Of a stretch of 38,792 nt of DNA, positions 1-38,792 are shown piece by piece. Where the stretch lies: assembly GCA_028694995.1 (NCBI GenBank), contig JAQVJU010000002.1, positions 131,503 to 170,294 on the forward strand, read 5' to 3'. The notes under the pieces are model-generated. The model was given only the letters and a program-made list of their open reading frames with translations. It was not told where the DNA came from and did no database searches. Source of the stretch: Minisyncoccota bacterium. Lineage in GTDB: Bacteria > Patescibacteriota > Minisyncoccia > UBA6257. The translations under genes were made by a program, and so were the position numbers. Each line of letters starts with the position of its first letter. The stretch's first letter is position 1.

Positions 1-339
1 ATGAGAGCTATCGTCTAGCTCTATTGCAAGTAAAGGCTTTAAACTTTCTTTTTCTGCTAAAATAAAATCAACAGATTTTCTGTCTATTTTGTTTCGGTAT
101 TTATAGTATTCTCCTTTTTTTGCTTTAACTAAAAGTAGATCAGATAAACTAACTTGAGGAAAAATATAATACTTATTTTCTGTTGCCTTTTCTAGGGCTT
201 TAAAAAAATCTACTTCTGCTCTAGTTAAAAAATAATCTTTTTTAGCGTATGGTAACTTTATCTCTGTCCCACTCTTTTTCCTGGCTAAAATAGCTAAAAC
301 AATAACAAAAACTATAATAATTATTATGAAAAACCACAT
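1..339 (-). CDS. DUF2726-like membrane-anchored protein, C-terminus cut by window edge
   Basis: Reverse-strand translation from ATG at 339: MWFFIIIIIIVFVIVLAILARKKSGTEIKLPYAKKDYFLTRAEVDFFKALEKATENKYYIFPQVSLSDLLL...AIELDDSSH; N-terminal TM plus DUF2726-like 'L(T/S)xxExxFFxxL...V.L.dll...ElDdxSH' pattern. Confidence 0.7.
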   Translation of the reverse strand, partial: MWFFIIIIIVFVIVLAILARKKSGTEIKLPYAKKDYFLTRAEVDFFKALEKATENKYYIFPQVSLSDLLLVKAKKGEYYKYRNKIDRKSVDFILAEKESLKPLLAIELDDSSH

Positions 340-416
340 AAGTTTATTTCACTTTATACTTCTTGATTTTTTTCATAAAATTTATTTTCAGTATAATTAG
401 CTATATTTATTCTATC

Positions 417-442
417 AAAAAACCGCTCTATTAAAAAGCGGC
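417..442 (-). terminator. Rho-independent terminator of candidate small RNA
   Basis: Minus strand CCGCTTTTTAATAGAGCGGTTTTTT: GC stem followed by T-run. Confidence 0.65.
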
Positions 443-499
443 TTTGAATTGCTCCCCGTTCGAGACCTTATCCGAACTGTTGAGAAACTAAGTAAAGTA
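417..499 (-). ncRNA. Candidate small RNA of about 80 nt, no family recognised
   Basis: TATAAT-type -10 (506-511) with TTGCAT about 18 nt upstream, no ORF, internal hairpin GTTCG-GATAAGGTCT-CGAAC, terminator at 417-442. Confidence 0.4.
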
Positions 500-505
500 T
501 ACCCT

Positions 506-535
506 ATTATAGATAGAAATCTTTAATTAATGCAA
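506..535 (-). promoter_or_regulatory. Predicted sigma70-type promoter for the candidate small RNA
   Basis: Minus strand TTGCAT-18 nt-TATAAT. Confidence 0.4.
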
Positions 536-651
536 GTATGCCTGGAATATTTCAGCTTGTCAGATTTTAGCTTAATCATTATTAGGCTGGGTACTTTCTT
601 TAATTTTTTTTATTAATTGCTCTTTTCCCATAAATGCTTATCACTAAAATC

Positions 652-1203
652 TTATTTTCTCAATAATTTTTTATTAAACTTGAAATCTTTTTGACATCTT
701 AATATAATGGATTCTTTAGCAAATTCGTAATCCATGAAACCTTCTGTCTGATACAACACCTCTAATGCGATTATAATCATACTTTTAGCATCCTTGCTTT
801 TAAATTTTTTAGAAGGAATATGATTTTTATCGTAATAAAGAAGATTATTTCTAAACTCCATTAGGCCATAATTCTTTTTACATTTTTTAAATTTAGAAGT
901 AAACCATTTTTCTTCTCTTCGAAAACATCGTGTTATATGAGAACTTACCGATAAATGTCCCGTTATTGAAAAAAGATGTTTTTCTCCGTGATTACGAGTA
1001 AGTCCTCCATTTATGCTTTTTCCACCAAGGATAAATTTATTTAATTTGCCAATTTCTTCAAATGCGGTAAAAGCCATAAAACAAGAACTGCTATATTTTT
1101 TATTATCATACAAAATAAATGCATCTTGGATTAGAAAAACGATATGATTCCAAAGTTCAATAACAATTCTTTTTCTATTAGTTTTAAATTTAGGCAATAA
1201 CAC
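652..1203 (-). CDS. AbiV-like (HEPN) abortive-infection family protein
   Basis: 'LIQDAFILYDNKKYSSSCFMAFTAFEEIGKLNKFI' matches the helical 'dA..L...g.y..A..lA..A.EEiGK' signature of AbiV/HEPN proteins. Confidence 0.6.
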   Translation of the reverse strand: MLLPKFKTNRKRIVIELWNHIVFLIQDAFILYDNKKYSSSCFMAFTAFEEIGKLNKFILGGKSINGGLTRNHGEKHLFSITGHLSVSSHITRCFRREEKWFTSKFKKCKKNYGLMEFRNNLLYYDKNHIPSKKFKSKDAKSMIIIALEVLYQTEGFMDYEFAKESIILRCQKDFKFNKKLLRK

Positions 1204-1414
1204 TTTACTCTATTTCTATTTAAAGATTACTATCTTTTTGCCCTAAAAACAAATTGGTTTAAAATGAAAATTGCTCAGCAATGAGTATTCTATCTCAAGA
1301 GAACCGCCTTGGAGAACATCTAAATTTTTTTATATAGAAAAATTCACAATTTCAATGTGGCAAGTAAATAGTTATTGATTATTTTTACCTGAGACTGGAT
1401 GAATTATTGAGGAT

Positions 1415-1695
1415 ATGTTTAACAATAAGCTAAAAGAATATAAAGAAAAACAAGCAGAATTAAGTGAAGAAATGCAAAGATATACTGATGCCGGTGAAAA
1501 CTATTATATTACGCAAATACAGTGTTAAGCCTTGCTCAAAAAGCCTATGAAATCTTTCAAAGTTCTGAAGTAACAGAAAAAAGACAGTTATTAAATTTCC
1601 TACTTCAGAACCCTGAATTAAATGACAGAAAGCTAGTATTTAAACTAAAAACACCGTTTGATACGGTGCTTCAAGCGAACAAGTGTTCTAATTAG
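1415..1695 (+). pseudogene. Remnant of serine site-specific recombinase, C-terminal segment, frameshifted
   Basis: Plus-strand MFNNKLKEYKEKQAELSEEMQRYTDAGENYYIT, then in a shifted frame ANTVLSLAQKAYEIFQSSEVTEKRQLLNFLLQNPELNDRKLVFKLKTPFDTVLQANKCSN*. Typical large serine recombinase C-terminal tail; catalytic N-terminus absent. Confidence 0.7.
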
Positions 1696-1733
1696 CTCCG
1701 CGGGTAGGATTCGAACCTACAACCCACTGGTTA

Positions 1734-2250
1734 CACCTAATCTTTAAGTTTCCTTAAAGGGTGGACTATATCATCACCTTGCTCATTAATGAGTTTAGGT
1801 GTCTCGGTATCTAGTCTCTACGGCGCCCTTCTTCTTTTAATGAAGGTTCCCACGGTATTGGCATAATTTAATATTATTGAATTTTAGCTTTTACCGTTAT
1901 CCCGAGATGTACATTCCAAAATTTCTTTTGGAAGCTGCAAAATTCCAGCATGCAGTTCTCTATGACAATTCGCACAAACGAGAATGCATTTATTTAACTC
2001 TTTTGTAATCTTTTCCCAAGATCTAGTAAGTCCTCTAACAGAAAGACCAAATTCTTTATCTTTTGAGCTAATGTGATGAAAATCTAAAGCATCATTGCAT
2101 TTGTTATAGCCACAAAAAATACATTTTCCTCCCTTGTATTCAATCGCCATTGCTTTCAATCTTTTTCTTCTTGCTGTTACTGCTTTTTTAAGATACACTG
2201 CGCGCTGTTGATAACTTCTTTTATCCATAACGATGGGGCTTAGGTTATTT
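1734..2250 (-). mobile_element. Group I self-splicing intron in the tRNA anticodon loop, with HNH endonuclease ORF
   Basis: Minus-strand core ACGGTAAAAGC ... CCAATACCGTGGGAA ... CGCCGTAGAGACTAGA ... GGTGATGATATAGTCC (P/Q/R/S-like blocks); 5' exon ends in T, intron ends in G. Confidence 0.85.
1884..2228 (-). CDS. Intron-encoded HNH homing endonuclease
   Basis: CIFCGY...ALDFHHISSKDKEFGLS...CILVCANCHRELHAG: HNH with two Cys pairs. ORF-track start at 2270 lies in the tRNA exon; MDKRSYQQ at 2228 is the likely start. Confidence 0.85.
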   Translation of the reverse strand: MDKRSYQQRAVYLKKAVTARRKRLKAMAIEYKGGKCIFCGYNKCNDALDFHHISSKDKEFGLSVRGLTRSWEKITKELNKCILVCANCHRELHAGILQLPKEILECTSRDNGKS

Positions 2251-2313
2251 ACAGCCAGTCGCTCTACCATTGAGCTACCGCGGAATAAATAAATTATACT
2301 ATGATTTTAGCCT

Positions 2314-2880
2314 TTAATCAAATAGATTATTGGTTTTTGCTATCTTTGGTCCTTGTGATTTAGAATAAAGGGATTTTTTCCGTTTATTATAAGGAACTAA
2401 TGCTGGAGAAGATAATTTTTCTACTGCTATTTGACAAATATACATATCTGCATACAAGGCTACTGGAAGATTAGATTGATTACTGATTTCTAAAGTTAAA
2501 GTCCCTTCAAATCCTGGATCAACAAAACCAGCTGTATGAACTAAAATTCCCATTCTAGCTAAGGTGCTTTTGCCTTCAACTTTTAAAACTATATCATCAG
2601 GCACTTTAATATATTCTTTAGTGCTCGCTAAAACAAAATCATTTGGATGAAGGATAAATGGTTCCTTAGGTTTTACTTTTAAGGTAATAATAAAATCCTT
2701 ATCTGGTAATTCTTTTTTTGTATCTAGGATACATTGTTTAGAAATATTGAATTTTTTAAAAATTGGTCCTAATTTTAAATCAATTGAAGCTGGTCCTATT
2801 TGTTTAGGATTTAATTTTGGCTTAAAAACAAGCTGATTGTTTTTAATTACTCTTTGTATATCTCTATCTGATAAAATCAT
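2314..2880 (-). CDS. dcd: dCTP deaminase / dUTPase family
   Basis: MILSDRDIQRVI...GPASIDLKLG...VEGKSTLARMGILVHTAGFVDPGFEGTLTLEISN. Confidence 0.93.
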   Translation of the reverse strand: MILSDRDIQRVIKNNQLVFKPKLNPKQIGPASIDLKLGPIFKKFNISKQCILDTKKELPDKDFIITLKVKPKEPFILHPNDFVLASTKEYIKVPDDIVLKVEGKSTLARMGILVHTAGFVDPGFEGTLTLEISNQSNLPVALYADMYICQIAVEKLSSPALVPYNKRKKSLYSKSQGPKIAKTNNLFD

Positions 2881-2902
2881 AATATTAAATGATTAAAACA
2901 AG

Positions 2903-2973
2903 CTGCCGGGCAGGGATTCGAACCCCGATTTCCACGTCCAGAGCGTGGCGTGCTACCATTACACCACCCGGCA
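2903..2973 (-). tRNA. tRNA-Gln(CTG)
   Basis: TGCCGGGTGGTGTAATGGTAGCACGCCACGCTCTGGACGTGGAAATCGGGGTTCGAATCCCTGCCCGGCAG; complete cloverleaf, loop CTCTGGA, G73, no encoded CCA. Confidence 0.92.
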
Positions 2974-2978
2974 ATTAA

Positions 2979-4070
2979 TCATAATTCCTCACTAATACCT
3001 AATTCAAAAGGTAGAGTGGGAATAGGTGTTCTTCTTAATTGAACCTGTATCTCAATAAATCTTTTAAGTAATTTTTCTAAAAATGGTGTATCAAAAAGAT
3101 CAGCCTGTTTAAATAAAATAGTCATTTCATCACTGGTTGCTTCTTTTTCCAAAATCTTACCTAAAGAAGGAGAAATTTTCAATAAAAGGATTTTTCTTAA
3201 ATAATTTAAAACTTCTCTATTAAACACTTCTAAATCATAACCTTCATCAAAAATATTATTAATAAACTCCAAAGCTTTTTCCTTGTCTTTTTTACCAAGA
3301 AAAACAATAAACCTTCTTATTCTTTCAAAGTTTATAGCCCCAATCAAATCTTCTACTGATTTTTTAGTAATATTTTGATTAGTAATCAAAGAAATCTGAC
3401 CTAATAATGATTGAGCATCTCGCAAACCACCTTCTGAATACACAGCAATTAACCTTAAAGCTTCTTCTTCAAACTTTATACCTTCTTGCTTGCAAATAGA
3501 TTTTAAACAACTAATAATATCATCTAAATTCAATTTTTTAAAATCATAACGCTCTACCCTAGAAAGAATCGTTGCTGGTAGTTTATCAGGCTCTGTAGTT
3601 GCAAAAATAAAGACAACATATGAAGGCGGTTCCTCTAAGGTCTTCAATAAAGCGTCAAAAGCGTCTTTTGTCATCTGATGAGCTTCATCAATGATAAAAA
3701 TCTTGTATTTGGAACTTACAGGTGGAAATTTAATATTCTCTCTTAAAGAACGAGCATCATCTACTCTACCACTAGAAGCAGCATCAATTTCAATTAAATC
3801 CAAAGCATTTCCCAAATTAATAGCTTTACAAGAATCACACTGATTACAAGATTCAAATTCATTAGATTTTCGATTTTGACAATTTAATGCCTTAGCTAAT
3901 AAACGAGCCACTGTTGTTTTACCAGTACCCCTTAAACCAGAAAAAAGATAAGCATGCGAAATTTGACCATGTATAAGGGCATTGGCCAAAGGCTTAATAA
4001 CATTTTTTTGATTAATTACTTGGGCAAATGTTTGTGGTCGATATTTTCTGTAAAAAACTAATTGAGACAT
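2979..4070 (-). CDS. dnaX: DNA polymerase III gamma/tau subunit, short gamma-like form
   Basis: YRKYRPQTFAQVINQ...HAYLFSGLRGTGKTTVARLLAKALNC...CNQCDSC...IDEAHQMTKDAFDALLKTLEEPP. Confidence 0.93.
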   Translation of the reverse strand: MSQLVFYRKYRPQTFAQVINQKNVIKPLANALIHGQISHAYLFSGLRGTGKTTVARLLAKALNCQNRKSNEFESCNQCDSCKAINLGNALDLIEIDAASSGRVDDARSLRENIKFPPVSSKYKIFIIDEAHQMTKDAFDALLKTLEEPPSYVVFIFATTEPDKLPATILSRVERYDFKKLNLDDIISCLKSICKQEGIKFEEEALRLIAVYSEGGLRDAQSLLGQISLITNQNITKKSVEDLIGAINFERIRRFIVFLGKKDKEKALEFINNIFDEGYDLEVFNREVLNYLRKILLLKISPSLGKILEKEATSDEMTILFKQADLFDTPFLEKLLKRFIEIQVQLRRTPIPTLPFELGISEEL

Positions 4071-4083
4071 AATAAGATAAGAT

Positions 4084-4089
4084 ATTATA
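4084..4089 (-). promoter_or_regulatory. -10 box (TATAAT) of dnaX giving a very short leader
   Basis: Minus strand TATAATATCTTATCTTATT-ATG; 13 nt between the -10 box and the start codon. Confidence 0.45.
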
Positions 4090-4115
4090 GCAAAAATAAG
4101 AATGATTATAAAGGC

Positions 4116-4523
4116 TTAAAAAACAAAGCGTTTATAACCAAAAAAATTAATTAAAGTAGTTAATCCTGTAGCGACTAAGGCACTAATATTAGCCCAAAGA
4201 ACAGGAGAAATATTACCTAAGGGACCAATAAGATTATTCAATACAGAAAAAAAGGTAACATTAATCCCAAAAGCAATTAAACTAATAGTAATAAATCTTA
4301 CAAATTCTTTTTTTTCAAAATCCCTGCCTTTATTAAAGGTCCATAATTTATTCAAAAAGTAACTATTGGTCACCGCTACCATAAAAGAAATAGCTTTAAA
4401 AAAAGAACAAATAATACCAGAATTAATTCCTGTGACAAACATCAATAGATTTAAAATACCAAAGTCAATCCCGGTATTTAATAATCCAACACAAATAAAT
4501 TTAATAAACTGAAAAGAAAACAC
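4116..4523 (-). CDS. GtrA-like membrane protein
   Basis: FIKFICVGLLNTGIDFGILNLLM...NSYFLNKLWTF...FGYKRFVF, four TM segments. Confidence 0.85.
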   Translation of the reverse strand: MFSFQFIKFICVGLLNTGIDFGILNLLMFVTGINSGIICSFFKAISFMVAVTNSYFLNKLWTFNKGRDFEKKEFVRFITISLIAFGINVTFFSVLNNLIGPLGNISPVLWANISALVATGLTTLINFFGYKRFVF

Positions 4524-4531
4524 AAAATAAA

Positions 4532-6895
4532 TTAATAAGTTTTTCTTAATTCTTCCTCAACTTCAGCCCGAGGCCGAGTATACTTGGAAACACTTAATTG
4601 TTTCAAAGATTCAATTCTTTTCTGATCACTTTCAGGTGGTTTATGAATTTTAATATTAAAAGCGCGTGAAGGTTGTCCTTGAATAGTTAATTTGGTATAG
4701 GCATTAAAATTATCCAGATTAATCAAATCATAAGCATTAAAAACTGGCGCAAAGTATTTTTCCAAAAACTCAGCATCTTCATTGCCCACTCTAAATGAAA
4801 TTAAAGTACCCACATTGCCAAAAACTGACTTTATAATCGGTTCTTTTAATTGAGCCAAGAACTGATTGGTGACCACTAAATTAAGACGATATTTTCTAGC
4901 CTCTGAGAATATCGTGGCAATGGTATCAGTGGTGATATTTTGAAACTCATCAATATAAAGATAAAAATCTTTTCTTTGTTCTTCTGGAATATCTACTCTA
5001 GAAAAAGCAGCCATTGTTAATTTACCTACAATAAGCATGCCTAAAAGATAACTGTTAATATCCCCTAACAATCCTTTAGATAAATTAATAATTAAGATTT
5101 TTCCCTCATCCATTACTTTTCTAAAATCTATAGCTGATTTTTTCTGACTAATAATCGGTCTCACCAAATCATTAGCTAAAAATGGATTAAGTTTGGAATT
5201 GATATATGGGGCAACATTTGCTAAGGCTAAATCCCCTCCTGCTTTTTCAGCTTCTTTTTCCCAAAATTCTCTTACCATTGGATTAGGGGTTTTTTCCAAT
5301 AATCTTTTACGAAAATCCACATTAATCAAAATACGTGGTAAATCATTTAAGGTGTGTATTTCTTCAGGATCATCTAAGAGCAATAACAAAGCATTACGGA
5401 AATATTGTTCAAAAACAGGGCCCCCAACTTGTTTTAAATCATATAATTTATCCAAAATCTCCAAAAGTTCATCAACAACAAAAGTTTTTTGAAAAGGATA
5501 TTGTTCATCTCTTTCTAACATATTCAAACCAAATGAATTATGAAAATCTCCAGGATTAAAATAAACAAGATCCTTAGCTCTTGAATCAGGCACTAAGCCC
5601 ACCAAATATTCTGCTGTGTCCCCATGAGGGTCAATATAACAAACACCTTTACCTTCTTTCATATCTTGAATAAACAAATTTCTCATCAAAGAAGTTTTTC
5701 CAGTGCCTGTTTGACCAATAATATAAAGATGACGTCGTCTATCATCATCTAAAATCCTCACTTCTTTCTCTTCTCTTTGAAAAACATTAACTCCTAAACT
5801 AACCCCTTGTTGAGGTAAATTCAAAGGCGCAGCTGCACTACGGGCCTTTAACCATTTTATACTGGCATTATCTAAAAAAGGATGAGGAAAATGAAAAATA
5901 CTAGCTATTTCTGCTGTATTCAAAAGCATTGCATTTTGTTTTCTAAAAATCCTAAAAGAAAAATCATATACTAATCTTTTCAAACCTGATTTTGATTTAA
6001 CATTAGAACAAGTAAAACTATTACCTAAAGAACGAGCAAAAGGACTAAAAGAAGCTTCTAGATGCGATAATAACTCCTCTGCTCTTGATTTAGTTAAGGC
6101 TGAAGTTAATATTCGAGCATTTAAATGAAAAAGAGGAAATTTTGATTTTTCATCTATTAATTTAATCAAATTTTCATCAATGATTTTTGGTTTTAATTCC
6201 TCTTCTGGTTTTTTCTCAGGCTCTCTTGTAAACATTGATGATAAAGGAGAAGCCAAGGCTTGTTTTAAATCCTTGCCTTCCATTAAAGCCTTTTTAATTC
6301 CTGCAAGCTCTTTTATCTTATTAGTAGTCTCTGGCTTAATAACAATTTGAAAAGCCGCTCCTTCTTCTTGTCGCGATAATTTAGAAAAAGCATTAACAAT
6401 AGTTGTTAAAGGGTCTTGGCTAAAAAGGTCAAAAGTTTTCAAAGGCAAAGCAAACGGTTCTTTTAAATTAAGAGTAGCTCCAGCAATCTCTCCCTGAGGC
6501 AAGAAAATAGTATAGTCATTTACCAATTCTATACTGGCATAAGGAAATGAAGCTGAAAGGATTTTTTCAAAAAACTGAATATCTTTTTTAGCACAAGCTG
6601 CATAAAAACAAATCTCTGATGAATCACTAGAAATTGCTATTTCAAAAACAATTTCCTTATTGTATTTGCCTAAATTCTCTAAAGTTTGTATAAAAAAAGA
6701 AATAAAATCAGCAAAAACAGTTTGTTTTTCCTGACCAGAACTCTTGCTTCCAGGATAGAAATCCCTAGGAATAGTTATTAAAAACAATTGATAATCTAAA
6801 CTTGTTTTAATTTCTAAATTAAAAGATTTCTTTTTAAAAAGAAAAAATAAAACAGAAACAATAACAATCAATAAAATTCCTAGAAAAATATACAT
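4532..6895 (-). CDS. VirB4/TraD-like conjugation-type ATPase with N-terminal TM
   Basis: Walker A HLYIIGQTGTGKTSLMRNLF, CYIDPHGD, Walker B FYLYIDEFQNITTDTIATIFSEARKYRLNLVVTNQFLAQL. Confidence 0.85.
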   Translation of the reverse strand: MYIFLGILLIVIVSVLFFLFKKKSFNLEIKTSLDYQLFLITIPRDFYPGSKSSGQEKQTVFADFISFFIQTLENLGKYNKEIVFEIAISSDSSEICFYAACAKKDIQFFEKILSASFPYASIELVNDYTIFLPQGEIAGATLNLKEPFALPLKTFDLFSQDPLTTIVNAFSKLSRQEEGAAFQIVIKPETTNKIKELAGIKKALMEGKDLKQALASPLSSMFTREPEKKPEEELKPKIIDENLIKLIDEKSKFPLFHLNARILTSALTKSRAEELLSHLEASFSPFARSLGNSFTCSNVKSKSGLKRLVYDFSFRIFRKQNAMLLNTAEIASIFHFPHPFLDNASIKWLKARSAAAPLNLPQQGVSLGVNVFQREEKEVRILDDDRRRHLYIIGQTGTGKTSLMRNLFIQDMKEGKGVCYIDPHGDTAEYLVGLVPDSRAKDLVYFNPGDFHNSFGLNMLERDEQYPFQKTFVVDELLEILDKLYDLKQVGGPVFEQYFRNALLLLLDDPEEIHTLNDLPRILINVDFRKRLLEKTPNPMVREFWEKEAEKAGGDLALANVAPYINSKLNPFLANDLVRPIISQKKSAIDFRKVMDEGKILIINLSKGLLGDINSYLLGMLIVGKLTMAAFSRVDIPEEQRKDFYLYIDEFQNITTDTIATIFSEARKYRLNLVVTNQFLAQLKEPIIKSVFGNVGTLISFRVGNEDAEFLEKYFAPVFNAYDLINLDNFNAYTKLTIQGQPSRAFNIKIHKPPESDQKRIESLKQLSVSKYTRPRAEVEEELRKTY

Positions 6896-6899
6896 TCTC

Positions 6900-7313
6900 T
6901 TAAATTAAATTTTTCTCTTTTAATTCTTGATAATACTTATCGGCTAAAGTGTCTCTTAATTTATCTATTAAAAAAGCATTTCCAGTTTTCAAAGCGGTTT
7001 TGACTGCTTGAGGAATATTTTCTTCAAAAGCCATGGTCACTAACTCAGAAAGCTTAATCTGAGCTTCTTCAATAATATCTTTTTCCGCTATTGTATTTTC
7101 TGCATAAAGCTCTGCTGGAAAAGGCATTTTCTTTTCTTCTGGTTTAGGAAAATCCATATCTGGAAGAAAATCTTCTAAAGATTCATCCATTTTTTCCTTA
7201 ATTGTTTCTTTTACTAATTCTTTTTCTTCTGGTATTTCAATCTTTTCCCGAGCCATTTGCTCTTTTTTCATCTTTATCCGGTTGCTAATAAGATTTAATT
7301 CTTCATTAATCAT
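6900..7313 (-). CDS. Hypothetical charged helical protein next to the conjugation-type ATPase
   Basis: ORF MINEELNLISNRIKMKKEQMAREK...; TATACT -10-like box upstream. Confidence 0.6.
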   Translation of the reverse strand: MINEELNLISNRIKMKKEQMAREKIEIPEEKELVKETIKEKMDESLEDFLPDMDFPKPEEKKMPFPAELYAENTIAEKDIIEEAQIKLSELVTMAFEENIPQAVKTALKTGNAFLIDKLRDTLADKYYQELKEKNLI

Positions 7314-7365
7314 AATCTCTTTGACTTATTTTCTCCTTATAGTATAGCAAAGTTTTCTTAAGATT

Positions 7366-8220
7366 TCATTGCTTAAGTCTATAATATACCTTTGAAGGAT
7401 AATATTTACAATCTATATATTCTAAACGAATAAAATTATCTTTTAATGTTTCTTTTTTTAATTCACTAATTACCCTAAGCATTTGCTTAAAATCATTATT
7501 AATATTATAAGAGATATAAAAACCTTCTTGAGTAATAATTCTTATCTCAGAAAAGCTTTCATCTTTAATTTCTAAATAATCAATAGAAAAAGGAATATCT
7601 TCTTGAGCAGAAAGAGTAAAAGCCTGCTCTAATTTTAATAAGTTTTCTGGATTAATAACCTGAGTGCCTAAGAATCTTTTCTTGGTTTCTAAAATCACTA
7701 TCTTATCAAAAAAAGAACCTGAAGTTTCTAGTGCTTTTTCAAAAATAATACCGTTTTTGTCCAAATAATAACATTCTTCTTCATCTCCAGAAAAAACTGA
7801 GCTTTTTTGAAGACACCATAAAAAATCAATTTCTCTTTGTTTAATTTTTAAAACCAAATGTCCAGTTTTCCAATTCAAATCTGTTTCTATATTCTCTAAC
7901 TTTGAATTATTCTTAAGAATGGATTTTTCCAAATCAGAATAATAAAAACTAAACATACTTTTATTATTACCTAGGTTTTTAGGGAAAAAAGCATAAACCC
8001 AAAAAGGCGCAAATCGAGTATTATTTTGCTGAAGATATAAATCAACCCATAAAGAAAATGAAGAATGATAGCCTTCAATTGATATGGTATTAATTTGAAA
8101 AAAAGGAGAAATAAAAACAAACCAATAGCTAAAAACTATTACAAAAAGTATAAAAAAAATTAGAATAAATACCTGAAGTCTAAGCCAAAAAACCCTTAAA
8201 GGGTTACGCGTTCTCCTCAT
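7366..8220 (-). CDS. FtsQ/DivIB-like protein with single TM and POTRA-like region
   Basis: N-terminal TM followed by ISPFFQINTISIEGY... and repeated beta/alpha pattern. Confidence 0.45.
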   Translation of the reverse strand: MRRTRNPLRVFWLRLQVFILIFFILFVIVFSYWFVFISPFFQINTISIEGYHSSFSLWVDLYLQQNNTRFAPFWVYAFFPKNLGNNKSMFSFYYSDLEKSILKNNSKLENIETDLNWKTGHLVLKIKQREIDFLWCLQKSSVFSGDEEECYYLDKNGIIFEKALETSGSFFDKIVILETKKRFLGTQVINPENLLKLEQAFTLSAQEDIPFSIDYLEIKDESFSEIRIITQEGFYISYNINNDFKQMLRVISELKKETLKDNFIRLEYIDCKYYPSKVYYRLKQ

Positions 8221-8232
8221 AAAATTTTATTC

Positions 8233-9504
8233 CTATGAAAATATTTTAATACCATTAGCATAACGCCAAAGAGCACGAGGCACTCTAATCTTCCCATCTT
8301 TTGTCTGATAATTTTCCATAATGGCTAAAATTCCCCTGCCCAAAGCTAAGGCCGTGCCATTTAAAGTATGCACTAATTCATTTTTCCCTGTTTCCTTGTC
8401 TTGATATTTAATATTCAAACGCCTTGACTGAAAATCACTACAATTAGAAGTAGAATGAGTTTCTCGATATTCCCCTGCTCCATTATTCTGGCCAGGCAAC
8501 CAAGCCTCAATATCATATTTAGAAACTGCTGGATCACCTAAATCACCAGTACAGATATTTAAAACCCGATAAGGAATTTTCAAATCTTTCATTATCTCTT
8601 CTTCCATTGAAAGCAAGAGTTGATGTTCTTTTAAAGAATCTTCTGGTTTGCAAAAGGTAAACATTTCTATCTTATCAAACTGATGAACACGTAAAATCCC
8701 TTTAGTGTCTTTTCCATAAGAGCCAGCTTCTCTTCTAAAGCAAGAAGAAAAAGAAACATAACGAAGAGGCAAATCTTCTTCTTGAAAAATCTCATCCAGA
8801 TGCATTGGCCCAATCATTTGTTCTGAGGTACCTACTAAATACAAATCATCCTTAGGTAAATAATAAACCTCTTCAGCGCCTTTATCTAAATACCCCATAC
8901 CCCAAAAAGGTTTGGGTTTTATTAAAACTGGTGGTATTAAAGGAATGAACCCCTTCTTAATTAATTTATTAAAGATAAATCCAATCAAAGCAATTTCTAA
9001 TATTGCCGCCCCTCTTTTTAAAATACCAAAACGAGAACCAGATATCTTTGAAGCTCTTTTAATATCTATCATATCTAATTGTTCTCCTAAAACAAGATAA
9101 TCTTTAGGAGTAAAACTAAACTTAGGTTTTTGACCCACTTCTTTAATAACCACATTGTCTTTTTCATCTTTTCCAAAAGGAATATCTTCTAAAGGCGGAT
9201 TAGGAATAGAGCTCATTAGCTTTTGAAACTCCTCTTCCATTGCATTTAATTCTTTCTCTTTAACAGAAAGGAAATCCTTAGCTTCTTTTAAGATCTGAAT
9301 TATCTTTTCTTTATCTTTTTCTTCTATTAACTTTTTTTCTGTAGCATTTTTCTTAGCTCTAATAGTTTCTATCTCTTGTAATAAACTTCTTTTTTGTTTG
9401 TCTAATTCTAAAACTTTATCTATTAAAACAGGATCTGCGCCTTTTTTTTCAATGCCTTGTTTAATTTTATCTGGTTGTTCTCTAATGAGTTTAATATCTA
9501 ACAT
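8233..9504 (-). CDS. serS: Seryl-tRNA synthetase
   Basis: MLDIKLIREQPDKIKQGIEKKG...; class II motifs SSCFRREAGSYGKDTKGILRVHQFDKIEMF and NGTALALGRGILAIMENYQ. Confidence 0.97.
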   Translation of the reverse strand: MLDIKLIREQPDKIKQGIEKKGADPVLIDKVLELDKQKRSLLQEIETIRAKKNATEKKLIEEKDKEKIIQILKEAKDFLSVKEKELNAMEEEFQKLMSSIPNPPLEDIPFGKDEKDNVVIKEVGQKPKFSFTPKDYLVLGEQLDMIDIKRASKISGSRFGILKRGAAILEIALIGFIFNKLIKKGFIPLIPPVLIKPKPFWGMGYLDKGAEEVYYLPKDDLYLVGTSEQMIGPMHLDEIFQEEDLPLRYVSFSSCFRREAGSYGKDTKGILRVHQFDKIEMFTFCKPEDSLKEHQLLLSMEEEIMKDLKIPYRVLNICTGDLGDPAVSKYDIEAWLPGQNNGAGEYRETHSTSNCSDFQSRRLNIKYQDKETGKNELVHTLNGTALALGRGILAIMENYQTKDGKIRVPRALWRYANGIKIFS

Positions 9505-9517
9505 GGTAACAATTTAA

Positions 9518-10960
9518 TTATTTTTTAGGTTTCATAAAAGGAAAGAAGATAACTTCCTTTAAAGATGGGGCCTTAGTAAAGACGGTTATTAACCTGTCTA
9601 TGCCAATACCTAATCCAGCAGTTGGTGGTAAGCCATATTCTAAAGCTTCAATATAATCAGTATCTAAAGGATGAGCTTCTGAATCTCCTTTTTTTCTCAT
9701 TTTCACCTGTTCTAAGAATCTTTCTTTCTGATCTCGGGGATCATTTAACTCAGAAAAACCATTAATTAATTCTGAGCCAGCAGCAATTAATTGAAAGCGT
9801 GATGTTTTTTCTTTATCATCTTGTTTTTTCTTAGCTAAAGGCGAAATAGCTGTTGGATGGTCAATGATAAAAGTCGGGGTTATTAATTTAGATCTTAATT
9901 TTTTAAAAATCGCTTCAGCTATCTTTTCTTTTGAATCATTTTTATTAATTTTAATCTTCATTGATTTGGCTTTTTCAAACCATTGCTCTTTAGTATTTTT
10001 AAAATTTAAATTGATTTCTTTTTTCAAAAAATCTTCATAACCAATCTTCGGCCATGTTTTTGTTAAAAATATTTTACTCTCCGGACATTCTTTTTCAAAT
10101 TGTCTGGCTAAAGACTTAATTAATTCTTCAACTAAACTCATTGCTTCTTCCCTGCTTTTATAAGCACTATAAAGCTCTAGGATTGTAAATTCTGGATTAT
10201 GTTCTCTATCCATGCCTTCATTCCGAAAACATTTTCCAATTTCATAAATATTTTCTAATCCGCCAACGACTAAACGTTTTAAATACAATTCTGGAGCTAT
10301 TCTTAAATAAATCTTCATTTTTAAAGCTTCTAAATAACTCACAAAAGGATTAGCATTAGCCCCTCCATATAAAGGTTGCAAGATTGGAGTTTCTACTTCT
10401 AAAAAGTCTTTTTTATCTAAGAACTCCCTGATTGCCCGAATGATTTTACTTCTTAAAATAAACCTTTCTTTTACATTTTCATTTTCTATTAAATCAAGAT
10501 AACGGCGACGAAAACGCTCTTCAGCATCTTCTAAACCATACCAAGTTTTTGGTAATGGTCTTAAACTCTTAGATAATATGATAAAATCTTTAACTAAAAG
10601 AGTTTTTTCTCCTTTTTTAGTGGTAAAAAGAATTCCATGGGTTTGTATAAAATCTCCTAAATCAAAAAAATCTTGAAAAAACTTTAATTTTTCTTCTCCT
10701 AATTCATTTTTCTTAAACAACAGCTGGATTTTATTGTCTTGATCCATAATATCAGCAAAAACAGCTCCTCCATGCTCTCTAATGCCTAAAATTCTTCCAG
10801 CTAAAACAATTTTCTTTTTGCTTTTAGACCAAGAAGTAAAATTATCCAAAGCTTGGCTAATAGAAAATTGACGCTTGGTTTTTTCTGGATAAGCATCAAT
10901 ACCTAACTTTTCCAGTTTTTTAAGTTTTTTAATCCGTTCTTTTATTATTTCATCTAACAT
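9518..10960 (-). CDS. lysS: Lysyl-tRNA synthetase, class II
   Basis: RRRYLDLIENENVKERFILRSKIIRAIREFLDKKDFLEVETPILQPLYGGANANPF...GLGIGIDRLITVFT. Confidence 0.96.
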   Translation of the reverse strand: MLDEIIKERIKKLKKLEKLGIDAYPEKTKRQFSISQALDNFTSWSKSKKKIVLAGRILGIREHGGAVFADIMDQDNKIQLLFKKNELGEEKLKFFQDFFDLGDFIQTHGILFTTKKGEKTLLVKDFIILSKSLRPLPKTWYGLEDAEERFRRRYLDLIENENVKERFILRSKIIRAIREFLDKKDFLEVETPILQPLYGGANANPFVSYLEALKMKIYLRIAPELYLKRLVVGGLENIYEIGKCFRNEGMDREHNPEFTILELYSAYKSREEAMSLVEELIKSLARQFEKECPESKIFLTKTWPKIGYEDFLKKEINLNFKNTKEQWFEKAKSMKIKINKNDSKEKIAEAIFKKLRSKLITPTFIIDHPTAISPLAKKKQDDKEKTSRFQLIAAGSELINGFSELNDPRDQKERFLEQVKMRKKGDSEAHPLDTDYIEALEYGLPPTAGLGIGIDRLITVFTKAPSLKEVIFFPFMKPKK

Positions 10961-10979
10961 AACAAAAACTTAATAAAGG

Positions 10980-11450
10980 TTATAAAATCTTTATTATCTT
11001 GTATTTTACCATACCTTGAGGTGTTTTGACAAAAACTATTTCTCCTTTTTTATGTCCTAAGAAGGCTCTGCCAAAAGGAGATTCATTAGATACCCTGCCT
11101 TCTGAAGGATTAGCTTCTTGAGAACCAACAATAGTAAAGATTTTCTTTGTTTTTGGCTTATTAACACTTTCGGTTTCAATCTTAGAGCCAATAACCACTT
11201 TATGATTATTAAAAGGAGAGGGTCGAATAATAGAAACATTTCTTAATAATATCTCTAATTCTAAAATTCTAGATTCTAAAACTTCTTGTGAACTCTTTGC
11301 TTCTTCATAAGCAGCATTTTCAGCCAAATCACCTAATTCTTTAGTTTCTTGAAGTTTTTCAGCTATTTCTTTTCTTTTTTTAGTTTTTAATTCGTGTAAT
11401 TCCTCTTTGAGAGACTTAAAAGCCTCTGGGGTAACATAATTTTTATCCAT
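10980..11450 (-). CDS. greA: Transcription elongation factor GreA
   Basis: YVTPEAFKSLKEELHELKTKKRKEIAEKLQETKELGDLAENAAYEEAK...SPFGRAFLGHKKGEIV; start placed at MDKNYV. Confidence 0.95.
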   Translation of the reverse strand: MDKNYVTPEAFKSLKEELHELKTKKRKEIAEKLQETKELGDLAENAAYEEAKSSQEVLESRILELEILLRNVSIIRPSPFNNHKVVIGSKIETESVNKPKTKKIFTIVGSQEANPSEGRVSNESPFGRAFLGHKKGEIVFVKTPQGMVKYKIIKIL

Positions 11451-11451
11451 A

Positions 11452-13368
11452 TTAATTAATTTCATTTTGTTGATTAATTCTGTTTTCCCAATACCATTGT
11501 AAGACCTCAGCCACTACTGGCAAAGTAGCTACTGTTGTTGAAGGCGGGTTTTCTATAAAAACCAATATTACTATTTGCGGGTCTTCATAAGGAGCATAGG
11601 CACCAAAAATAGTATGATAGGTTTCTTCGCCTTTGACATAAACCTTAGGCGAGCCACTCTTTCCAGCAATATCAAAAGGCAAATATTTCAAAGTTTCTGC
11701 TGTGCCTGATAAAATGACTTCTCTCATTCCTTCTTGAACAATTTTTAAATTATCCAAATCAACTCCTAGGTTTAATTTCTCTTCTGGCTTTTCACTTTTT
11801 AAAAGATGGGGTTGCATCAGAATCCCATCATTGGCAATTGTAGCTATATAACCAGCCATTTGAAGCGGTGTCAAGATTAATCCCCCTTCACCAATGGAAA
11901 CATTATATGTGTCTCCTTGTTTCCAAGTTGGATCATTAGGCCGATGTTCAGCCAACCATTTGGTATCAGGTAAAACAGCATTAGCTTCTCCTAATAAATC
12001 AATGCCTAATTTCTTATCAAGACCAAAAGCTAACCAATATTTTTGAATCTTTTCTAAACCTAAACCTGTAATGTTTTCCCAACCACCGCCAAGAGCCCAA
12101 AAATATACATTGCAAGAAACCGCAATTGCTTTTCTCATATCTACCCAGCCATGATTTTTCCAATCCCTAAAAACCCATTTTTCCTGAGGATTATATGGGC
12201 TGACAACAACAATCTCCCCCTGAGTATGCAATTCAAGCTCTGGGTCTATTATTTTTTCTTCTAAACCAGCAACAGCCATTAATAATTTAATCAAAGAACC
12301 AGGAGGATATAATCCACTAATAGCTCTATTAAAAAACGGAATTGAAGGACTTTGAAAATATTCATTTATTAAATCAACTGGTGCTCCCTGAGTCAGAACA
12401 TTAGGATCAAAGCTAGGAACACTAATTAATGATAATATTTCTCCTGTTTTTGAATCCAGAATAATTCCAGCGCCACCAGGGCTGCCAACATCTTCTATCC
12501 TTGTTTTCAAAGAATTGTAAAAAGTTAATTGTAAATCTTTATCTAAAGTAGTAGTAATATCAGTGCCTTTTTTAGGCTCTATTGAACCTAAGTTTTTTTG
12601 AACATTTAAACTCGCGTCAACTTCAATAATCTTCTGACCAGTTTTCCCTTGAAGAATATTTTCATAATAAGCTTCTAAGCCATCCTTACCAATCATGCTG
12701 GTTAAAGGATAATCCTTGTATTTTTCCAAATCCTTAGCTGAAATCTTACCTATATATCCTAAAACATGAGCAAAAGCCTCATCATAAGGATAATTACGAC
12801 TATAATCAGCCACGATATTAAACCCAGAATTTTCTTTTACCTTTGTTTCAAAAACCCTGACCTCATCAACAGTCAAATTTGATTTTATTAAAATTGGCTC
12901 TAAAGAATGACGATATTGACGACTTTGAAAAAGTGTTTCTATCTCATCTTTCTCCACTTGAAAAATTTCAATTATTGTTTGCATTAATACCTGCCTCTCT
13001 CTTTCATTATTAGGAATTTCTGAAGGCACCATCATTAAACTATAAGAAGAACTATTAAAAACCAATGGTTCTTGAAAACGGTCATAGATTATTCCCCGAG
13101 GCGCATTAACAATATAATGATAAGTACTATTATTCTTTGCCCTAAGCTGATAACTAGCACCTTGGATAACCTGAAGATGAAAAGTCCGTAAAAAGATTAT
13201 CAGAAAAAGAAAAAAACCAATACCTAAAATCCCTTTTACTAAAGAACGAGAAATGGGCGCTTCTAAACTTTCCAGGTTCTTTTCTCGAGCTTCTTTAGCT
13301 TTACGATCTAATAAAACCTCCTCAGGATCTAACAGATGTTTTTGTCTTTTAATATAATAATTCTTCAT
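11452..13368 (-). CDS. mrdA: Penicillin-binding protein 2 (peptidoglycan transpeptidase)
   Basis: NAPRGIIYDRFQEPLVFN; GLYPPGSLIKLLMAVAGLEE (SxxK); SCNVYFWALGG; GKSGSP. Confidence 0.92.
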   Translation of the reverse strand: MKNYYIKRQKHLLDPEEVLLDRKAKEAREKNLESLEAPISRSLVKGILGIGFFLFLIIFLRTFHLQVIQGASYQLRAKNNSTYHYIVNAPRGIIYDRFQEPLVFNSSSYSLMMVPSEIPNNERERQVLMQTIIEIFQVEKDEIETLFQSRQYRHSLEPILIKSNLTVDEVRVFETKVKENSGFNIVADYSRNYPYDEAFAHVLGYIGKISAKDLEKYKDYPLTSMIGKDGLEAYYENILQGKTGQKIIEVDASLNVQKNLGSIEPKKGTDITTTLDKDLQLTFYNSLKTRIEDVGSPGGAGIILDSKTGEILSLISVPSFDPNVLTQGAPVDLINEYFQSPSIPFFNRAISGLYPPGSLIKLLMAVAGLEEKIIDPELELHTQGEIVVVSPYNPQEKWVFRDWKNHGWVDMRKAIAVSCNVYFWALGGGWENITGLGLEKIQKYWLAFGLDKKLGIDLLGEANAVLPDTKWLAEHRPNDPTWKQGDTYNVSIGEGGLILTPLQMAGYIATIANDGILMQPHLLKSEKPEEKLNLGVDLDNLKIVQEGMREVILSGTAETLKYLPFDIAGKSGSPKVYVKGEETYHTIFGAYAPYEDPQIVILVFIENPPSTTVATLPVVAEVLQWYWENRINQQNEIN

Positions 13369-13850
13369 TATTTAATTAAAACATTTTTAATTTTAGAAAA
13401 TCTCTCAATAATAATATTCAAAATTATATAACCAATTAAAGTTAAAACTGATTGCTTTATAATAAGTGAGTTAAAAGTTATCTTTTGAAAAACTGAATTT
13501 ACTATTAATAATCCTGAAAAATAACTAATAATTATCAAACTGCCCATAATCAATCTTGAAAAGAAATATGATTTTTCAAAGAATCTTATCAAAATACAAC
13601 CCAAAAGAAAACTGATAACAAGAATGATCAAATGAGTTCCCCATATAAAACCTGAAAAAGAATCAAAGGCAACAGCAGTAAGAAAAATTAAAAAAGATAA
13701 ATAATATGGAGAAAGATTAAAAAAAGTAAAAATCAAAAAAATCAAAACAAGGTTTAAAAAAACAAAAGGCAAAATACTCATGCCAAAATGTATTTGGATA
13801 AAGACAATTGCCAAAAAAAACAAAAAGTTAAATATGTATTGTTGCATCAT
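13368..13850 (-). CDS. mreD: MreD-like rod-shape membrane protein
   Basis: 160-aa hydrophobic protein between mreC and PBP2. Confidence 0.65.
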   Translation of the reverse strand: MMQQYIFNFLFFLAIVFIQIHFGMSILPFVFLNLVLIFLIFTFFNLSPYYLSFLIFLTAVAFDSFSGFIWGTHLIILVISFLLGCILIRFFEKSYFFSRLIMGSLIIISYFSGLLIVNSVFQKITFNSLIIKQSVLTLIGYIILNIIIERFSKIKNVLIK

Positions 13851-14671
13851 AGATTAGGCGCAATGTCTTTAATAATCAAAACAGAAGAAACTTGGATATA
13901 ATTCAATAAAGGCTCTAAGATAAATTCTTTCATTGCGCTCATCTCAAAAGAAGAATCAATTTTCTGCACCTTAGCGATTAAAAGCCCTTTGAGAAAATTA
14001 GAATTTTCAGCTGAGGTCACTAAAGTATCACCAATGGCAATATCTGAGTCATAGGGCACTAATCTTAAACGAAAATTACCTTTAGAATCTATTTCGGCTA
14101 CAGCTAAAACAGAAGAGCGCAAATCCTCAACACTAATCTTTGTTTCTGGGCGAAAGATAGATTCACCGCGACAATAATTGTCAAAACATTCAATAATTCT
14201 GCCTATTAAAACCTTATCTTTATTAATAACATTCATACCTTTTTTTAATTCAGATTTTGTTCCTTTATTAATCCAAAAAGACCCAGTTAAACCAGAAGAA
14301 TCTTTTAAAACTATTTCTGCCATTTCTAAAGACCAACCAGTTTCATTTTTAATCTGCAAAGATTCTTTTAATAAAAGATTTTCCTGTTGTAATTTTTTAA
14401 AATCTTGCTGTTTGTTAATCAAGGTGATGTTTTCTATTTGAATATTTTTAATTTTTTGTCTTAAATCATTAAAATGTAATAAATCATCAAACCAATTTCT
14501 TAAAAGATTCAAATAGTTCCCAGTAGACTTTCCAGCACTTAGGGCAAAAACTACCTTTGGTTTTAAAAAACTACCTGAAATGGTATAAAATTTAATTAAC
14601 AAAATACTAGTGACTATCAATATCACTAGTAAAATTAAAAAACGTAAGTTATTTATTTTTTTAATTTTCAT
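13847..14671 (-). CDS. mreC: Rod shape-determining protein MreC
   Basis: N-terminal TM, coiled coil, GLTGSFWINKGTKSELKKGMNVINKDKVLIGRIIE, position after mreB. Confidence 0.88.
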   Translation of the reverse strand: MKIKKINNLRFLILLVILIVTSILLIKFYTISGSFLKPKVVFALSAGKSTGNYLNLLRNWFDDLLHFNDLRQKIKNIQIENITLINKQQDFKKLQQENLLLKESLQIKNETGWSLEMAEIVLKDSSGLTGSFWINKGTKSELKKGMNVINKDKVLIGRIIECFDNYCRGESIFRPETKISVEDLRSSVLAVAEIDSKGNFRLRLVPYDSDIAIGDTLVTSAENSNFLKGLLIAKVQKIDSSFEMSAMKEFILEPLLNYIQVSSVLIIKDIAPNL

Positions 14672-14673
14672 TG

Positions 14674-15732
14674 TTAAAGAGGTGGATTTTCCCTAATAAT
14701 ATTAATTAAAATGTCTTTATAATCTTGTATATCTTCTAAGATGATGCCAATACCTCTAATAACTGAAGTGATTGGATCATCAATAAGTTTTACTGGTAAA
14801 TCAATTTCCTTTTCTAATAATTTATCAAAGCCTCTTAATAAGCTTGTGCCACCAGATAATATTACTCCTGTTTCCATAATATCACCAATAAGTTCTGGCG
14901 GAGTTAATTCAATTGTATCTTTAATCGCATCAACTATTTTATCTAAAGTCGGACTAATTGCTTCACGAATATCATCTTCCTTGATACTAATTTCCTTAGG
15001 TAATCCCCTAACCAAATCCCGACCTTTAACATTCATTTCTAATTTCGTACCTAAATCAACAGCTGAGCCAATAAAAATCTTTATTTTCTCTGCGGTTTTC
15101 TCTCCAATGGATAATTTAAACTTATCACGGAAATAATAAATAATATCCTCATCGATTCTATCTCCGGCAACACGCAAACTTTTAGAAACTACTACTCCAC
15201 CTAAAGAAAGCACAGCCACTTCTGTACTGCCACCGCCAATATCAGCTATTAACATACCTTTAGATTCCTTAATGTTTAATTGAGCCCCTAGGGCCACTGC
15301 GATTGGCTCTTCTACCAGATAAACTTCTTTAGCTCCAGCGCTATGGGCCACATCTTCTACAGCTCTTTTTTCTACTTCAGTGCCTCCGGTCAAAACCCCA
15401 ATAACTAATCTGGGCCAATCAAAAACTTGACTTAAAATTCCCTTGGTTTTAGCTTTTTGTAAGAAATAATGAAGCATTTTTTCTGTTACCTCAAAATCTG
15501 AAATGACTCCATTATTCAATGGCTTAACAGCACTAATATGAGTTGGTGTTTTACCTAACATTTCTTCAGCTTCTCGCCCAATAGCTAGAATTTGACCAGT
15601 TTTGTTATTTGTAGCCACTACTGTTGGTTCATTAACAATAATGCCTTTGCCTTTTACATAAACCAAAGTCTTGGTCGTTCCAAGGTCAACCCCAATATTC
15701 CTAAACAAGTTTTCTTTTAAGTTTTTTGGCAT
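14674..15732 (-). CDS. mreB: MreB actin-like protein, paralog 1
   Basis: NIGVDLGTTKTLVYVKGKGIIVNEPTVVA...AIGREAEEMLGKTP...LVEEPIAVALGA...ADIGGGSTEVAVLSLGG. Confidence 0.95.
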   Translation of the reverse strand: MPKNLKENLFRNIGVDLGTTKTLVYVKGKGIIVNEPTVVATNNKTGQILAIGREAEEMLGKTPTHISAVKPLNNGVISDFEVTEKMLHYFLQKAKTKGILSQVFDWPRLVIGVLTGGTEVEKRAVEDVAHSAGAKEVYLVEEPIAVALGAQLNIKESKGMLIADIGGGSTEVAVLSLGGVVVSKSLRVAGDRIDEDIIYYFRDKFKLSIGEKTAEKIKIFIGSAVDLGTKLEMNVKGRDLVRGLPKEISIKEDDIREAISPTLDKIVDAIKDTIELTPPELIGDIMETGVILSGGTSLLRGFDKLLEKEIDLPVKLIDDPITSVIRGIGIILEDIQDYKDILINIIRENPPL

Positions 15733-15753
15733 AATTTTAATTCTTTATTTTTT

Positions 15754-16998
15754 CTAAATTATTTTACTAATATCTTTTAATTTTACAATCTTTATCCGAT
15801 TGCTTTTTCTTTCTTTTAATTCAAAAGAACGGTTTTTCAATGTTTTTTCACTAATGATAATTCTTTGGGGCAAGCCTAACAAATCCGCATCTACTAATTT
15901 TTCACCACTGGAAACACTTTCCCGATCATCATAAAAAACTTCTAGGCCTTTTTTAATTAATTGTTTATATACCAAATCTGTTTGTTTTTTAATTTCCTTA
16001 TCTTCTTTTTTAATTCCTTTAAACAAACCAATTAAATGATATTGAAAAGGTGCTGTTTCTTTAGGCCAAATAATGCCCTTAGCATCATAATTTGCCTCTA
16101 CAATCACGCCTAATAAACGACTAATACCAATACCATAACAACCCATCATCACTGGCTTAATCTCTCCTTTTTCATCTCTGTAATTTAAATCAAATGCTTG
16201 TGAATATTTATCTTTAAGTTTAAATATATTACCAACTTCAGAACCTTTTAATTCTTCTATCTTATGACCACATTCAGGGCATTTCTTTGTATTTTCCATA
16301 ATTTCCTTGTTCCGATTCATACCACAATGAGAACAATGATAGAAAATATCTTCTCCAGCAGGGGTTAATACTTGAAATTCATGTGAAAAACGAGAAAAAG
16401 TACCTCCTGATGCTTCAACCACATAAGCTTTTAAACCACATCTTTTGTAAATCTTTTGATAAGCTTTTTTAACTTTTTCATAATAATTTTCTAAATCTTT
16501 TTCATCTTGATGAAAACTATACAAATCTTTCATAATAAATTCTTTGCCTCTTAAGATTCCTGATTTAGAGCGAGGTTCATCACGAAACTTATCTGATATA
16601 TGAAAGAGATACAAAGGCAAATCTTTATAAGAATAGATGTAATTTTTCACCATGGGCGTGATAATCTCTTCATGAGTGGGCGCTAAAGCAAACCAACTGC
16701 CATATTTTGAACGAAGTTTGAATAAAGCCTTAAAAGAATCCCAACGTCCAGTTTGTTCCCAATTGCTGCGAGGATTTAAAAGAGCCATTAAAATCTCCTG
16801 TCCGCCAATGGCTTCCATTTCTTCTCTGACAATTTGTTCTATTTTCTTTATTACCCTTAAACCTAAAGGCAAAAAATTATACACCCCGCTAGTTAGTTTT
16901 TCAATAAAATTTGCCTTGGTTAAAAGAACAGCGCTTATTGCCACTTCATCTTTGGATATTTCTTTTCTAGTTTTAAAATAAAATTGAGTTGCTTTCAT
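15754..16998 (-). CDS. proS: Prolyl-tRNA synthetase, short form with Cys4 segment in place of the editing insertion
   Basis: LLTKANFIEKLTSGVYNFLPLGLRVIKKIEQIVREEM...RDEPRSKSGILRGKEFIMKDLYSFH...CSHCGMNRNKEIMENTKKCPECGH...GCYGIGISRLLG. Confidence 0.94.
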   Translation of the reverse strand: MKATQFYFKTRKEISKDEVAISAVLLTKANFIEKLTSGVYNFLPLGLRVIKKIEQIVREEMEAIGGQEILMALLNPRSNWEQTGRWDSFKALFKLRSKYGSWFALAPTHEEIITPMVKNYIYSYKDLPLYLFHISDKFRDEPRSKSGILRGKEFIMKDLYSFHQDEKDLENYYEKVKKAYQKIYKRCGLKAYVVEASGGTFSRFSHEFQVLTPAGEDIFYHCSHCGMNRNKEIMENTKKCPECGHKIEELKGSEVGNIFKLKDKYSQAFDLNYRDEKGEIKPVMMGCYGIGISRLLGVIVEANYDAKGIIWPKETAPFQYHLIGLFKGIKKEDKEIKKQTDLVYKQLIKKGLEVFYDDRESVSSGEKLVDADLLGLPQRIIISEKTLKNRSFELKERKSNRIKIVKLKDISKII

Positions 16999-17001
16999 AA
17001 A

Positions 17002-18072
17002 TTAATTCTTTAAGATAAATAAATTAATATCTTTGATTGTAATAACAAAAAGTAAGACAACCAATAAGATAAAAAAAACATTATTAATTAATAACTCTGT
17101 TTTTTGAGTAATTGGACGTTTTCTTATCTTTTCAATAATCAAAAAAAGAATTCTGCCTCCATCAACAGCTGGGATTGGTAATAAATTAAAAACTGCAAAT
17201 CCAAAAGATATTAAACCTAAAATGTAAAATCCATAATTCCACCCCCATTTAAATCCTTGGGTGGTTATGGCAACAATGCCTACAGGCCCAGTTAGTTCTT
17301 CTAGCTTACCATGTTTAAAAAGACTGACAAAGATTCTGCCCAGTCCTTTAAATATCTCTTGAAATAAAACCCCTAAGAATATTATTGTTTCTTTTATAGA
17401 TTCTAAGAAAGAATATTTTAAATATCCTTCTTCTGCTAAGATAACACCCAGATAACCCTTTTCAGCTTCAGCACTTTCTCTTAAAGCAACTTCTAATTCA
17501 ACCTGACTGTCTTTTCTTTCAATAACTAATTGAACTTTTTTCCCTTCAAGCTCAGCTGTTTTATCTTGAACATCTTGAACATTATTAACCACAAAACTTT
17601 CATTCAAATACTTGATAGTTTTGATAATATCCCCTTTTTCCAAGCCAGCTTTAAAAGCTGGCGAATCTTTTACTACTTCTTTAATTGCCACATAAGAAAC
17701 TGCCTTGTCTTGATAAGATTCAGGCAGAGCAAAGATAGGCATGCCCACATTAAATAAAATCATAAAAATCAAAAAAGCAATTATAAGATTAGCGATAACT
17801 CCAGCAATTAAAATTGATGCTCTTTTACCTATAGATTGAGCAGCAAAACTATCTTCTGTGCCATATTCTTTTATTTTAGTAAAACCACCAAAAGGAATAG
17901 CATTTAAAGAATAAGTCACATTATTTTTCTTAAAACTAAAAACCTTAGGTGGATATCCTAGGCCAAATTCCTCTACGCCAACATTATTCTTTCTTGCCAT
18001 TAAAAAATGACCTAATTCATGAAAGAATATGATAATACCTAAGCTAAGTAAACTGATGATAAAAGCTAACAT
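17002..18072 (-). CDS. rseP: Site-2 protease RseP-like zinc metalloprotease with PDZ
   Basis: IIFFHELGHFLMARKNNVGVEEFGLGYPP...LLPIPAVDGGRILFLIIE. Confidence 0.93.
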   Translation of the reverse strand: MLAFIISLLSLGIIIFFHELGHFLMARKNNVGVEEFGLGYPPKVFSFKKNNVTYSLNAIPFGGFTKIKEYGTEDSFAAQSIGKRASILIAGVIANLIIAFLIFMILFNVGMPIFALPESYQDKAVSYVAIKEVVKDSPAFKAGLEKGDIIKTIKYLNESFVVNNVQDVQDKTAELEGKKVQLVIERKDSQVELEVALRESAEAEKGYLGVILAEEGYLKYSFLESIKETIIFLGVLFQEIFKGLGRIFVSLFKHGKLEELTGPVGIVAITTQGFKWGWNYGFYILGLISFGFAVFNLLPIPAVDGGRILFLIIEKIRKRPITQKTELLINNVFFILLVVLLFVITIKDINLFILKN

Positions 18073-18075
18073 AGA

Positions 18076-18624
18076 TTATGATTCTAAAATTTCTTGTGTT
18101 TTTTGTTTTTCCTTACTATCTAATGATTTATTAGTTTCTTCAACTACTTTTTGAATTTCTTCTTTTAAACGAAACCTTTCATCTTCTGAAACCTCTTTTT
18201 CCTTATGTTTTTGTTCTATTTCTTCTATTGTTTTTTCTCTTAATTCTCTTAATTTAACTCTGTATTCTTCCTTTTTAAATCCCATTAACCTGATTAATTC
18301 TTCTTTTCTCTCTTTGCTTAATAAAGGCAAGAATAGTTTCATTTGTTTACCTTCAACAGAAGGCATAATACCTAAACTAGAAGTTTCTAAAGCTTTTTTA
18401 ATTGGCATTATCAAATTATCATCCCAAATCTCAATAATAATAACATTAGGAAGTTTAATAGAAATTCCAGCTAAATGCTTTAAGGGTGTTAAGGCTCCAT
18501 AACTTTCCACATTAATATCTTCTACTAAAGCAGTTGTTGGTCGTGAGGTGCGAAAAGTCAAAATTTCTTTTTGAAAATCAGTTATTAAGGTATTTGTTTG
18601 TTCTTTGAAATTATTAATTAGCAT
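18076..18624 (-). CDS. frr: Ribosome recycling factor
   Basis: LRTSRPTTALVEDINVESYGALTPLKHLAGISI...LPLLSKERKEELIRLM. Confidence 0.95.
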   Translation of the reverse strand: MLINNFKEQTNTLITDFQKEILTFRTSRPTTALVEDINVESYGALTPLKHLAGISIKLPNVIIIEIWDDNLIMPIKKALETSSLGIMPSVEGKQMKLFLPLLSKERKEELIRLMGFKKEEYRVKLRELREKTIEEIEQKHKEKEVSEDERFRLKEEIQKVVEETNKSLDSKEKQKTQEILES

Positions 18625-18636
18625 ATAAAAACTTAT

Positions 18637-19578
18637 TTATTTTAATTGAAGGAATATATTTTCCATTAATAATTGCGTATTAATATTAGAATCGTTTAAT
18701 AAATAAATGGCTTTTAAAATATCATTGGTTAATTTAGTCTTTTTTACAGGCGTGAGGTTTAATTTTTCAGATTCTCTCTTAGACCTTAACATTCTTAACC
18801 ATTCTTCTAGAGTAGCGTTTAATTCTTTATTATCTTTAGTTAATTTTTGGAAATACACAGATCTTTGATTAAAATCTTGTGTCAAAACTTTTATTAAATC
18901 TTTTCTTTTTTCTTCTAAGGATTTTGTATAATCTTTATCCATTAATTTAATAGCCAGACCTATCTTTCCTTCTGCTCTTTCAGCTATTATCTGAGACTCT
19001 TTTAAAGACAATCCATGTTCTTTTTGTAAAAAATCCATTAAGGACTTACTACTAGCTCTTTTAAATCTTAAAGAAAGAAGTCGAGAACGAATAGTGGTTG
19101 TAAGTTTTTTAGGTGCTTTGGTTACTAAGATAATTAAATTATTCTTTCGGGATTCTTCCAGAGTTTTTAAAAGAGCATCTTGAGCATCTCTAGTTAATAA
19201 TTCAGCCTGATTAATAATTAAGATCTTTAAATCAGCTATCTGAGGATGGAAAGTTAAAAACTTTATCCCTTCTCTAACTTGCTCTATCTTTATGGATTTT
19301 TCTTCCTTATGATTTTCATCTGATAATGGCTCTATGATCATCAAATCAGGATGATAACCTTGATCTAACATCTGACAATTTGGGCATTGATGACATAGTT
19401 CCCATTTGTCATTATTACCGCATAATAAGGCATTGCTAAAAGCTCTAGCTGTAGTCATTTTACCCACTGATTCTTCTCCCCAAAAAAGAAGGTTTTGGAT
19501 TAATCTTTTTTGAGGCTTAAACATTTTTTCTAAAAAATCTGTAGCGCTTTCATTTTTAAAGAAAAACATTTTAAACAA
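18637..19578 (-). CDS. holB: DNA polymerase III delta' subunit
   Basis: NLLFWGEESVGKMTTARAFSNALLC...CHQCPNCQ...IKIEQVREGIKFL...LLTRDAQDALLKTLEE. Confidence 0.88.
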   Translation of the reverse strand: MFKMFFFKNESATDFLEKMFKPQKRLIQNLLFWGEESVGKMTTARAFSNALLCGNNDKWELCHQCPNCQMLDQGYHPDLMIIEPLSDENHKEEKSIKIEQVREGIKFLTFHPQIADLKILIINQAELLTRDAQDALLKTLEESRKNNLIILVTKAPKKLTTTIRSRLLSLRFKRASSKSLMDFLQKEHGLSLKESQIIAERAEGKIGLAIKLMDKDYTKSLEEKRKDLIKVLTQDFNQRSVYFQKLTKDNKELNATLEEWLRMLRSKRESEKLNLTPVKKTKLTNDILKAIYLLNDSNINTQLLMENIFLQLK

Positions 19579-19581
19579 TGA

Positions 19582-20595
19582 TTACCTGTAAGTTGTAATG
19601 CTTTTTTTATAAAGTTCTAAATTATCTAGAATCACTCCAGTGCCTTTGGCTACACAATAAAGAGGTTCATCAGCAATATAGCTAGGCACACCTGTCATCT
19701 TAGTTACCAAATCATTAATATTATTTAAAAGCGCTCCACCACCACTGATAATCATTCCTCTTTCCATAACATCAGCGGCTAATTCTGGAGGAGTTTCTGA
19801 AAGGACAGTCTTAATGGCCTGAATAATATCTTTTAAAGGACTATTAATAGCTTCAGCTATTTCATTTGAATTCAAGACAATATTTTTAGGTAATCCTTCT
19901 GTTAAATCCAATCCCCTGATTTCCATCTCTGCCTTGTTTTTACTAGACATGGCTGAACCAACTTTAATCTTAACTTCTTCTGAAGTTCTTTCACCAATAG
20001 CTAGATTGTATTTTCTCTTAACGTAATCAGCAATGGCCACATCCATTTTATTACCCGCCACTCTAACTGAAGCCCAGGAAACTATCCCTCCTAAAGAAAT
20101 AACAGCCACTTCTGTTGTGCCGCCACCAATATTAACTAACATATTGCCTCCTGCTGAATTTATAGGGATGCCAGCGCCAAGAGCAGCTAAAATAGGCTCT
20201 CTAGCAACATAGGCTTCTTTAGCCCCAGCTTCTCTAGCCGCACCAACTACGGCTCTTCTTTCTGTAGAAGTAATGCCCACAGGAACAGAGATAATTAATT
20301 CTGGCTTGAATAACTTCCAAGGACCAATAACCTTATTGATAAAATATTTTAACATGGCTGCAGTTACCCGATAATCAGCAATCACTCCATCTTTTAAAGG
20401 CTTATAGGTTTTAATCACATCAGGTGTCCGCCCTAACATTTCTCTAGCTTCAGCGCCAATAGCTAATATTTTATTATCATTAATAGCTACAGCAACTACT
20501 GAAGGCTCATTAATTAAAATCCCCTTATGAGGAACAAAAACTAATGTATTGGCTGTGCCTAAGTCTATCCCTATTTTACGAACTAACATATACAA
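19582..20595 (-). CDS. mreB: MreB/Mbl actin-like protein, paralog 2
   Basis: RKIGIDLGTANTLVFVPHKGILINEPSVVAV...PELIISVPVGITSTERRAVVGAAREAGAKEAYVAREPILAALGAG. Confidence 0.95.
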   Translation of the reverse strand: MYMLVRKIGIDLGTANTLVFVPHKGILINEPSVVAVAINDNKILAIGAEAREMLGRTPDVIKTYKPLKDGVIADYRVTAAMLKYFINKVIGPWKLFKPELIISVPVGITSTERRAVVGAAREAGAKEAYVAREPILAALGAGIPINSAGGNMLVNIGGGTTEVAVISLGGIVSWASVRVAGNKMDVAIADYVKRKYNLAIGERTSEEVKIKVGSAMSSKNKAEMEIRGLDLTEGLPKNIVLNSNEIAEAINSPLKDIIQAIKTVLSETPPELAADVMERGMIISGGGALLNNINDLVTKMTGVPSYIADEPLYCVAKGTGVILDNLELYKKSITTYR

Positions 20596-20606
20596 TAAAT
20601 TTAAAT

Positions 20607-21881
20607 TTAAACTTTTCTTTTAATATCTGCGCCTAATTTAATTAATCTTTCATCTATTGCCTCATAGCCTCTATCTATTTGATAGGCTTCTTTAATTACA
20701 GTTTTTCCTTTTGCTAATAATGCGGCAATTAATAAACTGATTCCTGATCTAATATCCAAAGAATTTACATTTTGCGCGTACAAAGGAGTGGGTCCGGTTA
20801 TTAAAGCCCGATGCGGGTCTGCTATAATAGCATTTGCACCCATCTTTATCAACTCATCAATATACTTTAACCTACCATCAAACATTGTGTCAAAGATAAT
20901 ACTAGTCCCATTAGCTTGAGTAGCTAATATCCCAAAAGGAGATTGAAGATCTGTTGGAATGCCTGGATAAGGTTGAGTTTGAATTTTAAAACCCTTGAGA
21001 TTATATGAAGGCAAAATTAAAACATTAAATTGTGTTTTATTAGATTGAGAACGAATATTCATTCTCACCCCTATTTCTTTTAATTTCTTGATTACTAAAT
21101 CTAAATGATCAAGCCTAATATTTTTAATTAAAATCCTACCTCTTAAAACAGCAGCCAAGATCATAAAAGTCCCTGCCTCTATGGGATCAGGAATAACTTT
21201 ATGTGAAGCGCCAGAAAGTTTCTTTTTCCCAGTAATTTCATAAATATGAGGAGAAATAACTTTAATTTTTGCTCCCATTTTTTTTAAAAAAACAACTAAA
21301 TCTTCAACATGAGGCTCTAAGGCTCCTATTTTCAATCTTGTTTTTCCAGGGATTAAGGAAGCTAACATTAATATATTTTCAGTAGCGGTAACGCTAAATT
21401 CATTTAAAATAATTTCATCTGAATAAATATTACTTCCATTGTAATAGAAATAGGTTGGAGTTTTTCTAACCTTAACTCCTAATTGAAGAATAGCATCTAA
21501 ATGAGAGTCAATTGAACGAACTCCAATCAAGCAACCTCCTGGCTGAGCTAATTTGAATTTCTTAAAACGATGTAGTAAAGGAGCAATGAGAAGAACTGAG
21601 GCTCTTAATTTCTTAACCAAAGATTGGTTAAGGTTTTTAAGATTCAAGTTTTGAGGAGTGATTTTCACTTTTCTTTTTCCCAACCATTCTACTTTACAAC
21701 CTAAACTTTCAATAATTTCTAAAAACCGACGAACATCCTCTATTAAAGGAAGATTATCAATAATTGAAGGCTCTTTTGTTAAAAGCGTAGCGGCTAAAAT
21801 AGGCATCGCAGCATTTTTAGCCCCTCTGACTTCTATTTCCCCTTTTAAAGGTTTACCTCCTTGAACAATAAAAGATTCCAT
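20607..21881 (-). CDS. murA: UDP-N-acetylglucosamine 1-carboxyvinyltransferase
   Basis: FIVQGGKPLKGEIEVRGAKNAAMPILAATLLT...PGGCLIGVRSIDSHL...QPYPGIPTDLQSPF. Confidence 0.96.
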   Translation of the reverse strand: MESFIVQGGKPLKGEIEVRGAKNAAMPILAATLLTKEPSIIDNLPLIEDVRRFLEIIESLGCKVEWLGKRKVKITPQNLNLKNLNQSLVKKLRASVLLIAPLLHRFKKFKLAQPGGCLIGVRSIDSHLDAILQLGVKVRKTPTYFYYNGSNIYSDEIILNEFSVTATENILMLASLIPGKTRLKIGALEPHVEDLVVFLKKMGAKIKVISPHIYEITGKKKLSGASHKVIPDPIEAGTFMILAAVLRGRILIKNIRLDHLDLVIKKLKEIGVRMNIRSQSNKTQFNVLILPSYNLKGFKIQTQPYPGIPTDLQSPFGILATQANGTSIIFDTMFDGRLKYIDELIKMGANAIIADPHRALITGPTPLYAQNVNSLDIRSGISLLIAALLAKGKTVIKEAYQIDRGYEAIDERLIKLGADIKRKV

Positions 21882-21884
21882 AAA

Positions 21885-23477
21885 TTAATTCTTAATTGTT
21901 TGTCCGTATTTTTCTTCTGATAAAACCCCTTTGTAATAAGCTAAGCCTCCATTAACAATTACTGTTTCTATCCCTTCTGGATATTGAAAGGGATTTTTAG
22001 AAGTGGATGTATCTTTAATTTTCTCAGGATTAAAAACAACAATATCAGCATCATAATCTTTTTTTATCAAACCTTTTGTTTTTAAACCTGTTTTCTGAGC
22101 AACTTTTCCTGTAATTTTATGTATTGCCTCCTCCCAAGACATGAGTTTTTGTTCTTTTGTATAATCTTCTAAAAACTTAGGAAAACTACCAAAAGCTCTA
22201 GGATGAATCCAAGAACCTTTTCTGCCACCCTCATCATTACTAAACCCACTATTAGTGCCAATAAATGAATAAGGACTTTTAATTGCCTTAATCACATTAT
22301 CTTCTGATAAATCTTCTGTAAAAACAATAACTTTATCTTCACTTAATTCTATAATCTTGAAAATAGATTCTTCCAGACTTAAATTAAAACTCTGAGCAAT
22401 TTCTTCTAAGGTTTTACCAACAAACCACCAAGATTGACCGCAATCAGCTATTCTTAATTTTTTATAAAGGTATTTTTTCCTTTTAATGTCTTCAATTAAT
22501 TTAGCTTTTACAATTTCATCATGAATATTCTTCAAAAGCACTTCCCGACCTCCAACCGCTGCCCAATCAGGTAAAATCAAATAAAGAGACTGGGCATTAA
22601 TGCTATAAGGAAAAACATCAAAATTAATCATTTCTTGATTATCAGAAGATTTTTTTAAAGAATCATTGAATTTTTTAATCATTTTTAAAGCCTGATCAAA
22701 ATCTGAAAAATTAGGCTCACCTTCAGCTTTAAAATGTGAAATTTGTATTGGTAATTTAGATTTTTCTGCAATTTCTATTATTTCCCTCACACTAGCTAAA
22801 AACCCATCAGCTTCATTACGTAAATGAAAAGATAAATATTTGTTATTTTCCTTAACCTTCTTGGCTATTTCTAGAATTTCCTTAATTCCAACCATGCTTT
22901 CTGAGGCATAACCTAAGCCAAAAGAAACCCCTAAGGCACCTTCATTTAAACTCTGATTAACTAATAATTTGAGTTTTTCTAATTCTTCTTTAGTTAAATT
23001 CCTAAATTCTCCTTTTGTAAATTGATTTCTTAAACTTCCCCAACCTATTAAAGTGGCAAAATTCACTCCTAATTTCTTAATATCTAAAAAGCTTAAAAGG
23101 TCTTTTATCTGGTGCCAATTAATATTAAGACGATTAGCATCAGCCCATCTTTTTAAAAAATCTAAAGAACCAGTAATTAATGGGGCCAAAGATGCACCAC
23201 TGTTTCCGCAAACTATTGTTGTTACTCCCTGACGAATCATATTCTCTGCTCCAGGCTGAAAAAAAACATCCAAATAATGATCTGCGTTATTATTAATATC
23301 AATAAACCCTGGACAAACAAATCTATTTTTAGCATTTATCTCTATTTTGCCTGTATGATTTTTCAAATTTCCCAATTTGGCTATCTTGCCTTGATTAATA
23401 CCAATATCAATATTTAAGCCAGAAATACCACTTCCATCAAACACTTGTCCATTTTTAATTAATATATCAAACACCAT
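21885..23477 (-). CDS. D-aminoacylase / N-acyl-D-amino-acid deacylase-like amidohydrolase
   Basis: MVFDILIKNGQVFDGSG...VCPGFIDINNNADHY...RQGVTTIVCGNSG...LSFHLRNEADGF...DADIVVFNPEKIKD. Confidence 0.88.
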   Translation of the reverse strand: MVFDILIKNGQVFDGSGISGLNIDIGINQGKIAKLGNLKNHTGKIEINAKNRFVCPGFIDINNNADHYLDVFFQPGAENMIRQGVTTIVCGNSGASLAPLITGSLDFLKRWADANRLNINWHQIKDLLSFLDIKKLGVNFATLIGWGSLRNQFTKGEFRNLTKEELEKLKLLVNQSLNEGALGVSFGLGYASESMVGIKEILEIAKKVKENNKYLSFHLRNEADGFLASVREIIEIAEKSKLPIQISHFKAEGEPNFSDFDQALKMIKKFNDSLKKSSDNQEMINFDVFPYSINAQSLYLILPDWAAVGGREVLLKNIHDEIVKAKLIEDIKRKKYLYKKLRIADCGQSWWFVGKTLEEIAQSFNLSLEESIFKIIELSEDKVIVFTEDLSEDNVIKAIKSPYSFIGTNSGFSNDEGGRKGSWIHPRAFGSFPKFLEDYTKEQKLMSWEEAIHKITGKVAQKTGLKTKGLIKKDYDADIVVFNPEKIKDTSTSKNPFQYPEGIETVIVNGGLAYYKGVLSEEKYGQTIKN

Positions 23478-23520
23478 TTAAATAAAAATTAAATCTAAAG
23501 ATAGTATACGCTAAAATGAC

Positions 23521-24972
23521 TTAAAAATCTATGGGAATATTCCTTTCCACAATCCTGACTCTTTTATGCATTTTCTTAAATTCTTCAGGAAATTCAGTAT
23601 GAATAGGGATAACCATTTCTGGCTCTATAGCATTAATAAATTCTGATAATTCTTTACCACTAATATGACCAGAAATATGAGCCCTTTCAAAAACTTTTTT
23701 AAAAGGATTTTTTTCATCTTTTTTTAATCCTTGCATTTTAAAATGCTCAATCCAATTAATAAATCTTTCTTCTGAAATCTCCATTTCTTCACTATGAGGT
23801 TCTGTAATTGCTCTTAGATAATAACTATTTCTATCTGGTTTAATATCTATTAATTCTTGTACCTGATAGAAATTTAAAACCAAAATGAAATGATTTTTGT
23901 TTTTTCTAATATCTTCAGCAGTACAAATCTTGTAATTTTTTAATAAATCCTTTTCCCATTTTTTAAAAGTGATTTTCTTTTTAGCATAAAGAACAATATT
24001 CTGAAAATCTTTTTGCCCAATCCCCTTGTTTTTCAATACCCCCTCTTGATTTAAAACATTAAGATAATTAAAATAGTTATAAGGTAAGGCAATTAAACGA
24101 TTAGTTTTCTTAGCTATCTTTAATAAGGTTTTAAAACGAATAACATCACCAATAGAATAATCTGCCACTACCAATCCTTTGATTTTAGATACATTTTGTA
24201 AAGCTTTTTTATACACTGCCTGCTCATTTAAAACTGATTGTTCTTTTACTCTGGTGCCTTCACAAAGAAAAATCTTAATTTTAGATTTTTTAAGAAAAGA
24301 ATAAATCTTTTCTTTTTCTTTTAATGTCAATTCAGATAAACGAAAATCCCCAGAATATAAGACATTGCCAATAGATGTTTTAATTAAAAACATATTAGAT
24401 CCGGGCAAAGAATGGTCTATCTCCAGAGGAATAATTTCTAAATTTTTAATAAAAAAAGATTCTAGATTATTAACAACCTTAAACTTTCTTTTTCTTTTTT
24501 TTCTTTTTCTTGGGTCTTCCACATCTCTTAAAGATATTTCCAATATCTCATTTTCTAAATTCTTAGGTCGAGAAATGGAAAAAGCTTTTAAAACTGCCAT
24601 TGTTTCTTTAGAAGCATAAACTGGAATTTGAGGATTTAGAAAAGACAAATACCCAGCATGATCTAAATGCCCATGTGATAAAAGAGAACCATCAATAGAT
24701 GGTTTTTTAAAAAACTTTATCTCTTTTTCCCTTTGTTTTTGTAAGATATGAATTAAATCTTCACGATAAATCCCTTGTTTTTTAGGTAATAACCCTAAAG
24801 CCAGATAATCTTTTAATCCATGAACCACTCTGGGATTTAAAAATTCTTCAAAATATTTAGAAGCTTCATGATAACTTTTGCCAAAATCTAAAAAAACAGC
24901 GGTATTTTTATCTTCTAAAAGAATTTTATTACCGCCTATTTCCCTAACACCACCATAAAATGTCAATTTCAT
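23521..24972 (-). CDS. RNase J/CPSF-like metallo-beta-lactamase-fold hydrolase
   Basis: MKLTFYGGVREIGGNKILLEDK...SLLSHGHLDHAGYL...VLYSGDFRLSE...HISGHISGKELSEFINAIEPEMVIPIHTE. Confidence 0.85.
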   Translation of the reverse strand: MKLTFYGGVREIGGNKILLEDKNTAVFLDFGKSYHEASKYFEEFLNPRVVHGLKDYLALGLLPKKQGIYREDLIHILQKQREKEIKFFKKPSIDGSLLSHGHLDHAGYLSFLNPQIPVYASKETMAVLKAFSISRPKNLENEILEISLRDVEDPRKRKKRKRKFKVVNNLESFFIKNLEIIPLEIDHSLPGSNMFLIKTSIGNVLYSGDFRLSELTLKEKEKIYSFLKKSKIKIFLCEGTRVKEQSVLNEQAVYKKALQNVSKIKGLVVADYSIGDVIRFKTLLKIAKKTNRLIALPYNYFNYLNVLNQEGVLKNKGIGQKDFQNIVLYAKKKITFKKWEKDLLKNYKICTAEDIRKNKNHFILVLNFYQVQELIDIKPDRNSYYLRAITEPHSEEMEISEERFINWIEHFKMQGLKKDEKNPFKKVFERAHISGHISGKELSEFINAIEPEMVIPIHTEFPEEFKKMHKRVRIVERNIPIDF

Positions 24973-24986
24973 GAATTAATACAATA

Positions 24987-26501
24987 TCATAATTTAAGAC
25001 TCAAATTAAAAGTAACTCCTTCAGTGGTTTCCACTAAACCAGAAAGAGGCAAAGAAATATCAGCAAATAAACCAGTTAATCCTAAGGAATCTTTAAAAGT
25101 CACAATTGATTCTTTCTTTGACGAATTACCTTGAATAGTAATATTATTAGCTGGTTCTGTGCTAATGAAAATTCTTTTTATCTGTACTGATGAATTGGTC
25201 GCCTTAGTAAAAATTATTTCTAATATTTCTTTCCAATTTTTTTCGTACTTTTGTATTTCTGAAATTTGAGCCACTAGACTATTAAATTCTTCTGCTGCAG
25301 ATTTTAAAGAAGCCTCTCTTTCTATTATTTTTTGGTCTAAAGGTTTAGCCACTGCCTGCAAGTATTGATTTTCTATTTTTTGAAAGAAAAAAATATTAAT
25401 TAACCCCATAGAACAAACAAAAATAAACAAAACTGCAATAATAGACTTACCCCATAAAGAAATCATTCTTAATAAATGATATTGTTCATAACTCTGTTCA
25501 GTCCCTACAGGAGATAAACTAACAATTATGTCTTGACTTCGCGGAATAATTCCTCTTAAAGCTGTTCCAATGACTCCAAACCAATCACAACTTACATTTT
25601 TTAAAACAGGAGGTAATTTTATTTCCATAGGCATTAATTGATATTGAACATATACCCATTTTCGTAAAGCATCAGCTAATTGAGGATAACAACTAAAAAA
25701 TACAAATTTTTGAAGTATTTTTTTTCTTTTTAAAGAGTAAAAATTCAATAAAACAGGTATTTCACAAGAAATATGTTTTTTTAATATGTCAAAGGTAATT
25801 TGTTTTGGAATCTCTTTGCCAAAAATTTCTTCCCAAGAATCAAAATCAAAATAGATTGTTTTTTGACCTTCAACAATAATAAACTCAATACCTTCAGGCC
25901 TTAAATCAATTATTAAAACTGGTTCTTCTTTTTCTATAAATTCATTATTAAACCTTGCCAAAGAAACTGCCAATGGTTCTACGGCCACAATATTAAATCC
26001 TGTTTCTTTTAAAATTTCCAGATAAGGATCTATTTGTTTTTTAATACCCAGAGCAATAAAGACTTCTTTCTCTTCAGTTTTATTGTATAATCCCCAATCC
26101 TCCCAATCAAAATAAGATTCTTCTAAAGATATTGGCGCTATCATTTGAGAATTAAAAACAATGGCTTCTTGAAATCTTTGTTCATCTAGTTCGGGTAAAT
26201 GCAGGATATTAATAAAAAAATTAGCTGAAGGTAATGATAAAATAGCCCAAACATTCTTTTCTTTTGGCCAAAGTTTTTTATTTAAAGAATTAAAAAAAGA
26301 TTTTAAATATTCTGGTTTTTTTAATATCCCTTCTTCAATAATACCTTTTGGTAAAGCATATTTACCCCATTTAATTATCTTCTCTATTGCCTTATCAAAA
26401 CAAAAAACACGCACCATTTCATCTTCTATACAAATAGCATTAATTGTAAACTCAGGAACTAATAATTGATGCCAGTTTTTTGTAGAAAATTCAAATTTCA
26501 T
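24987..26501 (-). CDS. PilM-like protein fused to a PilN-like TM/coiled-coil region
   Basis: N-terminal actin-like PilM pattern (LSLPSANFFINILHLPELDEQRFQEAIVFNSQMIAPISLEESYFDW...VAVEPLAVSLARF), then TM (IIAVLFIFVCSMGLINIFFF) and coiled coil, in a pilus locus. Confidence 0.7.
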   Translation of the reverse strand: MKFEFSTKNWHQLLVPEFTINAICIEDEMVRVFCFDKAIEKIIKWGKYALPKGIIEEGILKKPEYLKSFFNSLNKKLWPKEKNVWAILSLPSANFFINILHLPELDEQRFQEAIVFNSQMIAPISLEESYFDWEDWGLYNKTEEKEVFIALGIKKQIDPYLEILKETGFNIVAVEPLAVSLARFNNEFIEKEEPVLIIDLRPEGIEFIIVEGQKTIYFDFDSWEEIFGKEIPKQITFDILKKHISCEIPVLLNFYSLKRKKILQKFVFFSCYPQLADALRKWVYVQYQLMPMEIKLPPVLKNVSCDWFGVIGTALRGIIPRSQDIIVSLSPVGTEQSYEQYHLLRMISLWGKSIIAVLFIFVCSMGLINIFFFQKIENQYLQAVAKPLDQKIIEREASLKSAAEEFNSLVAQISEIQKYEKNWKEILEIIFTKATNSSVQIKRIFISTEPANNITIQGNSSKKESIVTFKDSLGLTGLFADISLPLSGLVETTEGVTFNLSLKL

Positions 26502-26509
26502 ATTGAATT

Positions 26510-26515
26510 ATTATA
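26510..26515 (-). promoter_or_regulatory. -10 box (TATAAT) giving a possibly leaderless pilM-like mRNA
   Basis: Minus strand TATAATAATTCAAT-ATG; 8 nt between -10 box and ATG. Confidence 0.45.
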
Positions 26516-26698
26516 TCATTTTAAAATATTCAAAACAACTGCTGAATTTACAGTAAATATGTTCAAATATTTGATTAAATCTTTTTACTATTTAAAATAT
26601 TTCAAGAACTAAACCGTAACTTGTTTTATGTACTAGAAAATGTAAATAAATCGTCATCAGGATTTAATGAATAGTCAAAATAGTCAAATCTTTTTTTG

Positions 26699-27338
26699 TC
26701 AGTCCTTGATACAATGGACTGAGAAGCCGTACGCGCGGATGTTGCCTTCCAAATAGGTATCACTGCTGTCGAAGCGCAAGTCATAGACATAAATACTATT
26801 ACCATCATCATAAATCGTAGAAACCCCAGAAAACACCGAAACCGCCAACCATGGCAAGCTGCGCTCCAGTGCCAATATCTCAATAGCCGCCCATTGGTAA
26901 TTTTAAATTACTGCTAAAAGCACCTTCAGCATCATCAGAAGACCAAGTTTCTAATTCATCTCCCCATTCACTTACAGTTGGAATTCTCCATCCTGAAGGA
27001 CAAAGATTATTAATTCCATTAACCCCTTACCAAAGATTGTCATTTTGGGGATCTCTCCAGTCATAGGGAAAATTATTCATTCCATAAATAAAATCATCAT
27101 GTCCTGGATTGTCTGTGCTTGATAATGTCTTAGTTGTCCCACTAGTTCTTAATTGATGCCCACCATTTCCTCTTCCCCATTGGAATAAATCTCCATAGGC
27201 AGAAGAATCTGTAGAAGATTGAACAACCCTAGAAGCTCCTAGGTTTCTTCCAGCCAACACCTACCTACCCTTACTAGATACTGTGCCATAGGTCACAAAA
27301 GATCCTCTGTATGAAAAAATAATATTGTCTCCACAAGC
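26699..27338 (-). pseudogene. Decayed FISUMP-type (Fibrobacter succinogenes major paralogous) domain
   Basis: Minus strand CGDNIIFSYRGSFVTYGTVSSKGR*VLAGRNLGASRVVQSSTDSSAYGDLFQWGRGNGGHQLRTSGTTKTLSSTDNPGHDDFIYGMNNFPYDWRDPQNDNLW*GVNGINNLCPSGWRIPTVSEWGDELETWSSDDAEGAFSSNLKLPMGGY*DIGTGAQ..., frameshift, VSTIYDDGNSIYVYDLRFDSSDTYLEGNIRAYGFSVHCIKD*. Confidence 0.8.
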
Positions 27339-28376
27339 CTAAGAAGGTAAAGTAGTAGAAGGAGAAGGTAAGGTAAAACTTAAAACTGACGAACCTAAAT
27401 GAAATATAAAGGTATGAGAGCGTGAAATCTTCAATTCTGGTTTTGGAGAATTGTATTCAAGCTCTAATTCTACTTTAATGGCTGAGGTTGACATTCTGAG
27501 ATCCTGAACTTTGTAATTAGAATCTGAGCAAATGTCATTTTGATCATCACCGCCTGTTTTACAATTAAAACTAATCCAACCTATATGTTCAGACCAAGCA
27601 TAACCGTTAAATTCCCCTGTTTCTGAATCTACAGTCACTCCATAATTTGATGTACTACAAATATTTTTTGGATTTTCACCACCAGTTTCGCAAGAAAAAG
27701 AAATCCAACCATAATTCTCAGACCATGCCCAATCTTTTAATTTTCCTAATTTTCCATTTTCATCTAATGAAACTTTATAATCTACAGTGGAGCAAGAATC
27801 AGTGGTTAAACAATTCAAAGAAATCCAAGATTTATCAGATAAAATATAGACAACTCCTTTTAACTCTCCTGTTTTTGTTGGTACTTGAACATTGCCCCCA
27901 GGATAAGCAAAATCTATCCAACCTACATTTTCTGACCAAGCATAGTGATAGGTATTTGAAATATTAGTTGTTTCTGGGCCTGTGGGAGAAAACATTAAGG
28001 AAGTTACCTTCACTTTTGCTTTATTATTCAACCCCAACGGACTTCCTTCCCCTTCCATTAAAAACATTGTTTCATCATCTAATCTAAATTCTGTAAGGTT
28101 TTTCCCTGTTTCATCCATTTTTAATTGTAGAAAAGAACCATTAATTGATTTAATCCCTTTTGCTGCTTGTATTTTTTGACGTAAGACTTCTTCTAGAACC
28201 ATTACCTGATTATTTAACTCTTCTTCAGCCCGCATTTTCTGATTAGAACGATTAACTGTATAAACAATACCAGAAATTAAACCAGCGCTGATAACTAAAA
28301 TACTAGAATAAATAAGAAGCTCCATAAGCGTAAAAGCTTTGCTTCTATGAAAATTATTTTTTTTGTAAATAAGCAT
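27339..28376 (-). CDS. Pseudopilin with repeated WSENVGWIxF-type ectodomain
   Basis: Prepilin motif KAFTLMELLIYSSILVISAGLISGIVYT; repeats AWSENVGWIDF / AWSENYGWISFSC / AWSEHIGWISFNC. Start placed at MLIYKK. Confidence 0.8.
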   Translation of the reverse strand: MLIYKKNNFHRSKAFTLMELLIYSSILVISAGLISGIVYTVNRSNQKMRAEEELNNQVMVLEEVLRQKIQAAKGIKSINGSFLQLKMDETGKNLTEFRLDDETMFLMEGEGSPLGLNNKAKVKVTSLMFSPTGPETTNISNTYHYAWSENVGWIDFAYPGGNVQVPTKTGELKGVVYILSDKSWISLNCLTTDSCSTVDYKVSLDENGKLGKLKDWAWSENYGWISFSCETGGENPKNICSTSNYGVTVDSETGEFNGYAWSEHIGWISFNCKTGGDDQNDICSDSNYKVQDLRMSTSAIKVELELEYNSPKPELKISRSHTFIFHLGSSVLSFTLPSPSTTLPS

Positions 28377-28423
28377 ATTAAAATTATACAATTTTAAAAC
28401 TTTAATAGCAATTAATAAACATA

Positions 28424-29386
28424 TTAAGGACACCAATTTATTATTACTTCTTCTACTTTTGGAGAAACTCCTGTTGTAGAAAGATGAACTTTGTAACGAA
28501 TGTAACGTTTATTTTGTGGACTAGCTGAATCATTAATGGGAAAAGTATAACCAGTATTTGGATTTAATTGATACCAATCTTCTGAAGAACTTGGTCCATA
28601 ATATACCCAAGGACCAGAAGGAGAATTTGAAAAAGCAATTTGAAATTTTACATTGCCTCCGGCATTAAAAGAACCAAGCCATAATAAAGAATTGTAACCA
28701 GCACCTCCTTCTATTCCTGTATCTAAAATAGAAGAAATTAATTCAGCATCAAGGGTAGTGGTAGCCATTGTAATTTGACCTTCAGTAGAAAAATTTATAT
28801 TTACAGCAGAACCAAATCGATTACCAGGATTAGGGATAGGACCTATTTGCCCTTCTCCTCCTGACCAATCAGTTTGATGAAAAACTTGATTATTAGCTGA
28901 ACGAATTAAGTAAAAACCTATAGATGAAGAATTCAAATAATTATTCCCATAATCTAAATAAATCACAATCTTTTGAGTATTAGGATCATCAATCCCTGAT
29001 TCAGATATATCACCATTTGAATCTCTTCCTACATTATAAACCTGAAAATATCTTTTATAGGGTATATTATTGATAACACCCACTTCTTGCTCAGAATCAA
29101 TTTCCCAAATATTACTTGATAAATTAATATGATAATCTGTTTCTTTACTTAAAGCATAAATAGAATGCCAATTATTCTGTGCCAAAGATTCTATTGCCTC
29201 TGACTCTTGTCTTATCAAAAAATTAACCTGTAAACATTGTTTAACAGAACTAGAACTTTGTAATGATGCCCCTATTAGAATAACAGAATTACCTATTAAA
29301 ATAACTCCTATGGCCATAGCTATCACAATCTCAACTAAGGATTGTCCTTGTAATATATTAATATTCTTAATGATACTTTTTTTCAT
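28424..29386 (-). CDS. Pseudopilin-like protein with beta-rich ectodomain
   Basis: GQSLVEIVIAMAIGVILIGNSVILIGASLQSSS prepilin-like N-terminus; start placed at MKKSIIK. Confidence 0.75.
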   Translation of the reverse strand: MKKSIIKNINILQGQSLVEIVIAMAIGVILIGNSVILIGASLQSSSSVKQCLQVNFLIRQESEAIESLAQNNWHSIYALSKETDYHINLSSNIWEIDSEQEVGVINNIPYKRYFQVYNVGRDSNGDISESGIDDPNTQKIVIYLDYGNNYLNSSSIGFYLIRSANNQVFHQTDWSGGEGQIGPIPNPGNRFGSAVNINFSTEGQITMATTTLDAELISSILDTGIEGGAGYNSLLWLGSFNAGGNVKFQIAFSNSPSGPWVYYGPSSSEDWYQLNPNTGYTFPINDSASPQNKRYIRYKVHLSTTGVSPKVEEVIINWCP

Positions 29387-29549
29387 TTTACAAAACCTCA
29401 ATTTAATAAAAATAATTAATTTTGAAACCTATCCTTATTATTTTAATTAAATCTTTATAATAGTAAACCATTCTTTTATATTTTCCTTAAAAGAATTAAA
29501 ATAATTCTATTCTTAACTATTATTTTAATTTATGTAACCCAGCAACTTC

Positions 29550-30095
29550 TTAATCCATTGGCAAACTTTTTCTAATAAGCTGAATGTAATTAGCTATGTA
29601 TTCATTTTTATCTTCTAGATAACTCTCTACAAAAATAAATACATGATCTCCTTCTGCTAAATCCTCAAAACGTATAAACTCTTTATCAGAAGTTTCAGAT
29701 ATATCTCTGTCTGTCTCTTTTAATATAAATATCTCTGTTGTTTCTACAACCTTTACTGCTAAAATTTGCTTTTCTATTAATTCCCTAGGAAATTTTCCTA
29801 AACGATTAAGTTCTTCTAATTCTTCATCTATTTCTATTGGTTTTACCATTTCAATTTCTAGATAATCATCATCTATTTCAATTATATTTCCATCTATTTC
29901 TTCTATATTTTCTGGTAATACAGTTTCCCCTAGAATGTCAAAAAAACCTTGAGAATTAATAAGATTATTTTGCCCCTGTCTTTGATTTTCTACAGTTAAA
30001 GAAGATCTATAAGAAGCTATGATTAAGATAACTTCAGCTACAATTAAGACAACTAAAAAAGCAATGATAAGTAAAAATATTGATTTTTTATTCAT
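29550..30095 (-). CDS. Hypothetical single-TM protein in pilus locus
   Basis: N-terminal TM (SIFLLIIAFLVVLIVAEVILIIASY), acidic ectodomain. Confidence 0.6.
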   Translation of the reverse strand: MNKKSIFLLIIAFLVVLIVAEVILIIASYRSSLTVENQRQGQNNLINSQGFFDILGETVLPENIEEIDGNIIEIDDDYLEIEMVKPIEIDEELEELNRLGKFPRELIEKQILAVKVVETTEIFILKETDRDISETSDKEFIRFEDLAEGDHVFIFVESYLEDKNEYIANYIQLIRKSLPMD

Positions 30096-30131
30096 GTTAC
30101 CAAATGGCTTTATTATTAAAATGGTTTTCTC

Positions 30132-32381
30132 TTATCTTGGGTAAACACAAGTTAAAGTACACCCGTATATATCATACTCCCTTAGGGGACTGAGAATAAA
30201 TATTTTAGCATCTAGGGCCAAAGATCTAGTACAACTCCCTGAATATCCTGAGAAATAAATTGCTTCCTTACCCCAATTTTTATATGTGCAAGTTCCCATC
30301 GTCCCCCAATCACTAATTCTTAAACTTTCCGTTCTAAGATAGTTCCAGCTCAAAGTACAACATTTACCATTATAGCACACATCACAAGATGATCCACAGC
30401 TTACACCATTAACCCAATCGGTACAACTTTGACTACTGCTATCGCATGTGTAAACACCTGTACAAGGCCCACAAATAGCTTTCGTTTGTGTGCAAGAATC
30501 ATTATCATTACAAGAAGGATTTGAAACAGTCCCATCAGCTAAACAAACTCTATTTTGGTTATAATAACAACGATACATACAATACTCTGTCCCAGCAGGA
30601 GAACCATCTCCAGCTAAATAATAATAATTATAACTAGAGCAACTTTTTACTGACACCACTTTTCCTGGATAAATATTTGCATTGTTATCATCACAATCTA
30701 CTCCTGAAAGCTGCGACAGAGGCTGACATTTTTTAGTCCCTGAGGCAGGAGCATAACGATCTCCATCATTATCAACATAACAATAGCCAGATAAACATCG
30801 ATCCCCTGAAGTACAAATTTCTCCATTTCCTAATTTAGCTTGCTCTGGCATTGCTGAAATAGTACCACCAATAGATATATTACCCAATGCATCATAAGCA
30901 CAAACACGATAATAATGATTTATACCGTTTGTTAAATCTGTATGGGTATATGATTTTTCTGTGCCTAAATAAATTTGAGTACCAGTAGCACAATTATTTG
31001 ATGGATAGTCATCTGTAGAAAAAACTACTTTATAAGTATCAGAAGAAGCTAACCCAGAACCAGAACCATCTAAAGCAACACCCCAAGACAATGATATTTT
31101 TTTATCATCAGGAGTTATAGATAAAGCTCCGTCTGTAGGCGCCTGCCTATCTTGTCTTATTTTTTTAGAATATATAGGGCTAGCATTACCAACATTATCT
31201 TTACTCTGATATCTAATATATTGAATACAAGTACTTCCAGAAGCACAAGAAATTGCAACAGGATTGGTATAATTTATTGCTGGTGAACAAGCGTTAGCTA
31301 CGTCCACACAATATTTTATAGAAGTGACGCCTGAACCATCGTCATTACAACTTAAGATAGTATTTACTGGAGAATTAATAGTCCAATTATCTATCCAATC
31401 ATCTGAGCAAGTTGGGGCCACCGAATCAATAGTTTTTATGATTGGTGTCCCGGTGCCAGTACCTCCCTCACTCTTAGCTTGCATATTCAAGGTTAAACTA
31501 GCTCCATCGGCAGCAATAATTCCTGTTTTAGTGCAAGTATATGAAGGTCCTGTACCTGATTTTATGGCTTCATACCAATCAATACCACCATTAATAGTAT
31601 ATTCACAGGACACAAGTCCACCTTCAGGTTCATGAACACTAGCTGATAACTTAAAAGGACTACTCACAAAAGAGCCGAAATTCGTATCAGAAACCATAAC
31701 TTCCCCTACTACAGGAGGAGTTAAATCTATCTCTCCACAAATCTTTATATCTTCATTGTAAGTGATTAATCCTTGCTTGCATACAATAATATTTGCTGTT
31801 CTTCCAGTAGAGTCTTCTAAGATTATTTGTTGATAAGGTTGTTCTGGGTATGAATACCCTAAAGATAAAAACCCTGTCAATGATTGAAATAAAATATAAA
31901 CATGCTTACCTTCTTCTGGGGTGCCTTCTTCTGGAATTTGATATTTTATGCCAGAAGGCAAATAGTGTCTTTCTGTTTCTGTATTAGCTTTAGCAAAAGC
32001 ATAAAAAGGATGAAAAATTGATAAGATTTTATCCTTAATCTTCTTAACTAGGCTATGATTGTGACTATCCTGGAAAGCCCCAGAATCGGGATCAAAATAT
32101 AAAGCATAAAAATTCCCTTGTTCTAATGAATTTTCAAAACGAACCCCCCATTGCCCACCTTGCTCCTGAGCAATTGATTTTTGTTGCGCATATCTAAGAA
32201 AACCCACTATTTCCTGAACAGTATTATCTAATAACCTAGCTTTTTGTTGCCCAACATATGAAGAAATACCAACACTAGCCATAATTGCAGTAATAGCAAT
32301 GACTATAAGAACCTCAAATAAAGTGAAACCAAGGGCTTTTTTCTTAAAGCTTAATGTTGATTTAAATAAATTAAATTTCAT
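30132..32381 (-). CDS. Large modular pseudopilin: GspH/FimT-like N-terminus, Fn3-like domain, DxDGDxY metal-binding motif, Cys-rich C-terminus
   Basis: LGFTLFEVLIVIAITAIMASVGISSYV; GALSITPDDKKISLSWGVALDGSGSGL...YRVCAYDALGN; CYVDNDGDRYAPASGTKKCQPLSQLSGVDCDDNNANIYPG. Confidence 0.8.
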   Translation of the reverse strand: MKFNLFKSTLSFKKKALGFTLFEVLIVIAITAIMASVGISSYVGQQKARLLDNTVQEIVGFLRYAQQKSIAQEQGGQWGVRFENSLEQGNFYALYFDPDSGAFQDSHNHSLVKKIKDKILSIFHPFYAFAKANTETERHYLPSGIKYQIPEEGTPEEGKHVYILFQSLTGFLSLGYSYPEQPYQQIILEDSTGRTANIIVCKQGLITYNEDIKICGEIDLTPPVVGEVMVSDTNFGSFVSSPFKLSASVHEPEGGLVSCEYTINGGIDWYEAIKSGTGPSYTCTKTGIIAADGASLTLNMQAKSEGGTGTGTPIIKTIDSVAPTCSDDWIDNWTINSPVNTILSCNDDGSGVTSIKYCVDVANACSPAINYTNPVAISCASGSTCIQYIRYQSKDNVGNASPIYSKKIRQDRQAPTDGALSITPDDKKISLSWGVALDGSGSGLASSDTYKVVFSTDDYPSNNCATGTQIYLGTEKSYTHTDLTNGINHYYRVCAYDALGNISIGGTISAMPEQAKLGNGEICTSGDRCLSGYCYVDNDGDRYAPASGTKKCQPLSQLSGVDCDDNNANIYPGKVVSVKSCSSYNYYYLAGDGSPAGTEYCMYRCYYNQNRVCLADGTVSNPSCNDNDSCTQTKAICGPCTGVYTCDSSSQSCTDWVNGVSCGSSCDVCYNGKCCTLSWNYLRTESLRISDWGTMGTCTYKNWGKEAIYFSGYSGSCTRSLALDAKIFILSPLREYDIYGCTLTCVYPR

Positions 32382-32390
32382 AATATTTTT

Positions 32391-33602
32391 TTAAAATTGT
32401 CCTACCAGTTGATAAACTGGCACGATTAATGAAAGAGCAATCCCACCGACCACAACGCCTAAAAAGAGTAGTAATAAAGGCTCTAGCATTGAAACCAAGG
32501 TTTTTAATGAACCTTCAATTTCTGTTTCATAAAATTCAGAAAGAGTTCTTAAGATTTCTTCTGTGTGTCCAGCTTTTTCACCAATGGCTAAAAGATTAGA
32601 AACCACTGCTGGAAAAATTGCTTCTTTTTTAAAAGAATCGCCAATACTTAATCCTCTAGCCAAATGTTCTTTAGCAATTCTATTTAAAGCTGATTCATAT
32701 TTAGGATGACCAACAGCTCCAGCAGTAATTTCAATTGCCTGAATAATTGACATTCCAGCCCTGATTAAACTGGATAAAACACTGGCAAATCTTTCCAAAG
32801 CCATTTTTTCCATTAAATCACGAGAAATAGGAATTTTCTCTAATAAATTCGCTAATAATTCCTTTCCTTTAGTTGTTTTCCTAAAATAGAAAAACAAACC
32901 GACTGGAATACCAATAATAATTGGTAAAACCAGGAAAATATTCCTGTTTAAAAACATACCGACAGATAAAACCACTTTTGTAAATGTGGGGATTGTCTGC
33001 CCAGTGCCTAAAAACATTTCTCCTAATTTAGGCACAGCAAAAGTCACCAAAAAGAGAATCATAAAAAAAGAAGCAATCATTAAAGCCATTGGATAAACCA
33101 AAGAAGATTTTACCTTGGTTTGTAAATTTCTATCCCTTTCCATACTCACAGAAACCTGCTCTAAGGTAGCTTCCAAATTACCAGAAGATTCTCCAGCTTT
33201 AATTAAATTAGCCACCACTGAAGAGAAATAGTCTGGATGCTGGGCAAATGCTTTCCAAAAAGGCTCACCTTTTTCCAGATTAGTTCTTATCTCTAATAAG
33301 AATTTTCTAGCCAATCCTGATTCAAAATCCTGAATTAAAATATCTATGGCACTAAACAAATCAGTGCCCACTTTTAACATCAAAGCCAAGTATTTGGTTA
33401 AGAAAACCTTATCTGTCAGACTAAGGGTTTTCTTAAAAATCGCTATCTCTTTTTTATCTTGCTCTAAGATTAAGGGCTTGACTGAAAGAGGCTTTAATCT
33501 CTGAGCAGTCAAATATTCTAAAACCGCCTCAATATTAGGTTGATTGATATTTCCTTCTCTAATATGGCCTTTTTGATCCTGAGCCAGAAAATGAAACAAC
33601 AT
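32391..33602 (-). CDS. pilC: Type IV pilus inner-membrane platform protein
   Basis: T2SSF-family layout: FLTKYLALMLKVGTDLFSAIDIL...VVANLIKAGESSGNLEATLEQVS...SNLLAIGEKAGHTEEILRTLSEFYE. Confidence 0.93.
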   Translation of the reverse strand: MLFHFLAQDQKGHIREGNINQPNIEAVLEYLTAQRLKPLSVKPLILEQDKKEIAIFKKTLSLTDKVFLTKYLALMLKVGTDLFSAIDILIQDFESGLARKFLLEIRTNLEKGEPFWKAFAQHPDYFSSVVANLIKAGESSGNLEATLEQVSVSMERDRNLQTKVKSSLVYPMALMIASFFMILFLVTFAVPKLGEMFLGTGQTIPTFTKVVLSVGMFLNRNIFLVLPIIIGIPVGLFFYFRKTTKGKELLANLLEKIPISRDLMEKMALERFASVLSSLIRAGMSIIQAIEITAGAVGHPKYESALNRIAKEHLARGLSIGDSFKKEAIFPAVVSNLLAIGEKAGHTEEILRTLSEFYETEIEGSLKTLVSMLEPLLLLFLGVVVGGIALSLIVPVYQLVGQF

Positions 33603-33612
33603 AAATATGTTT

Positions 33613-35319
33613 TTATTCTTTAATCACTCTTAAAACTTCCTCAATGGTTGTTAATCCTAATTCAGCTTTTTTCAATCCATCTTCAAACATTGATTTAGTT
33701 CCTTGAGCAAAAGCTATTTGTTTTAACCCATCAAGTGAAAAATCTTTTTTTTGGATATAGGCTCTTACTTGCTCTGTAATATCTAAAACCTCATAAATAG
33801 CCAAACGACCTGAATAACCAGTGTTGCCGCAAACCTGACATCCTTTTCCCCGATACAATTGCTTAGCATGATATGGAGAGGCTGTCTTGCCTTTAATTAA
33901 TTGTAATTGTTCATTCACCACCTCAATAACATCTTCTGGCACCTGATAACTTTCAATACAGCCACGACAAACTCTCCTAACTAATCTTTGAGCAATTATC
34001 AAATTAACAGTAGCTGAAACTAAAAAAGGAGGCACTCCTAAATCAAACAATCGAGGCACTGCGGTCACTGCATCATTAGTATGCAAGGTAGAGAGTAAAA
34101 GATGACCAGTTAAAGAAGCGTGAACAGAAATTTCTGCTGTTTCCTCATCTCTAATTTCCCCTACCATAATCACATCTGGGTCTTGTCTTAAAAAAGCTCT
34201 TAAACCATTGGCAAAATCTATTCCTGCTCTGGGATTTATCTGAGTTTGATTAACATATTTTAATTCATACTCTATCGGATCTTCAATGGTTACAATATTA
34301 ACTTCAGGTTTGTTAAGTTTATTCAATATCGCATACAAAGTAGTGGTCTTACCTGAACCAGTAGGCCCAGTGACCAAAATCATCCCAGTGGTTTTTGTAA
34401 TATTATTCTCAACTATCTTCACTGTTTCTTCCATCATTCCTAATTCTTGAAAACTCATTGGTTTTGAAGAGCCTGTTAAAAGACGCATTTCCACTTTTTC
34501 ACCATAAAGTGTAGGCATAATAGCCACCCTAATATCAAAAATCGTATCTGCGTATTTATACTTAAATCTTCCATCTTGAGGTTTATTATGCTCATCAATA
34601 AGCAAGTTTGATAAAATTTTAATCCTGGCCACAATAGCCAAATGAATTTCTCTAGCCAATCTTATTATCTCTCTTAAAACCCCATCAACTCGGAAACGAA
34701 TCAAAATCTCATCACCTAAGGATTCAATATGGATATCTGTGGCGTTTAAAGAAGCCGCATAAGAAATAATATTATCAGTCAAAGAAACAATTGGAAATTC
34801 AGTAGCTGCTTTTTCCGCTTCAACCTCTTTTAATCTTAAAGAAGAACGAATACTCTCCTGAATCATCTTCTGAAAATCCTTAGAGACTTCTTTCCCATAT
34901 TGAGCAAAAACAAATTTCAAATCTTCCTCTAAACATAAATGAGGTTTAATAAAATAACCTGTGTATTTATTCAAAAAATCCAATGTTTCCAAATTAGCTG
35001 GATCTAACATTGCCACCAAGATACAATTATCTTCTTTACCAAAAACAACCACATTTCTTGTCTGGGCTATTTCTTCAGGCAAAATATTAAGTATTTCTGT
35101 ATTAATTTGCTGACCAACTAGTTTAATCCTAGGAATATTCAAATGCCTAGATAAAATATCTGCATAAAAATCAGTGGTGATAAAATTACGAGAAATCAAC
35201 AAATCAATAACATTTTTTTCTGTTCTCTGAGCTTCTAAAACTAATTTATCAAAATCCTTTTCACAAACTAATCCTGTTTCTAAAATCAATTTTTTAAGAG
35301 TTTGGAGAGGCAAGCGCAT
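33613..35319 (-). CDS. pilB: Type IV pilus assembly ATPase
   Basis: GMILVTGPTGSGKTTTLYAILNKLN...VMVGEIRDEETAEISVHASLTGHLLLSTLHTND...CRGCIE...CQVCGNTGYSGR. Confidence 0.96.
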   Translation of the reverse strand: MRLPLQTLKKLILETGLVCEKDFDKLVLEAQRTEKNVIDLLISRNFITTDFYADILSRHLNIPRIKLVGQQINTEILNILPEEIAQTRNVVVFGKEDNCILVAMLDPANLETLDFLNKYTGYFIKPHLCLEEDLKFVFAQYGKEVSKDFQKMIQESIRSSLRLKEVEAEKAATEFPIVSLTDNIISYAASLNATDIHIESLGDEILIRFRVDGVLREIIRLAREIHLAIVARIKILSNLLIDEHNKPQDGRFKYKYADTIFDIRVAIMPTLYGEKVEMRLLTGSSKPMSFQELGMMEETVKIVENNITKTTGMILVTGPTGSGKTTTLYAILNKLNKPEVNIVTIEDPIEYELKYVNQTQINPRAGIDFANGLRAFLRQDPDVIMVGEIRDEETAEISVHASLTGHLLLSTLHTNDAVTAVPRLFDLGVPPFLVSATVNLIIAQRLVRRVCRGCIESYQVPEDVIEVVNEQLQLIKGKTASPYHAKQLYRGKGCQVCGNTGYSGRLAIYEVLDITEQVRAYIQKKDFSLDGLKQIAFAQGTKSMFEDGLKKAELGLTTIEEVLRVIKE

Positions 35320-35324
35320 AAAAA

Positions 35325-35945
35325 TTAAATATTAAATATATTTATCCCTAGATATGTATTTATTATATCATTTAAAAACAAAACAAGTAAGGCACAAGGA
35401 AGCCAAAGATATAAAAAAGAAAAACGAGAATCTTTTATCTCTTTAAATAAATTAAAAACAATCATTAAGAAATGAATTAATAATCCTAATAACAAAACCA
35501 AACAAAGATAAATCAAACAATTAGGCCAACCAATAATCAAAACCCCTAAACTAGCTAAATACTTTTCTTCATTATAAAAAAGATTTTCTTCAAATCTCCT
35601 ATTTAACCAATAAATTCCTAAAAAGACTATTAAAGCAAACAAAATACTAACAACAGGCTCAAACCAATAATGTTGCCAAGAATATTTTAAAAAATAAGAA
35701 ATTGGATTATGAGGTGGTAATAATCTATAAGAAATAGAATCCTGAGACCAAACCCAATAATTTAAACAAGTTAATACAAAAGAACGAATAATCAACATCC
35801 CTGAAAAACCAAAACAAAAAATCTTTAAATATCTTTCTGAAACTAACTTTTTTTTAAAAAACCAATACATCAAAAGCCCCGCTAAGATTATTAATCCCAA
35901 AGCGGGGCGTATAATTGAAAACAGAAATGTACTCAACCAATTCAT
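35325..35945 (-). CDS. Hypothetical multi-TM membrane protein between pilin and pilB
   Basis: 206-aa hydrophobic ORF collinear with the pilus genes. Confidence 0.6.
   Translation of the reverse strand: MNWLSTFLFSIIRPALGLIILAGLLMYWFFKKKLVSERYLKIFCFGFSGMLIIRSFVLTCLNYWVWSQDSISYRLLPPHNPISYFLKYSWQHYWFEPVVSILFALIVFLGIYWLNRRFEENLFYNEEKYLASLGVLIIGWPNCLIYLCLVLLLGLLIHFLMIVFNLFKEIKDSRFSFLYLWLPCALLVLFLNDIINTYLGINIFNI
35872..35908 (-). terminator. Terminator-like hairpin inside the 5' part of the membrane-protein ORF
   Basis: Minus strand GCCCCGCT...AGCGGGGC followed by TTTT; 8-bp perfect stem. Confidence 0.4.
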
Positions 35946-35979
35946 TGCTAATTTATATATCTAAATTATATCAAAACTA

Positions 35980-36579
35980 TTAGTTCCCCTGACCATTAAA
36001 ACAATTCTCGCCTACTCCAGTTGCAGTGGGGGGAAGGTTAAGATTAGTACCTATTTCATAAAGGTTGTCTAATATTCCACCATCTTTGCTTTCTACATCA
36101 CCTGAACCTCCGTTTTTATAATAGTCACTTTCCATATTTGCAGTCAATTTGAAGGTTTTATCTGTGTCCACAGTATAAACATAGTATTGAATACCAGTTT
36201 CACTAGAAGCATTGGGATCAACTGGTAAAACACTAATTGGTGAACCACCGCTTGATTTTGTAAAGTCAATAGGAACCCATCCACTACCAGTAATAGCTTG
36301 AGAGTGATTTGTATGTGCTCCTCTACTGTCACAAACAACATTAGAAACATGGGAATAGGTTGTAGTGCTGTTTCCTATGAAAATAGGTGCTTCTCCTTCA
36401 CTCAAATAAAAAGCAATAGCTGTTTTAAGAGTGTTTAAGTCAGAAATTCTTTGAGAATCACGGGCTTTCTTTAAGAGTTCAGCAGGGTTAATAACTAACA
36501 CTATGGTTGTTGAAAGAATTGCTAAGATACCAATAACGATAAGCAATTCTAATAAAGTAAATCCTTTTTTTGTATTCAT
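35980..36579 (-). CDS. Type IV major-pilin-like protein, copy 2
   Basis: MNTKKGFTLLELLIVIGILAILSTTIVLVINPAELLKKARDSQRISDLNTLKTAIAFYL. Confidence 0.92.
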   Translation of the reverse strand: MNTKKGFTLLELLIVIGILAILSTTIVLVINPAELLKKARDSQRISDLNTLKTAIAFYLSEGEAPIFIGNSTTTYSHVSNVVCDSRGAHTNHSQAITGSGWVPIDFTKSSGGSPISVLPVDPNASSETGIQYYVYTVDTDKTFKLTANMESDYYKNGGSGDVESKDGGILDNLYEIGTNLNLPPTATGVGENCFNGQGN

Positions 36580-36615
36580 TTTAATTTTAATTAATTGTAT
36601 TTGAAATTTCGACCT
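36402..36615. repeat. Direct repeat copy A covering pilin N-terminal codons and 5' leader
   Basis: Near-identical to 37058-37271 (offset 656). Confidence 0.9.
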
Positions 36616-36650
36616 TGCTAATTTTCACCTTAAATACAATCTTCTTATGG

Positions 36651-37235
36651 TTAATCTTTAAAACAACCTGAGAGTGTTGAGGTAGGCCCAAGGTTAAGAT
36701 CTGTACCTACTTCATAAAGTGTATCTATTTTCCCACCATCCTTATCTACTACTCTAGTAGGTGTTTCTGTACCATAATACTTACTTTCCATATTAGCCAT
36801 TAATTTAAAAGTCAATTTTGCTTGATTGGCAAAATAGACATAATAAAGATGACTTGCTTTTTCATTAACTGGATCTATAGGCAAAACACTAATTGGTGAG
36901 CCACCAGGCATTGCGCTAAAGTTAATAGGTATCCAACCATCCCCATTAACTTTTTGTGATTGTTCACTCACGGAGCTGCCAGTATCACATACAACATCAG
37001 CTACATAACAATATGAGGTATGGGTGCCATCTGTTATCTCTGGATCTGCTGTCTCTGTCAAATAAAAAGCAATGGCTGTTTTAAGAGTGTTTAAGTCAGA
37101 AATTCTTTGAGAATCACGGGCTTTAGCTAATAACTCAGCAGGGTTAATAACCAATACAATGGTTGTTGAAAGAATTGCTAAGATACCAATAACGATAAGC
37201 AATTCTAATAAAGTAAATCCTTTTTTTGTATTCAT
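36651..37235 (-). CDS. Type IV major-pilin-like protein, copy 1
   Basis: MNTKKGFTLLELLIVIGILAILSTTIVLVINPAELLAKARDSQRISDLNTLKTAIAFYL. Confidence 0.92.
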   Translation of the reverse strand: MNTKKGFTLLELLIVIGILAILSTTIVLVINPAELLAKARDSQRISDLNTLKTAIAFYLTETADPEITDGTHTSYCYVADVVCDTGSSVSEQSQKVNGDGWIPINFSAMPGGSPISVLPIDPVNEKASHLYYVYFANQAKLTFKLMANMESKYYGTETPTRVVDKDGGKIDTLYEVGTDLNLGPTSTLSGCFKD

Positions 37236-37271
37236 TTTAATTTTAATTAATTGTATTTGAAATTTCGACCT
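37058..37271. repeat. Direct repeat copy B covering pilin N-terminal codons and 5' leader
   Basis: Near-identical to 36402-36615, through 'tttttttgtattcattttaattttaattaattgtatttgaaatttcgacct'. Confidence 0.9.
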
Positions 37272-37363
37272 AATGTATAAGAAATTTCATTTTTGTTATT
37301 TCATCGACCTTGTATTTAATATGTATTTTACTATTAAGAAAATATTTGTCAATTTTTAAAACT

Positions 37364-37750
37364 TTATTCGGTTTTTATTTCTTGTTTTACTTTATTAACC
37401 AACTCTTCTACTGAAAGCCTGGCTTTGACAAAATAGTCAATAATTCCTAAAGCCTTGCCTCTTTCAATATCAGAAGGTTGACCCAGATTAGAAATGATTA
37501 TTACAGGCAGTTTTTCTAATAAAGGATCTTGGCGAATAGTTTCTAAAACTTCAAATCCATTTTTTTTAGGTAAAATCAAATCCAAAAGAATCAAATCTGG
37601 TTTAATCCCTTGTTCAGTTAAAAAATGTAAAGCTTCTTCACCATCTGCCGCCCGAATAACCTTAAAAGATTCCTTTTCCAATTTTAATCTTAAAACACTG
37701 CTTAAAAAGGGATCATCTTCAATTAATAAAATCATTGACTTGTTATTCAT
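37364..37750 (-). CDS. Single-domain (CheY-like) response regulator
   Basis: ILLIEDDPFLSSVLRLKLEKESF...DLILLDLILPKKNGFEVLETIR...PVIIISNLG...DYFVKARLSVEELVNKV. Confidence 0.93.
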   Translation of the reverse strand: MNNKSMILLIEDDPFLSSVLRLKLEKESFKVIRAADGEEALHFLTEQGIKPDLILLDLILPKKNGFEVLETIRQDPLLEKLPVIIISNLGQPSDIERGKALGIIDYFVKARLSVEELVNKVKQEIKTE

Positions 37751-37813
37751 AATAAAAATGGATTAATATTCTTTTTTTAATTCTAATAAACAGTATAGCA
37801 ATTCTTGAAAATA

Positions 37814-37848
37814 AAAACAACTTTGTCAAATATAAACAAAGTTGTTTT
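37814..37848 (-). terminator. Terminator downstream of 16S rRNA
   Basis: AAAACAACTTTG-TTTATATTTGA-CAAAGTTGTTTT, 12-bp perfect stem with A/T tails; could act in both directions. Confidence 0.8.
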
Positions 37849-37983
37849 ATCTATTCAATCCTTTCTGGTTATCCCAAGCATGATTAATCTCTTTTTAAAG
37901 ATGACAAGATTAACATCTCTCTTTGTTAAAACAAAGAGACCGACACTTAAAGCTTTGATTTTAAAAACCAAAGCAAATTCTAT

Positions 37984-38792
37984 AAAAGAAAAGTTTCACC
38001 ACCAGCTTCCGCTAGCAGTGCCTTGTTATGACTTAGCCCCTGTCACCGAACCTACCCTAGTTCCTGTAAACAGGATTTTTAGGTATTCCCGGCTTCCTTG
38101 ACTTGACAGGCGGTGAGTACAGAGTTCGAGAACGTATTCACCGTGGTGTGGCTGACCCACGATTACTAGCGATTCCAACTTCATGAGGTCGAGTTTCAGA
38201 CCTCAATCCGGACTGGGAGATTGTTTGATGCGATTAGCTCCGCCTTACGGCTTGGCAACGCATTGTCAATCCCATTGTAACATGAGTGTCGCCCAGGGCA
38301 TCAAAGGGCCATGCTGATTTGACGTCATCCCCTCCTTCCTCCCTCCTCAAAAAGCACTTCTCAATATTTTAAAAATGAAATGCTCTTTGAGGAGGGCGGT
38401 TTTTTGTGACACATATAACACAAAACAGGGGTTGCGCTCGTTTCCCCACTGAAGGGCACAACTCGCGTCACGAGCTGACGGCCATATGCTTCTATTATTA
38501 CTAATAGTATGGACTATACCATCACCCTTGGAAATTAAAATTTCAAAGGGGACCAGCGTCTTATTATTTACTAAAAATAAATAATAAAATCTTTAATATT
38601 TTTTAAAGATTAAGTCTCTACGGGGTCAATGATGACTTCCCACGGTATTACCCATTTTAAATTTTAAAAATTAGGGTTTCACCGTTATGAGCTGGTTTTT
38701 TCATTCTAAATTACTTTAGAATGGGTCGACTTTTCAACCATGCAGCACCTGTCCTGATGTCCTTGCAGAAGGCTCAACTTTCATTAAGCTTT
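37984..38792 (-). rRNA. rrs: 16S rRNA gene, 3' part (5' part beyond window), interrupted by intron 38483..38735
   Basis: Conserved blocks on minus strand: GACAGGTGCTGCATGG, AAACGAGCGCAACCCC, GACGTCAAATCAGCATGGCCC, GGAATCGCTAGTAATCG, CACGGTGAATACGTTC, TAACAAGG, h45 with GGAA loop. 3' end placed by alignment to E. coli. Confidence 0.95.
38483..38735 (-). mobile_element. ORF-less group I intron in 16S rRNA (near E. coli position 1060)
   Basis: Core ACGGTGAAACCC ... GGTAATACCGTGGGAA ... CCCCGTAGAGACTTAAT ... GGTGATGGTATAGTCC. Exons join to GCATGGTT|GCCGTCAGC; P1 possible between exon GGUU and intron GACC with U.G at the 5' splice site; intron ends in G. Confidence 0.9.

Follow-up and report, generated by a model that had tools for sequence, protein, structure and literature searches.

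Inherited loss of the anti-Shine-Dalgarno sequence across an order of Paceibacteria (Parcubacteria), with canonical Shine-Dalgarno motifs retained by a minority of genes

The 16S rRNA of a Minisyncoccota bacterium (genome G000) ends in a tail that lacks CCUCC, the anti-Shine-Dalgarno (anti-SD) sequence, which is among the most conserved stretches in bacterial rRNA. The same loss is found in its relatives, the leaders of its genes are A-rich, and no re-specified motif complementary to the new tail was detected. We regard this as an inherited anti-SD loss in Paceibacteria (Parcubacteria) that extends across the order, with translation most likely starting without Shine-Dalgarno (SD) pairing (probability of about 0.85). 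A small set of genes nevertheless carries canonical SD motifs that are conserved between species.

The 3' end of the 16S rRNA

The G000 assembly comprises 503,762 bases in 6 contigs and is rated 100% complete. The analyzed stretch of 38,792 nucleotides (here, the window) ends exactly where contig C6 ends, which cuts the 16S gene so that its 5' half is absent; the remaining part covers positions 993-1533 of the RF00177 model. The relevant features, all on the minus strand, are as follows.

37984..38792, minus strand: 16S rRNA gene, 3' part (Rfam RF00177, 317.5 bits, E = 2e-97)
37997..38020, minus strand: helix 45, intact, with a GGAA loop, CACTGCTAGC-GGAA-GCTGGTGGTG (sequence and RF00177 alignment)
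37980..37996, minus strand: 16S 3' tail AAACUUUUCUUUUAUAG, without anti-SD (sequence and RF00177 alignment)
38491..38745, minus strand: group I intron within the 16S gene (Rfam RF00028, E = 6e-8; 37.9 bits, under the gathering score of 50)
37808..37850, minus strand: intrinsic terminator-like hairpin closing the 16S transcript (sequence and fold)

Directly 3' of helix 45, the minus strand reads AAACTTTTCTTTTATAG at 37996-37980. Its first 13 nucleotides (37996-37984) are AAACUUUUCUUUU, where GAUCACCUCCUUA is expected, and the RF00177 alignment sets the consensus tail GAUcACCUCCUUu against them. The place of CCUCC (1535-1539 in the E. coli register) is occupied by UUUCU at 37991-37987. The first-pass annotation, made from the window sequence, had described an intact helix 45 followed by a tail without CCUCC, and both the sequence and the RF00177 alignment bear this out. 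It had also reported that no CCTCC lies on the rRNA strand up to the terminator near 37814 and had seen no evident intron that hides an anti-SD exon. Rechecking the strand again gave no CCTCC before the terminator; the 16S does carry an intron, at 38491-38745, with nothing pointing to one near the 3' end. No other CCUCC site within the 16S is common to the members of the order; extra matches in loci L044 and L046 were left out, as both sequences appear to be in the wrong orientation. With respect to a functional 16S, the intact helix 45 is accompanied by a gene for KsgA, the dimethylase of the helix-45 loop (contig C4, 89491-90249; score above the curated cutoff). Because KsgA is encoded, helix 45 of G000 is presumably modified as usual.

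A single 16S locus was found in G000, whose assembly is incomplete at the rRNA genes. No 23S gene follows the terminator-like hairpin in the window, and the 3' end of the 23S and the 5S lie at the end of another contig, C1 (L018, 2464-3767). Thus, the 16S gene appears to be unlinked to the 23S on its 3' side and to be transcribed alone. The copy of the 16S intron in the sister species G002 (L059, 1860-2760) encodes an AGRFDGDGS motif within a frame that, by eye, is apparently that of a LAGLIDADG-like homing endonuclease; this frame is missing from the G000 intron. In the helix-39 region, an extension hairpin, CCCTCCTCAAA...TTTGAGGAGGG (window 38334-38404, minus strand), far exceeds the consensus length.

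Distribution of the loss

Alignment of the 16S 3' ends of relatives, which the first-pass annotation had proposed as a check, supports a lineage-wide loss. G002, a metagenome-assembled genome (MAG) of the same genus, has an identical tail and shares 99.6% identity over a 494-nucleotide 16S fragment, and among the 25 relatives from the order whose 16S 3' end could be read, 24 are without CCUCC. The sole exception, on contig C31 of G022 (L051), is one of 10 16S matches in its bin and has a different helix 45; it probably represents contamination. A second CCUCC-bearing 16S, L274 (G210, contig C6), was likewise observed in a bin that, as in the case of L051, also holds CCUCC-less or further 16S copies. 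Both copies are probably contaminants, genomes with two ribosome types being a possible alternative.

Of the 17 genomes sampled from the rest of the class, 15 lack CCUCC, while G114 and G310 retain it. The phylum sample comprised 290 genomes; a general helix-45 pattern was present in 173, and it continues as GAYCACCTCC in 116. For many of the genomes missing this strict pattern, tails were read individually. Outside the class, CCUCC is present in 27 of the 31 tails so read (e.g., GAUUACCUCC and GAACACCUCC), and the other 4 are one base off. CCUCC is kept by two families in the class and by nearly all of the remaining phylum. Single-base variants were seen in other Patescibacteria families: CUUCC in G047 (f52), CCGCC in G085 (f81), UCUCC in G238 (f135), and CCUCA in G318 (f156). 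We also searched the genomes of GTDB 220 for a helix-45 pattern that does not admit CCUCC. Among the matches listed, the records that carry a name belong almost entirely to lineages of Parcubacteria, including Nomura-, Taylor-, Zambryski-, Wolfe-, Harrison-, Lipton-, Jorgensen-, Staskawicz-, Gribaldo-, and Sungbacteria; two non-Parcubacteria names among them sit on 2- to 4-kb contigs and look mis-binned. The clade-wide loss of the anti-SD within Paceibacteria/Parcubacteria, across the order and most of the class, is thus real.

The tails that replace CCUCC vary from family to family. The most frequent tail in the class is GAAUAAUUCAAUU (36 of 119 named loci). Tails in the order are often of the AAUUAAACU kind, those of the G000 family are AAACUUUUCUUU-like, and related tails occur in G007 and G009. 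The tails of G128 (GAUCACUUCUU), G301 (GAUCACUACAU), and G082 look like intermediates, and the class has intermediate tails such as CACUUCUU and CACUACAU. A possible route of motif decay is suggested by the series CCUCC, then CACUUCUU, then AUUCAAUU and AUUAAACUU.

Two possible correlates of the loss were rejected. In CCUCC-bearing genomes, a hairpin pairs CCUCC with GGGAG or AAGGA in the trailer (mean of -5.4 kcal/mol versus -2.3 kcal/mol for shuffled trailers). Maintenance of this hairpin by covariation after the loss was dropped as an idea, given that CCUCC-less genomes show -0.99 kcal/mol versus -0.86 kcal/mol for shuffled trailers. Likewise, a correlation with loss of bS21 is not tenable, because bS21 is encoded in 33 of 40 relatives and in 161 of 193 genomes of the phylum sample. 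S1-like proteins are short and divergent in the G000 family.

Canonical SD motifs retained by a minority of genes

Starts were picked mechanically, by a first-ATG rule, so that all motif and leader counts given here are approximate. The most enriched hexamers upstream of the starts in G000 are canonical SD sequences (AGGAGG, 14 versus 0.8 expected; AAGGAG, 19 versus 2.1), their spacing peaks at 6 to 10 nucleotides, and about 5% of the genes have a perfect AAAGGAGG at canonical spacing. Counted as the union of four hexamers at a spacer of 4 to 11 against a positional background, SD-led starts number 25 of 490 in G000 (background, 8.5) and 24 of 483 in G002 (7.0). An excess is also present in other genomes of the order that lack the anti-SD, namely, G030 (13 of 318; background, 1.8), G034 (9 of 197; 1.0), and G012 (6 of 132; 1.0). 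No SD excess was found in G168, from another part of the class (4 of 199; background, 2.2). The reversed-pattern count in G000 (35 versus 5) includes matches inside genes and is not used as proof.

The motifs are conserved between G000 and G002. Conditioned on G000, identity is 89/96 (93%) in the SD hexamer versus 213/276 (77%) in the flanks (P = 4.6e-4); conditioned on G002, it is 75/78 (96%) versus 180/224 (80%) (P = 4.6e-4), although these two tests, having genes in common, are not independent of each other. With the rules slightly altered, the counts were 81/84 in the hexamer versus 234/288 in the flanks. Taken from these alignments, the retained SD motifs are apparently under purifying selection. 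Hence, the suggestion of the first-pass annotation that SD:anti-SD pairing has been lost describes the rRNA correctly, the anti-SD being gone, but is incomplete with regard to the mRNAs, a minority of which still carry conserved, canonical SD motifs.

The SD-led genes are short (median of 114 versus 257 amino acids), ordinary in GC content, and clustered. For 19 of the 27, another SD-led gene is no more than 3 kb away, whereas 6.6 would be expected and the highest count among 500 draws was 16. Many of their products look secreted or membrane bound by eye, and most of those scanned have no confident family match. Two SD-led genes were tested, one for an alternative sigma factor and the other for a PlsC-like acyltransferase; within the family, close matches to them occur only in G000 and G002. 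Because they are short and clustered, mostly lack a family match, and in the two tested cases have restricted matches, SD-led genes look like mostly accessory island genes. Islands of short, mostly unannotated, often secreted-looking AAAGGAGG-led genes were observed in otherwise ordinary chromosome of G000 at C6:2302-10778, C4:116315-117552, and C4:137252-138762. A phage origin was considered and rejected; of 8 proteins, PHROG matches were obtained only for a thymidylate synthase and for a sigma factor, and the latter had no relative in a scan of viral contigs.

What maintains or reads the SD motifs

The excess and conservation of SD motifs fit poorly with a ribosome wholly unable to read them. 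The likeliest explanation is that the minority consists of mobile or island genes whose SD would be kept by selection outside the SD pairing of their own ribosome, for example, selection in donor hosts that use SD, or through some reader distinct from the anti-SD. The more specific proposal, that Parcubacteria lacking the anti-SD translate these mostly accessory-island genes via canonical SD motifs read by a factor other than the tail, we hold to be unlikely, if worth keeping in view; candidate readers would be a protein, another rRNA site, or a specialized ribosome. A trans-acting RNA with CCUCCUUU was dropped as a candidate; by eye, the intergenic matches seemed to consist of SD sites in reverse complement, of coding sequence, or of terminators.

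SD recognition might instead be merely weakened, with the tail UUUUCUUUU still reading AAAGGAGG through G·U wobble. The substitutions at 1535-1539 are indeed C to U, and SD leaders pair with the G000 tail at -8.0 kcal/mol versus -5.8 kcal/mol for shuffled leaders. However, U pairs better with A than with G, yet the conserved letters are GG. Moreover, the tails of G030 (UUUUAUUU) and G034 (UUUAAUU) are devoid of C here, which would restrict them largely to G·U and A:U pairs, yet the SD excess is equally strong in both genomes. We therefore consider wobble reading improbable.

Less probable again is a second, CCUCC-bearing 16S copy missed by assembly. The conserved motif is a perfect complement of the canonical ACCUCCUUU, and in G000 a contig end truncates the 16S while the 23S is fragmentary, which would leave room for such a copy. 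Against it, genomes of the order with an assembled 16S mostly yield a single CCUCC-less gene, and the order's one CCUCC-bearing 16S lies in the multicopy G022 bin described above. In G030 (3 contigs, 99% complete), the CCUCC-less gene is the only 16S match, and the SD excess persists. A hidden second rrn operon across so many genomes is unlikely.

In one genome of the order without the anti-SD, G030, the gene immediately preceding that for bS21 is SD-led and, by eye, of the HIT family (C3:55628-56212), an arrangement that resembles the SD at rpsU in Flavobacteriales.

Leaders and the inferred mode of initiation

The first-pass annotation had left open whether pairing was lost or re-specified, the new tail then pairing with AAAGAAAAG-like leaders. 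Loss at the level of the lineage is well supported by the relatives, the class, and the GTDB scan, whereas re-specification finds no counterpart in either enrichment or conservation. Upstream of the 490 mechanically called starts, AAAGAAAAG-type k-mers occur at the shuffled level; AGAAAA at spacer 4 to 11 even shows a deficit in G000 (8 observed versus a background of 13.2). Tail-complementary k-mers are not conserved above the flanks between G000 and G002, and non-SD leaders have no extra affinity for their own tail (-2.91 kcal/mol versus -2.87 kcal/mol when shuffled). Although the tail can reach -11.0 kcal/mol with AAAAGAAAAGUU and the leaders are rich in A, the tails vary between families, and a re-specified pairing between the U-rich tail and such leaders is largely refuted and very improbable. 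An assembly error or a hidden downstream anti-SD exon is hardly credible: the 16S does contain a group I intron, but two MAGs share the tail, 24 relatives show the same loss, no CCTCC precedes the terminator, and helix 45 and the rest of the 16S are conserved.

The G000 leaders are A-rich and depleted in G, and 60% of the genes have A at position -3. Folding is weak around the starts (-1.6 kcal/mol, versus about -3.5 kcal/mol elsewhere). AUG is rare on both sides of the start codon; just upstream, it occurs at 0.45 per 100 nucleotides versus 1.4 to 1.8 in distal or coding sequence, a depletion that the first-ATG rule partly builds in (for in-frame AUG only). From these properties we infer an SD-independent mechanism in which the ribosome would bind A-rich, unstructured, AUG-poor leaders without SD pairing, and accessibility together with nearby A residues (A at -3) would determine which AUG is used, much as proposed for Bacteroidia.

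Relation to known systems

Loss of CCUCC is of a known kind. The first-pass annotation's "only a few exceptions" understates the record, as 128 taxa without the anti-SD, phylogenetically clustered, have been described (PMC6107228), and 112 organisms have been placed in category iv, SD-scarce without CCUCC (PMC10783764). The latter include Campbellbacteria, Wolfebacteria, Peribacter, SR1, Flavobacteriia such as Chryseobacterium, Carsonella, and Hodgkinia (PMC10783764); the main text of PMC6107228 has no mention of Parcubacteria. G000 resembles category iv organisms in that CCUCC is absent from the unstructured tail after helix 45, the variant is common to close relatives, and few mRNAs pair with the tail, non-SD leaders staying at the shuffled level. 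It does not resemble category iii, in which sequences complementary to the variant tail are overrepresented in leaders (PMC10783764). What distinguishes the present case from category iv is a map of the loss that spans an order and most of a class, a gradation of intermediate tails, and the SD motifs conserved in a minority of genes. The taxa of PMC6107228 likewise show clustered loss, but organisms without the anti-SD generally also lack SD motifs (PMC6107228). Therefore, the conserved SD minority is the newer part of our findings. Published surveys do include a few such genomes; a literature search for Shine-Dalgarno with Parcubacteria, Patescibacteria, or Candidate Phyla Radiation, with subscription papers outside its scope, found no paper describing a class-level loss in Parcubacteria.

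In Bacteroidia, A-3, A-6, and AUG avoidance have been reported (PMC8710568). The G000 leaders are similar, being A-rich and weakly structured with A at -3 and scarce AUG near starts, albeit starts chosen mechanically. Flavobacterium johnsoniae keeps CCUCC, hidden in a pocket of bS21/bS18/bS6 (PMC8710568, PMC9976891); in G000, by contrast, CCUCC is absent rather than sequestered, and bS21 is still encoded. Flavobacteriales retain a few genes of the rpsU type with a strong SD in an SD-independent lineage (PMC9976891), as does the order studied here, where, however, there is no anti-SD to read the SD and the SD genes are mainly accessory.

With CCUCC gone from most of this very large candidate class, SD-based start prediction, expression design, and initiation models do not apply to it. 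SD motifs apparently under selection in genomes unable to pair with them offer a sharp test between a reader other than the anti-SD and island genes that keep the signal of a foreign host. If the former is true, these organisms would exhibit Shine-Dalgarno function without an anti-Shine-Dalgarno.

Follow-up and report, generated by a model that had tools for sequence, protein, structure and literature searches.

A compensated U1404-A1497 pair in the 16S rRNA decoding centre of a CPR bacterium and its recurrence in other bacteria and archaea

Introduction

The C1404-G1497 base pair at the top of helix 44 (h44) of 16S rRNA has been described as universally conserved and as adjoining the P-site codon, and breaking the pair by mutagenesis impaired tRNA binding (PMC3900107 and work cited therein). 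Both bases are also part of the hygromycin B site (PMC5774723). A second element of the 3' end of this molecule, the CCUCC core of the anti-Shine-Dalgarno (anti-SD) sequence, is known to have been lost in individual CPR lineages, including the Campbellbacteria and Wolfebacteria, according to PMC10783764.

In the present work, we have analysed a 38,792-nucleotide stretch of DNA (hereafter the window), which comprises positions 131503-170294 of the 170294-nucleotide contig C6 of a CPR (Paceibacteria-type) genome and carries the 3' portion of an rrs (16S rRNA) gene. In comparison to the canonical h44 of the bacterial SSU model RF00177, the window has a pair at the same position, with the same partners, the same 5' pyrimidine/3' purine orientation and the same neighbours (G1405-C1496 and U1406-U1495); however, the canonical pair is C-G, whereas that of the window is U-A. 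Features of the window are summarized in Table 1; rRNA positions are given in E. coli numbering, anchored on the 1392-1407 motif together with the RF00177 alignment.

Table 1. Coordinates of features in the window
Feature	Position	Strand	Basis or remark
3' part of 16S rRNA gene (rrs)	37997..38792	minus	RF00177 match; intron inside at 38483-38735
U1404 (usually C), 5' partner of top h44 pair	38108	minus	Sequence and RF00177 alignment
A1497 (usually G), 3' partner of U1404	38029	minus	Sequence and RF00177 alignment
U1396 (usually A), h28	38116	minus	Sequence; expected partner A921 on missing 5' part
Putative group I-like intron of 253 nt in h34, lacking a homing-endonuclease ORF	38483..38735	minus	Junction from intronless G007
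Helix 45, CACUGCUAGC GGAA GCUGGUGGUG, C1506 replacing U1506	37997..38020	minus	10 pairs by inspection (G-U counted)
Predicted 16S 3' tail AAACUUUUCUUUU, without CCUCC anti-SD core	37984..37996	minus	Sequence; identical tail in G002
Enlarged hairpin CCCTCCTCAAAGAGCA...TGCTTTTTGAGGAGGG, h40 region	38341-38398	minus	
Tandem type IV pilin-like genes	35980-36579 and 36651-37235	minus	Near-identical leaders and 5' ends

The 16S rRNA locus and its integrity

The Rfam model RF00177 aligns positions 38792-37984 of the window as bacterial SSU rRNA (317.5 bits, E 2.1e-97, model positions 993-1533). The gene is cut at 38792 by the end of the contig, which is also the end of the window, and some 990 nt on its 5' side are missing from the contig as a result. 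On the minus strand the gene reads TGTACTCACCGCCTGTC, with T at the positions corresponding to 1404 and 1396, and AAGTCATAACAAGG, with A at 1497, in agreement with the C1404U and G1497A changes that a preliminary description had assigned to this locus; the RF00177 alignment treats the substituted columns 1404 and 1497 as paired. That a sequencing or assembly error accounts for these bases is extremely improbable: they rest on a single contig of this genome, but G002, a second species of the same genus, carries identical bases at 1404, 1497 and 1396, which excludes an error of a single assembly, and two specific substitutions that restore pairing recur in separate genomes from several genera, as well as in many other phyla.

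The truncated state of the gene, the intron within it and a search of the rest of the genome in which the 5' half of the 16S rRNA was not found could be read as signs of a decaying rrs pseudogene in which both changes arose by chance. This reading is highly improbable, since the window's rrs is the sole SSU locus of the genome (503,762 bases in 6 contigs, rated 100% complete), the paired changes are common to four genera, and the contig of the congener G002 breaks off in the corresponding part of the 16S gene, so that the truncation looks like a product of assembly rather than of decay. In addition, the exons of the window and G002 differ at only 2 of 538 nt over two exon pieces, whereas identity is about 96%, with indels, once the flanking DNA is aligned as well. 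The much better preservation of the exons than of the flanks supports purifying selection on rrs and argues for a functional gene. Together with the family-wide occurrence of U1404 with A1497, it sustains the earlier reading of this locus as a functional rRNA, a view that is supported at the level of sequence.

The intron in h34 follows AUGGUU and ends in G; in G007 the exon junction is uninterrupted, AUGGUU being joined directly to GCCGUCAG, while G002 has a longer copy of the intron with an ORF. An assignment to a group I-like class fits the splice-site bases and an AGAGACU...AUAGUCC motif recognized by eye, but a search of Rfam gave no group I intron match at E<0.1 and put a name to none of the insertions (the h34 insertion of the window, and those of L034, L053 and L055). 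The enlarged hairpin in the h40 region is found in G000 and G002 but not in G007. Elsewhere in the window, the tandem type IV pilin-like genes are probably the result of a recent duplication.

Distribution of the U1404-A1497 pair

Within the family to which the window belongs, U1404 and A1497 are present together in 5 of 5 genomes with data (G000, G002, G005, G007 and G009, representing four genera), while C1404 with G1497 is retained in the remaining families sampled from the order. In G007 and G009, AAGTCATAA is followed, directly after A1500, by another insertion that differs from the one in h34, and this intron concealed the motif from the search pattern in these two genomes. Within the same class, A1497 is found in a second family (f188), and a record named as Portnoybacteria (L135), with h45 as in f188, has the pair U1404-A1497.

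The recurrence of the pair was surveyed by a species-level scan (one genome per species) for 16S stretches with any non-C base at 1404 and any base at 1497. The scan returned at least 118 stretches, of which L085 was set aside as matching by chance outside 16S and L150 was excluded for its variant flank (it is also U-A), leaving 116 16S genes. Among the matches listed, U-A accounts for 114 of these 116, the two exceptions being a U-G (L147, Clostridia) and an A-G (L071, Rickettsiales), and a reversed pair, with a purine at 1404 and a pyrimidine at 1497, is found in none of them. By record title, the bacteria among the matches listed include Alphaproteobacteria, other proteobacteria, Clostridia, Anaerolineae, Phycisphaerae, Omnitrophota, WOR-3, Dojkabacteria, and Paceibacteria, and the archaea include Thermoplasmata, Micrarchaeota, and Nanohaloarchaea. 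The scan is conditioned on non-C1404, C1404-A1497 mismatches being measured solely in smaller samples, and counts across related genomes are non-independent. The contig L175 (JAPLLU010000140.1), 4 kb long and assigned to the Omnitrophota, has a 16S 3' end nearly as in the window's family, and its placement there is probably a binning error.

The covariance of columns 1404 and 1497, which had been proposed as a check on the compensatory reading of the two changes, is seen in an unconditioned sample of the phylum, for which the listings of the two motifs were joined by hand: among the genomes listed, the 52 with both motifs comprise 48 C-G, 4 U-A (G260, G287, G338 and G420) and 0 mixed combinations, with a chance probability of 3.7e-6 if the genomes are taken as independent and phylogeny is ignored. 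The compensatory reading thus agrees with this sample, with the A1497 of 114 of the 116 non-C1404 genes among the matches listed and with the family-wide U1404-A1497. The preliminary description had also given the C-G motifs as near-universal; the rarity of the alternative was overstated there, as U-A has recurred in many phyla. A search of the literature for U1404/A1497 found nothing relevant. Common primers of the 1392R and 1492R types presumably mismatch U1404-A1497 lineages.

Hence, the matched swap in at least 114 listed bacterial and archaeal 16S genes indicates that it is a recurrent, tolerated natural variant, and not decay, error or a unique trait. The same compensated U1404-A1497 as in the window is present, for example, in Portnoybacteria (MHMT01000001.1), Dojkabacteria (AP026679.1), Nanohaloarchaea (CP046106.1), and Enterousia (OX097180.1). 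Most examples from outside the Paceibacteria keep A1396 and the CCUCC anti-SD, whereas the window has U1396 and lacks the anti-SD.

Position 1396 and helix 28

Position 1396 pairs with position 921 in h28 of the E. coli 16S rRNA. Among 113 distinct 16S sequences, 921-1396 is U-A in 65 and A-U in 48, with no mixed combination, and A921-U1396 is found throughout the window's order except in one foreign-looking contig (L052). As U1396 is invariably accompanied by A921 in the relatives with a full 16S, the U1396 of the window is the norm for its order and belongs to a predicted second compensated pair. The T reported earlier at this position is therefore correct, but it is not the additional oddity for which it was taken. 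The base that lies beneath the wobble position of the P site, C1400, is replaced by U in several of the order's families and in other parts of the phylum (L003, L004, L008, L014, L016, L017, L020, L023 and others).

The missing anti-Shine-Dalgarno sequence

In the window, an intact helix 45 is followed by AAACUUUUCUUUU in place of GAUCACCUCCUUU, and with CCUCC absent from its predicted tail the 16S rRNA would be anti-SD-less. Almost all of the order's sampled genomes likewise have no CCUCC after helix 45, while it is retained by several of the families in the class and by the phylum genomes listed. A core SD motif precedes 3 of the 28 ATG-start ORFs of the window. An alternative SD matching the AAACUUUUCUUUU tail was sought upstream of these 28 ORFs and rejected: the full tail gave no signal (z -0.6), and the weak value for the tail core (z -2.7) is no larger than that for the canonical anti-SD (z -3.0), neither being convincing. 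The lack of CCUCC and the scarcity of SD motifs resemble category iv of PMC10783764 (anti-SD-less and SD-scarce prokaryotes, including Campbellbacteria, Wolfebacteria, and SR1); the window's family is unnamed in the available part of that source, and the lack seen here covers nearly the whole sampled order. As anti-SD loss in CPR is already described there, the order-wide loss is an extension and not a discovery. The missing anti-SD, which was absent from the preliminary description, is nevertheless a more unusual feature than the 1404-1497 swap.

The presence of both C1404 and G1497 in the hygromycin B site (PMC5774723) and the repeated fixation of U-A in different lineages raise the question of whether the swap is adaptive, for example through a lower affinity for hygromycin-type compounds or as an adjustment to the missing anti-SD. 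Such a role is improbable. The anti-SD is retained by most U-A carriers outside the window's class, and C-G by most of the relatives that lack the anti-SD, so that the two traits are not tied, and a link between them was rejected for want of co-occurrence. The presence of RsmE, the U1498 methyltransferase, does not track the pair either: it is absent in the window's genus and present in the U-A genomes G007 and G009, and its association with U-A was therefore rejected. RsmH, the modifier of the adjoining C1402, is present in 23 of 23 genomes checked. It is also unlikely that A921-U1396 in h28, U1404-A1497 in h44, C1506 in h45 and the missing anti-SD amount to a joint remodelling of the neck used in initiation and decoding, one that would reflect SD-independent placement of the start codon.

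Evolutionary significance of the exchange

The observations are in all likelihood best explained by a functional decoding-centre end of 16S rRNA whose first h44 pair is no longer C1404-G1497 but the isosteric U1404-A1497. Under this proposal, U1404-A1497 would stay beside the P-site codon with its pyrimidine/purine orientation unchanged, which would preserve the stack between C1403 and G1405-C1496 and let decoding work normally; we infer that the effect on decoding is neutral or close to it. The route probably consisted of two transitions via a U-G wobble, and the swap was probably fixed once in the ancestor of the window's family, with probably independent origins in many other lineages. We take the exchange to be drift that is close to neutral and constrained by the need for pairing.

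A pair that has been called universally conserved (PMC3900107) is naturally U-A in more than a hundred species from many phyla, and our survey contradicts its universality. The recurrence of U-A, together with the lack of a reversed pair among the 116 genes listed, provides natural evidence that selection guards the pairing of 1404 with 1497 and its pyrimidine-purine orientation rather than the C-G identity itself.
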